Source: a virus
Strand: one strand, 5' to 3'
Length of the DNA stretch: 44,423 nt
IMG/VR virus record: IMGVR_UViG_3300046747_000088
Location: 1-44,423 of that record
Shown here: positions 1 through 44,423 of the stretch, piece after piece
Position numbering within the stretch: position 1 is the stretch's first letter
Layout: the number at the start of each line of letters is the position of its first letter
Program-made: the position numbers and the translations under genes
The notes under the pieces: generated by a model
The model's input: only the letters and a program-made list of their open reading frames with translations
Told to the model about the DNA's origin: nothing
Database searches by the model: none

Positions 1-17
1 ACACGTTCGTAAAGGCG

Positions 18-233
18 GTGGGCGCTGACACGCTCGACCTGGCGCTCGACTCTGCCGGGAAAGACGAGAGCGACGTAGGTCACGATCTCTGGTTGACCCG
101 GCGCGGACACGGCGCCGGTTTCTGGGATGGCGATTGGCCTATGCCGTATTCGGTGGACTTCTCGGACGCGGCGCGCGGCCTGGGCGACTGCGATCTATAC
201 CGGGGCGACGATGGGCGGTTGTATCTGGCCTAG
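18..233 (+). CDS. Phage hypothetical protein, probably 5'-truncated
   Basis: The protein contains the signature GHDLWLTRRGHGAGFWDG (about residues 21-38) followed by an acidic region and GDCDLYRGDDGRLYLA. I recognise this as the C-terminal part of a widespread phage/plasmid hypothetical family (DFWLTRNGHGAGFWDR). Family members usually have a further 50-80 N-terminal residues. Here the reading frame is open to the window edge, so either the true start lies outside the window or a shortened protein starts at the GTG at position 18 (weak AAAGG upstream). It is the first gene of a run of small plus-strand genes. No function is known. The TAG stop is followed directly by the first tRNA-like element. 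Confidence 0.6.
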   Translation: MGADTLDLALDSAGKDESDVGHDLWLTRRGHGAGFWDGDWPMPYSVDFSDAARGLGDCDLYRGDDGRLYLA

Positions 234-241
234 CTCGACGC

Positions 242-283
242 GACCCGCAACGGTTAGTGCCGGTTCGATTCCGGCGGCGGGTC
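242..283 (+). ncRNA. tRNA-like minihelix element 1
   Basis: Seven perfect outer pairs join GACCCGC (242-248) and GCGGGTC (277-283). They enclose a linker AACGGTTAG that matches a tRNA D-loop, and a T-arm made of TGCCGG/CCGGCG (258-263 with 271-276, one T-G wobble) around loop TTCGATT. GGTTCGATTCC is the exact T-arm consensus. There is no anticodon arm and no room for one. Seen: the pairing and motifs. Inferred: a structured RNA that mimics the acceptor/T-arm/elbow of tRNA. This copy lacks the GCCCANNTGGGC hairpin that follows the other four, but a palindrome CAAGATCTTG (311-320) lies downstream. Confidence 0.7.
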
Positions 284-333
284 TTAGATCGAAGGTGTGT
301 TTTTTGCGCTCAAGATCTTGACAAGAAAAAAAC

Positions 334-341
334 GATCGGAG
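334..341 (+). promoter_or_regulatory. Stereotyped ribosome-binding sequence GATCGGAG (copy 1)
   Basis: GATCGGAG lies 5 nt before the ATG at 347 and fixes that start. The same octamer precedes several other genes of this phage. It contains the Shine-Dalgarno core GGAG but is conserved beyond it, like the start-associated sequences of cluster K mycobacteriophages. Confidence 0.65.
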
Positions 342-346
342 TAGAT

Positions 347-532
347 ATGAGTATTGAAGAACGACACGCGCTGATGATCGCCGAGGTAACGCTCGACGGT
401 CGGCCGGCGATCATCTCGGGGTGGGCGCTCGACTATGCGCAGGTTCGGAGCTTGGACGGCGCGCTATCGGGCGAATGGGCCTGGGCGACGGCGGCGCGGA
501 TCGTCGGGAGGGGCGGCGCGTTCCGCACCTGA
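347..532 (+). CDS. Small phage hypothetical protein (61 aa)
   Basis: I do not recognise a family. The product begins MSIEERHALMIAEVTLDG and contains SGEWAWATAARIVGRGG near its end. The start is chosen because the conserved GATCGGAG sits 5 nt upstream; longer readings of this frame would run through tRNA-like element 1. The gene stands alone between two tRNA-like elements, about 60 nt after the first and 8 nt before the second. Codon use is GC-rich like its neighbours. Confidence 0.6.
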   Translation: MSIEERHALMIAEVTLDGRPAIISGWALDYAQVRSLDGALSGEWAWATAARIVGRGGAFRT

Positions 533-540
533 ACGGAGAC

Positions 541-581
541 GGCGCGAACGGTTACACCCCGGTTCAATTCCGGGGCGCGTC
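541..581 (+). ncRNA. tRNA-like minihelix element 2
   Basis: Outer stem GGCGCG (541-546) pairs with CGCGTC (576-581), six pairs with one G-T. The linker AACGGTTACA is nearly the same D-loop-like string as in element 1. The T-arm is CCCCGG/CCGGGG (six pairs, 557-562 with 570-575) around loop TTCAATT, also a legal T-loop. The stems differ in sequence from element 1 yet keep pairing. The element begins 8 nt after the preceding stop codon. Confidence 0.72.
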
Positions 582-583
582 TT

Positions 584-595
584 GCCCACCTGGGC
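584..595 (+). other. Hairpin GCCCACCTGGGC after tRNA-like element 2
   Basis: A 12-nt inverted repeat (GCCC/GGGC) placed exactly 2 nt (TT) after the outer stem of element 2. No U-tract follows, so it is not a standard terminator. The same hairpin with variable centre follows elements 3, 4 and 5. Confidence 0.65.
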
Positions 596-630
596 GACCG
601 GGGCCGGACCTATCTGGCCTGAACACTCAA

Positions 631-638
631 GATCGGAG
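631..638 (+). promoter_or_regulatory. Ribosome-binding sequence GATCGGAG (copy 2)
   Basis: The conserved octamer lies 9 nt before the ATG at 648 and supports that start. Confidence 0.6.
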
Positions 639-647
639 TAACAACGA

Positions 648-935
648 ATGACCGCAAAAGAACAAAATCGTAACTACCGGGGCCTCGTCGGCTTGAAGGG
701 CCGCGGCTTGTTCGTCGCGCAGAACAAGCGGACGCCGAAGCGCACCCACTCGAACGTGTACACCATCGAGAACGGGCGCCTAGTGGATGTCACGATTCAC
801 GCGGCGGATCTAGTCGGCGGTGACCGCTACCGGCACGGCGAGTTGCTGTGGCCGACTGGCGTCAATTCTCTCGCGAGTGAGCTTGAGCTACACGTAGGCA
901 AGGACCGCGTAATGGGAACGGTCGGCAACAACTAA
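648..935 (+). CDS. Phage hypothetical protein (95 aa)
   Basis: No family recognised. The sequence is basic at its N-terminus (KRTPKRTHSNVYTIENGRL) with a compact mixed beta-rich remainder ending in VGKDRVMGTVGNN. The start has the phage's GATCGGAG motif 9 nt upstream. The gene is monocistronic between tRNA-like elements 2 and 3, about 65 nt after one and 5 nt before the other. Confidence 0.65.
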   Translation: MTAKEQNRNYRGLVGLKGRGLFVAQNKRTPKRTHSNVYTIENGRLVDVTIHAADLVGGDRYRHGELLWPTGVNSLASELELHVGKDRVMGTVGNN

Positions 936-940
936 TCCAC

Positions 941-982
941 TCCCCGCCTGGTGGCGCGGCGCGGTTCGATTCCGCGCGGGGA
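941..982 (+). ncRNA. tRNA-like minihelix element 3
   Basis: TCCCC (941-945) pairs with GGGGA (978-982), extendable to TCCCCGC/GCGGGGA if the T-stem is shortened. The T-arm is GCGCGG/CCGCGC (959-964 with 972-977) around loop TTCGATT. The linker contains GCCTGGTGGCGC, which closely matches a common tRNA D-arm (GCCTGGTAGCGC). This D-arm match, different from that of elements 1 and 2, is a strong hint of tRNA ancestry or tRNA mimicry. Confidence 0.72.
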
Positions 983-985
983 ATT

Positions 986-997
986 GCCCACATGGGC
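986..997 (+). other. Hairpin GCCCACATGGGC after tRNA-like element 3
   Basis: Perfect GCCCA/TGGGC inverted repeat 3 nt (ATT) after element 3. The spacing and stem match the copies after elements 2, 4 and 5 while the central bases vary. Confidence 0.65.
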
Positions 998-1053
998 GTA
1001 AAGTCAGACGGCAGGATTACCGATACTATTGATACCCTGCACGAACTAAAACA

Positions 1054-1061
1054 GATCGGAG
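1054..1061 (+). promoter_or_regulatory. Ribosome-binding sequence GATCGGAG (copy 3)
   Basis: It lies 5 nt before the ATG at 1067 and argues for that start over upstream in-frame codons that would place the hairpin inside the coding sequence. Confidence 0.6.
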
Positions 1062-1066
1062 ACGCA

Positions 1067-1303
1067 ATGCCAGAAGAATCAGATAACAAGCTCAAGGACT
1101 ACGCCGAGATGGTGGCCGATGCCGGATGGCGAGACATCGAAGAGTACGAGGTAGATCTCGCGCTTGAAGCTCTCGACATCTGCCGGGACTTCACTCAATA
1201 CGTCGATGCCGGGGAAGACATTAACGGCCTGCTCGACGCGGCGGAAGAAGTATCCAAGCGCGCGGATCTTGTCTACGCGCGCAAGAACAGCTTGGAGGGA
1301 TGA
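1067..1303 (+). CDS. Small acidic hypothetical protein (78 aa)
   Basis: Begins MPEESDNKLKDYAEMVADAG and is strongly acidic, with a predicted all-alpha composition (YEVDLALEALDICRDF, LLDAAEEVSKRADLVYARK). No family recognised. The start is set by GATCGGAG 5 nt upstream. The stop overlaps the next start as ATGA (1300-1303), so the two genes are translationally coupled. Confidence 0.65.
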   Translation: MPEESDNKLKDYAEMVADAGWRDIEEYEVDLALEALDICRDFTQYVDAGEDINGLLDAAEEVSKRADLVYARKNSLEG

Positions 1304-1911
1304 TGAGCGAAGTAGAGACGCACGACGTACGCGGGATAACCGCGACGATCAGCTACGACGACTGCTCGTTTGACCCGCGCAAGGATCACGACAATGCCGG
1401 GGTCATGGTTTGCGCCCATCGGCGCTACGACCTGGGCGACGAACGGCCGAAGGCGGAGCTTGACGACTACCCGACGATGGACACGTACATGCGGCGCGTT
1501 TACGACGCGGCCGTATGGCTCCCGCTGTACCTGTATGACCACTCGGGATTGTCGATCAGTACCGGAAGTTTCGGCGACCCTTGGGATAGCGGTTGCGTCG
1601 GATTCATCTACATGGACTGCGCAACGTTGCAGCACGAATTTGGCACGACCGCGAATGCCGAACGGATCGAGAACGCTCTCGCGCTCCTGCGCGGGGAAGT
1701 TGACGAATACGACAATTACCTAACCGGGCAGGTTTACCGCTGGGAGACGGACGGGGATGGATGCGGCGGCTACTTCGGAGACGACGGCCTTGAGTATTGC
1801 CGCTCCGAAGCGCTCGACGCTGCCAAGCACGAAGCGGACGAACGCGACCGCTCCCGACTCATGCGCGGCCTGGCGCAATGCGGTGGAGGCGTAGCGCTGC
1901 CGGCCCTCTAG
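1300..1911 (+). CDS. Conserved phage hypothetical protein (PLYLYDHSG family, 203 aa)
   Basis: The protein carries a pattern I recognise from a widespread phage and plasmid family of unknown function: DNAGVMVCAHRRYDLGDE (near residues 30-47), LPLYLYDHSGLSIST (near 75-89), GDPWDSGCVGFIYMD, EYDNYLTGQVY. The last fifth, rich in charged residues and ending GGGVALPAL, is not part of that signature. GGAGGG lies just before tandem ATGs at 1300 and 1303. It is coupled to the upstream 78-aa gene and followed within 10 nt of its stop by tRNA-like element 4. A cytoplasmic early role is likely from position only. Confidence 0.8.
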   Translation: MMSEVETHDVRGITATISYDDCSFDPRKDHDNAGVMVCAHRRYDLGDERPKAELDDYPTMDTYMRRVYDAAVWLPLYLYDHSGLSISTGSFGDPWDSGCVGFIYMDCATLQHEFGTTANAERIENALALLRGEVDEYDNYLTGQVYRWETDGDGCGGYFGDDGLEYCRSEALDAAKHEADERDRSRLMRGLAQCGGGVALPAL

Positions 1912-1919
1912 CTCGACTC

Positions 1920-1966
1920 GACGCGTACCGGACACGCCGGCAGGGGTTTCGCGAACCCCGCGCGTC
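1920..1966 (+). ncRNA. tRNA-like minihelix element 4 (divergent copy)
   Basis: GACGCG (1920-1925) pairs with CGCGTC (1961-1966), six pairs. The inner arm GGGGTT/AACCCC (1943-1948 with 1954-1959) has loop TCGCG, so the T-loop consensus is lost, and the linker itself can form CCGG/CCGG (1928-1931 with 1937-1940). The upstream flank CTAGCTCGACNCGAC (including the gene stop) is shared with element 1. Position and the following hairpin are conserved, so I keep it in the family as a degenerate or specialised copy. Confidence 0.55.
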
Positions 1967-1968
1967 TT

Positions 1969-1980
1969 GCCCACCTGGGC
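1969..1980 (+). other. Hairpin GCCCACCTGGGC after tRNA-like element 4
   Basis: Same 12-nt inverted repeat and same TT spacer as after element 2. Its presence beside the divergent element 4 shows that the two parts behave as one module. Confidence 0.65.
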
Positions 1981-1992
1981 AGAACAAAAATA

Positions 1993-2000
1993 GATCGGAG
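1993..2000 (+). promoter_or_regulatory. Ribosome-binding sequence GATCGGAG (copy 4)
   Basis: It lies 10 nt before the ATG at 2011 and supports that start. Confidence 0.55.
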
Positions 2001-2010
2001 ACGTATCAAG

Positions 2011-2217
2011 ATGGACAACCTAAATAACCTGCCGACGCTCAGTCAAGGTCACGACGCTGACCTAAAGATCGACGCGGCCCCTATCCGGGTCTGGATCTCG
2101 CGCCTTACGCGCGAGGACGGCGCGGAGTTCGACAACGGAATCGTTATCGAGCACTACAACGGCCACTCCTGGGCGACGGCCGCGCTGCTCGCGAACACCG
2201 CGCGAGTGGAGTCGTAA
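2011..2217 (+). CDS. Small hypothetical protein (68 aa)
   Basis: No known family. The C-terminal half (VWISRLTREDGAEFDNGIVIEHYNGHSWATAALL) looks like a small beta-sheet fold. The WATAA string also occurs in the 61-aa product at 347-532, a weak similarity. GATCGGAG precedes the start by 10 nt, and the stop overlaps the next start as TAATG. Confidence 0.6.
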   Translation: MDNLNNLPTLSQGHDADLKIDAAPIRVWISRLTREDGAEFDNGIVIEHYNGHSWATAALLANTARVES

Positions 2218-2588
2218 TGGAGACGCAGACAAAGCCCGTAAACAAGGTCGCGGTCGGAGACGTTGTGGAGTCCGCCGAGATGGACGGCACCCGGTATCTG
2301 ACCGTGACCGAACCGATAGAGATGGACCATGCCGTGACCGCAAGCGGAACGGATTCCTGGTTCGTCCTGACCGGCGAGGACCAGAACGGCGACCCGTTGG
2401 AGCTTTACATCCACCCCGGAGTAACCGTGGATGTAGTCGCGCGGCCGTACCGCGTCGTGGAGACGCACATTTACAACGCGGTCTGGGCCACGTCGGAAGA
2501 CGAAGCGTGCCGGCGCGCGGCTACTGAACAACTCGACTGGGACGACCACGATCTCGACGCGGGTCCCAGCAACCCGGACGAGGTATAG
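2217..2588 (+). CDS. Acidic hypothetical protein (123 aa)
   Basis: Contains NKVAVGDVVESAEMDGTRYLTV and ELYIHPGVTVDVVARPYRVVETH, compatible with a small beta-barrel, then an acidic C-terminus. No catalytic motif is visible and I do not recognise the family. It overlaps the upstream stop by one base (TAATG) and is followed 2 nt later by a 39-aa gene, so it is probably translated from the same message. Confidence 0.6.
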   Translation: METQTKPVNKVAVGDVVESAEMDGTRYLTVTEPIEMDHAVTASGTDSWFVLTGEDQNGDPLELYIHPGVTVDVVARPYRVVETHIYNAVWATSEDEACRRAATEQLDWDDHDLDAGPSNPDEV

Positions 2589-2590
2589 AG

Positions 2591-2710
2591 ATGCCGACCT
2601 ACAACTACTGGACCGCCCTGACCGCTGCGGTCGGCCAATGGCGCGACGGCAACCTTGAGTTGCGCCGCGTCCTGGCGACCGCTCGACTGATCCGAACGGA
2701 GAACCGCTAA
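2591..2710 (+). CDS. Very small hypothetical protein (39 aa)
   Basis: Reads MPTYNYWTALTAAVGQWRDG and continues through a basic helix (LRRVLATARLIRTENR). It fills the gap between two overlapping neighbours: the upstream stop is 2 nt away and its own TAA overlaps the next ATG (TAATG). This tight packing and GC-rich third positions support a real gene. Function unknown. Confidence 0.55.
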   Translation: MPTYNYWTALTAAVGQWRDGNLELRRVLATARLIRTENR

Positions 2711-3018
2711 TGGAGACGCGACCAATCCCAACAACCCCGCCCGACGACTGGCGCTATTTCGACAACGGCGGCAGGACGATGGACCGCTACTCGATATGGC
2801 AGGGCGGATCCGACTGGCTCGACTGTTCGGAGTTCCCGTTTCACCCTCAAGGTGTCGGGATGCACGGTGAGGGCTTGCCCCCGGAGGCTCTGTTCGCGCG
2901 CGACGACGACGACTGGACGCCGGAGATGGAGATCGAGTTCTCTGACCTGCCGCCCGACGTGCAGCGCGCGGTCTTGCAGGACGCGGCGTACTACGTGGAC
3001 GAGGACGGAGACGAGTAG
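2710..3018 (+). CDS. Acidic hypothetical protein (102 aa)
   Basis: Begins METRPIPTTPPDDWRYFDNGG and ends in an acidic tail (DAAYYVDEDGDE). No family or catalytic motif recognised. Start and stop abut the neighbouring genes without gaps (TAATG upstream, TAGATG downstream), consistent with an early operon of accessory genes. Confidence 0.6.
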   Translation: METRPIPTTPPDDWRYFDNGGRTMDRYSIWQGGSDWLDCSEFPFHPQGVGMHGEGLPPEALFARDDDDWTPEMEIEFSDLPPDVQRAVLQDAAYYVDEDGDE

Positions 3019-3099
3019 ATGCGCGCGAACAAAAACGGCGCCGAAGGGTTTGACCCCAACGACGCCGCGTCTCAACAGATCGGAGTAGATCAATCGTGA
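3019..3099 (+). CDS. Possible 26-aa peptide
   Basis: An ATG directly after the preceding TAG opens a 26-codon frame (MRANKNGAEGFDPNDAASQQ..) with GGAG at suitable distance upstream. Its last codons contain the conserved GATCGGAG, so the sequence may equally be only the leader of the next gene. Low confidence because of size. Confidence 0.3.
   Translation: MRANKNGAEGFDPNDAASQQIGVDQS
3078..3085 (+). promoter_or_regulatory. Ribosome-binding sequence GATCGGAG (copy 5)
   Basis: It lies 10 nt before a GTG at 3096 that is in frame with the HTH gene. A second, canonical Shine-Dalgarno (GGAAGGAGG) lies just before ATG 3141, so the gene has two plausible starts. Confidence 0.45.
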
Positions 3100-3140
3100 C
3101 GGACCCGAGAGTACCCCACAATGCGGAAGGAGGTAACAAG

Positions 3141-3458
3141 ATGATGGACGTATGGGCGCCTGCCGACATGCTCGACGAGCTCGGCGCGAAGTCGCGCGAC
3201 ACGATCACCCGGTGGCAGTCGGAGACGGATTTCCCCGCGCCGATCTTCACTCATGGATCGACGCGGTTCTACGACCCGGCCGCCGTGCGCACCTGGCACG
3301 AGTCACACGTAGCGAATACGGGGCCGGCCCGGAAGCGGAGACGCGTTGTCGAGATAAAGCGCGCGGATCCCGACCGCTCGATCAAGTCGATCGCGAGGGA
3401 AACTGGATACGCGTGGCAGTCAGTGAAGAACTACCTGACCGACGCCGGCCTGCTCTAG
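3141..3458 (+). CDS. Excisionase-like helix-turn-helix protein
   Basis: A small DNA-binding protein with two HTH-like segments. The first (WAPADMLDELGAKSRDTITRW, then FPAPIFTHGSTRFYDPAAVRTW) has the layout of AlpA/MerR-type winged helices found in excisionases and phage regulators. The second (RSIKSIARETGYAWQSVKNYL) is a classical HTH at the C-terminus. The start at 3141 is preferred for its near-perfect Shine-Dalgarno; GTG at 3096 behind GATCGGAG would add 15 residues. It is the last gene before a terminator. It could be an excision factor for one of the two integrases or a transcription regulator; the sequence does not decide between them. Confidence 0.7.
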   Translation: MMDVWAPADMLDELGAKSRDTITRWQSETDFPAPIFTHGSTRFYDPAAVRTWHESHVANTGPARKRRRVVEIKRADPDRSIKSIARETGYAWQSVKNYLTDAGLL

Positions 3459-3459
3459 C

Positions 3460-3502
3460 AAGGCTGACGGATACGCCCTAAAAAGGCTGACGGATACGCC
3501 CT
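3460..3502 (+). repeat. Tandem 20-bp direct repeat
   Basis: AAGGCTGACGGATACGCCCT occurs at 3460-3479 and again, identical, at 3483-3502. The first copy starts 2 nt after the HTH gene and the second overlaps the left arm of the terminator. A 23-bp period (about two helical turns) is compatible with a dimeric protein binding site; a replication slip is the alternative. Confidence 0.75.
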
Positions 3503-3534
3503 GGTCTGCATCTTGCAGGCTAGGGCTTTCGTTT
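3498..3534 (+). terminator. Intrinsic terminator of the left plus-strand operon
   Basis: Thirteen pairs (two G-T) join 3498-3510 (GCCCTGGTCTGCA) and 3514-3526 (TGCAGGCTAGGGC) with loop TCT, followed by TTTCGTTT. It ends the small-gene operon after the excisionase-like gene. Confidence 0.75.
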
Positions 3535-3542
3535 AGGTTCAC

Positions 3543-3571
3543 TTGCAAACGTCCCTGATTCTCGGTATTCT
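3543..3571 (+). promoter_or_regulatory. Putative sigma70-type promoter for the 386-aa regulator gene
   Basis: TTGCAA (3543-3548) and TATTCT (3566-3571) are separated by 17 bp, directly downstream of the terminator and upstream of a single gene. Downstream of it, TGCGCAATTTGCGCA (about 3593-3607) and GATCCTCGCAAGGATC (about 3608-3623) are inverted repeats that could bind a regulator. Confidence 0.45.
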
Positions 3572-3658
3572 CCGGTCCCAACGGAGACGGACTGCGCAAT
3601 TTGCGCAGATCCTCGCAAGGATCGTTGATATGTGAACGCTTCAAACCGGGGAGGCCCA

Positions 3659-4819
3659 ATGCCAACCGAAGTACCAAAGACACACACGCAGGCACTAGTC
3701 CTGCTTGCGGAGAGTGTCGGTCACGCGCTCGTCAAGTACGGCCACCATCTACGCGGGTTAGACCCGCTCGACGAGACGGCCGGCGACGACCTGGCCGAAG
3801 CTGTATCCAACGTCGTGCCGCTAATCGGCGGCGAGTTACCCGAGCCGGAGGCCGAACCGGAAGCGGAAGAAGCTCCCAAGCGCCGCAAGCAACTCAGGCT
3901 CACTCACGAACAATGGAGATCGTTGTTCGCCGCCCTGCCGCTTCACTTCACGATCCAGTACGCGGCGAAGGAGTACGGGTATGCGGACAATCAGATCCGC
4001 ACCGGATTGGCGAAGCTCGGCGACGAAATAGAGCTAGTCAAACCTCCCGAGCCGGGCAGCGGTGACAAGACCGGCACCCGCGCGGCGATTTACCGATTCA
4101 AGCGCAACCCCGCGTTCGCCGAACCGCAGCCGTGGGTAGCACCGGACCCGGACGCGGCACCCGAGCCCGACAAGGGGCCAAAGAAGCAACGCAAGCCGCG
4201 CCGCCCGGTGATCCAGTACGACCGCAAGGAGTGGCGCAACCTGTTCGTCACGATGCCGCAGCCGTTCACGATCCGGCAGGTTGCCGACCGGCACGGTATG
4301 GGCGAGGGTCAGGTACGGCGTGGGCTTGAGAAGGTCGGCGACGAAGTAGTCAAGATCAAAGAAGCGACGATGCCGGCAGGCGGAACCGAGAACAAGGGTC
4401 GCGAGGGTGCGCTCTATCAGTTCAACTCGGCGGCGGGTGTGCCGGCCCCGGAACCCGAGCCAACACCCGAGCCAGTCGCAGACGGAGCGCCGATCGCACC
4501 GCCGCCAGTCCAAGCCGTGCCGGATCCCGATCCGAACATGCACCCGAACCGGCTTGAGGGCAACCGCGTCAAACCGCAGGTCAGCGACTCCGAGATCAAC
4601 AAGCTCTTGGATGCGGCGTGGGATGCTGGCTGGGATATTCAGCCGACACAGAGCGGCCACCTGCGCTTGCTCTCGCCGAACCGTGAGGTGAAGCCGGTGT
4701 TTGCTCCGACAACCCCGAGCGACCATCGGTCAGTGAAGAACCTGCGAGCGGAGCTTGCGCGCGCCGGCCTCACTCTTCCTGAGCGAGAGCATCGACGATT
4801 TGCCGGTCTGCTCCGCTGA
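3659..4819 (+). CDS. Putative regulator: two winged-helix repeats plus HicA-like C-terminus (386 aa)
   Basis: Three parts are visible. Residues about 78-147 and 186-255 are repeats of one another: each has W(R)SLF/W(R)NLF, PxxFTIQYAA/PxPFTIRQVA, then GQVRRGLEKVGDE-type helix and a basic wing ending ALYQF/AIYRF. They are separated by proline- and acid-rich linkers (EPEAEPEAEEAP). Residues 310-370 (INKLLDAAWDAGWDIQPTQS, GHLRLLSP, PSDHRSVKNLRAELARAGL) resemble the HicA/dsRBD-like small proteins seen in actinophages. ATG 3659 has GGGGAGG upstream. It forms its own transcription unit between a terminator and a convergent operon. Likely a nucleic-acid-binding regulator; no enzyme motif is seen. Confidence 0.65.
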   Translation: MPTEVPKTHTQALVLLAESVGHALVKYGHHLRGLDPLDETAGDDLAEAVSNVVPLIGGELPEPEAEPEAEEAPKRRKQLRLTHEQWRSLFAALPLHFTIQYAAKEYGYADNQIRTGLAKLGDEIELVKPPEPGSGDKTGTRAAIYRFKRNPAFAEPQPWVAPDPDAAPEPDKGPKKQRKPRRPVIQYDRKEWRNLFVTMPQPFTIRQVADRHGMGEGQVRRGLEKVGDEVVKIKEATMPAGGTENKGREGALYQFNSAAGVPAPEPEPTPEPVADGAPIAPPPVQAVPDPDPNMHPNRLEGNRVKPQVSDSEINKLLDAAWDAGWDIQPTQSGHLRLLSPNREVKPVFAPTTPSDHRSVKNLRAELARAGLTLPEREHRRFAGLLR

Positions 4820-5261
4820 TCTCGGAAGCACCCGTCCCGTCTGTCTGTGGGGGAGCTACGGCAGGCGGGGCTACCGGGTGCATGACAAGCCAAGCAACCT
4901 GAGCCGTCTCAAGTAGGCGGCGCAGCTTGGCCGGGTCCGGTTCGGTGCGCGGCTTCACGCCTGCTGGCCGGTTCGGATTCGACTGCCGCTTGATCTCCTG
5001 TATCTCCTGCTGAGTCACGTCGAACACCTGCTTTGCGAGCCGCTGCATCTCGCTCATCTCGCGGGTCGCGGCGTCGTCCCTGGCATCGTTGATCCAGTTG
5101 CGGACGGTCTGATCGTTGATGTGCTCGGGCTTGGGGAACCCCGGCACCTGCCCGGCGCGGATCATCCGGCCAAGCGCGGCCCCGGTCGTGCCTTGCTTGA
5201 GTGCGATCTCGACGACCGCAGCGCGAAGCTCATCGCTGTGGATCTTCTGAAAATGCTTCAC
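4770..5261 (-). CDS. HTH-containing DNA-binding protein (163 aa)
   Basis: Starts at a GTG (5261) that overlaps the methyltransferase stop as GTGA. The N-terminal part (SDELRAAVVEIALKQGTTGAALGRMI, then NDQTVRNWINDARDD) has the look of two helix-turn-helix units; a helical charged middle follows (QRLAKQVFDVTQQEIQEIKRQ). It is the last gene of the minus-strand replication operon and its 3' end overlaps the convergent plus-strand regulator by 50 bp. A small-terminase or transposase-like HTH is possible, but nothing more can be said. Confidence 0.6.
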   Translation of the reverse strand: MKHFQKIHSDELRAAVVEIALKQGTTGAALGRMIRAGQVPGFPKPEHINDQTVRNWINDARDDAATREMSEMQRLAKQVFDVTQQEIQEIKRQSNPNRPAGVKPRTEPDPAKLRRLLETAQVAWLVMHPVAPPAVAPPQTDGTGASEISGADRQIVDALAQEE

Positions 5262-6538
5262 TCGCTTGCCTCCATGATCCGCCGTCCAAGCCACTCGGCG
5301 ACGTTGACCGTGACCGCGTTCCCCATCATCGCGTAGCGGTGTGAGTCGGGCTTGGGATTCGACTCTCCCGTCTCTACCTGGTCGAGCAGGTGCGTCCACC
5401 CGTCCGGGAAACCTTGCAGGCGCTCGCACTCGGTCGGCGTGAGGCGGCGCAGGCCGGTCCGCTGCTCGCCGTCATAGACCGCGCCGGCTCCGGTGTTGTC
5501 GAGCGTGCCTGACTCGCCCTCTCGGATACCCCAGCCGTTCGCGCCGGTCTGCGCCGTGCGCACGTTGAAGCTCGGCGCATCGACAAGGTTCTGCGTCTCG
5601 TCGCCAGCCGGGCCGCCGCTGCCCTTTTTCCACTTCGCTGTGACCGTGGGCGATACCTCCACGAGATGCCCACCCTGCGCGTCTGAGTCATCGGGGCCGG
5701 CAGAGCGGCCGGACTTGCGGGTCAGCGCCGTGACGTACGCGCCGTGCGAATCGAGATCCGTCGTGCGCCCTCCCCCGGACTTCGTGCCAAGCGTGCCGGC
5801 GACCACGTTCACGTCGTCTTCTTTGCGTCGTCCTGGTGCTGAGATGCCAGGATTCGCAGAGCCGTGAGTAAGGGTGTCGGCAGAGCGCGTCCGCGCCTCT
5901 CCGCTCGGCGCAAAATCCCCGCCGCCGCTTTCGGGCTCAAGAAGAACCGCTCGGGCACGGTCCCCTGTAGAACGTCGGGCAACGACGAAGACGCGTCTCC
6001 GCCGCTGGGGCACACCGAAGTATCGGCTGTCCAGCACTCGCCAGGCGAGATCGTGAAACCCGAGCTCGGCCAACGTCGCGAGAACGATTCCGAAATCCCG
6101 GCCGTTGTTGCTGGAAAGAAGTCCGGGTACGTTCTCAAGGACGATCCAGCCTCCGTCCCGAACAAGGTCATCGGCAACCCGTGCGAAGGCGAAGAAAAGT
6201 CCTGACCGCTCTCCGTGAAGGCCGGCTCGTCGTCCGGCGACTGACAGGTCTTGGCAGGGGAATCCTCCGCAGATGAGATCGACAGGTAGGTCTGCTGCTT
6301 CATCCCTGGCTCGGCTGCTAGCGCTCCCGCTACGTCCATCTCCCGGATCTCGTCGCGCTGATTCTGCGCGAACGCTGAGATCGGAGATGTCGGGGAAGCA
6401 GGGTGTTCCGGGGAAGTGTCGGGCAAGGACGCGTCTGCATCGCTCGTCGATTTCGCATTGCCAGGAAACAACAAGCCCTGCTCGCTGGAATCCCAGATCG
6501 AATCCGCCGACTCCGGTGAAGGTTGACCCGACATTCAT
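5258..6538 (-). CDS. DNA (cytosine-5) methyltransferase
   Basis: A C5-cytosine methyltransferase that transfers a methyl group from S-adenosylmethionine to cytosine in DNA. The ordered motifs are visible: I FTGVGGFDLGF (7-17), IV GGFPCQDLS with catalytic Cys95, VI ENVPG, VIII QRRRRVFVVA, a variable target-recognition region (about 210-370), IX LTPTECERLQGFPDGW and X MMGNAVTVNVAEW. Length (426 aa) is normal for the family. No restriction enzyme lies beside it, so it is probably an orphan enzyme protecting phage DNA. It overlaps the genes on both sides by 4 nt. Confidence 0.95.
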   Translation of the reverse strand: MNVGSTFTGVGGFDLGFQRAGLVVSWQCEIDERCRRVLARHFPGTPCFPDISDLSVRAESARRDPGDGRSGSASSRARDEAADLPVDLICGGFPCQDLSVAGRRAGLHGERSGLFFAFARVADDLVRDGGWIVLENVPGLLSSNNGRDFGIVLATLAELGFHDLAWRVLDSRYFGVPQRRRRVFVVARRSTGDRARAVLLEPESGGGDFAPSGEARTRSADTLTHGSANPGISAPGRRKEDDVNVVAGTLGTKSGGGRTTDLDSHGAYVTALTRKSGRSAGPDDSDAQGGHLVEVSPTVTAKWKKGSGGPAGDETQNLVDAPSFNVRTAQTGANGWGIREGESGTLDNTGAGAVYDGEQRTGLRRLTPTECERLQGFPDGWTHLLDQVETGESNPKPDSHRYAMMGNAVTVNVAEWLGRRIMEASE

Positions 6539-7011
6539 ACCGCCTCCAAACTGAACGGCTCAAGGCCGAAGTAGCGCTCGATCTGAGCTTCGAGGCGGTA
6601 CTCCCGCATGAACGGGGTGAACGCCTCCGGGAGCAACGCGAAGCACTTGCGCCGCACGTTGATCCCGTCGTCGTAGAACTTGTGCATCTCGTCGCACATG
6701 GCGACCGCGTTGCGCGCGTCACCGCAGATGTCGGCGAGGGTGATCGTGTGCCGGTCGCTCGCCTCCGGGGTGTACGGCTCCATCGGCCGCCAGTAGCCGT
6801 CACCCTCGCGCGTCCATGCGCCGTACCTGTAGATCTTCTTGAGTCCGCTCTGCGGGTAGAGATGCGCCGCCCAGGTACGCCCTGTGCAGTCGTGGTCGTA
6901 CCTGTGTTTCGTGTCGGCGAAGTAGCACCGGCCGTCGCGATCCCTGACCAACTCTTCCAGCATCTCCATCATCGCCGGGGTCAGCGGCCGGTACGTTCCG
7001 AGACTTCTCAT
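6535..7011 (-). CDS. Hypothetical protein with possible HNH-like features (158 aa)
   Basis: The sequence has RCYFADTKHRYDHDCTGRTW in its first third and a long region ending RYFGLEPFSLEAV. The Cys/His spacing (C..H..HDC) recalls a metal site, but I cannot assign it to a known nuclease family. It overlaps the methyltransferase start by ATGA and lies 3' of the 146-aa gene with the same overlap, so these genes are co-translated. Its location between the methyltransferase and a secreted protein gives no clear role. Confidence 0.6.
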   Translation of the reverse strand: MRSLGTYRPLTPAMMEMLEELVRDRDGRCYFADTKHRYDHDCTGRTWAAHLYPQSGLKKIYRYGAWTREGDGYWRPMEPYTPEASDRHTITLADICGDARNAVAMCDEMHKFYDDGINVRRKCFALLPEAFTPFMREYRLEAQIERYFGLEPFSLEAV

Positions 7012-7448
7012 CTGAGCGCCCCTTCCAGCAATTCCCAGTCCGGGATGTCAGAGTCAAGGTGTGGCCCGTCCCAGTCTCCAAGCTGGGGCTGGCCGTCTCC
7101 GAACTCTTCGATCGGGGCGAGCCACCCCTCCATGCGCTCCCCATCGGCGACGGTGATCCCGACACTGAACGTGTCCTCCATCTCCCCGTCCTCCCCGATC
7201 ACGGGTCCGACCGCGATCAGCGCGAGCCGCTTGAAGTGGCGGCGCTCGATCAGCGGGACGAGCCGCTGCTCCCAGGTCAGCCGGCGAAGCGCGGCCTGCG
7301 CGAGCGCTTCATTGGCGACCATCAGAAACGCGCCGCTCTGCCCGTCGCCGTTGAGCAGGAAGAAATGAACGAGCGGATTTACTGACCGGCTCTCGACGGC
7401 ATCTTCTGCCTGAGCCTTCACGTAGTCAACGAACTCCCGGTACTTCAT
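7008..7448 (-). CDS. Hypothetical protein (146 aa)
   Basis: Begins MKYREFVDYVKAQAEDAVES with GGAGG 8 nt before the ATG; in-frame readings upstream are the antisense of the next gene's coding region and are rejected. The middle looks like an alpha/beta fold (PLVHFFLLNGDGQSGAFLMV, RLALIAVGPVIGEDGEMEDT) and the tail is acidic (WDGPHLDSDIPDWELLEGAL). No family recognised. Confidence 0.65.
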   Translation of the reverse strand: MKYREFVDYVKAQAEDAVESRSVNPLVHFFLLNGDGQSGAFLMVANEALAQAALRRLTWEQRLVPLIERRHFKRLALIAVGPVIGEDGEMEDTFSVGITVADGERMEGWLAPIEEFGDGQPQLGDWDGPHLDSDIPDWELLEGALR

Positions 7449-7972
7449 CGCCACGGCCTCCAACAATCGTGCCGCGAGACGCGCACGTAGCCAACGCCGT
7501 CGAACCGCAGGGCGTCGGCGAGAGCGGAAGTCAGATCCCACTCCCTGCCGGCGATGTACGGACCACGGTCGATGACCGGAGCCTTCACCGTCCGGCGCGC
7601 GTGGCGGAAGTACCACGTCGAGCCGAAGCTGTGCGTCTTGTGCGCGACCCCGATGGTGCCGGGGTTGTACGCGATCCCCGATGCCGTGCCTTCGGGCGCA
7701 TACCAACTCGCGAGATCGTGGCCGGCGCTCCGCTTGCACTCGGCACGATGCTTGCGGACGGATCTGCGGAGCTTGTTCATCCGCCCCTGACAAACCGGCC
7801 GATCAACAAAGTCCTGATCGGATCCGGTGATTGAGCGCCGCACCCTGAGTCCCTGATTGAACTTCTTGGCCGGCACGACTTCGCATCCCGGTTTAGGTGG
7901 TGACATAGAGCCCGCTCCCGCCAGGGATACCGCTGCTACTACGAGCGTTGTGAGTCCTGCAACCTTCGCCAT
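7445..7972 (-). CDS. Secreted RlpA-like double-psi beta-barrel protein
   Basis: Residues 1-22 form a signal peptide (MAKVAGLTTLVVAAVSLAGAG). Residues 88-166 match the RlpA-type DPBB fold of peptidoglycan-binding or lytic transglycosylase proteins: ASWYAPEGTASG, AHKTHSFGS (His111), PVIDRGPY (Asp135), REWDLTSALADALRF. The segment between is basic with four cysteines. GGGAGAAG precedes the ATG. It is coded within the replication operon, far from the lysis genes, which is odd. It would act outside the membrane, on the cell wall; a lysogenic-conversion or cell-wall-modifying role are options. A second DPBB domain is in the protein at 21410-22489. Confidence 0.75.
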   Translation of the reverse strand: MAKVAGLTTLVVAAVSLAGAGSMSPPKPGCEVVPAKKFNQGLRVRRSITGSDQDFVDRPVCQGRMNKLRRSVRKHRAECKRSAGHDLASWYAPEGTASGIAYNPGTIGVAHKTHSFGSTWYFRHARRTVKAPVIDRGPYIAGREWDLTSALADALRFDGVGYVRVSRHDCWRPWR

Positions 7973-8099
7973 AATCTTCTCCCGTTTTCCAGTCGAAGAT
8001 CCGGCGCGGCCAATGCCACTCGATCGCCTCGACTGATTCCCCGAGCTCCCGGTATGCGCACTCGATGCGCGTCACGATCACGATTTCGATCTCGATCAT
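7893..8099 (-). CDS. Small hypothetical protein (68 aa)
   Basis: Begins MIEIEIVIVTRIECAYRELG; likely a small alpha/beta protein. AAGGGAG precedes the ATG, and the start overlaps the stop of the zinc-ribbon gene upstream (ATGA). Its 3' end overlaps the start region of the RlpA-like gene by 80 nt, which is long but both starts have good ribosome-binding sites. Function unknown. Confidence 0.5.
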   Translation of the reverse strand: MIEIEIVIVTRIECAYRELGESVEAIEWHWPRRIFDWKTGEDYGEGCRTHNARSSSGIPGGSGLYVTT

Positions 8100-8287
8100 T
8101 TGGGGCTCCCTTCACACGACTCGCACACGACCAGCGCGGCGAACGTGAGCGCGAGAGCGCTCGGCTTGAATGGCGTCGTGAGACGGATTTCCTGTCCGCA
8201 CCCGTGACACCGCGTCTTTACGATCTGCTCGTCTTCAAGCCAGATCGCCTCCGGTTCCCATCCGTGGGCAACGTGTGTTGCGTCCAT
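8096..8287 (-). CDS. Small zinc-ribbon protein (63 aa)
   Basis: Two CxxC pairs (CHGCG near residue 27 and CESC near the C-terminus, with a hydrophobic segment LALTFAALVV between) suggest a single zinc ribbon. It starts 3 nt after the helicase stop and overlaps the 68-aa gene downstream. Such ribbons are frequent in phage replication operons; the partner is unknown. Confidence 0.6.
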   Translation of the reverse strand: MDATHVAHGWEPEAIWLEDEQIVKTRCHGCGQEIRLTTPFKPSALALTFAALVVCESCEGSPK

Positions 8288-8289
8288 AG

Positions 8290-9597
8290 TTAGAACCTCG
8301 GTTCTGCGGTTGTGTTTTCGGTCTTAGAAACGGCCTCGACGAAGCGCATCCGGTCCCCGTTGAACTCGACGGAGATCCGGCCCGGCGTTCCGTTGCGGAC
8401 CTTGGTGAAGTAGGCGATGCCGGAGTTGAGCTTCCGGCCGGTGGCATCGTTCTGATCGCGATGCACGAAGAGCACGTTGTCCGCGTCGTTCTCAAGCGAG
8501 CCGGTGCCGCGCAGGTTCGCGCCGTTGGGCGGCGGCACAATGCCGTCCCGCACGGTCGGCTTGCTGACATGCGCGCAGAGCAGGATGTGGCAGTTGGCCT
8601 GCGACACCTTCGGGACTTCGTTGAGCACGCGCGACTTCTCGTCGAGCTCGGTTGTCAGGTTGCCGCCTGGGAGCTTGTGGAAAATGTCGATCGCCGCGAT
8701 GTCCCACTTGCGTCGGCGAATGTCGCGCGCGAGATCCTGAGCCGTCCACCCTGCGCAATCGGTAATCCCGAACGGCATGTGTCCAAGCCGGGCGACAACC
8801 TTGCGCGCCTCTTCCATCTGCATCGGTTCGCTTTCGAGCCGCGAGAAAGACACGTCGGCGAGACGGGCGAGGGTGCGCAGCGCGCGCTCTTCGGGCGTCA
8901 TCTCGTTGATGTAGAGATGCGCGCGCAGGTCGAGCCTGATTGCCGCGTGCTCAAGGATCTGGTCAGCGATGACGGACTTGCCGTGACTCGTGTACCCGGA
9001 GATCAGCGTCAGCGCCCCGCGCCTCAAACCCCCGTGAATGAGCTTGTTCAGCCGGGGCCAAGGCGTCGGGAACACCTCGGGGTGCGAGTCGAGGTAGTCG
9101 AACAGCAGATCGCCGACCTGCTCGGGGTTGTAGCTGTGGGCCGGGAGCGGACCGCCCGTGAGAAGCTTGCCCTCGATCGCCTTGATCTGCTCCCAGTCCT
9201 CCAAGCCGGCCGACTCGATCAGGCCGTAGCCGGCTGCCTGGTAGTCGCGCAGGTGCGCACACTCGACGACCCGCTCGGCGTAATGGAGCGCGTGCGCGAG
9301 GCTCGGCACCCTCGTTAGCATCGCCTCGACGCGCGCGTTCCACTCGTGCGGCTGGATGCTCTGATCCTGCACGGAGCACTCTGCCGCAACGGTCACGTTG
9401 TCAATCGGATCGGTTGCCTCTTCAAGCTCGATCATCACCGCGAACATGCGGCGCAGAGTCGGCACGTAGAAGTGCTCGGGCTTGAGGCCAGCCTCCCCGG
9501 TGAGCTTCGCCAGCATGATCGGTGTCAGAAGCAGGCATCCCACGACGGCCTCTTCTGCGCCCTGGTCGTGCGGGACTCGGGTGTCGCTGCCGATCAT
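8290..9597 (-). CDS. DnaB-like replicative helicase
   Basis: A hexameric 5'-3' replicative DNA helicase. The N-terminal DnaB domain is present (EEAVVGCLLLTPIMLAKL, residues 15-32, through LRDYQAAGYGLI), followed by the RecA-like core: Walker A GYTSHGKS (201-208), MTPEERALRTLARLADV, Walker B WDIAAIDIFHKL (Asp304) and a loop rich in Arg/Gly (NGANLRGTGSLENDADNV). Length (435 aa) fits the family. It overlaps the upstream replication initiator by 4 nt, the usual initiator-helicase pair that opens and loads at the phage origin. No primase domain is visible here or nearby. Confidence 0.92.
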   Translation of the reverse strand: MIGSDTRVPHDQGAEEAVVGCLLLTPIMLAKLTGEAGLKPEHFYVPTLRRMFAVMIELEEATDPIDNVTVAAECSVQDQSIQPHEWNARVEAMLTRVPSLAHALHYAERVVECAHLRDYQAAGYGLIESAGLEDWEQIKAIEGKLLTGGPLPAHSYNPEQVGDLLFDYLDSHPEVFPTPWPRLNKLIHGGLRRGALTLISGYTSHGKSVIADQILEHAAIRLDLRAHLYINEMTPEERALRTLARLADVSFSRLESEPMQMEEARKVVARLGHMPFGITDCAGWTAQDLARDIRRRKWDIAAIDIFHKLPGGNLTTELDEKSRVLNEVPKVSQANCHILLCAHVSKPTVRDGIVPPPNGANLRGTGSLENDADNVLFVHRDQNDATGRKLNSGIAYFTKVRNGTPGRISVEFNGDRMRFVEAVSKTENTTAEPRF

Positions 9598-10508
9598 CGC
9601 GCCGCCCCCGCGAGCACGACTTCGCTGGCCCGGTCGAACGGGAACTCTCCCGCCCTGCGCGCCTCGGCGATCTCGTCATCGGTCATCACCGATCGCGTCT
9701 CGCGGATCTTCTTGGCGGTCGGGCGCTCGACCTGTGGCCGCATCTCGGCGAAGCGCTCTACGTTGTCGCCGTTGCGGAAGATCAGGCCGATCGAGTTGTA
9801 CTTCTTACCGCCGTGCGCCACGTCGTTCGCGTGGTCGCGGCCCATATGCCAGTCGCTCGACGCGCACCCGTCGATGGCGGCGATCAGCGTGTCGGGCGGA
9901 TAGCCGTCGTTCAGCCGGGCGAGGATCTTGCGTTTGCGATCGTCCGTGAACTTCGGCCGGCGCTGCGGCTGCATCGCCTCGATCCAATGGTCGAACACGG
10001 CGCGCGCAATGGTTGCTTTCGGGTCGCTACTCCGGCCGTTGGGACTGACGGTCTTTGAGGGTGAAGTTTCTTTACTTGTTTCTTTCTCTGGTTCTCTTTG
10101 GTTCTGGTTCCTTATGGCCTGGACATTTGCGTCCCCTAGGTTGTGCCCATTTGCGTCCCCTTTGGCCTGGACATTTGCGTCCCCTTTGGCCTGGTCAGAT
10201 TTGTCCTCTGGTTCCTTGAAGATCAGGTGGTACGAGTCCCGTGCTCGCGACCCGTTGGAGTGGACGTGATGCTGCCGTTCGAGCGCGCCGGCCTGCTCCA
10301 ATTCGATGAGCGCACGGCGCACGGTCTTGACCGCGAACCCGGATGTCTCGGCGATGAGCTCGACGCTGGGAAACGCTTCGCCCGTCTCGCGGTCGGCCCA
10401 CTTGCCGGCGAGCAAGGTGAAGACCTTGAGGGCCGTGGTACTGATCCGGTCCAGCAGATGCAGGGGGACCACGGCGTATGGTCCAATGTCGGATCGCAGA
10501 CCGCTCAC
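9594..10508 (-). CDS. Replication initiator / replisome organiser (winged helix)
   Basis: The N-terminal winged helix is clear (TALKVFTLLAGKW, FPSVELIAETSG, FAVKTVRRALIELEQAGALE, residues about 25-80). A hydrophilic middle contains 8-residue repeats (GDANVQAK, GDANGHNL, GDANVQAI, about 108-132). The C-terminal part (RAVFDHWIEAMQ, KILARLNDGYPPDTLIAAI) resembles the conserved C-terminal segment of phage replication proteins that contact helicase. Layout and the directly following helicase gene match lambda O/P-type systems. The DNA that encodes the repeats forms iterons, so the origin probably lies inside this gene. GTG start; the ribosome-binding site is weak. Confidence 0.82.
   Translation of the reverse strand: MSGLRSDIGPYAVVPLHLLDRISTTALKVFTLLAGKWADRETGEAFPSVELIAETSGFAVKTVRRALIELEQAGALERQHHVHSNGSRARDSYHLIFKEPEDKSDQAKGDANVQAKGDANGHNLGDANVQAIRNQNQREPEKETSKETSPSKTVSPNGRSSDPKATIARAVFDHWIEAMQPQRRPKFTDDRKRKILARLNDGYPPDTLIAAIDGCASSDWHMGRDHANDVAHGGKKYNSIGLIFRNGDNVERFAEMRPQVERPTAKKIRETRSVMTDDEIAEARRAGEFPFDRASEVVLAGAAR
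10058..10115. other. AT-rich, strand-asymmetric stretch beside the iterons (candidate unwinding region)
   Basis: In a GC-rich genome this stretch is dominated by T and is almost free of A on the plus strand (for example TTTCTTTACTTGTTTCTTTC). It directly abuts the iterons, as the AT-rich element abuts the iterons of the lambda origin. Inferred to be the DNA-unwinding element. Confidence 0.5.
10116..10206. repeat. Iterons: candidate replication origin
   Basis: The core ATTTGCGTCCCC occurs at 10125-10136, 10149-10160 and 10173-10184, exactly 24 bp apart, with a degenerate fourth unit near 10188-10206. GGCCTGGACA precedes units 1 and 3. The units code for the 8-residue repeats of the initiator, so they are both protein repeats and DNA repeats. 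A 24-bp period in the initiator gene next to an AT-rich stretch is the classical lambdoid origin arrangement. Confidence 0.65.
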
Positions 10509-10522
10509 ACCCGCATCCCGAC

Positions 10523-10551
10523 TTGCTTCTGCCTATGAACTGTGTTACGAT
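10523..10551 (+). promoter_or_regulatory. Putative promoter of the serine integrase unit, overlapping a recurrent motif
   Basis: TTGCTT (10523-10528) and TACGAT (10546-10551) are 17 bp apart. The second half belongs to TGTTACGATTGGGCAC (10543-10558), a relative of the TGTAACAATCGGCAC motif found upstream of several late genes on their coding strand. Weak -35 match; the motif recurrence is stronger evidence than the hexamers. Confidence 0.4.
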
Positions 10552-10558
10552 TGGGCAC

Positions 10559-10606
10559 ACTTTCGCGAATTACCCGTCCTCGATAGAACGGGGAAACTGC
10601 GAAAGT
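10559..10606. other. Candidate attP site of the serine integrase
   Basis: A 48-bp imperfect dyad centred at 10582/10583: outer arms ACTTTCGC (10559-10566) and GCGAAAGT (10599-10606) and inner arms CCCGT (10573-10577) and ACGGG (10588-10592) are placed symmetrically about the same point. The centre is not palindromic. Size, symmetry and position just upstream of a large serine integrase gene match attP sites such as that of Bxb1. The predicted crossover dinucleotide would be GA at 10582-10583. An operator is the alternative. Confidence 0.6.
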
Positions 10607-10756
10607 CCTGCTAATCGCACACAAAGGACTGTTCGTGAAACCTCTAAGAAATGCCGGTCCGCACCGGAACGCAAAAAGTGGAATACTCCCGGACTTCGGA
10701 AATTGCTCAGACACGGGGAGTGCAACATGGAGCACAGGCACAGTTGGAGGAGAACT

Positions 10757-12184
10757 GTGAACCTGGACGGTTACATCAGAGTCAGTAGGGTCGCCGGCCG
10801 AAGCGGGGATAGCTTCATCAGCCCCGGCGAACAGCGCCAGAAGATTTCGGATTGGGCCAAGTCCAACGGCTACACGATCTCGAACTGGTACGAAGAGCTC
10901 GACAAGTCGGGCAGCACAACGGATCGACCGATGCTTATGGAGATCGTCGATCGCATCGAGAAGGGAGCGACCAGCGGCATCGTCGTCGCGAAGCTCGACC
11001 GCTTCTCGCGCACGCTGCTCGGCAGCGCCGAGATCATCCGACGCATCGAAGCGTGCGAGGGCGAGTTCTTTTCCGTCTCCGAAGGATCCCTCAAGGATTC
11101 CCAGGGGCGGCTCTACAGGAACATCCTGCTCGCCGTTGCGGAAGGCGAGTGGGATCGCGTGAAGCTGCAATGGGTCGATGCGCGTCGGAATGCGATCAAC
11201 CGGGGTTTGTTTACCGGCCCTCATGTTCCCTTCGGGTACACCAAGCCCCCTGAGTTCGATGCAGAGGGCAAGAAAATCGACGACCGTCAACTTGTACCAA
11301 ACAAAGATGCGGAAGGCGTCAAGGCTATGTTCGCCGCGCGCGTCGAAGGCCGCAAAGTGCGGCAGATCGCGGAGATGTTGAACGATGCCGGGTACAAGCC
11401 GGTCCGTAGTCAGCGGTTCACCGCCGCGTCCGTCCACAAGATGCTCCGCAACCGGACCTACCTCGGGGAAGTGCGCAGCGGGCAGTTCGTTCGTCCCGAC
11501 TCGCACGAGCCGTTGGTCGGACCGGCCGTGTTCGAGTTCGTTCAGCCGACACCGCGCGCCGCACGTTCGCTCGAAGCGAAGAGCCTGCTCGCCGGCCTGC
11601 TCCGTTGCTCGGGCTGCCGTCATGTCATGGTGCAGGCGAAGGGTCGGCGTGACGCGGCGAAGTTCGACTACCGCTGCCGCAAGGACCACCACGAGTCCGG
11701 CCTGTGCGAAGTCTGCTCGATCGTCAAGTCTCAGGAAGTCGAGCAGTTCGTCGTCAAGCAGTTTTTGAAGAAGGTCAAGACGATGCCCAAGAGCAGCGAG
11801 TTCGACGACGCCCGTCGCGCGCTCGATGCGGCAGAGCACGAGTACGGCCTCTACATCGCAGACGACGACTTCGCCCATCAGATCGGCCACGATCGCTGGA
11901 AGGCCGGAATCATCCCACGCAAGGAACGGGTAGACCAGGCGCGCATTGAGCTCTCGGCGGCCGCAGCGCGCGAGCGTAGCCTTGACTTGGGGATGGTGGG
12001 CGACGACTGGCAGGATCTCCCTGTTGGGGAGCAGCGCGAGTTCCTGTCAACCGTGATCGATGGGATCTTCATCCGTCCGGGGGAAGCTGTCAAGGACAGG
12101 GTGAAGATCTGCTGGACGGGCGAGATGCCCGAGGTTCCGATGCGGGGCCACTCGAAGTACGTGCTGCAACCGTACTCGTGGTGA
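10757..12184 (+). CDS. Large serine recombinase (phage integrase)
   Basis: A serine integrase of 475 aa that would recombine attP with a host attB. The N-terminal resolvase fold is complete: YIRVSR with nucleophile Ser10, then AKLDRFSRTLLG with the conserved Asp and Arg. The recombinase domain (VPFGYTKP to KMLRNRTYLGEVRSG) is followed by a zinc ribbon (CSGCRHVM, YRCRKDHHESGLC) and a long coiled coil (FDDARRALDAAEHEY). GTG 10757 is chosen because GGAGGAGA lies 4 nt upstream and the family starts this close to the catalytic serine; ATG 10727 is a weaker option. A candidate attP lies upstream and a strong terminator downstream. Confidence 0.93.
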   Translation: MNLDGYIRVSRVAGRSGDSFISPGEQRQKISDWAKSNGYTISNWYEELDKSGSTTDRPMLMEIVDRIEKGATSGIVVAKLDRFSRTLLGSAEIIRRIEACEGEFFSVSEGSLKDSQGRLYRNILLAVAEGEWDRVKLQWVDARRNAINRGLFTGPHVPFGYTKPPEFDAEGKKIDDRQLVPNKDAEGVKAMFAARVEGRKVRQIAEMLNDAGYKPVRSQRFTAASVHKMLRNRTYLGEVRSGQFVRPDSHEPLVGPAVFEFVQPTPRAARSLEAKSLLAGLLRCSGCRHVMVQAKGRRDAAKFDYRCRKDHHESGLCEVCSIVKSQEVEQFVVKQFLKKVKTMPKSSEFDDARRALDAAEHEYGLYIADDDFAHQIGHDRWKAGIIPRKERVDQARIELSAAAARERSLDLGMVGDDWQDLPVGEQREFLSTVIDGIFIRPGEAVKDRVKICWTGEMPEVPMRGHSKYVLQPYSW

Positions 12185-12247
12185 GTCCTGTAATCTGATC
12201 GGACTCCGGGCTGGCATCATCCGTTCCCTGAGAATCACGACGCAGCG

Positions 12248-12284
12248 AAGCCCCGACCTCCACAAGAGCGTCGGGGCTTTGTTG
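12248..12284 (+). terminator. Intrinsic terminator after the serine integrase
   Basis: AAGCCCCGAC (12248-12257) pairs with GTCGGGGCTT (12270-12279), loop of 12 nt, followed by T-rich TGTTG. It sits about 60 nt after the integrase stop. Confidence 0.75.
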
Positions 12285-12331
12285 CATCTGAGCCGAAGTT
12301 TGCCGTCAGGAGCGTTTGGTAATAAGCCTCC

Positions 12332-12478
12332 ATGTTGCGAACGGATTCGCAGGATCAGGCAGAAGCTCTCGCGCGCATCGTCAGAGAAGTGGAGCGCACG
12401 AGCAAGCCCCTGGCCCCGGCCGCAGCGCGTCGGGTCCGGGAGGACTTCTTCTGGGGCCGGCACTACGAAAGGACATAG
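12332..12478 (+). CDS. Possible small helical protein (48 aa)
   Basis: An ATG frame reading MLRTDSQDQAEALARIVREV and on to RRVREDFFWGRHYERT. It is charged and predicted helical, with GC-rich third positions, and ends 2 nt before the start of a 32-aa membrane peptide. No good ribosome-binding site lies close to the ATG, which keeps confidence low. It sits after the integrase terminator, so it needs its own promoter. Confidence 0.4.
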   Translation: MLRTDSQDQAEALARIVREVERTSKPLAPAAARRVREDFFWGRHYERT

Positions 12479-12480
12479 CC

Positions 12481-12579
12481 ATGCCGCTCGCCGATACCAA
12501 CGTAGATCTGACGACCGTCCTGATCGTGCTCGCGATCATCGCCCTGCTGTTCTTCATCTTCGGCTACGTGCGCCGCTAG
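12481..12579 (+). CDS. Tiny single-span membrane protein (32 aa)
   Basis: MPLADTNVDL is followed by one hydrophobic helix (TTVLIVLAIIALLFFIFGYV) and a basic end (RR), so it would sit in the membrane with a cytoplasmic C-terminus. GAAAGGA lies 9 nt before the ATG. Its TAG stop shares the palindrome CTAG (12576-12579) with the stop of the convergent RusA gene. Role unknown; small hydrophobic phage proteins can be holin-like or exclusion factors. Confidence 0.55.
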   Translation: MPLADTNVDLTTVLIVLAIIALLFFIFGYVRR

Positions 12580-13070
12580 AGCTCGACGACCTGAACCTCA
12601 ACATCAGCGTTACCGAAGTCCTTGATTAGAACCTCGCGGACGATCTGCGCGTCGTCGCGGTAGATCACCCCGGTCATTGCATCCTCGACGGCGCGTGCCA
12701 GCTTGAGCACGTCGGGTTTCTTGGCCGGGTACTCGGGCGCTGAGTCCTTGAGCTTGCCGGCGTTCTTCCCGGTGCCGTAGTGACCCTTCGGGCGGGGGAC
12801 GTGAAACCGGAACTGCACGAAGAGCGCGCCCTCCATAAGCTCGCGCCCACGGTGCGCCTCTCCCGCGATCTGCGCGACCTGATCTTTCCAGGGCCGCGCC
12901 TTCTTGTTGGCATCTGACACCTGCACCCGCTGAGTCTTCGGGTTGTACCAGCCGGACTTTGAGCCGGCCGGTTGCGGCGTACCGTGGACGACGAAGCTGA
13001 CCGCTTTAGGCGGCGAGGTTGTCGGCGACCCGTTGGACTGCCTTGGCTCTGTCAGGGTGGGCGTAGACAT
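12576..13070 (-). CDS. rusA: RusA-family Holliday junction resolvase
   Basis: The family pattern is clear: VSFVVHGTPQPAGSKSGWYN near the start, then FRFHVPRPKGHYGTGKNAG, then the acidic metal-binding segment KPDVLKLARAVEDAMTGVIY with RDDAQIV (Asp residues that bind magnesium). RusA cuts four-way DNA junctions and resolves replication or recombination intermediates. The first 65 nt overlap the end of the tyrosine recombinase gene upstream; no good later start is visible. It ends the recombination operon. Confidence 0.9.
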   Translation of the reverse strand: MSTPTLTEPRQSNGSPTTSPPKAVSFVVHGTPQPAGSKSGWYNPKTQRVQVSDANKKARPWKDQVAQIAGEAHRGRELMEGALFVQFRFHVPRPKGHYGTGKNAGKLKDSAPEYPAKKPDVLKLARAVEDAMTGVIYRDDAQIVREVLIKDFGNADVEVQVVEL

Positions 13071-13968
13071 CGTGCAAGAGTCTGGGGTTAGTATGGCCGA
13101 ACATCACGACGGCGGCGTCTCTGTCGAGAACCCCCCGGTCGGCCAGAGTCGTCGCGTAGTGGTGGCGCAAGAGATGCCAGTTCATGTCCTCTAGACCGGC
13201 TGCCTCGCGGACAGGTTTCATCAGACGGTGGAGCTTCTGCCGCGTCAGCTTCTTGCCCTCGTGCGAGAAGAGCAGACGGTTCACCGATCGGCGTTGCAGA
13301 ACGTGCGCGACCTCGGGCGGCGCAGGTACTACCCGGTAGGTATCGTGCTTGCCGATCAGGTGTATCCGCATCGAATCGGCGGACGAATCAAGCTGATGAG
13401 GTTCAAGCCCTACAAGCTCGTGTAAGCGCAAGCCTGTCTGACTGGCTGTATGGATCAGATCATGCACGAGAAGGGCTGTAGCGCCCGTGTGGACGACGAG
13501 AGCCGTGCTTGCAGCATTTGTTACTTGCTCCTGTGTCGGCGGCATCTTCGTCTTCTTCTTGCGCGTGACCGCGAGTCCCGTGAAGGGGTTGTCCTCGCAG
13601 ATCCCGAGCTTCACCCCGTACTGAAATAGCGCCTTCACGTAGCGCGCCGAAGAGAACTGATCGTGCGCCCAGAAGACCGCCTCAAGTCGGATGACCGATG
13701 CTGCCGGCCGGGGTCCGTATCGAGCGGCGAAGCGCGCCGTCATCTGCCGGTTGTGCGCGTTCGTGTGCGGCTCGATGTCCGGCCTCGTGACCCAGCGCTC
13801 GACGAGCTCGTTGATCGTCACCGTTGGGTAGGGCGAGCGCAGCGTTCGGTCGATCGCGGCCTGCGCCTGGTCCTGTTGCTCGAAGGTGGCAATCCATAGT
13901 TGCCGATCTCCGAAGGTGATCCGTGCGCCGTACTTACCCGAGCGCCGGACGATGGTTCCGTTTGTCAT
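13006..13968 (-). CDS. Tyrosine recombinase / integrase
   Basis: A 320-aa tyrosine recombinase. All catalytic residues are in place: Arg181 (TGLRLHELVGL), Lys207 (GKHDTYRVV), His265 and Arg268 (HLLRHHYAT), His292 (GHTNPRLLHD) and nucleophile Tyr302 (DVYAHPD). The N-terminus has an arm-binding-like segment (KYGARITFGDRQLWIATF) and a core-binding domain (TINELVERWVT to LFQYGVKLGIC). The start is fixed by GATCGGAG 5 nt upstream. It is a second, apparently intact integrase in addition to the serine enzyme and sits between zinc-protein genes and RusA. It may act in excision, in dimer resolution or as an alternative integrase; no att core was recognised beside it. Confidence 0.93.
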   Translation of the reverse strand: MTNGTIVRRSGKYGARITFGDRQLWIATFEQQDQAQAAIDRTLRSPYPTVTINELVERWVTRPDIEPHTNAHNRQMTARFAARYGPRPAASVIRLEAVFWAHDQFSSARYVKALFQYGVKLGICEDNPFTGLAVTRKKKTKMPPTQEQVTNAASTALVVHTGATALLVHDLIHTASQTGLRLHELVGLEPHQLDSSADSMRIHLIGKHDTYRVVPAPPEVAHVLQRRSVNRLLFSHEGKKLTRQKLHRLMKPVREAAGLEDMNWHLLRHHYATTLADRGVLDRDAAVVMFGHTNPRLLHDVYAHPDRAKAVQRVADNLAA

Positions 13969-13973
13969 GTCTA

Positions 13974-13981
13974 CTCCGATC
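13974..13981 (-). promoter_or_regulatory. Ribosome-binding sequence GATCGGAG (minus-strand copy)
   Basis: Reverse complement CTCCGATC at 13974-13981, 5 nt before the tyrosine recombinase start. It is the only clean copy of the octamer I found at a start codon outside the left plus-strand operon. Confidence 0.6.
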
Positions 13982-13983
13982 GT

Positions 13984-14205
13984 TTACGTGCGGAACTCTT
14001 TGCACCCGCACGCTGTGTGTCTGCACGCTCCGTAGAGAGTGTGCTCTTGAAGAGTATGCGAGCACAGGCAGACTGCTTCGCCCGGTTCGCGTTTCTCCTT
14101 GCGTTCAATATCGGCACGGTCCGCGTCCGTCATTACAGAATGCGGGTGCGGGTACAACTGCCCGTCCACCGCCCTCTCTGGATTGCGAGAGGCCCAGCGG
14201 TTCAT
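13984..14205 (-). CDS. Small cysteine-rich (zinc-binding) protein, 73 aa
   Basis: The C-terminal half carries CLCSHTLQEHTLYGACRHTA followed by CGCKEF, the C-x-C-x-H..H..C..C-x-C pattern common in small actinophage zinc proteins. The N-terminal half is polar and possibly extended. It lies between the tyrosine recombinase and a 109-aa gene with gaps of about 15 and 6 nt. No function assigned. Confidence 0.65.
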   Translation of the reverse strand: MNRWASRNPERAVDGQLYPHPHSVMTDADRADIERKEKREPGEAVCLCSHTLQEHTLYGACRHTACGCKEFRT

Positions 14206-14211
14206 CTCGAC

Positions 14212-14541
14212 TCACGCGGGGAATGGTCCTGTAACTTCGTCATCTATCCATACCATCTTGCCCGTCGCCGGATCTTCTTTCGTCGCCGCTGACATCAGCG
14301 CATCGAACCCTTCGCCCAGTAAGGCTCCCAGATCGTCGTCCGAGTAATACCGCCCTAGCATTGTGAAGATTCCATCGAGATAGGTTCGGTAGCCCTGCAA
14401 CGTGGCAGTGGCGACTTCGACTGCAACTGCATTCGCGAACTCCAACTTCTCTTCCGTGTCGAGAATGATCGCCGTATCGCCCTTGCCTATCTTGTCGCCG
14501 GGGTCGAAGTACGGCGTGTCCGCTGTGGCCTGCTCACTCAC
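14212..14541 (-). CDS. Acidic hypothetical protein (109 aa)
   Basis: Starts at GTG 14541 behind AAGGAG that overlaps the preceding stop; an upstream in-frame ATG would overlap that gene more and lacks a ribosome-binding site. The protein is acidic (EKLEFANAVAVEVATATLQG, YYSDDDLGALLGEGFDALM). No family recognised. Confidence 0.6.
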   Translation of the reverse strand: MSEQATADTPYFDPGDKIGKGDTAIILDTEEKLEFANAVAVEVATATLQGYRTYLDGIFTMLGRYYSDDDLGALLGEGFDALMSAATKEDPATGKMVWIDDEVTGPFPA

Positions 14542-14546
14542 TTGAT

Positions 14547-14987
14547 CTACTCCTTGGTCGTGCGCATCCAAGCCTCAATGCTCGAATGCTGCTTCTTGCA
14601 TATATCGCACGGTACTCGCTCTGGGAAATCGGTGTTGGAGTTCACTTGGAGTACCCAGCCGTCGTCGCACTCTTCTACGGGGCATTCACCCCGGATGATG
14701 TAGATCTCGGCCTGCACGTCCTTGAGCGTTTTCTGCGCCATCTCGTGAGCCTTCGCCCGAGCGTCCTCCAAGCTCGCGCGCGGGTGAAGAAACATCCAGA
14801 GCTCCATCCGGCGCTCGAACTTGCGCTTCATCTTGAAGAGCGCTTGAGCCTCGGGCGGTTGCCGGCGCATGGCGCGGTGCCTGCGCTGCCAATGCGAGAT
14901 CTGCATCCCCGTGCAGTAACCCATGAAAAGCATCCAGCAGAGCCAGAGAATCCAGAAGATGTCGTGAGCCGTGAGCGCGGCCGTCAC
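14547..14987 (-). CDS. Membrane-anchored zinc-ribbon protein (146 aa)
   Basis: Residues about 8-27 form a transmembrane segment (IFWILWLCWMLFMGYCTGM), followed by a basic cytoplasmic region (HWQRRHRAMRRQPPEAQALF), a helical stretch and two cysteine pairs (CPVEEC and VPCDICKKQHSS). GTG start overlaps the upstream stop as GTGA. It would lie at the inner membrane with the metal site in the cytoplasm. Function unknown. Confidence 0.65.
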   Translation of the reverse strand: MTAALTAHDIFWILWLCWMLFMGYCTGMQISHWQRRHRAMRRQPPEAQALFKMKRKFERRMELWMFLHPRASLEDARAKAHEMAQKTLKDVQAEIYIIRGECPVEECDDGWVLQVNSNTDFPERVPCDICKKQHSSIEAWMRTTKE

Positions 14988-15310
14988 GCGAGATCCCGAG
15001 AGAAGGTGGGGTCCGCGCCGAGCTTGCGCTCGCGAACGATCCGCTCGTGACCTTCCTTGGCCTCTTCTTCTGTGCTGTAGCGAAACATGTACTCGTTGTA
15101 CGGACCGCCGAAGATCATCGTCTCGAAGATCAGCGGGGGCAAGGGATTGTCCGTGATGTATGAGAGCGAATGGTCGAGCCCGAGCCAAACGGTCGAGACG
15201 TATTCGCCCGCGCTGATCTTGTCCACGGCAACCGATCGATCCTGCTCGAACAGGAACGCCCACCCCTCAAGGGAGATCGGGTTCCCGTCGCGGTCGTAGT
15301 ACATGCTCAT
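14984..15310 (-). CDS. Conserved actinophage hypothetical (MYYDRDGNPI family, 108 aa)
   Basis: The pattern MYYDRDGNPISLEGWAFLFE, STVWLGLDHS, PPLIFETMIFGG, YSTEEEAKEGHERIV is a family I know from many actinophages, with length as usual. No function is established. It starts right after the nuclease stop and overlaps the 146-aa membrane gene. Confidence 0.85.
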   Translation of the reverse strand: MSMYYDRDGNPISLEGWAFLFEQDRSVAVDKISAGEYVSTVWLGLDHSLSYITDNPLPPLIFETMIFGGPYNEYMFRYSTEEEAKEGHERIVRERKLGADPTFSRDLA

Positions 15311-16468
15311 CTAGCCGTCGCCCCTCCCACGCTTGCGCGCGACGAGCTTGGTCTGACTCGTGCGCTTTACGTGCTCCGATTCATTGAACGGTTCCCCGAG
15401 ATCGACCGCGTTCTGGATCGCGACCGGCAGGGTGTCCCAGTTCACCTTGCGTGATTCCGAGCCCACAATACTAATTTCTCGGTCCTTGCCGTATTCAAGT
15501 GGTCCGTGTCCGTCTACCCAGTTGCGCAGTTCTTTGGTCAGGCGGCGGCTCTCCATCTGGTGAAAGTCCCGCGCCTCTGCCACCCGGCGCGCGTCCTCTT
15601 CGTCGTCGATCTCCGCGCCGGCCATGTCGCGAAGCTGCGCGACGAGCGGACACTCTGCGGCGGCGGGGCATCGGTTGCAATGCGCGCCGGGGATCGCCGG
15701 GAACTTGCCCGTGTCCCATGCCTGGTGGACCTTCTGCACTAGATCGATGATGTACCCCAGGTGATCGCGCAGGTCGAGCCGATCGCGGTAGCTCGTGCGC
15801 GCGGCGAGCGCATCCTCGAACACGTAGCGCGGGTAGACGACGCTCGACTCGAACATCTGGATCTCGGGTCCGAGTCTTACGCCGTCGTCCGTTTCCCCGT
15901 AAGCGGTCAGCACGTCGTAAAAGATCGACTGGAAATCGTTCTCCCAGTCCTCCTGGTTCTTCATCGCCAGGCTTGACTTGTAGTCCCAGATCCGGGCCAT
16001 GCCGGGCGTCACGCGCAGCAGGTCTACGACCCCGCGAATGATCGTGCCGTCCGGGAGCTCGTGCCTCCACTTCTGTTCTACCCCGAAGATCAGCGCCGGG
16101 TCGAGCACGGTATGCGTTGCCCAATGGAAAACCATCAGCCGCACCGCGTCAACCTCACTCGGCGGGAGCACCCAGTCGGAATGATCGGCCAGCACTTCGG
16201 CGAGCATGTCGCGAGCGATCTCGGGCGGGACCGATGTCTCGTCCTGGGTCAGCATGAGCACGGTCAGTCGCTCGACCGTCTCGTGAAAGAGCGACCCCCG
16301 GATCATCGCGGCCGACGGAGCGCCGCCTCGATACTTCCGGTAGAGATACGCCGAGCGCGGACACTCCGCGAACTTCGCGAGAAACGTCTGCGACATCATC
16401 GACGGCTTGCTCACCCAGTCCGCCTCGGGGATCGGCGGCAGGTCGCGGTAGTAGACCTGGTTAGACAT
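15311..16468 (-). CDS. RecB/Cas4-like PD-(D/E)XK exonuclease with Fe-S cysteines
   Basis: A nuclease of the RecB/AddB/Cas4 superfamily. Visible elements are an N-terminal FAECPRSAYLYRKY (Cys36), SLFHETVERL (His62), IIRGVVDLLR and WDYKSSLAM (Asp ... DYK core of the active site), FYDVLTAYG helix, and C-terminal HCNRCPAAAECPL. One N-terminal plus three C-terminal cysteines match the 4Fe-4S layout of AddB and Cas4. It would resect double-stranded DNA ends for recombination. In the same operon are a candidate annealing protein (17738-18790), a recombinase and RusA, which together suggest a phage recombination or replication-restart pathway. Confidence 0.87.
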   Translation of the reverse strand: MSNQVYYRDLPPIPEADWVSKPSMMSQTFLAKFAECPRSAYLYRKYRGGAPSAAMIRGSLFHETVERLTVLMLTQDETSVPPEIARDMLAEVLADHSDWVLPPSEVDAVRLMVFHWATHTVLDPALIFGVEQKWRHELPDGTIIRGVVDLLRVTPGMARIWDYKSSLAMKNQEDWENDFQSIFYDVLTAYGETDDGVRLGPEIQMFESSVVYPRYVFEDALAARTSYRDRLDLRDHLGYIIDLVQKVHQAWDTGKFPAIPGAHCNRCPAAAECPLVAQLRDMAGAEIDDEEDARRVAEARDFHQMESRRLTKELRNWVDGHGPLEYGKDREISIVGSESRKVNWDTLPVAIQNAVDLGEPFNESEHVKRTSQTKLVARKRGRGDG

Positions 16469-16478
16469 CGGACTAAAT

Positions 16479-16889
16479 TCAGACCTCGGACTTGACCTTG
16501 CCGGTGTTCAGCGTCCGCACGTCTTCATCGCTGCCGTGCTCGAAGATGATGTACGGATCGTTGCCGGGTCCGTGGTGCGGGGCGTAGGGCCGCTCGCCGT
16601 CGATCTTGAAGAACTCGCACGCCTCGTGCCGCTCGACGAGCAACACCTGATCGAGTAGCCAGCGCTGCCATGAGCGCCGGTCATACGTCGCCGGAGGAAC
16701 CGGGAACAGGTGAGCGATGTTGATCTCGCGATCGTGGTAGCTGTCCTGAACTTCGGCGGTGATTATCAGCGTCAGGCCGGAGCACCCTTGGCTCCGTTCG
16801 AGATCGACGAGCCGGACGCTCCATTCCTTGTATTCGCATTGATCGACGAGCTCGATTAGCTCGGCTGGATCGGGTGCTTCCTGAATCAT
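16479..16889 (-). CDS. Conserved actinophage hypothetical (HEACEFF/HGPGNDPY family)
   Basis: The stretch LFPVPPATYDRRSWQRWLLD, HEACEFFKIDGERPYAP and HHGPGNDPYIIFEHG matches a family frequent in actinophage early regions. Start 16889 overlaps the upstream stop (ATGA) and has GCGGAGGA before it; the longer open frame upstream is the shadow of the zinc-finger gene. 136 aa, cytoplasmic, function unknown. Confidence 0.82.
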   Translation of the reverse strand: MIQEAPDPAELIELVDQCEYKEWSVRLVDLERSQGCSGLTLIITAEVQDSYHDREINIAHLFPVPPATYDRRSWQRWLLDQVLLVERHEACEFFKIDGERPYAPHHGPGNDPYIIFEHGSDEDVRTLNTGKVKSEV

Positions 16890-17272
16890 TTCTTGTCCTC
16901 CGCTGGGAACTCGGGGTGCTGTGACTTCATGTGCGCCGCCAGTTGTTTGAACGTGCGGTTGCAGCACGGGCAGACGCCGGCCGACGCGCGCTTCTTGAGC
17001 CGGGTGTTGTGGCCCTTCAATGCGACGGCCGACGCTTCGGCCTGGTCCGCGCGAGCGACGGCGCGAGCCGCTGCGCTGCGCTGCCGTTCGACTTCTTTCT
17101 TGAGCCGCTTGACCTCCGTATCGGAGTAGGCGATCCTGTGGCCGTTCGGACACCAGAAGTTCCGGCCGTCCTCCCGGCAGGACTCGTGCATCGCCTCCGG
17201 CATCGCGAAGTCCACGGCGCATTCGCCGCACTCGACGATGGTCAGCCGCTTGTCAAGTCTCAGCACGGTCAT
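16886..17272 (-). CDS. Zinc-finger phage protein with coiled coil (128 aa)
   Basis: A conserved phage/plasmid family. The N-terminal part has CGECAVDFAMP and WCPNGH (zinc-binding cysteines), the middle is a coiled coil (VKRLKKEVERQRSAAARAVA), and the C-terminal part is a C2H2 finger (CPCCNRTFKQLAAHMKSQHP). Both starts and stops overlap neighbours by 4 nt. Probably DNA-binding; role not established. Confidence 0.85.
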   Translation of the reverse strand: MTVLRLDKRLTIVECGECAVDFAMPEAMHESCREDGRNFWCPNGHRIAYSDTEVKRLKKEVERQRSAAARAVARADQAEASAVALKGHNTRLKKRASAGVCPCCNRTFKQLAAHMKSQHPEFPAEDKK

Positions 17273-17475
17273 TGCTTCTCCTTGTCGGTAACGACGAACT
17301 CCTGAAACCGCGCGTTGCGATCGAGCTCGTCTTGCATGAATTGATTGAGGGCGCGGTGGTATGCCTCCGCGAGCCGGTCGTTGCGCTTGCCCTGCTCGTG
17401 CAGCAGGTAGAGCCCGATCGCAAGTCCGAAGATCGCGCCGAGCAGGAACACGTCGATGTACCGGATGAGCGTCAC
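17269..17475 (-). CDS. Small single-span membrane protein (68 aa)
   Basis: GTG start overlaps the previous stop (GTGA). One transmembrane helix near the N-terminus (VFLLGAIFGLAIGLYLLHEQG) is followed by a charged helical tail (AYHRALNQFMQDELDRNARF). The topology (short N-terminus, long soluble helix) resembles Rz-like spanins superficially, but the position in an early operon argues against it. Function unknown. Confidence 0.65.
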   Translation of the reverse strand: MTLIRYIDVFLLGAIFGLAIGLYLLHEQGKRNDRLAEAYHRALNQFMQDELDRNARFQEFVVTDKEKQ

Positions 17476-17741
17476 GCCGCGTCCCCTACGCACTCGCAGG
17501 TGTCATAGCCCTCGACCGGCTCAAGCGGGAGCAAGCAGTTGTGGCATACCTGCGTGCCGCACTCATTCTCCGCATCGATGATCTCTTGCGGGGGAGCGCC
17601 GGCATCGCAGATCGGGCAGTAGTCCGGCTCGTACTCGTCCGGTTCGCGGAAGCGTGTCTCGGGCGGTCCGCCGTTGCCGCGCGTAACCCACGCTCTGTAC
17701 GTGTGGCCGTGTTCGCATTCGACGTAGGTCGGGTGGCTCAT
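17472..17741 (-). CDS. Small zinc-ribbon protein (89 aa)
   Basis: Cysteine pairs YVECEHGHTY, YCPICDAG, QVCHNCLLP and DTCECVG suggest two zinc sites. ATG 17741 overlaps the upstream stop (ATGA) and is preferred over a longer frame antisense-like to the upstream gene. Frequent type of phage protein; no partner known. Confidence 0.7.
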   Translation of the reverse strand: MSHPTYVECEHGHTYRAWVTRGNGGPPETRFREPDEYEPDYCPICDAGAPPQEIIDAENECGTQVCHNCLLPLEPVEGYDTCECVGDAA

Positions 17742-18790
17742 GCCGCCGTCTGGGTCTTGTCGAGCACGTCGAGCATCGAGTCGCGCAGGGATTCCAGCGC
17801 GTCGCGGTTGCTCCATGCCGACTGCAAGGATGCGTGAAACTGTCCGGGCGGCTTGCGCGCCTTGAAGCTGGGATCCGCGTCGCAGATCTGCTTATAGAGC
17901 TCGCGGCACTCCGAGATCAACGCTCTCCCGCCCTGGTCATCGAGAGGTTTCGGAGCATCGACCATCGGAGCGCCCGGCCCCATCGTGATTTCGCGAAGGC
18001 GCTTGGGGTCGTTCTTGGCGATTGCGAGAACGCCCTGCCGCACTTGCTCTGGCACGAAGTATTTGAGTGCGTTGCGCTGCGCCTTGGAGAGCGCCTTCGT
18101 GAACGCGAACTCGTCGCGCACGGTGTCATCGTCAGCAACGAACTTCTTGTTCTTGCGGTAGCGCTGCGCCGTGTCCGGCTTGAGCTTCATCCGGGCCGGC
18201 TGTTCGGCCGTGCCCCAGTAGCCCTGGCCGCTCGCCACGTCTTCGGCGTATACCGAGACGCGCACGAACGACTGGCCGTCTTCGTCGTAACGCTCGACCA
18301 CGGGCGGGGTGTCGCCGACGCGGATCTGCCGACCCGTTGTCTCGACGAGCAGGCGGATCGCCTCGCGCACACCCGCGAACGAAAGATCGGTTCCGGTCGG
18401 GATCTTGTAGACCAGGACTTCGGACATCCGGCCTTCGATCTCTTCGATGATCTGGATCTCGTCGGCGCGGTCCATCGCCCGGTATGGGGCAGACGGATCG
18501 CCCGGCTCTACGGGCGCGAGCTCAAGAGAGGACGGGACGACCCCGGTTGATGCGCGCTCGGTTTTATCTGGTCCGAGCTCCCCGGAGCCGTCCCGATGGT
18601 TCGGCGGATCCTCGTCAGCCGGCCTCTCGGTAGTGCCGTCCGGCGCGCTGGGAAGCGCCTGGTCGTCAAGCGAGGGCTGCGTGAAGCTCTCGTCCGAGTT
18701 GGGCGCGTCCTCGGTTTGATCCGCCGAAGTTTTCTTAGCACGCTTGGCGAGTTCTTCGTCGAACCGGGACTTGTCGGCTGCATCGGCCAT
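17738..18790 (-). CDS. Putative single-strand annealing / recombination protein
   Basis: A disordered acidic N-terminus (to about residue 105) precedes a folded region: MDRADEIQIIEEIEGR, VLVYKIPTGTDLSFAGVREA, VSVYAEDVASGQGYWGTAEQ, then DEFAFTKALSKAQRNALKYF and VPEQVRQGVLAIA. The string FxxKALSKAQRNAL recalls the conserved ending of phage recombination proteins that co-occur with Cas4/RecB-like nucleases (A-x-SKAxRNA). Those partners lie in this operon. I therefore suggest a single-strand annealing or accessory recombination protein. It is the first gene of the recombination operon and is preceded by the TGTGGTACGTTT motif. Confidence 0.5.
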   Translation of the reverse strand: MADAADKSRFDEELAKRAKKTSADQTEDAPNSDESFTQPSLDDQALPSAPDGTTERPADEDPPNHRDGSGELGPDKTERASTGVVPSSLELAPVEPGDPSAPYRAMDRADEIQIIEEIEGRMSEVLVYKIPTGTDLSFAGVREAIRLLVETTGRQIRVGDTPPVVERYDEDGQSFVRVSVYAEDVASGQGYWGTAEQPARMKLKPDTAQRYRKNKKFVADDDTVRDEFAFTKALSKAQRNALKYFVPEQVRQGVLAIAKNDPKRLREITMGPGAPMVDAPKPLDDQGGRALISECRELYKQICDADPSFKARKPPGQFHASLQSAWSNRDALESLRDSMLDVLDKTQTAA

Positions 18791-18796
18791 TTCCCG

Positions 18797-18808
18797 AAAC
18801 GTACCACA
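18797..18808 (-). promoter_or_regulatory. Recurrent upstream motif TGTGGTACGTTT (copy 1)
   Basis: On the minus strand TGTGGTACGTTT lies just before the start of the recombination operon's first gene, preceded by TAAAAT. The same 12 bp occur, identical, upstream of the other minus-strand early operon (42870-42881). A promoter element or operator is likely. Confidence 0.55.
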
Positions 18809-18836
18809 TTTTATGGACGGAACCCCAGTTTGCCGC

Positions 18837-19046
18837 TTACCTACGCTGTGTGCGACGTTCCTGCTTGTGTTTCCGCACCGCTCCCATCACGCCGGCCCCC
18901 TTGCCCTGGGACTGGCGCTTGTTCTTGGTCGCGTAGAAGATCCGCTCGCCTTCCTTGACGCCGTAGTGCTTGAGCATGGCCGCGCGAGCTTTGCCGGCGC
19001 TGCCCTTCTTGCCCCCGAAGTAGCGGTTGTACTTATCAACCGGCAT
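18837..19046 (-). CDS. Small basic protein (69 aa), possibly virion-associated
   Basis: Rich in Lys/Arg (YFGGKKGSAGKARAAMLKHYG, RIFYATKNKRQSQGKG, KHKQERRTQRR). Similar short proteins with FYATKNKRK endings occur among structural or lysis genes of actinophages, which is how I read it. It is the most 3' gene of the long late operon. It could be a DNA-binding internal protein; no proof. Confidence 0.65.
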   Translation of the reverse strand: MPVDKYNRYFGGKKGSAGKARAAMLKHYGVKEGERIFYATKNKRQSQGKGAGVMGAVRKHKQERRTQRR

Positions 19047-19049
19047 CGA

Positions 19050-19514
19050 CTACCTGATCGTCGGCCGGGGGCCGCGAGGGTTGCGCTTGGGGCGCTTGGT
19101 CAGCGGCGAAGGGTTGCGCTTGACGGCCGGGTACTTGCCCTGCGTCCGCTTGTACGGGAGCGCGTTGACGATCGTCTGTCCGGTCGGCTGGGTCTGAGTC
19201 TTGAGCGGACCGTTGTCGATCTTGCGACCGCCGCCGCCGAGGTAGGTCGCGCCGCCGCTGCCCACCTTGCCGCTCGGCAACTTGACCGTGCCCCCGCCCT
19301 TCCGGGTCGGGTTCTTCCCGAACTTCCCCGTGACCCACCTGATCGAATCCCTATCGCTGCGTCTCGCCGGCCCGACCGGGCGCGTCTTCGCGCTTGCCCC
19401 GCGTGCGCCAGGAACGCGAGTGCGCAGGTTCGCCTTCATCCGCGCCGTGTTGCGGTCGTACTTCCTAGCCAGTTTTCTTTGACTAGTGGCGAAAAAATAC
19501 TCTCCGAGTCCCAT
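19050..19514 (-). CDS. Basic hypothetical protein (154 aa)
   Basis: Starts MGLGEYFFATSQRKLARKYD and is very basic, glycine-rich in the middle (YLGGGGRKID) and Pro/Arg-rich at the end (KRPKRNPRGPRPTIR). It looks largely disordered. It sits between the lysis cassette and the late operon end. No family recognised; association with DNA or virion is possible. Confidence 0.6.
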   Translation of the reverse strand: MGLGEYFFATSQRKLARKYDRNTARMKANLRTRVPGARGASAKTRPVGPARRSDRDSIRWVTGKFGKNPTRKGGGTVKLPSGKVGSGGATYLGGGGRKIDNGPLKTQTQPTGQTIVNALPYKRTQGKYPAVKRNPSPLTKRPKRNPRGPRPTIR

Positions 19515-19517
19515 CGT

Positions 19518-19790
19518 TCAGTCCTCCACGCCGCTAGCGGCTTCGTCCGCGAGCTCCTGCTCGTCGGGTGTGTTTGCTCCCCCATCGACGTAATCGCCGG
19601 CAGGTACTTCATATCCCACGATGCTCGCGATGATGAGCGCGATTGCTCCGCTTACTTCTGGGTCGAGTTCGATCGCGTAGTGCGAGACGGCCCACGCCGC
19701 GACCAACGAGATCAGGGTGTACGCCAGCTTCGGCGAGATGTTGAATGGCAGGCTCGTGACGAGCTTCGGTTTGGTGCTGGTCGTGGTCAT
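19518..19790 (-). CDS. Holin-like membrane protein (90 aa)
   Basis: Two hydrophobic segments (LAYTLISLVAAWAVSHYAI and GAIALIIASIVGYEV, about residues 22-62) and a short acidic C-terminus are typical of phage holins found downstream of endolysin genes in actinophages. It would form membrane lesions at lysis time. The start directly follows the acidic 84-aa gene with a one-base overlap. A second holin candidate is at 20593-20805. Confidence 0.7.
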   Translation of the reverse strand: MTTTSTKPKLVTSLPFNISPKLAYTLISLVAAWAVSHYAIELDPEVSGAIALIIASIVGYEVPAGDYVDGGANTPDEQELADEAASGVED

Positions 19791-20044
19791 CAGTCGTCGT
19801 AGTCCTCTGCGCGAGTGCCTTCGGGGAGATCGGTGTGCGGCTCTTCGGGAGACTCGGCAACGTCGTCTACGTCTGGGTCCACCGTCTCCGTGGCCGGCGT
19901 CGGCAGTTCAACCTCGGCCTCTTCGGTGGACGTAAGCGGCTCGTCGCCCTCGGGCGGAAGCTCAACCTCGGGGCCGGGCTTCTCGGGCAGGGTGTCCTCT
20001 GCCGGCTCGCCCTCGGTCGGGTCGGGTGCGGTTTCGTCGGGCAT
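19790..20044 (-). CDS. Very acidic, low-complexity protein (84 aa)
   Basis: Composed almost wholly of Pro, Glu, Asp, Thr (PDETAPDPTEGEPAEDTLPE, EPHTDLPEGTRAEDYDD) and probably disordered. ATG 20044 has GGAGGGG upstream and lies 3 nt after the peptidase stop; the longer frame is antisense-like to the peptidase. It lies between endolysin and holin genes. Role unknown. Confidence 0.6.
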   Translation of the reverse strand: MPDETAPDPTEGEPAEDTLPEKPGPEVELPPEGDEPLTSTEEAEVELPTPATETVDPDVDDVAESPEEPHTDLPEGTRAEDYDD

Positions 20045-20046
20045 GG

Positions 20047-20454
20047 TTAGCCCCTCCAATCTGATTTGTAGTCGCGCACGTCGAAGTGGACGAAAGTTCC
20101 GTACAGGCCAAGGCCACCCTTGCCGCTCCGCTTCTTGGCGCGCAGCGCATTGAGCGTCCGGTGCCAGTCGCTCGGTCTGCCCTTGGCGCATGTGATGTCG
20201 CACGCCTGGTCGTTCCCGTCGTGCGACGTGTAAACGTGGAAACTGTTCGACGCGCCGCCAATGCTCGCGTTGTACGCCTTGGTCCGGTAACCGGAGTTGA
20301 TATGCACGTTGCCGTACTTCTTGCGCAGCGGTTCAAGGAACTGGCGGCAGAGATATTCCAGACCGTTGTAGTCCCGCTTCTGAACCTTCGCGCCGTTGTG
20401 ACAGTCGAACTCTTCGACGACGAAATGTTTTGAGAGCCTGTGCCGTGTTGCCAT
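20047..20454 (-). CDS. Peptidase M15-type endolysin (D,D/L,D-peptidase)
   Basis: A zinc peptidase that cuts peptide cross-links of the cell wall. The M15 motif is present: SFHVYTSHDGNDQACDITCA with His73 and Asp86, and FVHFDVRDY with His123 as third ligand; HINSGYRTKAYN precedes it as in the family. 135 aa, a bare catalytic domain with no obvious wall-binding domain and no signal peptide, so it would need a holin. It is adjacent to holin-like genes and to two other wall-active enzymes. Confidence 0.88.
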   Translation of the reverse strand: MATRHRLSKHFVVEEFDCHNGAKVQKRDYNGLEYLCRQFLEPLRKKYGNVHINSGYRTKAYNASIGGASNSFHVYTSHDGNDQACDITCAKGRPSDWHRTLNALRAKKRSGKGGLGLYGTFVHFDVRDYKSDWRG

Positions 20455-20573
20455 TTCGATTCCTCATCCGTGAGGGGGCGCGTGGCTGGGTGTCCTTACC
20501 CCGCCATCGGAAGCGCGCCCTGTATGCGTCCTAGCTACCTCACTCCTACAGACTGTACGGGAAACCGGACGGA

Positions 20574-20591
20574 TTGTGCGTTTTCGCACAA
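20574..20591 (-). other. Strong hairpin between the lysis genes
   Basis: TTGTGCG (20574-20580) and CGCACAA (20585-20591) with a TTTT loop, directly after the stop of the 70-aa membrane gene and in a 138-nt gap before the peptidase gene. No U-tract follows on the minus strand, so it may reduce rather than end transcription, or stabilise the upstream message. The rest of the gap shows no gene. Confidence 0.5.
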
Positions 20592-20592
20592 G

Positions 20593-20805
20593 TCACTCCC
20601 CCTGCTCGCGCTTCGCGTCGTCGAGCCGTTGCTTCGCGTAGACCGCGCCGGCCGTGACCCCGGCCACGAAGACCGCGCCCAGAAGCTCATACGCCCGTGG
20701 CGGGTCGAGCACGTCGAACACGCCGATCGAGAGCAGACTGCCGAAGAATGCCGACACTCCTGCCCAGCGCGCTACGTCGTGCCTGCGCTTCTCGCGAGCG
20801 GTCAT
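20593..20805 (-). CDS. Small two-span membrane protein, holin-like (70 aa)
   Basis: MTAREKRRHDVARWAG is followed by two hydrophobic helices (SAFFGSLLSIGVFDVL and YELLGAVFVAGVTAGAVYA) and a charged tail (KQRLDDAKREQGE). The start overlaps the upstream stop (TGATG). The topology and position beside the wall hydrolases fit a holin or antiholin. Confidence 0.65.
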   Translation of the reverse strand: MTAREKRRHDVARWAGVSAFFGSLLSIGVFDVLDPPRAYELLGAVFVAGVTAGAVYAKQRLDDAKREQGE

Positions 20806-21410
20806 CACTTGTACCGCAGGTGGCGAACCTTGAACCCCGAGAGGTAGCCCGAGTTCATTACCGAGCGCGGGATCCAGCCAGCGCCGCCGCCAGGGTTCGT
20901 CCCGGAGGTTCCCCAGAAGTGGCCGTTGATCTCCATGAATACGTGTCCCTGGTTGTAGTAGACGTTGACCGCGCCCTTGCCCTTGGCGCGACCGGGCCGG
21001 CCCCAGTTGCCGAAGTCGCCCGACACCTGAACCGGACGCCCGAGCGCGAGACTGACCGCCGCCGAGCAATCGATCGGCTTGCCGTCGCCGACCTTGGAGG
21101 GCCGTCCGTGTCCGCCGCCGTAGAGGTAGCGCCGCTTCTCGTTGTTGATCCGGTCGGCGCGCGTCTGCACCTTCACGAGCGCACTCGGCATCGTCGCCTT
21201 CACGCCGGTCGTCGGTTGCGCCTTGTCGGACGGCAGGTTGCGCGGAACCGCGAGCTTCGGATCGGCGAGCGTCGGCGCGACGTAGGGCTTGGGCATAACG
21301 CTCGGGACAACGGGCGGCGCTGTCAACGCTCCACCCTGACCCGGCCTGCCGGACAGGTACTTGCTCGGGTCGAGCATCGTCGGAATGCGAGGTACGAGTA
21401 GCTGCGCCAT
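20805..21410 (-). CDS. NlpC/P60-like cell-wall hydrolase
   Basis: A proline-rich N-terminal part precedes a papain-like fold: YLYGGGHGRPSKVGDGKPID with catalytic Cys115 (DCSAAVS), DFGNWGRPGRAKGKGAVNVY, and His156 in NQGHVFMEING, then SGTNPGGGAGWIP. This matches NlpC/P60 peptidases acting on peptidoglycan stem peptides, as found in actinophage lysins and tail proteins. Residues 14-21 (DPSKYLSG) recur in the neighbouring transglycosylase. No signal peptide, so it acts from the virion or after holin action. Confidence 0.8.
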   Translation of the reverse strand: MAQLLVPRIPTMLDPSKYLSGRPGQGGALTAPPVVPSVMPKPYVAPTLADPKLAVPRNLPSDKAQPTTGVKATMPSALVKVQTRADRINNEKRRYLYGGGHGRPSKVGDGKPIDCSAAVSLALGRPVQVSGDFGNWGRPGRAKGKGAVNVYYNQGHVFMEINGHFWGTSGTNPGGGAGWIPRSVMNSGYLSGFKVRHLRYK

Positions 21411-22489
21411 CAGCGCCCCCTCTTCACGATGCGGTAGCGCACGGGCGCAAGGCCGTTGACCCCGAGCCGACGTGCGACCGGCGATGTCAGGTCGATCTTG
21501 CGGCCAACGCTGCCCTTACGAGTTTTCACCCTGCCGCCGCCCGCGCCGATGTCGCGCTTGACGATCACGATCCTGCGCTTGTTCGGACCCTCTACCTCGA
21601 TCTTGGTCCCGTAGGGCAGGTTGCCCATTGCCGAGAAGTCCTGCGCGCTCGGGTTCTTTGAGAGCTCGGCGAACGACTTCCAGCGTCTATTGAGGTTGTC
21701 GCCCTTGTAGCCCTGCGAGTCCGAGAAGACAGACGCGCCGGCCGTCTTCCAGCCACCCCCGTCGCTCGACTTCTGCCGCGTCTTCGGCGTGGGCGTCGAG
21801 CCGTCCGAGCTCACCGTTTCGGCGGCTGCCTGCACGAGCGACTGAGCGGCTGCCTCTTCGGGCTTGGGCAACGCTGGGACCGGCGCGAGGGTGACCGTGC
21901 CGCCCGTGGGATCGGGGGTTCCGCTGAGGTACTTGGACGTGTCGAAGATCGGTGCCACGGCCGGCGTAGACATCTGGATCGGGTTCGGCGTTGCCTGCGT
22001 TACGAGCGGCGGGGCGGTGTCCGATGTCGCGCTCGTGTCGCTCGATGCGCCATTGCTCTTCGCCTGGGGCTGCGCCTTGGGCGCTGCCTTCTTCTGGCCG
22101 GGGTAGGTCGCGTTGCTGATCCCCGAGAGAATCTTCGAGACGTAGTTGCGCGTCTCGGCGTAGGGCGGCACGCCGTTGTATTGCTGCACCGCGCCCTCGC
22201 CAGCGTTGTACGCCGCGAGCGCCTTGCGGTAGCTGCCGTACTTACGCACGTAGCTCGCCATGTGCTGCGCTGCCGCGTCGAGCGCCTGCATCGGATCGTT
22301 CGGATTGACCCCCCAGGCGCGCGCAGTCGCCGGCATGATCTGCGCGATCCCCTGAGCGCCGGCCGACGACCCCGCGTGTGGATTGAACCCCGACTCGGCG
22401 TTGATCTGCCGCACGAAGATCCGGGGATCAAGCCCGTACTTCTTCGCCGCGTTGCGCGCTGCGGCCTGGTAGTGAGCGACCGTGGACAT
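21410..22489 (-). CDS. Lytic transglycosylase with C-terminal double-psi beta-barrel
   Basis: Residues 5-123 form an SLT-type transglycosylase domain: INAESGFNPHAGSSAGAQGI with catalytic Glu32, AQIMPATARAWGVNP, and ALAAYNAGEGAVQQYNGVPP. A long low-complexity linker (130-245) carries FDTSKYLSG (182-190), shared with the NlpC/P60 protein downstream. Residues 250-356 form an RlpA/3D-like DPBB (LPYGTKIEVEG, IVKRDIGAGGG, RKIDLTSPVARRLG; Asp313, Asp333). Two glycan-active folds in one protein suggest a virion enzyme that opens the wall at DNA entry or a lysin. Confidence 0.85.
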   Translation of the reverse strand: MSTVAHYQAAARNAAKKYGLDPRIFVRQINAESGFNPHAGSSAGAQGIAQIMPATARAWGVNPNDPMQALDAAAQHMASYVRKYGSYRKALAAYNAGEGAVQQYNGVPPYAETRNYVSKILSGISNATYPGQKKAAPKAQPQAKSNGASSDTSATSDTAPPLVTQATPNPIQMSTPAVAPIFDTSKYLSGTPDPTGGTVTLAPVPALPKPEEAAAQSLVQAAAETVSSDGSTPTPKTRQKSSDGGGWKTAGASVFSDSQGYKGDNLNRRWKSFAELSKNPSAQDFSAMGNLPYGTKIEVEGPNKRRIVIVKRDIGAGGGRVKTRKGSVGRKIDLTSPVARRLGVNGLAPVRYRIVKRGR

Positions 22490-22530
22490 TGCCCCTAAAG
22501 CCCGCCTCCCAGGTTGTCGATAACCGCGCC

Positions 22531-22776
22531 ATGCGAGTCTTCGGCTTTTCTGATTGGACGATCGCCACCGCGCGAACTCTTGGGTTTCACCTGACGATGG
22601 TCATTTGGTCGTGCGCTGTGATCGCGATCACTTGGGCGCTCTGGTGGTACGTCGGCGGGATTTGGTGGGTCTTTCTTGGGATCTCCCTCTGTGCGGCGAA
22701 CAAGGTTGAGCGGCGCGCGGCGCGGCTGTGGCGCGTCCACCGCAGTAGGGTTGTCAGTAATGCAAGTCCTGCTTGA
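22531..22776 (+). CDS. Membrane protein on the opposite strand (81 aa)
   Basis: The frame encodes MRVFGFSDWTIATARTLGFH, then two hydrophobic segments (LTMVIWSCAVIAITWALWWY and GGIWWVFLGISLC) and a basic tail (KVERRAARLWRVHRSRVV). Tryptophan-rich helices and GC-rich third positions support coding on the plus strand, whereas the minus frame gives a polar sequence without features. It is one of two overlapping plus-strand genes between minus-strand virion and lysis genes. Candidate moron; exclusion or lysis control are possible. Confidence 0.55.
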   Translation: MRVFGFSDWTIATARTLGFHLTMVIWSCAVIAITWALWWYVGGIWWVFLGISLCAANKVERRAARLWRVHRSRVVSNASPA

Positions 22777-23017
22777 CCCCTTCTTCATCGCGATATACCT
22801 GTTCCTGATCGGCCTCCCCGTCGCCGCGCTGGGGATGCGCATCGAAGAGTCCGGGCACGAGCGCAAGAACGACTGGATCAGCGGGATCGGCACCGCCGTT
22901 GAAGGCGTAGCGATTGCGCTCACGTTCCCGATCCTGTATCCGATCTTGATCGTGACGGTCTTCTTGGCTGAGATCTGGATCGACGCGATCCGGGCTGTGC
23001 TCTCACTCATTGGCTAA
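22760..23017 (+). CDS. Membrane protein on the opposite strand (85 aa)
   Basis: MQVLLDPFFIAIYLFLIGLP and VEGVAIALTFPILYPILIVT are two transmembrane segments separated by a charged loop (MRIEESGHERKNDWISGIG). The start overlaps the end of the 81-aa membrane gene, so the two are probably co-translated. Its 3' end overlaps the convergent internal virion gene by 11 bp. Confidence 0.6.
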   Translation: MQVLLDPFFIAIYLFLIGLPVAALGMRIEESGHERKNDWISGIGTAVEGVAIALTFPILYPILIVTVFLAEIWIDAIRAVLSLIG

Positions 23018-26000
23018 CGCCCCCTCCCTGCGCAACGCCGCCGCCCTGCGAGATGCCGCTGCCTTGCGAGACGCCGCCACCGCTGCTCCCACTGGATGAT
23101 CCGCCGCCCTTCTTTTTCTTCTTCGCCGGGGCGTTGCGCGCCTGAACCGCGTTGCGCAGCACGTCGGGATCCTGAACGTCCATCCCGAGGTAGTGCATGA
23201 CCATCAGCTTCGCCGTGACCCGCTCGTTCTGGTACTTGCGGCGCTGCTTATCGGCGCGCACCGCGTTAGGCGACGTGACGTTGATCGGGCGCTCGGAGAA
23301 CGGGAGCGAATCGCTGCCGGCGCGACCCCGCGAGCGGAACCGATCGAGCTCGCGCGCTGCGAACGACGAGCCGACCATCTGATTTGCGAAGACACGCGCC
23401 GCTGTGCCAACGCCGTAGTTTTCAGGGCCGGTGTACGGGTCGCTCCGCTGACCGTGGACGTTCACGTAATTCAAGCGGCTGCGTGCGTCACGCCGTGAGG
23501 TCGCCGTGAACGCGGCTGCGGCTGCCGGGGGCAGAAGTCCGAGAGCACTCGCCGTGTCCTGATCGTTGAAGAGCTCCATCAGGGAGTTCCCTGTCGGGAC
23601 GTACTTGCGGGTGTCGATGATCCGCCCCCCGATGACCGGGAACTTCTCGGGGAGCTTCATGTTGCCGAGCATGTCGGCAGGCGGTTCTTCCCCGAAGATT
23701 CCCGTGAGCTCTTCGTTGTTCATTTTGATGAGTTGCGAAGCGATGTTGAGCAGAATCGGGTGGCGGGAGGGCAGCGTCTTGAACGCCCAGCGGAGCGAGA
23801 ACCGGATCCACGGGTAGAACATGACCGTGTTGTTTGCGACCCGCTCTGCTTTGGAAAACTTCGTGAAGTCGCCGAGCGCTTCGTCGATCAGATTCCCGTA
23901 GTGCTCGATGTGCTTCGAGTTGGCGCGCAGCCATTCGGTCTGCTTCTCGGGCGGCAGCTTCGTCACGTCGATGAGCTTGTTCATCAGGCCGTTGGCCTCG
24001 CCCATGTGCTTGTTGAGATCGACGAAACGCTTGTCGGAGTTCATCATCTTGTAGAGCGCGGCAAGTCGGAACGGCTGGTTCGCCGTCCGACGCTCAAGGT
24101 GCATCCATGAGTCCGTCAGGCTCTTGAGCGGCGTCCGTCCGGCGAGTCCGATCTCGTGAAACTGCGCCCACAATGCCTGAGACTTGGCGGTGAACTTGTT
24201 GCCTGCCGCTCCAAGCTGCGGCTCGTACAAGTTGTCCAAGCGCGACGAAATATCGACCATCGGTGCGAGGAACTGCTGCGCTTCGGGGGAGAGTTCTTTC
24301 CACCACTTCTCGCCCTTGACCGCGTGCCAGGGCGTGATCCCCGCGACGGCGCTCGTGAGCACGTTCGAGCCGATGTTGGCCGCGAGCCACGGCGCGTTCA
24401 GAGAGAACATCGCGCGGGAGGTCTTCGACTTCGTGATGTTCCAGATCCGGCCGGCCCTGACCCACGCTGGCGACTGGCCCGTGGTCGGCTTGAGCTCGTC
24501 GAGCGTGCCCTTCGGGATCGCGAACGCCTTGACCTGGCGGTAGTTGGGGTCTTTCAGCATCCGCTTGAGCGATGCTTCGGTCAGCTTCTCGCCGCCCATC
24601 GTTCCCGCTTCAAGGGCGTCGTTGACCCCCGGCATATTGACGTGCGCGGCGTCATCGAGATCATGCGCATCCCCGAGCGTGCGGCGCGCGAGTTGTGGCA
24701 TCCAGAGGTCGTAATCCTCAAGCCTGTGACCGCGCCGCTCGATCGCTTCCTTGAGGTCGAAGATCGACATGCCATTCGGACCTGAGAGCGACTTGTCTGC
24801 AACCGAGTCAAGGAACCGCTGGATCGCCGGCCATTGCACGCCGCGCTTGAGCGACCGCGCCTGACCCTCGATAAAGACGCGGGGATTGATCTGCTCGCGC
24901 CCGGTCGCGAAGAGCTCGCCTTTCCACTCTTTCGGCGCGTGTGACATGCGCGTGCCGCCACCTGCGAACTCCGCATAGCGCGGCTGATCGAAGCGCTCGG
25001 ACGGGAAGTAGCCGGCCTCTCCGAAACCGCGCTCCGTGGCCGCAGCCTTGACGCGCGTGATGTAGCTCGTGATGCGCTCGTTGTGCTTGCGCGCCATCCC
25101 CATGAGCATCGCCTGCGGCGCGACCCGGCGAAGTTCGGCTTGCGCGTCGTTCAGCGCGGGGTCGGCCTTCGCCGACACCTTCTCGGCTTCGCGCATCTTC
25201 GCCGCGACCGCCTCTGCCTCGGGCGTGAAGTATTCGTGCGGGTTGTCGCGCATGTCGGCGAGCGCCTTGAACTCGTGCTTCTCACCGTCGCGCGGTCGTG
25301 CCTCGGGCATCCCGCGTGCTGCGCGACCCTCGCGCTTGAACTGCATCAGATCCTCGACGTGGCCCCTCGCGAGCTCGCCCGGAGTGACGAGTCCGCCGAC
25401 GATGTAACGAAGCGCAAGCTGCTCTTTCTTGGAGAGCTTGCGAATGTCCTTGGCGAGTCCGGGGAGTACCCGTTGCTGCGCCTCCTGAACCCAGATCCGC
25501 AGGCTCGACTTGAGCGTGATCGCATCGCGGTTGCTGATCCGCTTCATGCGACCCGGCACGAAGCGCTCGACGCCTCCCGGCACTACGTCCCTCGGGCGGT
25601 AGATCGTCTTCGTCGTACCGTGCCTGCCAGAGAGGATGCCGCGCTCGACCTTGAACGTATCGACGCCACCCGAAGAGAGGCGGCGTGGCGGGATGTTGTG
25701 ATGCTTGGCCTTCGCGTCTTTCCACGCCTTCACTTCCGCCTTGAACCGGCTGTTGTCAACCGCGCGCTCCATCCCCACGCGGAAGATGTTCGGCATCGCC
25801 TTCTCTGTCTCCGAGCGCTGGCGCTTCAAGCCGTGCTCGCCCTCGCCGACTCTCAGGTCCGGCCGCTCCGCGTTGACCAGTTCGTGCAGGCGTTTACCCG
25901 TCTTGCCGGCCCGAGCCAAAGCGCCGGTCTTGGCGAGTGCGCCGACTGCCTTGCCCCCGAGCGCCGCGAGGGAGGCCGCGTCGAGCGCGTAGTCGAGTGC

Positions 26001-26846
26001 GCCGCGCTTCTTGACTTCGGCCTCGAACTTTTTCCAGTCGGGGTGTTCCTTGAACGCCTCGCCGTACTTCTCCGTGTAGTCACGGATCGTTCCCTCCATG
26101 AACTGACGCGGCGTGACCTTGCCCGTCACGATCATCAGCGGCGCGGTAAAGAGCCCTGCCGCCGTCTGCCCCGCGAACTTCGCGTTGGCCTTCGTGGACA
26201 TGCCCGCCTTGCCGACGTGGTAGCCGACTTCCCCTGCGCGATACGGAGCGGCAAGAACCGTCCCAAGACCCCCTTGCGCGAGCAAGCCCCTGTGCTGCAC
26301 CTGTTGGCGCAGCGCGTAGGTCGAGCGCCCCGTCTTGGTCATCGGCTGCGCCTTCTGCTCGTGTTGGCGCTGCTTGCGCACGCCGATATAGCCGTGGCGC
26401 ACGACCATCATTGCCTTGTGCAACTGCGCGGCCGATCGACGCTGGTAGGGATCGTTCGAGCGCCGCGCCGCAGCCATCCTCGCGCGCGCCTGCGGGGTGA
26501 ACGCCTGGCTCGGGTTGATGCGCAGCGCCTTCAACTGCTCGTAGGCGATTCTGTTGGCCTGATCGACCGTCATCCGGTCGCCAGCGGGGATCAACTTGAG
26601 CCGGTGCTTGGGGATCTTCTGCGGCTTGAACCCCTGATGCAATACGTCCTTGAGCGACCCCGGCGCTCGGACCTGTCTGCGCGGAGCTACGCGGCGCGGC
26701 GCGGGAGCCGGGCGGCGCTCCGGGGCCGGATGCCATTGGCGCAGACCGCGCTTCGTCTCGCGGTAGCGAACCGGCCGGGGCCGGGCTCGGGGCCGGGGTG
26801 CCGCACGGGGCTGTCCGAAGATCGCGTTCGGAGTCCGGTAGCCCAC
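23007..26846 (-). CDS. Large internal virion / DNA-ejection-type protein (1279 aa)
   Basis: The longest gene in the window. The N-terminus is Pro/Arg-rich and basic (ARPRPVRYRETKRGLRQWHP), followed by alpha-helical regions, a hydrophobic stretch (KFAGQTAAGLFTAPLMIVTG) and long helical parts; the C-terminus is a Lys-rich then Gly/Ser/Gln repeat tail (GGGVSQ-type). No tape-measure hydrophobic periodicity is seen, and the gene follows two other helical virion proteins. This is the order of internal (ejection) proteins of short-tailed phages, where the largest one crosses the cell envelope with the DNA. Inference from context and composition, since I recognise no motif. Confidence 0.65.
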   Translation of the reverse strand: MGYRTPNAIFGQPRAAPRPRARPRPVRYRETKRGLRQWHPAPERRPAPAPRRVAPRRQVRAPGSLKDVLHQGFKPQKIPKHRLKLIPAGDRMTVDQANRIAYEQLKALRINPSQAFTPQARARMAAARRSNDPYQRRSAAQLHKAMMVVRHGYIGVRKQRQHEQKAQPMTKTGRSTYALRQQVQHRGLLAQGGLGTVLAAPYRAGEVGYHVGKAGMSTKANAKFAGQTAAGLFTAPLMIVTGKVTPRQFMEGTIRDYTEKYGEAFKEHPDWKKFEAEVKKRGALDYALDAASLAALGGKAVGALAKTGALARAGKTGKRLHELVNAERPDLRVGEGEHGLKRQRSETEKAMPNIFRVGMERAVDNSRFKAEVKAWKDAKAKHHNIPPRRLSSGGVDTFKVERGILSGRHGTTKTIYRPRDVVPGGVERFVPGRMKRISNRDAITLKSSLRIWVQEAQQRVLPGLAKDIRKLSKKEQLALRYIVGGLVTPGELARGHVEDLMQFKREGRAARGMPEARPRDGEKHEFKALADMRDNPHEYFTPEAEAVAAKMREAEKVSAKADPALNDAQAELRRVAPQAMLMGMARKHNERITSYITRVKAAATERGFGEAGYFPSERFDQPRYAEFAGGGTRMSHAPKEWKGELFATGREQINPRVFIEGQARSLKRGVQWPAIQRFLDSVADKSLSGPNGMSIFDLKEAIERRGHRLEDYDLWMPQLARRTLGDAHDLDDAAHVNMPGVNDALEAGTMGGEKLTEASLKRMLKDPNYRQVKAFAIPKGTLDELKPTTGQSPAWVRAGRIWNITKSKTSRAMFSLNAPWLAANIGSNVLTSAVAGITPWHAVKGEKWWKELSPEAQQFLAPMVDISSRLDNLYEPQLGAAGNKFTAKSQALWAQFHEIGLAGRTPLKSLTDSWMHLERRTANQPFRLAALYKMMNSDKRFVDLNKHMGEANGLMNKLIDVTKLPPEKQTEWLRANSKHIEHYGNLIDEALGDFTKFSKAERVANNTVMFYPWIRFSLRWAFKTLPSRHPILLNIASQLIKMNNEELTGIFGEEPPADMLGNMKLPEKFPVIGGRIIDTRKYVPTGNSLMELFNDQDTASALGLLPPAAAAAFTATSRRDARSRLNYVNVHGQRSDPYTGPENYGVGTAARVFANQMVGSSFAARELDRFRSRGRAGSDSLPFSERPINVTSPNAVRADKQRRKYQNERVTAKLMVMHYLGMDVQDPDVLRNAVQARNAPAKKKKKGGGSSSGSSGGGVSQGSGISQGGGVAQGGGVSQ

Positions 26847-26849
26847 GAG

Positions 26850-27950
26850 CTACCCCTTCGGGAGTGCCATCGGCGGGTGCCAGCCGGCAGGAGCGGCCCC
26901 CTTGAACAACGGGAGCTTGACCCCGTAGCTCTTCCAGACCAGATGGCGCGTGGCAGGCCCGACCCCGCCGTAGGTGACTGACTGCGCAATCGCATTGGCG
27001 AGCCGTTCCCCGACGTTCGTCGTCATCGTGTCGCGGATCCGCTTTTCGTACAGCTTGACCGCCGTGGTCGGGCTGACCTTGTGCCCGTTCCCGAGGATGC
27101 CCTTCCTCGCCTGGTCGAGCCGCCACCGCTGAGTCGGGTCGTCCTTGTTTGCCTTGTCGAGAATGATCCCCCGCTTGTACGCGCCGATCCACTTGGAGAC
27201 TGCTTCCTCCGTATCGCGCTTCTGCTTGCCAGTTGGTCGCCATCCAGACGCGCCCTTCGGGATCTTGTAGCCGCCGAGTCCGTGTTGCCGCTGGTAGTCG
27301 TCCTTGCCGATCGCAAGGTTCGTGCGCGTCTGCGTGTCCGCCAGCCGGTCCTGCTGGATCTGCAAGCTCGCGCCCGCGCGCGCGTCCCGGTTCGCCTTGT
27401 CAAGCAAGTCCTGGTAGGTCGTGTTGGCCTTGAGTCCCTGGTTGTTCTGGATCTGGCTCAACTGGCCGCGAAGGCTCTGGACGTTCCCGGCGAAGCTCGC
27501 GTTTGCGGCTTGCTCGGCGTAGATCGCACCTTCGCGCGCGCGGGTCGCCCGTTCGCCAGCCAGCTTGGTCGCGTCGGCCTGCTGCATTGCGATTTCGGTC
27601 GGCAGGTTGGCGCGTGAGTTGCCGATTGCTGCGAGAAGCGCCGCGCCGGGGCCGGTCGCCGATGTCTTATCTGGCCCTGCCATCAGCGTGTCCACGTAGC
27701 CGGAGTTCTGCTGCGCCGCTTGGTTGACCTGACCAAGCCGTCCGACAATATCCCGGCCTGTCTGTACCTCACCTGCTGCGCCAGCCGTTCCGGTTGACCG
27801 CGCTTGGCGGACCGTTGACACCCGCTGCGCTCCGGCTTGCTTGATCGCCTGAACGATGGTCGATGCCTGCGGCCCGTACTGCTGCTGCGCGAGACTGATC
27901 GCGCGCTGCATAAGCGGATCGGTAACTGCCCTCTTCCTCTTCCGTGCCAT
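26850..27950 (-). CDS. Probable internal virion protein (366 aa)
   Basis: Basic start MARKRKRAVTDPLMQRAISL, then a mostly helical, Ala/Gln-rich protein (SLAQQQYGPQASTIVQAIKQ, RGQLSQIQNNQGLKANTTYQ) with a conserved-looking C-terminus (VTYGGVGPATRHLVWKSYGV). The first gene-to-gene gap to the 1279-aa protein is 3 nt. Together with the 271-aa gene upstream it forms the likely set of three internal proteins. No catalytic motif. Confidence 0.6.
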   Translation of the reverse strand: MARKRKRAVTDPLMQRAISLAQQQYGPQASTIVQAIKQAGAQRVSTVRQARSTGTAGAAGEVQTGRDIVGRLGQVNQAAQQNSGYVDTLMAGPDKTSATGPGAALLAAIGNSRANLPTEIAMQQADATKLAGERATRAREGAIYAEQAANASFAGNVQSLRGQLSQIQNNQGLKANTTYQDLLDKANRDARAGASLQIQQDRLADTQTRTNLAIGKDDYQRQHGLGGYKIPKGASGWRPTGKQKRDTEEAVSKWIGAYKRGIILDKANKDDPTQRWRLDQARKGILGNGHKVSPTTAVKLYEKRIRDTMTTNVGERLANAIAQSVTYGGVGPATRHLVWKSYGVKLPLFKGAAPAGWHPPMALPKG

Positions 27951-27963
27951 CGCTCTGCCTTCC

Positions 27964-28779
27964 CTAGTTGAGCGTCGTCATATCCGTGCGGGCTACGAGC
28001 CGGCCGCTCGGCAGACGCTTCATCAGCTTGCCCTTGTGCGGTCCGCTCGTCGGCCGGTAAAGCTGGTAGTTCTGAGCGCCGTGTGAGAACTCGTTCTTCG
28101 GCTTGGTCGGCTGCGTCAGGCTCGGGTTGTTCTGTAGCGCCTGCGCCCACGCCGCCTTCTGCTGGTCCTGGGTCCCAAAGCCGAGCTCCTGCGTGGCCTG
28201 TCCGCCCAAGATCGTGCGGTCCTCAAGGGAGCGGTCGTGGGTCAGTTGGAGTTGCCGGCCTTGGAGCCCGTACTGGTTCGTGTCGCCGGCGATGCCGGTT
28301 CCGTACTGATCCGTGATCGGCTTCTGCTCGAACTCCTGGTTCGCCTTGCGCCGGGCGAGCGCTTGAGCTACGCCGCCGCCCTTGAGTCCCTGCGCGCGGA
28401 ATGCCGACTGCTGCCGACTGGCGAGAATGTCGAAGTTCCGCTGCAAGTTGCTCGTCTGGGATTGGCGCGTGTAGTCGATGTTCCCAAGGCCGGTTCCGAG
28501 ATCTTCATCCTCGCGGCGCTGCGCGCGATCCTGGTTGCCCGAGTCGAATCCTGCCCCGAGTCCTTGAGCGCCGGCCTGATTGCCCCAGTCGTATCCGTAG
28601 CCGCGCTGAAGTTGTCCGAGATTGGCATCGATCAGAGTGTCGTACTGACCGGGTGGCGGGAGAGCGTTCGGGTTGTACGGCGTCCACGCGGGGGTCGCGA
28701 TGCCCATTGCGCGCTGCACAGGGCCGACCCCTTTCTTGGGAGCGACCAATTTCGACTTTACGCGCAGCGTCCGTGCCAT
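27964..28779 (-). CDS. Probable internal virion protein (271 aa)
   Basis: Reads MARTLRVKSKLVAPKKGVGP and contains glutamine-rich helical segments (YTRQSQTSNLQRNFDILASR, RQQSAFRAQGLKGGGVAQAL). The start ATG has no Shine-Dalgarno; instead GTAACAGATCGCAC stands directly before it, so translation may be leaderless or nearly so. Position between tail genes and the larger internal proteins suggests a virion component. Confidence 0.6.
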   Translation of the reverse strand: MARTLRVKSKLVAPKKGVGPVQRAMGIATPAWTPYNPNALPPPGQYDTLIDANLGQLQRGYGYDWGNQAGAQGLGAGFDSGNQDRAQRREDEDLGTGLGNIDYTRQSQTSNLQRNFDILASRQQSAFRAQGLKGGGVAQALARRKANQEFEQKPITDQYGTGIAGDTNQYGLQGRQLQLTHDRSLEDRTILGGQATQELGFGTQDQQKAAWAQALQNNPSLTQPTKPKNEFSHGAQNYQLYRPTSGPHKGKLMKRLPSGRLVARTDMTTLN

Positions 28780-28794
28780 GTGCGATCTGTTACA
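28780..28794 (-). promoter_or_regulatory. TGTAACA...GCAC motif before the 271-aa virion gene
   Basis: On the minus strand TGTAACAGATCGCAC abuts the ATG at 28779. It is a one-base-shifted relative of TGTAACAATCGGCAC (38376-38390). Part of a recurrent family at the head of late transcription units. Confidence 0.45.
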
Positions 28795-28815
28795 AAGTAC
28801 CGCTTTCTTCGGTCG

Positions 28816-28917
28816 CTAGTGGTGAACGTGCTGCGGCAGTCCTCCGGTCGTCACGAACACGATCAGAATCACGAGAAGCAGGAACGCGGTTAGCGCGAGA
28901 AGATGCGGGTTCCTCAA
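28816..28917 (-). CDS. Tiny membrane protein (33 aa, TTG start)
   Basis: Starting at TTG 28917, which overlaps the preceding stop (TTGA), the frame encodes LRNPHLLALTA, one hydrophobic helix (FLLLVILIVFVTTGG) and LPQHVHH. A longer reading of the frame would overlap the neighbour widely. Single-span peptides of this size occur in lysis and internal modules; function unknown. Confidence 0.45.
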   Translation of the reverse strand: MRNPHLLALTAFLLLVILIVFVTTGGLPQHVHH

Positions 28918-29231
28918 GGCGCGCGAGTTTCGACCCGCACGGGATCGGTCTTGAGCCGCCGAAGTGAGAACACCTGGGTCGGCGCGATGCGGATCGGGCC
29001 TATCGCGCGCCAGTATGTGAACCCGTAGTCCCCGTCTGCCTCGCTGAGAATCCACGCCTGCTCAAGCTCTTGGAGGTTCGTCAGAGCTCCGCTTGCCGTT
29101 GACTTGAGGGCCGTCTCGGTGGCCGCCACCGTTCCCTGCACGAGTATCTGAGTCAAGCCGGCCCCCGTTACGACCGTGGCATCGCTGACATAGGCGTCGG
29201 GGATCTCTGCTGGTGTTTGTGCGTAAGCCAT
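28914..29231 (-). CDS. Small virion-region hypothetical protein (105 aa)
   Basis: MAYAQTPAEIPDAYVSDATV is followed by a segment rich in Thr/Ala and a beta-like C-terminus (YWRAIGPIRIAPTQVFSLRR). AGGAGAG lies just before ATG 29231. It follows the collagen-like tail protein by 7 nt. Probably structural. Confidence 0.6.
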   Translation of the reverse strand: MAYAQTPAEIPDAYVSDATVVTGAGLTQILVQGTVAATETALKSTASGALTNLQELEQAWILSEADGDYGFTYWRAIGPIRIAPTQVFSLRRLKTDPVRVETRAP

Positions 29232-29238
29232 ATCTCTC

Positions 29239-30036
29239 CTAGTCCGTGGCGTAAAACATGCCGCTGAGCGACACGTAGGTGGCTGTCGCGACGACGACCT
29301 GAAGCTCACCTGTCGGGTTGATGTCTACGCGGCCAGAGCCATTCGTCGCGCTGGCAATGTGAATCTGATTCTCAGTCGGGCGGTAACCCGTTGGCATCGT
29401 GAACGCCGGCACCGTGCCGATCGTTCCGTTCTTCATCACGCCCTTCATCTCCACCCAGCCGTTCGGGTGCTTGCGGAACTTCACGTCGCCGAAGGGTGTG
29501 CCGTAGTTCCCCCACCCGTTCTGGAATGCTGGCTGCCCCGCCGTCGCCATTGAGCGCCACGCCTCGGGCGCGACGACTCCTGATCCCGTTGGTCCCGTTG
29601 GTCCGGCCGGCCCCGCAAGATTCGCGCGAACCGTCCACGCCGATGCGCCGGTCTTCTCGTACACGTCGCCGTTGGTCACGTTGAGATACCAGTCGCCGAT
29701 GCCTGCGAGTCCACCGGCCGGCGCACCCGCTCCGCTGTACCACCCTTCGGCCTGTCCGGTCGCTCCCGTTGGGCCTGTTGCCCCGGTCGCCCCGGTCGCT
29801 CCCGTTGGTCCAGTTGGGCCTGCCGGTCCGGTCGGACCCGCTGGGCCGGTCGCCCCCGCGCCGACGTTGGCCCAGCCTGTCTTGCCGACCCCGGATGCCT
29901 TGCGGTAGATGTTGCCGCTCGCCATGTCGCAGGCGATCACTCCGGGCGGTGCCTCGATCTTCCCCTCCGGGCTGCCCTCTACCGGGCGGATCATGCCCTG
30001 CAACTGCCGGACGAGAACTGCGAGATCGTCGCTCAC
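29239..30036 (-). CDS. Tail fibre/spike-like protein with collagen repeats (265 aa)
   Basis: Residues about 60-95 and again near 143-151 are Gly-X-Y repeats ([33 protein letters not shown]), which form a triple-helical stalk in phage tail proteins. The N-terminal part ([40 protein letters not shown]) may attach to the tail; the C-terminal part ([39 protein letters not shown]) is a beta-rich, probably trimeric, receptor-binding tip. It is preceded by another beta-rich tail protein. Host recognition is the likely role. Confidence 0.8.
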
Positions 30037-30686
30037 TAGACCGGACCAAGGTAGGTCAAACCGAGCTCAAGCCCGAAGTGCTGGAATGACGCCGAGAAGT
30101 CAGTCGAGTCGATGTAGAGCTCAAGCTGCACGAGATCCGTCTGTGCGAGCCGGATCACCTTGGTTACGTTCACCTTGCGAATGTCGGTAGACCAGAGCGC
30201 GTCGTTCGTGTTGGCGTATTGCGTCGGGGAGGTAGGCGAGCCCAGGGGCTCATTCGTCATCCCGTTGACCAACAACTGCACGTTGATTACCGGGCCGGCT
30301 CCGGGGACCGCGATGGTGCTCGGGGCAATGAACTTCCCGCGCAGCGAGAACTCGACGATGTAGTAGCCGTCCGCTGTCGGGCGCAGTCCGTTGGTCCCTA
30401 CCTGAACCGCCGCCCCCGTGTCATAAAGGAGGGGGTTCGCCGCGTCGAACACGCTCGCGATCGAGTTCCCCGGCGTACCGACCGTGACGGCAGACGCTCG
30501 GACGAATCGCGTGACTCGCGGCCGGGCCAGCGCCTCGGGCGGGACGCTCTTCGGCGCGAGCTTTTCGATGCCGGCATTCAGGTAGTTGTAGATCCGGTCG
30601 AACTTCTCGTTCACCGCAACCGCATCGATGACATTCGTGTCGGGCGGATCGTTCGAGAACGGCGCTGTGTTTGTTGGTACTGACAT
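30036..30686 (-). CDS. Beta-rich tail-associated protein (216 aa)
   Basis: The N-terminus has a helical segment ([20 protein letters not shown]) as in tail fibre attachment regions; the remainder ([54 protein letters not shown]) looks like a C1q/TNF-type jelly roll. Stop and next start overlap by one base. Probably a tail fibre or appendage protein. Confidence 0.65.
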
Positions 30687-30687
30687 G

Positions 30688-32517
30688 TCAGAGCCTCCCG
30701 CTCCTACGTGTGAATATTTCGACTGACCGGATCGAGCACTCCGACGACGGATTGACCGAGCGCACGCGGAACCGGATGTAGCGCGAGCGCGCGCGCGAGG
30801 TTCTTATGCGCCAGAACTTCGGCTTGCGGCCGTCGTCCTCGGGCGCGCTGTCCATAAGCTGCCGCCACTCCGACTCGACTGAGCTAGTCCAATGGCCAGT
30901 TCCCCATCGAGCGGTTCCCCAGGTGGCGTCCCCGACCTTCGCCTCCTGCCCGTTCGAGTAGTCGGCCGTAAGCACCGGGTCGTAGCCCTCGGGATCGAGC
31001 AGGCGGTAGCCGAGCCGCATGGCCTTGACCAAGTTCTGTGTCAGCGGCCCAGTCGGGTAGTCGCGCGTCTCCATTACGAGGTTCGGCGTCGAGCCGTCGT
31101 AGTCGCGCGTCGTGTGCTCGGGCATGAAGTAGTCCGTGAGGTCGAGTACCCGGCCACCCGTCTCGTGCTCGGGTTCCTCGGCGGCGATCAGCTTCGGGTC
31201 ACGCGCGCCGGTCTGCTGGATCCTGTTGGTAAGCGCGATCACATGCGCCCCGACTCCCTGGATCGCGGACCACGGATAGATCGTCTGACCGCGCGCGCTC
31301 GTCGGGCGATCGAGCCGGCAGCACAGCACTTCGCGGACCTGGCCGCTGGGTTCGAGAATCGGGAGCAGGTAGTGGCCGGCGTGAACCGTCGCGAGTCCGG
31401 TTGTCCGCCCGGAGTGAACGTGATCGAGATAGGCCTTGTCGATCGACTTGCTGATCTTCTCGAAGCGACCGCCCGAGATCATCCAGACCCCATCGACGGC
31501 CGGCACGATGATGTTGCCGGCCCACGTCGCGAGCCCCGGCGCGGACCAGAGCGTTATGTCCGTCGTCACCCGGCGCGACGTGTGCTGCGGGTTGCCGTAG
31601 AAATCGACGGGATCCTGCTCGACGTTTCCGACCTGCCAGATCCCCTCCGTCGTAAACAGGGTGAGCGTGTTGTCGATGCCCATCGCCCCGGTAATCACGA
31701 CGCCCTCGGGGAGTTCCCAGTTATCGAGGGCATTCCAAGTCAGCGGGTCATCGAACGCCGAGAAGTACCACACGTTGTCCTTGCAGGCGATCACGCGCTG
31801 ACCGCAAACGGTGTAGATCGGCGCGACCTGGTAGCCGGTGCCACCCGAGACGATTGACTCGCGACTCCACGCCTTCCCAGAGGCGGTCGCCGCGACATAG
31901 TTCTCGGTCAGGGTCAGATGCCCCGCGTCCTCAATGGACTTGACCACGTACCACCGTGTATCGCCAGTAACCCTGAAAAGCATTCCCGGCCTGACGTTTG
32001 TACCGAATGCCGTGACACCGAGACCGACCACGTTCGGGCTGCCCTGGGTCACGGTGACGGTTCCCCCTCCCACGGGACTGCCGGCCGTGAAATATGCGGC
32101 CTGGTCCGCTCCGGCATACAAGGTGCCGCCGCCGATAAACAGAACGCCGCCGAGCATCCCCGACTGCACCGGCCCCTTGAAGGCCATGCCGGGCCAGGCC
32201 AGTTTCGTAATCGCCCCGGCCGCGTCCATGACTCCAAGCCCAGACCCGTCCGAGCCGATCAGCGTCCGGTGTCCAATGCCGTCAGGGAAGTAGCCATCCC
32301 AGATCCAGTTCAGCCCCTCGACTCCGAACGGATCGCCTTCGGGCGGCACGTTGTCGATCGAGATCTTCTTGCTCCCGCCGCGCTTGTAGACCGCGCCGTC
32401 GTTGTCGAGCAGGCCGTTGACAAGCGAGTAGACCCCGTTCTCGGGGATCAGGTGGCGCGCGTAGGCGGGGCACGCGCCAGCCGAGAAATCGGTCTGCACT
32501 TGCTTTGGCGCGAGCAT
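30688..32517 (-). CDS. Tail nozzle (tail tubular protein B-like)
   Basis: 609 aa, starting MLAPKQVQTDFSAGACPAYARH and containing GLLDNDGAVYKRGGSKKI, YTVCGQRVIACKDNVWYFSA, PLTWNALDNWELP, MGIDNTLTLFTTEGIWQVGN and TYPWS-like strands. The repeated WYFSAFDDPLTWN/LTLFTTEGIWQV pattern is typical of beta-propeller nozzle proteins of short-tailed phages. It follows the head-tail adaptor directly, as expected. Confidence 0.78.
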   Translation of the reverse strand: MLAPKQVQTDFSAGACPAYARHLIPENGVYSLVNGLLDNDGAVYKRGGSKKISIDNVPPEGDPFGVEGLNWIWDGYFPDGIGHRTLIGSDGSGLGVMDAAGAITKLAWPGMAFKGPVQSGMLGGVLFIGGGTLYAGADQAAYFTAGSPVGGGTVTVTQGSPNVVGLGVTAFGTNVRPGMLFRVTGDTRWYVVKSIEDAGHLTLTENYVAATASGKAWSRESIVSGGTGYQVAPIYTVCGQRVIACKDNVWYFSAFDDPLTWNALDNWELPEGVVITGAMGIDNTLTLFTTEGIWQVGNVEQDPVDFYGNPQHTSRRVTTDITLWSAPGLATWAGNIIVPAVDGVWMISGGRFEKISKSIDKAYLDHVHSGRTTGLATVHAGHYLLPILEPSGQVREVLCCRLDRPTSARGQTIYPWSAIQGVGAHVIALTNRIQQTGARDPKLIAAEEPEHETGGRVLDLTDYFMPEHTTRDYDGSTPNLVMETRDYPTGPLTQNLVKAMRLGYRLLDPEGYDPVLTADYSNGQEAKVGDATWGTARWGTGHWTSSVESEWRQLMDSAPEDDGRKPKFWRIRTSRARSRYIRFRVRSVNPSSECSIRSVEIFTRRSGRL

Positions 32518-32523
32518 GTCGCC

Positions 32524-33171
32524 CTACCAATGCACGCCGCGCTGGGGGATCACGATCGGCCCCTCGCCCACGGTGCGCGCGCGTGTGTAGTCCTCAAGCT
32601 CGGCGGTCGCCGCCTGGCAACTCTGATCCATGATCTGCGCCGACTGCACGTCCTCGTCGATGTCCTTGTAGACGATCGCCTTGATCCCGTCGAGCAAGCC
32701 CTGAATGAACTCGTCCGGGATCATCAGCGTGTCCGTGAGGTTCACGAGCGGGAGGGCATTGAGCTCGACGAAGGCCCGAACATTGCCGGTGGGCTCGGGG
32801 ATCGGCCAGAGGTTCAGGTACGTGTTGCCGTCCGTGAGGTACGCCTCCGTGTAGGAATACTGATCGGGCGACTGGCTGCCGACCATGTAGGCCATGAACT
32901 CTTCCTGGCTTACGCGGTTCGGGTAGAGCGTGTGCGCGGCCGTGCCGCTCGACATGTCCGTGACCCACACGTTCAATACGCGGGACACCTGCGCCGGAAG
33001 CAGAACCGAGCCGTTCGTCGGATCGACCGGGCCGATGTCGATCTGGCCCTTGAAGAATCCAGACCGCCGAATCATGGCCGCGTAGACCTGATTGGCGATC
33101 TGGATTGCCTGCGCTTCGTCGATCCCCTCGAAGACGGATCGGTCAACGATCTGTCCGAGTGTCCACGGCAC
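32524..33171 (-). CDS. Head-tail adaptor (tail tubular protein A-like)
   Basis: 215 aa with MPWTLGQIVDRSVFEG, helical AIQIANQVYAAMIRR, VSRVLNVWVTDMSSG, YLNLWPIPEPTGNVRAFVEL, IPDEFIQGLLDGIKAIVYKD, then a C-terminal helix. Size and pattern (a helical protein with a LxLxPxP strand and a late helix) match adaptor proteins such as T7 gp11/P22 gp4 class. It precedes the nozzle in the operon, as in podoviruses. Confidence 0.72.
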   Translation of the reverse strand: MPWTLGQIVDRSVFEGIDEAQAIQIANQVYAAMIRRSGFFKGQIDIGPVDPTNGSVLLPAQVSRVLNVWVTDMSSGTAAHTLYPNRVSQEEFMAYMVGSQSPDQYSYTEAYLTDGNTYLNLWPIPEPTGNVRAFVELNALPLVNLTDTLMIPDEFIQGLLDGIKAIVYKDIDEDVQSAQIMDQSCQAATAELEDYTRARTVGEGPIVIPQRGVHW

Positions 33172-33174
33172 GGG

Positions 33175-33708
33175 CTACTTCTTCTTCTCGTCTTCTGCGG
33201 GTGTCTCGCCTTCGGCAACTGACTCGCGCGGCGGGTCAACTACCTCGTCCGCGACAACCCGGTCCTCCGAGTTCGGAACGCCGGCCTCGATCGCCTTGCG
33301 GACGTTCGCGAGCGCCGTTGTTGCGGCACCGATCACGGCCGGGCGATTGTGCGTTGCCTTCTCTTCGGCGAGCACCGTCTCGACCTTCTCCGCGTCCTGC
33401 GCGGCGGTCGCCTCGATGATCGCGGCCAGGGCGTCGGGCTCGCTTGGCTTGAGTGCTCCGGGCTCGTTGCCTTCCTCGAAGAAATCGAGGTTGAACCCTT
33501 CGCGCTCGCGCATGATGTCGGCGAGCTCGGAGTCGTCGGTTTCCCAGAACCCGTTGTCGAACTCAGCGACGGTGCCGCCGATCTCGATCCGGTTGCCCCG
33601 CTCGTCGTAGCGAACCTCGGGCGACTTGAGCGTCACCCGCTGTCCGTGTCCGCGCGAGTAGAACTTCGTGACCTTGCTGCTCTTCTTCTTATCTGTTGCG
33701 GTTGTCAT
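33175..33708 (-). CDS. Hypothetical protein between capsid and adaptor (177 aa)
   Basis: Starts MTTATDKKKSSKVTKFYSRG, has VTLKSPEVRYDERGNRIEIG and FDNGFWETDDSELADIMRER (beta then helix), and a disordered acidic tail ending in KKK. The position is where short-tailed phages code a head-completion or decoration protein. Not recognised with certainty. Confidence 0.6.
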   Translation of the reverse strand: MTTATDKKKSSKVTKFYSRGHGQRVTLKSPEVRYDERGNRIEIGGTVAEFDNGFWETDDSELADIMREREGFNLDFFEEGNEPGALKPSEPDALAAIIEATAAQDAEKVETVLAEEKATHNRPAVIGAATTALANVRKAIEAGVPNSEDRVVADEVVDPPRESVAEGETPAEDEKKK

Positions 33709-33719
33709 TGTTGAGCCTC

Positions 33720-34868
33720 CTAGCCCACGATGCCCTTGAGGACTCCGTGCCGGCGTTCAAGACCGAACTCAAGTCCGCATTCGGTGAGGTACTGGTCTTC
33801 CTTGTAGTCCGCGTTGGGCGGCTGAATGTTCGTCTGGATGCTCGTGTCGCGGTTGTTGACGTGACGACGACGGATGCAGCCGAAGTCGAGCAGGATCAGG
33901 TGCGACTTGTAGAACGGCGACTCAGAGAGCAGGCGGTGCGGCGTCAGACGGATGATTCCGTTCGGCGTCTGGTAAGCCATGATCTTGAGCCCGAATACCG
34001 TGTCCGAGTCCGACTGAACGAGTTGCAGCTTTGACACCGCGAGCCCGTTGATCGTGTCGAGCACGAAGTCCGATGCCATACCGACCACCTGATCCGATGA
34101 GCCGTAGCGCCGGACTGCGCGGATGATCGGATCGAGATCCGTCTTCTGCGCGAGTGTTCCGCCGGCCGTCGCGACGTTCGTCTGAATGAAGTTGAGAGCT
34201 CCACCAGTCGTGCGCCGTGGGCCGCCGCCCGTGTTGATCTCCGAGGGCTTGGAGAACAGGAACGCGAGCTCCATGTCGCGCTTGTGCTCGATGCCCTTGT
34301 CGAAGGCCCGCTCTTCCCACGGCTTGCCGCCGTTGATCTGCTCGCCTTCCTTGGCCGTGTTCGTCATACGCAGGGAGGTCTTGAAGATCTCCGTGTAGTT
34401 GTTGAGCACGGTCGGGTTCTCGGCGCGCGGCGTCGGGGAGAGGTCGCCCTCTTCCATCGCCGTGCCGATGCGGATGAGCTCGGCTGCGCTTGCGATGGCG
34501 GCTGCTCCGCCGCCGACGCCTCGTACAACCGTGAGCGTGTTGCCGGCGACCACGGTGACACGGAAGACTTCTCCGGTTGACGGCACCTTCACGGTGTCGC
34601 CGACGTAGAAGACCGATCCGTTGTTGACCGGGATCGCTGTGATTACCCCGTCCGCTACCGCTGCTGACATCGCATCGGCGTAGACGGGCAGATTCTTCTC
34701 GGACCATTTGAACTCGGGGTTGTGAGTCCCGACCGATCCGAGCTTGCCGGTCAGCACCGTGATTGGTGCCGCGTCCGGCTGCAAGCGGAGCAGACCTTGG
34801 CGCATATCGATCTTGCGCAACGTCTGATCCACGTTGAGTGTGTGAGTTGCTCCTACAACGGGAGGCAT
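33720..34868 (-). CDS. Major capsid protein, SU10/DUF5309-like
   Basis: 382 aa. The N-terminal part (TVLTGKLGSVGTHNPEFKWS), middle (VLNNYTEIFKTSLRMTNTAK, YGSSDQVVGMASDFVLDTING) and C-terminal part (IMAYQTPNGIIRLTPHRLLS) fit the HK97-fold coat protein family seen in SU10-like short-tailed phages (DUF5309). It follows a scaffold gene and precedes the adaptor, the normal order. Confidence 0.8.
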   Translation of the reverse strand: MPPVVGATHTLNVDQTLRKIDMRQGLLRLQPDAAPITVLTGKLGSVGTHNPEFKWSEKNLPVYADAMSAAVADGVITAIPVNNGSVFYVGDTVKVPSTGEVFRVTVVAGNTLTVVRGVGGGAAAIASAAELIRIGTAMEEGDLSPTPRAENPTVLNNYTEIFKTSLRMTNTAKEGEQINGGKPWEERAFDKGIEHKRDMELAFLFSKPSEINTGGGPRRTTGGALNFIQTNVATAGGTLAQKTDLDPIIRAVRRYGSSDQVVGMASDFVLDTINGLAVSKLQLVQSDSDTVFGLKIMAYQTPNGIIRLTPHRLLSESPFYKSHLILLDFGCIRRRHVNNRDTSIQTNIQPPNADYKEDQYLTECGLEFGLERRHGVLKGIVG

Positions 34869-34910
34869 GGTTCTCTCCTTGAACGTCTAAATATGTTGTG
34901 CCGGCCGCAG

Positions 34911-35621
34911 CTACGTGAAGAGCTTGCGGTCTGCCTGGGCGACGATGCGGTTCTGAACTTCCTGTTCGTACTCCGCGTCGTTCATCGCTCCGGGCTGCGC
35001 CCCGCCAGGAGTTTCCATGCCGTCGGATCCACCCTGACCCGTTGGCTCGATCTGTGACTGCATCTCCCGATACTTCAATGCCTCGTGCGCGAGCGCGATG
35101 TGCGCTGGCGAGAGGTCCTGGGGAGAGATGCCGCTGCGAACCGCTTCCATCGCGGCTGCCTCGGCGGTCTGTGCGTCTTGCAGTTCGGGGTATCTCGCCT
35201 CGATCTGCGATGCCGCCTGTGTGTCGATCATTTCCCTGATCTGATCTTGCAGCGGTCCGACGAGCGCTTCGGTGCGTGACTGCACCATCTGCTCGATGCC
35301 CTGCTCAAGTTGATCCTGATCGATCTCCTGGTAGCCGGCCCCGTAGGGGTCGTATCCGGCCTCACCGAAGACATCGGGGAAACTTCCGTCCATGTCCGGC
35401 TGCTCGCCACCGTAGAGATCCTGCTCGCCGCCGTACTCGGGGATTCGTCCTGCCAAATCCTCAAGCCCGGTCGAGAACTGATCCTGCATCTGGTCGAGCC
35501 GGTCGTTCAGCGGAGAGAGGTCAAAGCCTTGGCTCTCGCCTCCTGCATCTCCACCTGTGTCTGCTGCGGCGTCAGATTCCGTCCCTTCGCCGCCGATTGG
35601 TGCTTGTCCCTCGTCAGGCAT
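34911..35621 (-). CDS. Scaffolding protein (candidate)
   Basis: 236 aa, very acidic and glutamine-rich (MPDEGQAPIGGEGTESDAAA, DQDQLEQGIEQMVQS, AEAAAMEAVRSG) with predicted helices in the middle and at the C-terminus (DAEYEQEVQNRIVAQADRKL). Composition and position directly before the coat protein gene are typical of phage scaffolds. The start region overlaps the preceding gene's stop. Confidence 0.7.
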   Translation of the reverse strand: MPDEGQAPIGGEGTESDAAADTGGDAGGESQGFDLSPLNDRLDQMQDQFSTGLEDLAGRIPEYGGEQDLYGGEQPDMDGSFPDVFGEAGYDPYGAGYQEIDQDQLEQGIEQMVQSRTEALVGPLQDQIREMIDTQAASQIEARYPELQDAQTAEAAAMEAVRSGISPQDLSPAHIALAHEALKYREMQSQIEPTGQGGSDGMETPGGAQPGAMNDAEYEQEVQNRIVAQADRKLFT

Positions 35622-35964
35622 TTCCTACGCCCTCCTGGTTCTGCGCGGCTGCCTCCATGCGGTCGCGCTCGTTGAAGGTGTCGATTGCCAGTTGCGGGAA
35701 TGACAGAACTCGGTCGTAGCCGGCCGCGATCCCCGCGCCCCGCTCGTCAAAGTCACCTGTCAGAACGACCGTCTCGGCGAACGCCGTGAAGTCGCCGCCG
35801 ATCAGATCGACCAGTACGGCCCACCCAGGGGTCGCAACTAGGTCACGCATCGAGTTCGCAAGCTGGCGGTGTTCCTCGAACGTGAGTCTGTTGAGGTAGA
35901 CCTTGTATGCCGAGCGTGCGATCGAGCGCGGATCAGCGCCATTGGTGCTTGTAGCAGTCGTCAC
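35614..35964 (-). CDS. Hypothetical protein upstream of scaffold (116 aa)
   Basis: MTTATSTNGADPRSIARSAY, then KVYLNRLTFEEHRQLANSMR and an alpha/beta pattern (GWAVLVDLIGGDFTAFAETV). The GTG start lacks a clear Shine-Dalgarno and is preceded by the GTAACA-TGTTAC dyad (35975-35988). It overlaps the scaffold start by 8 nt. Unknown; possibly structural. Confidence 0.55.
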   Translation of the reverse strand: MTTATSTNGADPRSIARSAYKVYLNRLTFEEHRQLANSMRDLVATPGWAVLVDLIGGDFTAFAETVVLTGDFDERGAGIAAGYDRVLSFPQLAIDTFNERDRMEAAAQNQEGVGNA

Positions 35965-35974
35965 AAAGTCAAAA

Positions 35975-35988
35975 GTAACATTTGTTAC
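35975..35988. promoter_or_regulatory. Inverted repeat GTAACA-NN-TGTTAC
   Basis: A perfect 6-bp inverted repeat in the short gap before the 116-aa gene; it also contains the TAA stop of the upstream small gene. It contains the TGTAACA half found in the other copies of the late motif, so this may be a stronger, two-sided operator. Confidence 0.5.
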
Positions 35989-36164
35989 AGACGACTGCGG
36001 CGCGGCCGGACCCGAAGACGCCGGTTATGGCTCTTGATCGCCTTGCGAGTTCCGTCTGATGGGTGCGCTCCGAAGAGCGTCCGACCGCGCTTGATGTTCG
36101 TGAGCACGAGCCCCGGCGCGCGTGGGCCTTTGCGGTAGGGCTGTGTCCTGCGCGTCGGTTTCAT
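35985..36164 (-). CDS. Small very basic protein (59 aa)
   Basis: MKPTRRTQPYRKGPRAPGLV is followed by LTNIKRGRTLFGAHPSDGTR and an arginine-rich end (NRRLRVRPRRSRL). The start overlaps the portal stop (ATGA). It may bind DNA or be a small virion protein. No family recognised. Confidence 0.5.
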   Translation of the reverse strand: MKPTRRTQPYRKGPRAPGLVLTNIKRGRTLFGAHPSDGTRKAIKSHNRRLRVRPRRSRL

Positions 36165-38011
36165 TGCGCCGGCTGCATCTGTTGCGCCTGCGCCTGTTGG
36201 AGCGCCTGATCGTGCGGAGCCATCGCCGAGTCGCGAGCGTCCGACACCTGCGAGGGATCGACGCCCTGGCGCTCAAGGTCTGAGGCCATCTGCTCCGGCA
36301 CGCTCGCCGGGATCTGCTGCTCGTTGACCATGAACGAGTTCGGCTGATCGACCCCGAGCAGGGTCAGCATCTTCGCGGTCGCGACACGCTTGTCGATAAA
36401 CGGGTTCTGGATCATCTGCGCCCAGAGTTGTGCATCCTGTCTCATCTGAGGCGTATTGTCAGCCGCCGTCGATCCCGGTTCGACACCCGGCAAGAAGTCT
36501 CCTTGCAGGTCGTTCGCATCCCCGACGAGCCACGCCCAGCGCGCGTCGGGTTGACCCGGCATCGGCGGCGGTGCGGGGATCCCCACGCGGACCGCCCAGT
36601 CGCGCTTGTGCTGTTGGTTCATCTCGATAATCAGGTTGAGGTCGTCGGTGATCGTCTCGTCCTCAAGACGCCGGACCATGTTCGCGATCCGCTGGTTTGC
36701 CTCCTGGTAGACAAGCTGCGCGCCGGTCGCGGTTTCCATCGTTGCGTTTCCGCTTGAGGGATCGACCACGCCGGCCGCGCGCTGAATGTCATCCTTGAGC
36801 GCGTTCTCTTCCTGGTAGCTGCTCGCCGGCACGTCGTTGACGCGAAGCTGCGTGAGCACCTGACCGGGGTCGCCCTCGACCGGGATCGCGTATCCCCTCC
36901 CCCATCGGATCAGCGTCGGGTCAACTTTGCCGACGCGGTAGGCGATCGGCGTCTCAAGCGCCTGCGATGCGTTGTCGCGGCGCTGCGCGCGGAGCGTGTT
37001 GAGCTCGATGTTCAGATCCTCAAGCGAGTCCACCACGGAGCGACCGATCATCTCCGAGGGGAGCGACACCGGGCGGAAGATCGAGAACGGCATCTCACCG
37101 TGCCAATGCGGATTCTGCCGATCGGCGACTGGCATCACGCGGTCAAGGATCACGAGAATCTTCTCGCCGTCGTGGTACTCCCATACCTCGTGGATCTGGT
37201 TGCTCGTGGGCGCGGGGCTGTCGAGTCCGATTGCCGTCGTGCGGCCGGCCCACACCTGCTGGTACTCGTCGTCCTTGTGCTGGCGAAGCGCCTCTTCGTT
37301 ATCGACGCCCTCGGGAACTTTCCACTCGCCGGACTTGAACTTGCCCTTCACGTACTCGTCGCTGCGCCAGGTGCGATGGATCGCCCACTCGATCGTGCGA
37401 ACCGATGAGCCGAAGGGATCCCAGATCCAGTCGCGCGGGTCGATGTCCGCGCTCATCGGGTCGTCGTAGATCGTCCGGTTGTACGGGATCGACCCCCAGG
37501 ATTCGTCCGACGCGATGCCGCCCTCCATCTTGACCAAGCGCCGGCTCGTGCGCGTGTTCTTTACCCAGGTGTCCTTGCGCACGCCGAGTCCGTGGAGTAG
37601 GCCGTGCTTGCCGGTGTCCTGAATCGAGAGGCCGTACTTCATCGCCGGGAGTTGCTGCTCGATGAGCGCCTGCATGTTCGCCGCGTTCTGTTCGAGTCCC
37701 GGCTTGGCTGGCTGCAACCTCGGCTTGGGCGCGCTCGCCGACATGCGCGGGAGGATCGTTTCGATCGTCGAGTAAATGAACGGGATGAACATCGTCGCGC
37801 CGAACATGTTCTGTCCCTCGCCGAGAATGCGCTCGCGGTCTGAGGCGGTCAGCGCGCCGGCCAGCTTGGCCTTGAGGGAGTCGTAGTTGCAGTAGAGCGC
37901 GTACTGCTCGTCGCAGCGCTGGCGGAACTTCCGGTGTATCCGGTTGTCCGCGAAGTCGAACCTCTGCTTGACCAGATCAAGCGTGGCCTGGTCAGCCTTG
38001 TTCAGATCCAT
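36161..38011 (-). CDS. Portal protein
   Basis: 616 aa. Features include YALYCNYDSLKAKLAGALTA, NMFGATMFIPFIYSTIETIL, DTGKHGLLHGLGVRKDTWVK, RDWIWDPFGSSVRTIEWAIH, PFSIFRPVSLPSEMIGRSVV and a glutamine-rich C-terminus (DQALQQAQAQQMQPAQ). This sequence type and length match the portals of SU10/P22-like short-tailed phages, which form the dodecameric DNA channel. It lies after the terminase and before scaffold and coat genes, the canonical order. Confidence 0.88.
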   Translation of the reverse strand: MDLNKADQATLDLVKQRFDFADNRIHRKFRQRCDEQYALYCNYDSLKAKLAGALTASDRERILGEGQNMFGATMFIPFIYSTIETILPRMSASAPKPRLQPAKPGLEQNAANMQALIEQQLPAMKYGLSIQDTGKHGLLHGLGVRKDTWVKNTRTSRRLVKMEGGIASDESWGSIPYNRTIYDDPMSADIDPRDWIWDPFGSSVRTIEWAIHRTWRSDEYVKGKFKSGEWKVPEGVDNEEALRQHKDDEYQQVWAGRTTAIGLDSPAPTSNQIHEVWEYHDGEKILVILDRVMPVADRQNPHWHGEMPFSIFRPVSLPSEMIGRSVVDSLEDLNIELNTLRAQRRDNASQALETPIAYRVGKVDPTLIRWGRGYAIPVEGDPGQVLTQLRVNDVPASSYQEENALKDDIQRAAGVVDPSSGNATMETATGAQLVYQEANQRIANMVRRLEDETITDDLNLIIEMNQQHKRDWAVRVGIPAPPPMPGQPDARWAWLVGDANDLQGDFLPGVEPGSTAADNTPQMRQDAQLWAQMIQNPFIDKRVATAKMLTLLGVDQPNSFMVNEQQIPASVPEQMASDLERQGVDPSQVSDARDSAMAPHDQALQQAQAQQMQPAQ

Positions 38012-38354
38012 TCTCGCTTACCTCTTCGGGCTCCGGCAAGAACTCCGGGTCGTCGAGATCGGGAACCGGCGCGAGATCCGGTTCACGGTCGAAGTCGCCG
38101 ATGCCGAGCAAGCGGCTGTACGTCTCGCTCTCGATCGTCGGCACGGTGAACGCCCTGAACTGGTAGCCGCCCGTGAAGTAGTTGCCCTGCTCGTCCTTGA
38201 CTCGGATCGGACTGATCGTCGTCGCGTACCCGAGCCGGTCGGCGTATCCAATCGCCTGCATGAGCTCACGGGCCAACTGGTCTTGGTCGATCTGCAAGTA
38301 CGTCGCGTCCGGGAGAATCATCCACTCCCGCTTATTGCCTGCCTCGCGTGACAT
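37992..38354 (-). CDS. Hypothetical protein between terminase and portal (120 aa)
   Basis: MSREAGNKREWMILPDATYL, a helical segment (QIDQDQLARELMQAIGYADR), an alpha/beta middle (GYQFRAFTVPTIESETYSRL) and an acidic tail (FLPEPEEVSENGSEQ). AAGGAGG precedes the start; the end overlaps the portal start by 20 nt. No family recognised. Confidence 0.6.
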   Translation of the reverse strand: MSREAGNKREWMILPDATYLQIDQDQLARELMQAIGYADRLGYATTISPIRVKDEQGNYFTGGYQFRAFTVPTIESETYSRLLGIGDFDREPDLAPVPDLDDPEFLPEPEEVSENGSEQG

Positions 38355-38375
38355 CCGGCCTCCTTGCCGTAGTTA

Positions 38376-38390
38376 GTGCCGATTGTTACA
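38376..38390 (-). promoter_or_regulatory. Recurrent motif TGTAACAATCGGCAC (copy upstream of portal unit)
   Basis: Minus-strand TGTAACAATCGGCAC lies 21 nt before the 120-aa gene. It is 13/15 identical to the copy at 40865-40879. A putative -10 (TAACAAT) or operator for the head-gene transcript. Confidence 0.5.
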
Positions 38391-38402
38391 TATCTCGCGG
38401 AC

Positions 38403-38681
38403 CTACATCTTCTTGCGTCCCTCAAGGATCTCCATGCGGTTGCGCTTGACCCACTCGTCGCGCTCCTGGTCGCCGACCGCGAGGATCGCGGCGAGCTTGC
38501 CCCGCGTGCTCCGCGTCTCGATGACTTCGGCCTCGTGCTTGTCGGAGCATTTCTTCATGTGCTTGCCGTAGGCGTCTACCTCTTCGCGGTAAAACATCAG
38601 GCCGCAGATCTCGCACTTGTAGGCCGGCTTCGCTTCGCCTGGCAGGTAGAGCTTCTGTGCGATCTTGCTGGTAGTCGGCAT
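38403..38681 (-). CDS. Small zinc-finger protein (92 aa)
   Basis: A CxxC...H..C finger (YKCEICGLMFYREEVDAYG, KHMKKCSDKH) followed by a basic helical tail (LAAILAVGDQERDEWVKRNR). ATG 38681 overlaps the terminase stop (TGATG). Unknown role in packaging or regulation; likely DNA- or protein-binding. Confidence 0.65.
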   Translation of the reverse strand: MPTTSKIAQKLYLPGEAKPAYKCEICGLMFYREEVDAYGKHMKKCSDKHEAEVIETRSTRGKLAAILAVGDQERDEWVKRNRMEILEGRKKM

Positions 38682-40516
38682 CAGTATCCCGTCCTTGGGT
38701 CGTATGGCCTCGGGTTCGTGACGAGCACGAAGTCGCCGAGTTGTGGGCGTGGCTCTTCTTCCTGTTTGATCTGATGGGCGATCTGCAAGGCCATCACAAG
38801 GTCCGTGCGCTTGCCCTTCTCCGCGCCGGTCCGCCCGTTCTTCAAGGTCACGTAATTGAAGAACTGACGCGCGATCTTCTGCGAGCGGATCCCGTGCGTG
38901 TTCGTGCGCAGGCGCTCGCGCATCGTGTCCTCCATGACGGTCTTGCTGGCGCGCGACGAGTTCCACCCGAGCCGGCGCTCTTCGTCTTCGTTGTCCTTGG
39001 AGTCGAGCCGCTGGCCGACGTATACATAGGGGTAGTGGAAATCGCGGTGCAGCTTGTGGACGATCGAGAACCCGTAGCCTCCCGTCGTCTCGACCGCGAC
39101 GAGCGCCCGGTTGTAGTAGACGGCGGCGCGCATGATCTCTTCGGTCAGCAGGTCTGTGTCGATCCACGTCTCAAGCTCTGCCACCTGTTTGCCCGTCTTG
39201 TGATCGATCACGACGACGGCGTGCGCGGCCGACTTCTGCGGGTCAGGCGATGGGTCGCCGGCAGGGTCGCAGGCGATGATGTAGCGGCCTTCGTCCTTGC
39301 GCGTTTCCTTGTCGATCTCCTGCGGCTTATCCCAGCGCCGCCAGTACGGGTAATCGTCGGAGAATCCCGTCGCCGACTCGGGCAGCCAGAGCGCCGTCTC
39401 GGGAACCGCGAACTCGTGCGTTCTGCCGCGCACCGTCTTGGTCTTGCCGTCCGTCAGGATCCCGAGCTCCGGCCGCTCGCCGTCCTCGTCAGGATCGGCG
39501 TCAGTCTTGCGCGTCTGCGCGACCAAGCGGCGCAGCAGGTGCTTGGCAAAGACCGTGCGGCCGGACGCGATAAACGCGTGCTCGGGAGTCGCGGGATACT
39601 CCTGGTTGAAGAGCTCGACATCAGACTGGCACTTGTCGATGATCGTCCGCCTGCGCCAGTTCAGTTGCTCCATCGTGCAGCCGAACTCCTGCGCGAGATA
39701 TTCCTCTTCGTCGCCGTAGGGACCGTGGCCGTATTCCTTGTCCTCAAAGTGCGCGAGCTCGTCGTCGTTGGCGAACGGGATCCTGTAGCTGTCCTCTTCC
39801 CACCACCCGACGAAGATCGGGTCAAAGCTCGACCGGCCCTCTTCGGCATCGATCCATTGCTCGTGCCAGAAGTTGTACCCGTTGGCCGTTGACTCGTCGA
39901 TGATGAGCGAGTCGGGATCGTCCGGCACGGCGTTGAAGAGCGCGAGCACTTTGCGCTGTTCTTTCCAGAACGCCGACTCCGAAGCGTGCAGCGAATTGAC
40001 CGTCAGGCCGCGTCCCGATTCGTACTCGTTGGCCGTGTCGATCTGGTAGCTCGAATTGAGGCCGGCGTATCCGAGCTTGCGCCGGTTTCTCGCCGTCTCG
40101 CCGAAGCGCAGATACTTTCGCTCGGCGGTGTCAGACCAGGACGCGACGGGCGGCTTGATAAGCGGCGAGTCGGGCAGGCGCTCGAACCCGTAGTTGCCGA
40201 TCCCGAAGAGTGCGGCGGCAGTCGTCTTATCGTGCGCGACCGTGAGCGCGAAATGATTCGGCCGGCTCGTCGCGCGCTGGATCGAGATCTGCTGCGCGCT
40301 CGTACTGAACCCGACCTTCCGCGCTTTGAGGATCCGCACCCGGAGGGGCCGGCCCTCGGCGCGCTGCCTCGCAAGCGTTTCGTAGAGCTTCTTCTGCCCG
40401 AGCCGCGAGATCAGCTTGACGGTCGAGCCGTCCGTCGCGACGATGTTGAAGAAGTTCCGCGCGTACCACTCGTAGTCGTGCCGGAAGCGCTCGCGATGCG
40501 TGGCGCTGAGTTCCAT
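38681..40516 (-). CDS. Terminase large subunit
   Basis: 611 aa motor-nuclease that packages DNA. ATPase core: Walker A variant KARKVGFST (64-72), Walker B near LHASESAFW (Glu180), later coupling segment (SLIIDESTANGYNFWHEQW). RNase H-like nuclease: Asp417 in IIACDPAGD, VAVETTGGYGFS, and a C-terminal acidic helix. Length and layout fit podoviral TerL. No small terminase is obvious; the 100-aa gene upstream (40519-40821) sits in the expected place but is not recognisable as one. Confidence 0.9.
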   Translation of the reverse strand: MELSATHRERFRHDYEWYARNFFNIVATDGSTVKLISRLGQKKLYETLARQRAEGRPLRVRILKARKVGFSTSAQQISIQRATSRPNHFALTVAHDKTTAAALFGIGNYGFERLPDSPLIKPPVASWSDTAERKYLRFGETARNRRKLGYAGLNSSYQIDTANEYESGRGLTVNSLHASESAFWKEQRKVLALFNAVPDDPDSLIIDESTANGYNFWHEQWIDAEEGRSSFDPIFVGWWEEDSYRIPFANDDELAHFEDKEYGHGPYGDEEEYLAQEFGCTMEQLNWRRRTIIDKCQSDVELFNQEYPATPEHAFIASGRTVFAKHLLRRLVAQTRKTDADPDEDGERPELGILTDGKTKTVRGRTHEFAVPETALWLPESATGFSDDYPYWRRWDKPQEIDKETRKDEGRYIIACDPAGDPSPDPQKSAAHAVVVIDHKTGKQVAELETWIDTDLLTEEIMRAAVYYNRALVAVETTGGYGFSIVHKLHRDFHYPYVYVGQRLDSKDNEDEERRLGWNSSRASKTVMEDTMRERLRTNTHGIRSQKIARQFFNYVTLKNGRTGAEKGKRTDLVMALQIAHQIKQEEEPRPQLGDFVLVTNPRPYDPRTGY

Positions 40517-40518
40517 CG

Positions 40519-40821
40519 CTACACGGCAATCGCGAGCATCTGGAACTTGCCATAAGCGTTGAGGTTGGTCCCGGCCCCGAACTCAGCCCCCGTCGAAACC
40601 GTATAGAGGCGCAGGTAGCCGTCCTGGTAGCTCGGCGATACGTTGGCGATCCCCCGCGTTCGCACCATCGCGACAATGTTGTCGATTCCGGGAACGGTTA
40701 TCGCGACCCCGAGGTTCGGCGCGGCCCCGTAGGTCAGACCCGTGAGGTCGATCTCGACCAGGTAGCACCGGGCGCTTATTGGCCTGCCGCGATTCAGCAC
40801 CCCTACGGTGTCGCTCGCCAT
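40519..40821 (-). CDS. Hypothetical protein beside terminase (100 aa)
   Basis: MASDTVGVLNRGRPISARCY, YLVEIDLTGLTYGAAPNLG and VSPSYQDGYLRLYTVSTGAE suggest a beta-sheet protein. ATG 40821 has GGAGGG upstream, so longer starts are rejected. It is first in the head gene operon. It does not look like a helical small terminase; a decoration or attachment protein is possible. Confidence 0.55.
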   Translation of the reverse strand: MASDTVGVLNRGRPISARCYLVEIDLTGLTYGAAPNLGVAITVPGIDNIVAMVRTRGIANVSPSYQDGYLRLYTVSTGAEFGAGTNLNAYGKFQMLAIAV

Positions 40822-40864
40822 CGGATCCCTCCAATTCAGGAGCCCGGCGTCCATACCGGACTAT

Positions 40865-40879
40865 GTGCCGAATGTTACG
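40865..40879 (-). promoter_or_regulatory. Recurrent motif CGTAACATTCGGCAC between divergent genes
   Basis: The motif lies in the 91-bp gap between the head operon (leftwards) and the secreted cysteine protein (rightwards) and could control either. 13/15 identical to 38376-38390. Confidence 0.5.
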
Positions 40880-40912
40880 AGGTCTGCCGGCTCGGCGTTG
40901 TAAGGTCCCGCC

Positions 40913-41179
40913 ATGCAACCCATTCGGAGTAAATACATCGCGGCGCTTGCCGCCGCCCTGACGCTCACGCTTGGCATCGGCTCGTCAGCGCCGGCCGCGT
41001 CAGCATCAGCAACACCATCCGCCCAGATCGCGTGCAAGAACGCGACGATCGGCGGCCAGCGGAAGTGCATCGCGGCAGGCCAGTTCTGCACGCGCGCATA
41101 CGAGCACGACTACCGAAAGTACGGGTACTCCTGCTCGAAGAGGGACGCCAACGGTCGCTACCACTTGAAGAAGCGGTAG
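40913..41179 (+). CDS. Secreted cysteine protein on the opposite strand (88 aa)
   Basis: The N-terminus is a classical signal peptide (MQPIRSKYIAALAAALTLTL to SSAPAASA). The mature part has four cysteines (IACKNATIGGQRKCIAAGQF and FCTRAYEHDYRKYGYSCSKR) in a pattern I know from secreted actinobacterial proteins, then GRYHLKK. AAGG precedes the ATG. It is an isolated plus-strand gene in a block of minus-strand genes, so a moron expressed from the prophage is likely; the product would be extracellular or periplasm-like and could act on the host or a competitor. Confidence 0.7.
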   Translation: MQPIRSKYIAALAAALTLTLGIGSSAPAASASATPSAQIACKNATIGGQRKCIAAGQFCTRAYEHDYRKYGYSCSKRDANGRYHLKKR

Positions 41180-41185
41180 GTCGCG

Positions 41186-41545
41186 CTACGGCTCCGCATC
41201 CGGGTCAATCAGGATGCGGAGCTCGTCGATCGGGTGGTCGCCCTGGTATCGCTTGATCGGTCCGTGCTGGCGTTCGTAGCACGCGTCCGAGAGCCACTTG
41301 CGAGCGCGCAGAAGTTCCGGGCTGCTCGCGTCCCTGCGCTGTACGCCGGTCAACTCGTACAGAGCTTCGAGCTCGTCGGTCGGCAGGTCGTCGAGCCTCG
41401 TCAGCGGGTGGTGCGTGAGCGCGTCTTCGGCAGCCTCGCACGCCGCCTCCAAGATCCGGCCGGCCGCTGCGCCACGCCGCTCGGCTCCGACCTTGAGCGC
41501 GTCGTACATGTTCACCTTGACCCAGATCTCGTGTTCGCCCATCAT
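41186..41545 (-). CDS. Hypothetical protein (119 aa)
   Basis: MMGEHEIWVKVNMYDALKVG, RRGAAAGRILEAACEAAEDA (helical), LPTDELEALYELTG and RARKWLSDACYERQHGPIKR are visible. ATGATG overlaps the upstream stop. Followed by the convergent cysteine protein gene 6 nt away. Unknown; early position. Confidence 0.6.
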   Translation of the reverse strand: MMGEHEIWVKVNMYDALKVGAERRGAAAGRILEAACEAAEDALTHHPLTRLDDLPTDELEALYELTGVQRRDASSPELLRARKWLSDACYERQHGPIKRYQGDHPIDELRILIDPDAEP

Positions 41546-41745
41546 CCGCAGCCGATCACGAACCCGACCCTCGCCCACTCGGTAAATGCCTCGATGCGCC
41601 GGGCGCGCTGCGCGCGTGTCTCGTGCCGGTTGATCGGGGGATCCCACACGAACGGCTCGCGCGCCGGCAGGATGCTCATCTCGTGGTAGATGCTCGCCGT
41701 GTACACGCCCTCGTAGCCGGGCTCCCATTGCAGAAGTTCACTCAT
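41542..41745 (-). CDS. Small hypothetical protein (67 aa)
   Basis: Starts MSELLQWEPGYEGVYTASIY and contains EMSILPAREPFVWDPPINRH. No motif recognised. It overlaps the zinc-ribbon gene upstream by 8 nt and the next gene by 3 nt, in one early operon. Confidence 0.55.
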   Translation of the reverse strand: MSELLQWEPGYEGVYTASIYHEMSILPAREPFVWDPPINRHETRAQRARRIEAFTEWARVGFVIGCG

Positions 41746-41953
41746 CGTCCTCGGGGGTCGGGAAGTCAAGCTCGCGGGGGTCGTGGCGGAAGTAGATGCC
41801 GTGCCTGGTGTCGAGTCCGCAGACCGCGCAGCGCTCATCCTCGCGGACCGCTTCTTTCAGCGTGTGCGCCACACGGTTCGGGTAGCGATCGTCCCAGCAA
41901 TCCAGACAGATCGGCTGGGTGAAGCTGTAGTAGCGGCCGTCGATCTCAGGCAT
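41738..41953 (-). CDS. Zinc-ribbon phage protein (71 aa)
   Basis: A known small actinophage family: ICLDCWDDRYPNRVAH and ERCAVCGLDTRHGIYFRHDP, two CxxC pairs around a helix. ATG 41953 overlaps the upstream stop. Function unknown. Confidence 0.75.
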   Translation of the reverse strand: MPEIDGRYYSFTQPICLDCWDDRYPNRVAHTLKEAVREDERCAVCGLDTRHGIYFRHDPRELDFPTPEDDE

Positions 41954-42239
41954 CGCTCGCCTCGTGACTCAGCCGGCGCACGCTCTTGATGCACGAACGC
42001 GGGATCGTGAAGACGCCGTGAACCTGAGTGTCCGGCCGGCCAACAAACGCCTCGTCGCGCTTGCCGCCCTGACAGATAGTCATCTGCCGTTCGGTCGAAC
42101 CCAGGTAGTAGCCGACGCTGCGGTGCGAGAGCGAACTGTCATCCGTCACGTCGGCGTCCTCGATCGATACCCAGCCGTGGATCTGGTGCGAGTCCTCCCA
42201 GAACACTTCAAGCATTTCCCAGCGCACGTACTCAGCCAT
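41946..42239 (-). CDS. Conserved actinophage hypothetical (97 aa)
   Basis: The pattern WEDSHQIHGWVSIED, RSVGYYLGSTERQMTICQGG, VHGVFTIPRSCIKSVRRL fits a family of small phage proteins (DSHGxxGW...SVGWL...GxMTIP). Beta-rich; function not known. Four nt after the 71-aa gene upstream. Confidence 0.75.
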   Translation of the reverse strand: MAEYVRWEMLEVFWEDSHQIHGWVSIEDADVTDDSSLSHRSVGYYLGSTERQMTICQGGKRDEAFVGRPDTQVHGVFTIPRSCIKSVRRLSHEASDA

Positions 42240-42243
42240 ACGC

Positions 42244-42459
42244 CTACAACCCCAGGTCGTCCAAGCACTCGATCAGCAGGTCAGCCGCAGGCGTGCGCAC
42301 GTACAGCGGCTCGGGCGGCGTCACGCCGTAGTGATCGCGATGCTCGGTGTCGATCATCCCGGCATCCAAGAGCATCTGCATCCCGTCAACCCACGGATCG
42401 GCCACAGGGCGCGGGAGGCTGCGCAAGAACTCGATCTTCTCGCGCGTCAGGCCGTTCAC
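42244..42459 (-). CDS. Small hypothetical protein (71 aa)
   Basis: MNGLTREKIEFLRSLPRPVA, WVDGMQMLLDAGMIDTEHRD and TPAADLLIECLDDLG suggest a short winged-helix-like or all-helical protein. Start overlaps the RHH/S4 protein's stop (ATGA). Unassigned. Confidence 0.55.
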   Translation of the reverse strand: MNGLTREKIEFLRSLPRPVADPWVDGMQMLLDAGMIDTEHRDHYGVTPPEPLYVRTPAADLLIECLDDLGL

Positions 42460-42848
42460 GCCGCCGCCTTCTCGATCGTGGAGAGATCTGCCTCCACTTC
42501 AAGCCCCGGATCAAGCACCTGCTCCCCGCCCACTTCGATCCGCCCCATCCGAATCCAGCGCATCGCGAGATCCGACGTGATCTCATACTTATAGGCCACG
42601 AGCTCGACCAGCTTCGTCCGCTGCGTCGTCGTCTCACGCGGCAGCCGCCGCCTGTTCTTGAGCTTGTACGCCGTCGTCGCCTGAAACTCGCGGTCGCGCG
42701 CCAGGTCAATCGCCGTTTCCAGCCCGTGCCGCACGACGCATTCGCGGATCACCGCAGAGAGCGAGAGGTCCGCAGCTTGAGCCGCCTTCTTGACCGGCGC
42801 AAGATCGTCCTCAGACATACGAAACCGGACGTGCAGGCTCTCAGACAT
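42456..42848 (-). CDS. Ribbon-helix-helix protein with S4-like C-terminus (130 aa)
   Basis: Residues 1-42 (SLHVRFRMSEDDLAPVKKAA, ADLSLSAVIRECVVRHGLE) form a ribbon-helix-helix DNA-binding unit. Residues about 88-118 (LAMRWIRMGRIEVGGEQVLD) resemble the S4 RNA-binding motif (A-x-x-W/L-I-x-x-G-x-I-x-V-x-G). A regulator that could bind DNA and RNA is an attractive reading in a phage with tRNA-like elements, but this is inference. First gene of the small early operon, behind the TGTGGTACGTTT motif. Confidence 0.6.
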   Translation of the reverse strand: MSESLHVRFRMSEDDLAPVKKAAQAADLSLSAVIRECVVRHGLETAIDLARDREFQATTAYKLKNRRRLPRETTTQRTKLVELVAYKYEITSDLAMRWIRMGRIEVGGEQVLDPGLEVEADLSTIEKAAA

Positions 42849-42869
42849 GGGAAATTGGCCTCATTTCGC

Positions 42870-42881
42870 AAACGTACCACA
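42870..42881 (-). promoter_or_regulatory. Recurrent upstream motif TGTGGTACGTTT (copy 2)
   Basis: Minus-strand TGTGGTACGTTT upstream of the small early operon, preceded by AGAATT. Identical to the copy at 18797-18808. Confidence 0.55.
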
Positions 42882-43438
42882 ATTCTGATTTTCAGTATTG
42901 GGTGTTTATGGGTGGGAGTAGAAAGAAGCCGGGACTCCGGTCGAATTTTTGAGGGGGTGGCGGGGGTCGGCGCGGCGGTCGGCAGGTCGGATTGGCCTCG
43001 CGCGCGCTGCGACGTTCTTCCGTGGGAACGTCACCCGCTCGATGCACCCCGCATAGCTGCGCGGGATGGCCTGCTCGACGCGGCGCCGATGGCGCGGCCG
43101 TGCTACCGGATGGCGCGCTACCCCGCACGGGCGCTGCGATTCTGCCGGGGCCGGATCTTGTGCGGCCGTGTGCGCTGCTAAGGATTCCACCCTACCTAAC
43201 CCTCAGCCGGCGCCTTCGGAGGGCGTTAGCGGCGCGCCTGGCGCCTCACCTATGGGGTTTTTGTGGTCGGTTTGGCTGATCTAAGCCATATCGGGCGATC
43301 TCGGGCGCTGCTCGACATCGGCGCGCGCGTCTCTCCTTCTCTCCTGCTCGATCTCCTTGGACGGCATCACGGCCGATGGTCGATGGCCGATGTCCGCGCG
43401 CTGCTCGACGCGGGTACTCAAGCCATCGGGCTAGGTTG
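42882..43438. other. Noncoding region of about 550 bp
   Basis: No convincing gene is visible on either strand; open frames here have no recognisable features and overlap each other. It holds a hairpin CCGG-GACT-CCGG followed by TCGAATTTTTG (about 42932-42957), a long GC-rich stretch, an inverted repeat GGCGC/GCGCC followed by GGGGTTTTTG (about 43231-43264), and repeats of GGCCGATG (around 43370-43391). It separates oppositely directed operons, which would fit a cos/pac or regulatory region. Confidence 0.45.
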
Positions 43439-43482
43439 CCGATACGGTTGATACACTCCTACGTATCGGAATACCCCGATAC
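43439..43482 (+). promoter_or_regulatory. Operator-like repeats CCGATAC/GTATCGG
   Basis: CCGATAC occurs at 43439-43445 and 43476-43482, and its reverse complement GTATCGG at 43463-43469, making a 7-bp perfect inverted repeat with a 6-nt centre. Placed 20-60 nt before the gene at 43503, this is the expected position for control of the right plus-strand operon. Confidence 0.55.
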
Positions 43483-43502
43483 CTCAACCGATTGAAGGGC
43501 TA

Positions 43503-44357
43503 ATGAACCTCAACACAAACACTCCTCTCAAGCTGGGCGACCGAATCGAAGTCACCCGCACTATTCAAGATAAGTATTGGCACGTTCCGGCAGGCGTTAC
43601 GGCCGTCGTTGATCGCATCGACTACTACGAAGGGCGCGTTAGCCCGTCGGTGTTCCGCTATCGCGTCATCACGCTCAAGCTGTCGCAGGTCATCCCAAAC
43701 CTTCCTCACCCGGACGGTTTCAGCGACGACGGTTGCGACCTTCTGTGCATCGACACTTCCGACGATCTCACGGGTGCCGAGATGCTTGATTGTCTCGCGC
43801 TGACTTCGCCGATTGTCGGCTACTTCGTCTCGACTGCCGAAGCTGGTTGTCTGCCGAATGATTCGGCGTACGTCTCGACGGTTGCCGAAGTTCTCGACAT
43901 CATCGCCGATACGGGCGACGATATGCCGGATGATGATCCGTACCTGACGCACGTTCTGCGGCTGTATGACGCGATCAAATTTCACGGCATCGACGCGCGC
44001 ACGGGTGAAGGCGTAATGCTGTCTGACTCGCTCGTAATGGCGATTGAACCGCTCGACGCGCGCGCGCTGCTCGATCTCTATAACGCGAATAACGAATACG
44101 CGCAAGAGAACCGCACGTATGAGACGGCATCGGCGCTGCACGATATGCGCGAGATGTTCGCGGATCTCCCGGAAGAAGTGCAGGCCATCGAGACGGCGCT
44201 CGACGGCGCTCCTGCAGACTCCCCGCGCATCTACTCGGTTGAGCTTCACATGGGCGGGTATCGCGTCTATGGCGAAGATTGGTGGGATGATCTCGACGCG
44301 CTGTACGCGGATGAGAACGAACGCGAGTTCATGCTCGAAACTCTGAACCGCGCGTAG
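43503..44357 (+). CDS. Acidic hypothetical protein (284 aa)
   Basis: MNLNTNTPLKLGDRIEVTRT and VPAGVTAVVDRIDYYEGRVS look like a small beta-barrel at the N-terminus. The rest is acidic and helical (DLTGAEMLDCLALTSPIVGY, LPEEVQAIETALDGAPADSP, WWDDLDALYADENEREFMLE). AAGGG precedes the ATG. It is the only coding gene of the right plus-strand unit, controlled by CCGATAC repeats and followed by tRNA-like element 5. It probably belongs to the same operon as the left-end genes. Family not recognised. Confidence 0.65.
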   Translation: MNLNTNTPLKLGDRIEVTRTIQDKYWHVPAGVTAVVDRIDYYEGRVSPSVFRYRVITLKLSQVIPNLPHPDGFSDDGCDLLCIDTSDDLTGAEMLDCLALTSPIVGYFVSTAEAGCLPNDSAYVSTVAEVLDIIADTGDDMPDDDPYLTHVLRLYDAIKFHGIDARTGEGVMLSDSLVMAIEPLDARALLDLYNANNEYAQENRTYETASALHDMREMFADLPEEVQAIETALDGAPADSPRIYSVELHMGGYRVYGEDWWDDLDALYADENEREFMLETLNRA

Positions 44358-44384
44358 GCGCTTCACCCGCGCGGTAGGCGCTTC
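44354..44384 (+). repeat. Short direct repeat GTAGGCGCTTC
   Basis: GTAGGCGCTTC occurs at 44354-44364 (across the stop codon) and 44374-44384 (inside tRNA-like element 5), 20 bp apart. The second copy lies in the D-loop-like linker. Confidence 0.6.
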
Positions 44385-44408
44385 GGCCGGTTCGATCCCG
44401 GCGCGGGT
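44365..44408 (+). ncRNA. tRNA-like minihelix element 5
   Basis: ACCCGC (44365-44370) pairs with GCGGGT (44403-44408). The T-arm GCCGG/CCGGC (44386-44390 with 44398-44402) carries loop TTCGATC, again the exact consensus. The linker GCGGTAGGCGCTTCG contains a GGTAGGC D-loop-like run. It starts 7 nt after the stop of the 284-aa gene. This copy, at the right edge of the window, links that gene to the left-end family. Confidence 0.7.
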
Positions 44409-44411
44409 ATT

Positions 44412-44423
44412 GCCCAATTGGGC
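44412..44423 (+). other. Hairpin GCCCAATTGGGC after tRNA-like element 5
   Basis: A perfect 12-bp palindrome, 3 nt (ATT) after element 5, exactly at the window end. Same design as after elements 2-4 with another centre. Confidence 0.65.

Follow-up and report, generated by a model that had tools for sequence, protein, structure and literature searches.

Anticodon-less tRNA mimics at phage gene junctions as candidate cut-and-cap signals in polycistronic mRNA

The left end of a phage genome raises the question of what tRNA-like structures that cannot decode might be doing between genes. The window, that is, the whole stretch of DNA analyzed here, is a 44,423-base virus record in which terminase, portal, capsid, replication, and integrase genes were identified. 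Its capsid protein is distantly related (24-33% identity) to those of Vibrio phage VS-ABTNL-3, Roseobacter phage CRP-810, Caulobacter phage Kuura, and PaMx41. Within the left 2 kb, four tRNA-like elements separate small genes on the + strand, and a fifth lies at the contig end. A sequence-only reading had described an acceptor-like stem, a D-like linker, and a T-arm in each of these five gaps. All five elements (E1-E5) are confirmed in place on the + strand (Table 1), and the stems listed in that reading all pair, with one G-U in E2. A stop codon lies 6-10 nt ahead of every element.

Table 1. Mini-tRNAs, hairpins, and neighboring genes in the window
Feature	Positions	Strand	Description
E1 mini-tRNA	242-283	+	acceptor GACCCGC/GCGGGTC; linker AACGGTTAG; T-arm, loop TTCGATT; not followed by a TTGCCCA hairpin
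E2 mini-tRNA	541-581	+	acceptor GGCGCG/CGCGTC; linker AACGGTTACA; 6-bp T-arm; loop TTCAATT
E3 mini-tRNA	941-982	+	acceptor TCCCCGC/GCGGGGA; D-like hairpin GCC TGGT GGC; T-arm
E4 variant	about 1920-1966	+	acceptor GACGCGT/GCGCGTC; D-like hairpin CCGG/CCGG; T-like hairpin lacking a canonical T-loop
E5 mini-tRNA	44365-44408	+	acceptor ACCCGCG/CGCGGGT; D-like linker CGGTAGGCG; T-arm TTCGATC
Hairpin directly after E2	582-597	+	TTGCCCACCTGGGCGA
Hairpin directly after E3	986-997	+	GCCC ACAT GGGC
Hairpin directly after E4	1967-1982	+	TTGCCCACCTGGGCAG
Hairpin after E5	44412-44423	+	GCCC AATT GGGC; at contig end
ORF upstream of E1	18-233	+	stop 8 nt before E1
Small gene between E1 and E2	347-532	+	leader with GATCGGAG
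Small gene between E2 and E3	648-935	+	leader with GATCGGAG
Small gene after E3	1067-1303	+	3' end overlaps next gene; no element between them
203-aa gene upstream of E4	1300-1911	+	unknown function (phrog_6186)
Small gene downstream of E4	2011-2217	+	leader with GATCGGAG
284-aa gene upstream of E5	43503-44357	+	stop 7 nt before E5

The window holds five occurrences of the consensus GGTTCRANYCC, where 0.41 would be expected, and four of them are those of E1, E2, E3, and E5, as had been read from the sequence. These same four elements were recovered by a structural scan for an acceptor/T stack of 11-13 bp, a linker of 7-22 nt with GG, and a T-loop. The scan returned exactly E1, E2, E3, and E5 on the + strand and zero mini-tRNAs on the - strand, while shuffled (Markov) windows gave 0.017 on average. 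All four combine the acceptor/T-arm stack with a TTCRANY T-loop and GG in the D region. The cloverleaf with an anticodon arm that defines a tRNA gene is absent, as linkers of 7-22 nt are too short to hold an anticodon arm. A tRNA-Arg(CCG) called by ARAGORN at 493-582 shares its T-arm with E2 and has its first 40 nt inside the upstream ORF; it was set aside as a forced cloverleaf. E4 was missed by the T-loop scan. It has GGGTTTCGCGAACCC in place of a canonical T-loop; it folds into an acceptor, a D-like hairpin, and a T-like hairpin with a folding-energy z of -3.28. The corresponding values for E1, E2, E3, and E5 (-0.8 to -1.9) are unremarkable, and the case for these four rests on pattern, position, and covariation, not on folding energy alone.

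The elements do not stand by themselves. An exact copy of TTGCCCANNTGGGC lies directly 3' of E2, E3, E4, and E5, and these four copies are the only exact ones in the window; E1 lacks this hairpin. A common leader with GATCGGAG precedes the ATG of each gene downstream of E1-E4. Because TTGCCCANNTGGGC follows E2-E5, the repeated unit can be described as stop codon, mini-tRNA, hairpin, leader with GATCGGAG, and start codon. The hairpin had been overlooked in the sequence-only reading.

Homologous elements were sought elsewhere with a covariance model and with motif scans. The model (R1), which was seeded with seven elements and not with E2, recovered elements outside its seed, including E2 (31.1 bits) and E3 (31.5 bits); E5 scored weakly, at 19.9 bits. 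With it, four elements were also found on a 63-kb phage contig, in consecutive gaps over a span of less than 1.4 kb. A scan of a viral collection for the T-loop together with the window hairpin returned two loci that are copies of one phage type, with identical architecture (L001 and L003), as well as a normal cyanophage tRNA that shares the trailer. Relaxing the hairpin requirement brought in more carrier phages. A scan for a D-like linker motif retrieved at least 120 stretches, most of them with the structure, and a scored scan of 19 loci yielded 26 elements, compared with one in 2.5 Mb of Markov sequence. With duplicates collapsed and tRNAs masked, the collection scans gave at least 139 non-redundant mini-tRNAs in at least 103 loci; both figures are lower bounds biased to the motifs searched, and the loci partly overlap and do not amount to a count of viruses. 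The carriers are unrelated metagenomic phages, cultured cyanophages, prophages, and a few haloarchaea. Among cultured phages they include P-GSP1, P-SSP7, P-SSP10 (two elements), and the T7-like phage Syn5, where the element lies upstream of the capsid gene; the elements of P-SSP2 and P-SSP3 have longer linkers or a mismatch. ARAGORN reported no tRNA in the stretches of P-GSP1, P-SSP2, S-CBP3, and P-SSP7. Homologues, for which the sequence-only reading had proposed a search, thus turned up in many other phages; how widespread the elements are had not been seen there.

Several candidates were discarded along the way. L002, L004, and L006 carry ordinary tRNAs followed by a hairpin, the matches in L023 lie inside a real tRNA cluster, and L116 and L091 8397 are ordinary tRNAs. 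In the genome collection, 77 of 93 matches failed the pairing test, many of them chance matches in Nocardia. Only matches that passed were used, and a few of these may also be due to chance (the swap leaves an expectation of 3.3). Searches for close relatives found none that spans the elements of the window: a terminase search returned one contig, L010, in which the element region is not covered; relatives of the gene at 1300-1911 (L490-L493, 32-40% identity) had no mini-tRNA; a search with the gene at 43503-44357 found no relative; and no mini-tRNA was detected by the scan in phage Kuura, whose capsid protein is distantly related.

Selection on the RNA structure was assessed in two ways, both chosen so as not to be circular. 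In the first, a pattern that fixes only the linker and the T-loop, and no acceptor base, gave 96 distinct viral matches. The structural scan was passed by 66 of these, against an average of 14.5 (maximum 20) when the 5' acceptor strands were swapped among the matches, and T-stems of at least 5 bp were present in 83 of the 96, against 8 after the swap. In the second, cyanopodovirus loci were fetched by their capsid protein alone, which left 74 with enough upstream sequence. At 31 of these sites an element lay some 120-230 nt ahead of the capsid match (loose threshold 18). The scan found none at the other 43, and the element is consequently dispensable at this site. An alignment of 20 distinct sequences from this orthologous position showed pairing in 94.3% of cells, against 69.2% in shuffled alignments (0 of 500), and 57 doubly changed, that is, compensatory, cells, against 17.3 (0 of 500). 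The covariation score was 0.601, compared with 0.189 for shuffled alignments and at most 0.156 for slid controls. The alignment was fitted to the model, which favors these figures; the swap test is free of such bias. GG was present in 31 of 31 linkers that had not been selected on the linker, although the scan gave it a small bonus. The agreement of the swap test with the capsid-site covariation sustains the earlier proposal of an anticodon-less tRNA-like family under structural selection. That proposal had been staked on homologues and covariation in related genomes, and both were found, the covariation in phages other than close relatives of the window.

A full tRNA-Trp occupies this capsid site in two relatives, and tRNA-likes with altered anticodon arms are found there in several. 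The exchange of a full tRNA-Trp, altered-arm forms, and anticodon-less forms at one site suggests that what is kept is a processing signal and not decoding. The full tRNA-Trp would be compatible with descent of the elements from tRNA genes, without proving it. It could also be read as a sign that the elements have lost all function and are remnants of tRNA genes or of integrase attachment sites, and integrases are indeed encoded by the window phage and by T7-like cyanophages. Compensatory changes, the presence of several different copies per phage, and strict positioning do not fit decay or a single attachment site, and this explanation is hardly credible.

The positioning is most clearly seen from stop codons. 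Counting only stops that end open frames 60 codons or longer, a same-strand stop falls between -15 and +9 of the acceptor start in 67 of the 139 listed elements; the opposite strand gave 16, and random sites gave about 10. Listed elements lie inside long open frames in 26% of cases, against 55% in the control. With these counts, the earlier claim that the elements lie between genes stands on strong ground. Among elements that were not selected for a hairpin, a strong one occurs within 12 nt downstream in 44%, against 9% at random sites and 3% in shuffled sequence; more than half of the elements found in this way are therefore without one. Two stacked GC-rich structures at gene ends might be taken for transcription terminators or attenuators. 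However, no U-tract follows them, a terminator scan found no U-tract terminators at the elements, and the genes go on along the same strand, all of which leaves this possibility extremely slight.

The proximity to stop codons also allows a translational role, in which a tRNA mimic at the terminating ribosome would act on release, on recycling, or on re-initiation at the gene that follows. The stop codons do lie within a ribosome footprint of the element, and sometimes inside the element itself, and a Shine-Dalgarno-like motif with a start codon follows 62% of the elements, against 39% in the control. On the other hand, the spacing from element to next start varies in the window (roughly 35-90 nt), and the overlapping gene pairs, where coupling would be expected (1067-1303/1300-1911 and 2011-2217/2217-2588), have no element between their members. 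Such a role is very unlikely.

The preferred reading is that the mini-tRNAs are signals resembling t-elements, at which RNase Z, and perhaps RNase P, cuts the polycistronic mRNA to leave a tRNA-like 3' end on one message and a 5' hairpin on the next. A probability of roughly 0.55 is assigned to it, and we infer each of its cleavage, CCA-addition, and protection steps from the sequence, predicted structure, covariation, position, and distribution described above. The element would be a tRNA cut down to the parts that enzymes read, with the acceptor stacked on the T-arm (11-14 bp) and the GG-bearing D-like linker supplying the elbow, and would mark the boundary between two messages of a polycistronic transcript. 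Host RNase Z would cut just 3' of the acceptor, between mini-tRNA and hairpin, which is the most likely common step. The upstream message would then end in a tRNA-like cap, up to which exonucleases would trim and which the CCA enzyme could tail, while the downstream message would begin with a hairpin resisting 5'-end-dependent decay. In Bacillus subtilis, tRNA precursors lacking CCA are processed by RNase Z, whose activity rises about 200-fold when a U stands no more than 2 nt from the discriminator (PMC10100781). CCA is encoded at +2 to +4 in one of the 139 listed elements, and U at +2/+3 is found in 74% and 70% of two linker-pattern sets, against 43% and 34% in controls, where acceptor edges were chosen by score and the discriminator position is uncertain by 1-2 nt. 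The U excess agrees with the B. subtilis rule and, together with the near absence of CCA, points to the RNase Z route.

The division of labor between the two enzymes is where the preferred reading departs from the earlier one. In mitochondria, working tRNAs between genes divide the polycistronic transcript. The phage elements likewise place tRNA structures between genes, but these are unable to decode, and some of them contain the stop codon. The sequence-only reading had taken RNase P cutting in the mitochondrial manner as the general mode; in its strict form, RNase P would cut at the 5' side and RNase Z at the 3' side, the mini-tRNA would be excised and thrown away, and single-gene messages would result. 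The stack length and the elbow features suit RNase P, which measures the T-arm/acceptor stack (PMC4919913), and all upstream stop codons in the window lie 5' of the element and would be spared by a 5' cut. However, in 26 of the 110 elements with an assignable upstream ORF, the stop codon falls within the 5' strand of the acceptor or extends into it. Since an RNase P cut would there remove the stop and create non-stop messages, a 3' cut by RNase Z is favored, and the earlier claim of a general mode is weakened. Furthermore, the upstream frame appears to continue into the tRNA-like structure in L421, L423, and L424, and only 62 of the 139 listed elements have G as their first acceptor base. Strict punctuation is thus unlikely as a general account. 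In the cut-and-cap reading, RNase P may still make a 5' cut wherever the stop codon precedes the element, which is the case in the window.

Two occurrences sit less easily with the preferred reading. L205 holds an array of nine or more units, spaced about 100-190 nt from one another, and ORFs of 50 aa or more are few in the intervals; the elements of L362 and L367 lie in haloarchaeal sequence, where no viral hallmark appeared among the few genes checked. For neither is phage gene punctuation an obvious explanation. The array would suit a decoy or sponge, in which freed mini-tRNAs bind host tRNA enzymes or tRNA-directed defense nucleases, as would the retention of elbow and acceptor features but not of the anticodon. 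A sponge, however, has no need for one element per junction placed tightly at stop codons, many phages have only one or two elements, and anticodon nucleases would not read a decoy without an anticodon. This function is quite improbable. Extending the cut-and-cap reading to the whole family, so that widespread anticodon-less tRNA mimics would serve as cis-acting signals in viruses of prokaryotes and also in a few operons of archaea, with RNase Z (with or without RNase P) leaving a CCA-tailed 3' cap and a 5' hairpin, is a tentative claim held at somewhat less than even odds.

Known systems offer partial parallels. At RNase III sites of phage T7, cleavage between genes produces messages with stable hairpin ends; the phage elements likewise lie between genes, but their mini-tRNA structure differs and the enzyme probably does too. 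In plant viruses, a tRNA mimic caps the 3' end of the viral RNA, where it is single, placed at the genome end, and often charged, whereas the phage elements are internal, repeated, and found in DNA phages. With Rfam 15 at the gathering score, no family matched the window or eight loci rich in elements. E3 bears a weak resemblance to mascRNA/menRNA (RF01684), a small tRNA-like at a transcript end, but its 19.1 bits (E = 1.5) fall short of the gathering score of 42.5; mascRNA/menRNA, however, derives from eukaryotic nuclear long non-coding RNA. The closest precedent is provided by the t-elements of plant mitochondria, which are cut from mRNA ends by RNase P and RNase Z and CCA-tailed but not charged (PMC11658184). 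Like the phage elements, they are tRNA-like structures at mRNA ends with no encoded CCA and a non-translational role. In contrast, t-elements are tRNA homologues predicted to keep the typical tRNA secondary structure, while the phage elements lack the anticodon arm, recur at successive genes, are often followed by a hairpin, and are so far predicted to be cleaved. No phage precedent was found in a search of open-licence literature or in one comparative RNA survey, a scope that makes the novelty provisional.

If the cut-and-cap reading is true, tRNA punctuation, familiar from organelles, would be used systematically by viruses of prokaryotes too, by means of a stripped-down tRNA that does not decode, and phage operons would have a new way to set the ends of their mRNAs. 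It would explain an intergenic signal unreported by tRNA finders and Rfam, among others in the model cyanophages Syn5 and P-SSP7. The elements would also give RNA biologists naturally occurring minimal substrates of RNase Z, RNase P, and the CCA enzyme, and cultured phage-host pairs allow a direct test of the claim.

Upstream of the capsid gene, loci L445 and L481 carry a full tRNA-Trp (CCA), and in related cyanopodoviruses the same site is occupied by the anticodon-less form. The elements of L421, L423, L424 and L447 look intermediate between the two. Visual inspection of L421, L423 and L424 suggests that the reading frame of the scaffold gene runs into the tRNA-like element upstream of the capsid gene and that the stop codon of this frame lies within that element.

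The units of the mini-tRNA (anticodon-less tRNA-like element) array at locus L205 are spaced ~100-190 nt apart, most are followed 3' by a hairpin, and their T-loop variants include TTCGATT, TGCAATT and TGCAAAT; ORFs of at least 50 aa are scarce between them. The GCCC/GGGC hairpin after the ordinary tRNA-Gly genes resembles that of the window. Such 3' trailers were met on many phage tRNAs in the scans.

Coordinates of mini-tRNAs and other features
Feature	Location	Strand	Remarks
Mini-tRNA tandem array	L205:1626-2849	-	at least 9 units
Phage tRNA-Gly gene	L002:1810-1894		hairpin directly 3'
Phage tRNA-Gly gene	L004:3691-3775		hairpin directly 3'
Mini-tRNAs	L362:717-758, 2715-2755, 7409-7446		haloarchaeal genome sequence
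Mini-tRNA	L367:6534-6578		haloarchaeal genome sequence
Common leader	window:331-349, 631-650, 1052-1069, 1992-2013		5' of start codon
Integrase gene (phrog_1)	window:13006-13968	-	phage

The haloarchaeal mini-tRNAs, from Salinigranum and Halospeciosus genomes, adjoin Peptidase_M73/camelysin-like genes, and no viral hallmark was found among the genes checked there. In the window, the genes downstream of mini-tRNAs E1-E4 share a leader with GATCGGAG. The integrase gene suggests that the virus is a temperate phage.

What the first reader, a model, noticed from the sequence alone, without database searches (positions are those of the whole stretch)
10559..10606. Candidate attP with 48-bp dyad symmetry
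Outer 8-bp and inner 5-bp arms share one exact centre (10582/10583), with a non-palindromic middle, 150 bp upstream of a complete large serine integrase. Known serine-integrase attP sites have this size, partial symmetry and place. It gives a concrete prediction of the crossover dinucleotide, GA.
Basis: partly seen in the sequence, partly recalled or inferred. Interest (0 to 1): 0.68.

Follow-up and report, generated by a model that had tools for sequence, protein, structure and literature searches.

The report
Phage serine-integrase attachment site (attP)
The 48-base mirror-like sequence just in front of this phage's integrase gene is most likely the ordinary spot (attP) where the integrase cuts the phage DNA to insert it into the host chromosome; it is well supported but of a well-known kind.

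Summary
The dyad is real: 10559-10606 has 17 of 24 symmetric pairs, centred at 10582/10583. It is the best 48-bp even dyad in the window and the only one with the 8+5 arm pattern. Its pairs fall at offsets 2-3, 5-9, 11-12 and 16-23 from the centre. This nearly repeats Bxb1 attP (1, 3, 5-9, 12-13, 17-23) and puts the outer arm on the ZD motif (positions 16-24) of the solved A118 integrase-attP complex. The gene 150 bp away is an intact large serine integrase (10757-12184) whose subfamily is common in Solirubrobacterales. From empty sites in related genomes I mapped attL/attR of four elements carrying homologous integrases (37-39% identical). In all four the core lies about 30-112 bp upstream of the integrase gene. 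One rebuilt attP (G302a) has the same outer-arm geometry (17-23). Two others have dyads with shifted arms; one is weak. No lysogen of this phage or close relative was found, so attP and the GA crossover remain inferred for this phage. The site is a new member of a known kind, with modest interest. Noticed in passing: the same contig also encodes a second, catalytically complete-looking tyrosine recombinase.

The parts
10559..10606 (.). candidate attP, 48-bp imperfect dyad
   Evidence: 17/24 pairs, best even dyad in window; Bxb1 attP template 14/16
10559..10566 (.). left outer arm ACTTTCGC (predicted zinc-ribbon-domain motif, positions 23-16)
   Evidence: sequence; offsets; ZD motif 16-24 in A118 attP (PMC3783163)
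10599..10606 (.). right outer arm GCGAAAGT (predicted zinc-ribbon-domain motif, positions 16-23)
   Evidence: as above; perfect complement of left arm
10573..10577 (.). left inner arm CCCGT (predicted recombinase-domain region, positions 9-5)
   Evidence: same offsets paired in Bxb1 attP
10588..10592 (.). right inner arm ACGGG (positions 5-9)
10582..10583 (.). predicted crossover dinucleotide GA (non-palindromic)
   Evidence: exact centre of the dyad; in G302a and Bxb1 the outer-arm centre coincides with the core
10757..12184 (+). large serine integrase, 475 aa, GTG start, catalytic Ser10, Resolvase + Recombinase + zinc ribbon
   Evidence: (phrog_95 E=1.4e-73)
9594..10508 (-). divergent replication-initiation-like HTH gene; its start borders the intergenic region holding the dyad

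Best explanation
10559-10606 is the attP site of the serine integrase encoded at 10757-12184. An integrase dimer would bind the two half-sites, with its recombinase domain near positions 5-11 and its zinc-ribbon domain on the outer arms at positions 16-23. It would synapse attP with a host attB, cut both at the 2-bp centre (predicted GA, 10582-10583), rotate and religate, leaving the prophage flanked by attL and attR with int just inside one end. Shown: the dyad, the intact integrase, the matching geometry, and att positions of homologous elements. Inferred: binding, cleavage and the exact crossover in this phage.
For: Dyad statistics. Pair offsets [2,3,5-9,11,12,16-23] against Bxb1 attP [1,3,5-9,12,13,17-23]; best Bxb1-template match of all centres in the window. 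The outer arm sits on the A118 ZD motif, positions 16-24 (PMC3783163). The integrase subfamily profile has as its best solved-structure match a 500-aa integrase (9iu2; I believe from my own knowledge that this is Bxb1). Four mapped elements with homologous integrases have their core about 30-112 bp upstream of int: G302a 11.6 kb, G359 44 kb, G186 40 kb, G290 8.4 kb. Rebuilt G302a attP has arms TTCTGCC/GGCAGAA at 17-23. Viral contigs L024/L025 carry a 17/24 dyad 108 bp upstream of a 32% identical integrase. The 48-bp Bxb1 attP lies directly upstream of int in related mycobacteriophages. No other copy of the long arm occurs in the window, as expected for a single att site.
Against: No lysogen or close relative of this phage was found, so there is no attL/attR for this exact site. 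Of the four mapped attP sites, two have arms at other offsets (G290 13-22, G186 12-17) and one has a weak dyad (G359, 11/24), so symmetry is not a strict marker. The centre is 174 bp from the start codon, farther than the roughly 30-112 bp of the mapped elements. The integrase homologies are only 31-39%.
Confidence: 0.87

Rival explanations
1. The dyad is an operator for a phage repressor or regulator placed between the divergent replication-initiation gene and int, controlling one or both promoters.
For: It lies in a divergent intergenic region of 248 bp; the left arm contains a small palindrome TTCGCGAA (sequence).
Against: 48-bp two-step symmetry is unusual for an operator dimer. No second copy of the long arm within 3 mismatches exists in the window, whereas phage operators usually recur. 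No promoter-like pair passes the scan in 10400-10800. Fit to the Bxb1 attP template.
Confidence: 0.06
2. It acts as RNA: a structured leader hairpin on the int transcript or on the opposite strand, affecting stability or translation.
For: Both strands fold better than shuffles as RNA (z -3.9 and -5.2).
Against: Any DNA dyad gives such a fold. No Rfam match in the window, no terminator on the dyad, no promoter support upstream.
Confidence: 0.03
3. The true attP lies elsewhere between 10509 and 10756, closer to int, with weak symmetry like G359; the dyad is incidental or regulatory.
For: Mapped relatives have cores about 30-112 bp upstream of int, and G359 has a weak dyad.
Against: The next best dyad in the region scores 11 against 17; the geometric match to Bxb1/A118 attP would then be a coincidence (0.017 expected per shuffled window).
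Confidence: 0.08

Closest known systems
Mycobacteriophage Bxb1 attP (48 bp, core GT) and Bxb1 serine integrase
   Same: Same total size, inner arms at 5-9, outer arms ending at 23, centre dinucleotide non-palindromic, site directly upstream of int
   Different: Different arm sequences and core (GA instead of GT); 150 bp from int instead of adjacent; the integrase is a distant homologue
Listeria phage A118 / LI integrase attP (structure 4kis)
   Same: Outer arm falls on the ZD motif, positions 16-24; pseudo-palindromic 25-bp half-sites (PMC3783163)
   Different: Arm sequences differ; integrase about 24% identical
Element G302a in a Solirubrobacterales genome (integrase 37% identical)
   Same: attP rebuilt from attL/attR has outer arms at 17-23 and lies just upstream of int
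   Different: Arm sequence TTCTGCC, core AC, 11.6-kb element; no other window protein found in it

Membership tests
Large serine integrase attP site | Adjacent to an intact large serine integrase gene | tested here: met
   10757-12184 has Resolvase, Recombinase and zinc-ribbon domains and the catalytic Ser10 region
Large serine integrase attP site | About 50-bp imperfect dyad with ZD-type outer arms around positions 16-24 and RD-region inner arms | tested here: met
   Offsets 5-9 and 16-23; compared with A118 and Bxb1
Large serine integrase attP site | Non-palindromic central dinucleotide | tested here: met
   GA at 10582-10583
Large serine integrase attP site | Same place as mapped att sites of homologous integrases (intergenic, just upstream of int) | tested here: met
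   Four mapped elements; the window's distance is somewhat longer
Large serine integrase attP site | Splits into attL and attR at its centre in a lysogen | not testable with these tools
   No lysogen or relative carrying this site was found
Large serine integrase attP site | Bound and recombined by the cognate integrase with attB | not testable with these tools
   Needs a bench assay
Repressor operator | Repeated copies at phage promoters | tested here: not met
   No second copy of the 19-nt arm within 3 mismatches

The most novel reading that the evidence does not exclude
The phage uses two independent recombination systems, a serine integrase with this attP and a complete-looking tyrosine recombinase encoded 0.8 kb downstream of the serine integrase gene on the other strand, either to reach two kinds of host site or to resolve and maintain its circular genome.
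Probability: 0.15. Interest if true: 0.45.

Novelty: new member of a known kind. Interest (0 to 1): 0.25.

Why it matters
It gives a testable integrase/attP pair, with a predicted GA core, from phages of Solirubrobacterales, a little-studied soil group, and extends the Bxb1-type site geometry to a distant integrase subfamily. Such orthogonal integrase/site pairs are useful genetic tools. Biologically it is ordinary temperate-phage machinery.

Tried and rejected
Direct searches for relatives of the integrase or of the attP DNA in phages, viral contigs and genomes found none closer than 39%, and the arm pattern was absent from 2.9 million viral contigs. Alignments of very distant integrases were too diverse to search with. 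A left-flank search for G020 gave no empty site. Capsid and terminase searches of viral contigs found only L003 (84% identical terminase and capsid), a 10.6-kb contig outside the integrase region. A promoter upstream of the dyad (TTGCTT-17-TACGAT by eye) was dropped because the scan found none. An RNA-element reading was dropped for lack of any family match. An operator reading was weakened by the lack of repeated copies. For G230's syntenic prophage I looked for an integrase only by motif search, without a credible hit.

Full report
What was claimed.

Observation. The dyad is exactly as described: 17 of 24 symmetric positions pair around 10582/10583. It is the best even 48-bp dyad in the window and the only one with arms of at least 8 and 5. 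Within the 248-bp intergenic region the chance of such a dyad is about 0.0003-0.001, and the second best dyad there scores 11 against 17. Over 44 kb a 17/24 dyad alone would be expected about 0.5 times by chance, so raw symmetry is not decisive. Its detailed layout is: a 14/16 match to the Bxb1 attP pair pattern is expected 0.017 times per shuffled window.

Context. The window is a 44.4-kb virus record with podovirus-like terminase, portal, capsid and tail genes. The integrase, 10757-12184, 475 aa, has Resolvase, Recombinase and zinc-ribbon domains and matches the PHROG integrase family over 449 residues. Close homologues align from its GTG start, which fixes the start codon and the 150-bp spacing. 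The divergent neighbour 9594-10508 is a replication-initiation-like gene.

Relatives. No integrase above 39% identity was found. Homologues at 31-39% are common in Thermoleophilia, order Solirubrobacterales. A syntenic prophage with related terminase (38%), portal, capsid, tail and exonuclease genes lies in genome G230, of the same order. The host is therefore probably in that group (inference).

Mapping real att sites. For four elements carrying homologous integrases I searched the host DNA left of int in related genomes. Homology stops just upstream of int and resumes at the far end of the element. G302a stops at about 3031-3039 and resumes at about 14660, 11.6 kb. G359 stops at 2779 and resumes at about 46810, a 44-kb prophage in a GGDEF gene. 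G186 is 40 kb, beside or in an ECF sigma factor gene. G290 is 8.4 kb, in the RNase PH/Ham1 region. In all four the core lies about 30-112 bp upstream of int (with the positions; for G359 the core is taken at 2778-2779). Joining the half-sites gives attP sequences: G302a has core AC with arms TTCTGCC/GGCAGAA at positions 17-23, matching the window (16-23) and Bxb1 (17-23). G290 and G186 have dyads with arms at 13-22 and 12-17, and G359 has a weak dyad. The core assignments were chosen partly by symmetry among positions allowed by the junctions, so the G302a match is supportive and not fully independent. In a ranking of all dyads in the rebuilt regions the assigned centre came 1st, 1st, 3rd and 28th, so dyad search is a useful but imperfect locator.

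Independent yardsticks. The crystal structure of LI (A118) integrase on attP shows a zinc-ribbon motif at positions 16-24 and recombinase-domain contacts at 9-11 (PMC3783163). The window's outer arms are at 16-23. Phages with Bxb1-type integrase carry the 48-bp attP directly before int, and other serine-integrase phages (L007, L008) have strong dyads 26 and 124 bp before int. Viral contigs L024/L025, with a 32% identical integrase, have a 17/24 dyad at -108.

Mechanism. Most likely the integrase binds this site as a dimer, synapses it with a chromosomal attB, cuts at the central GA, exchanges strands and religates. Binding, cleavage and the exact dinucleotide are inferred.

Rivals. A repressor operator lacks repeated copies and promoter support. 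An RNA element lacks a family match. A different attP nearer to int cannot be fully excluded, because relatives have shorter spacings and one has weak symmetry.

Verdict. The finding is correct in observation and well supported in interpretation. It is a new member of a known kind with modest interest.

Noticed in passing
13006-13968 (-): A second, tyrosine-type recombinase with a complete-looking catalytic set (TGLRLHEL, HLLRHH, GHTN, DVY) sits about 0.8 kb downstream of the serine integrase gene on the opposite strand; two integrase types in one phage is unusual.
   Followed up: partly
493-582 (+): ARAGORN calls a tRNA-Arg (ccg) near the left end, but Rfam gives no tRNA match at its gathering score; doubtful.
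   Followed up: no
G359, G186, G290 (Solirubrobacterales genomes): Serine-integrase elements of this subfamily are inserted in or beside conserved genes: a GGDEF/EAL-type gene, an ECF sigma factor gene, and the RNase PH/Ham1 region.
   Followed up: partly
L166-L169 (G230): Prophage in a Solirubrobacterales genome syntenic with the window's terminase-portal-capsid-tail genes (30-42% identity), with no serine integrase of this family in the 80 kb fetched.
   Followed up: partly
10110-10195: Short repeats of the type TTTGCGTCCCCTTTGGCCTGG inside the replication-initiation gene, a possible iteron-like replication origin as in lambda O (inference from sequence).
   Followed up: no
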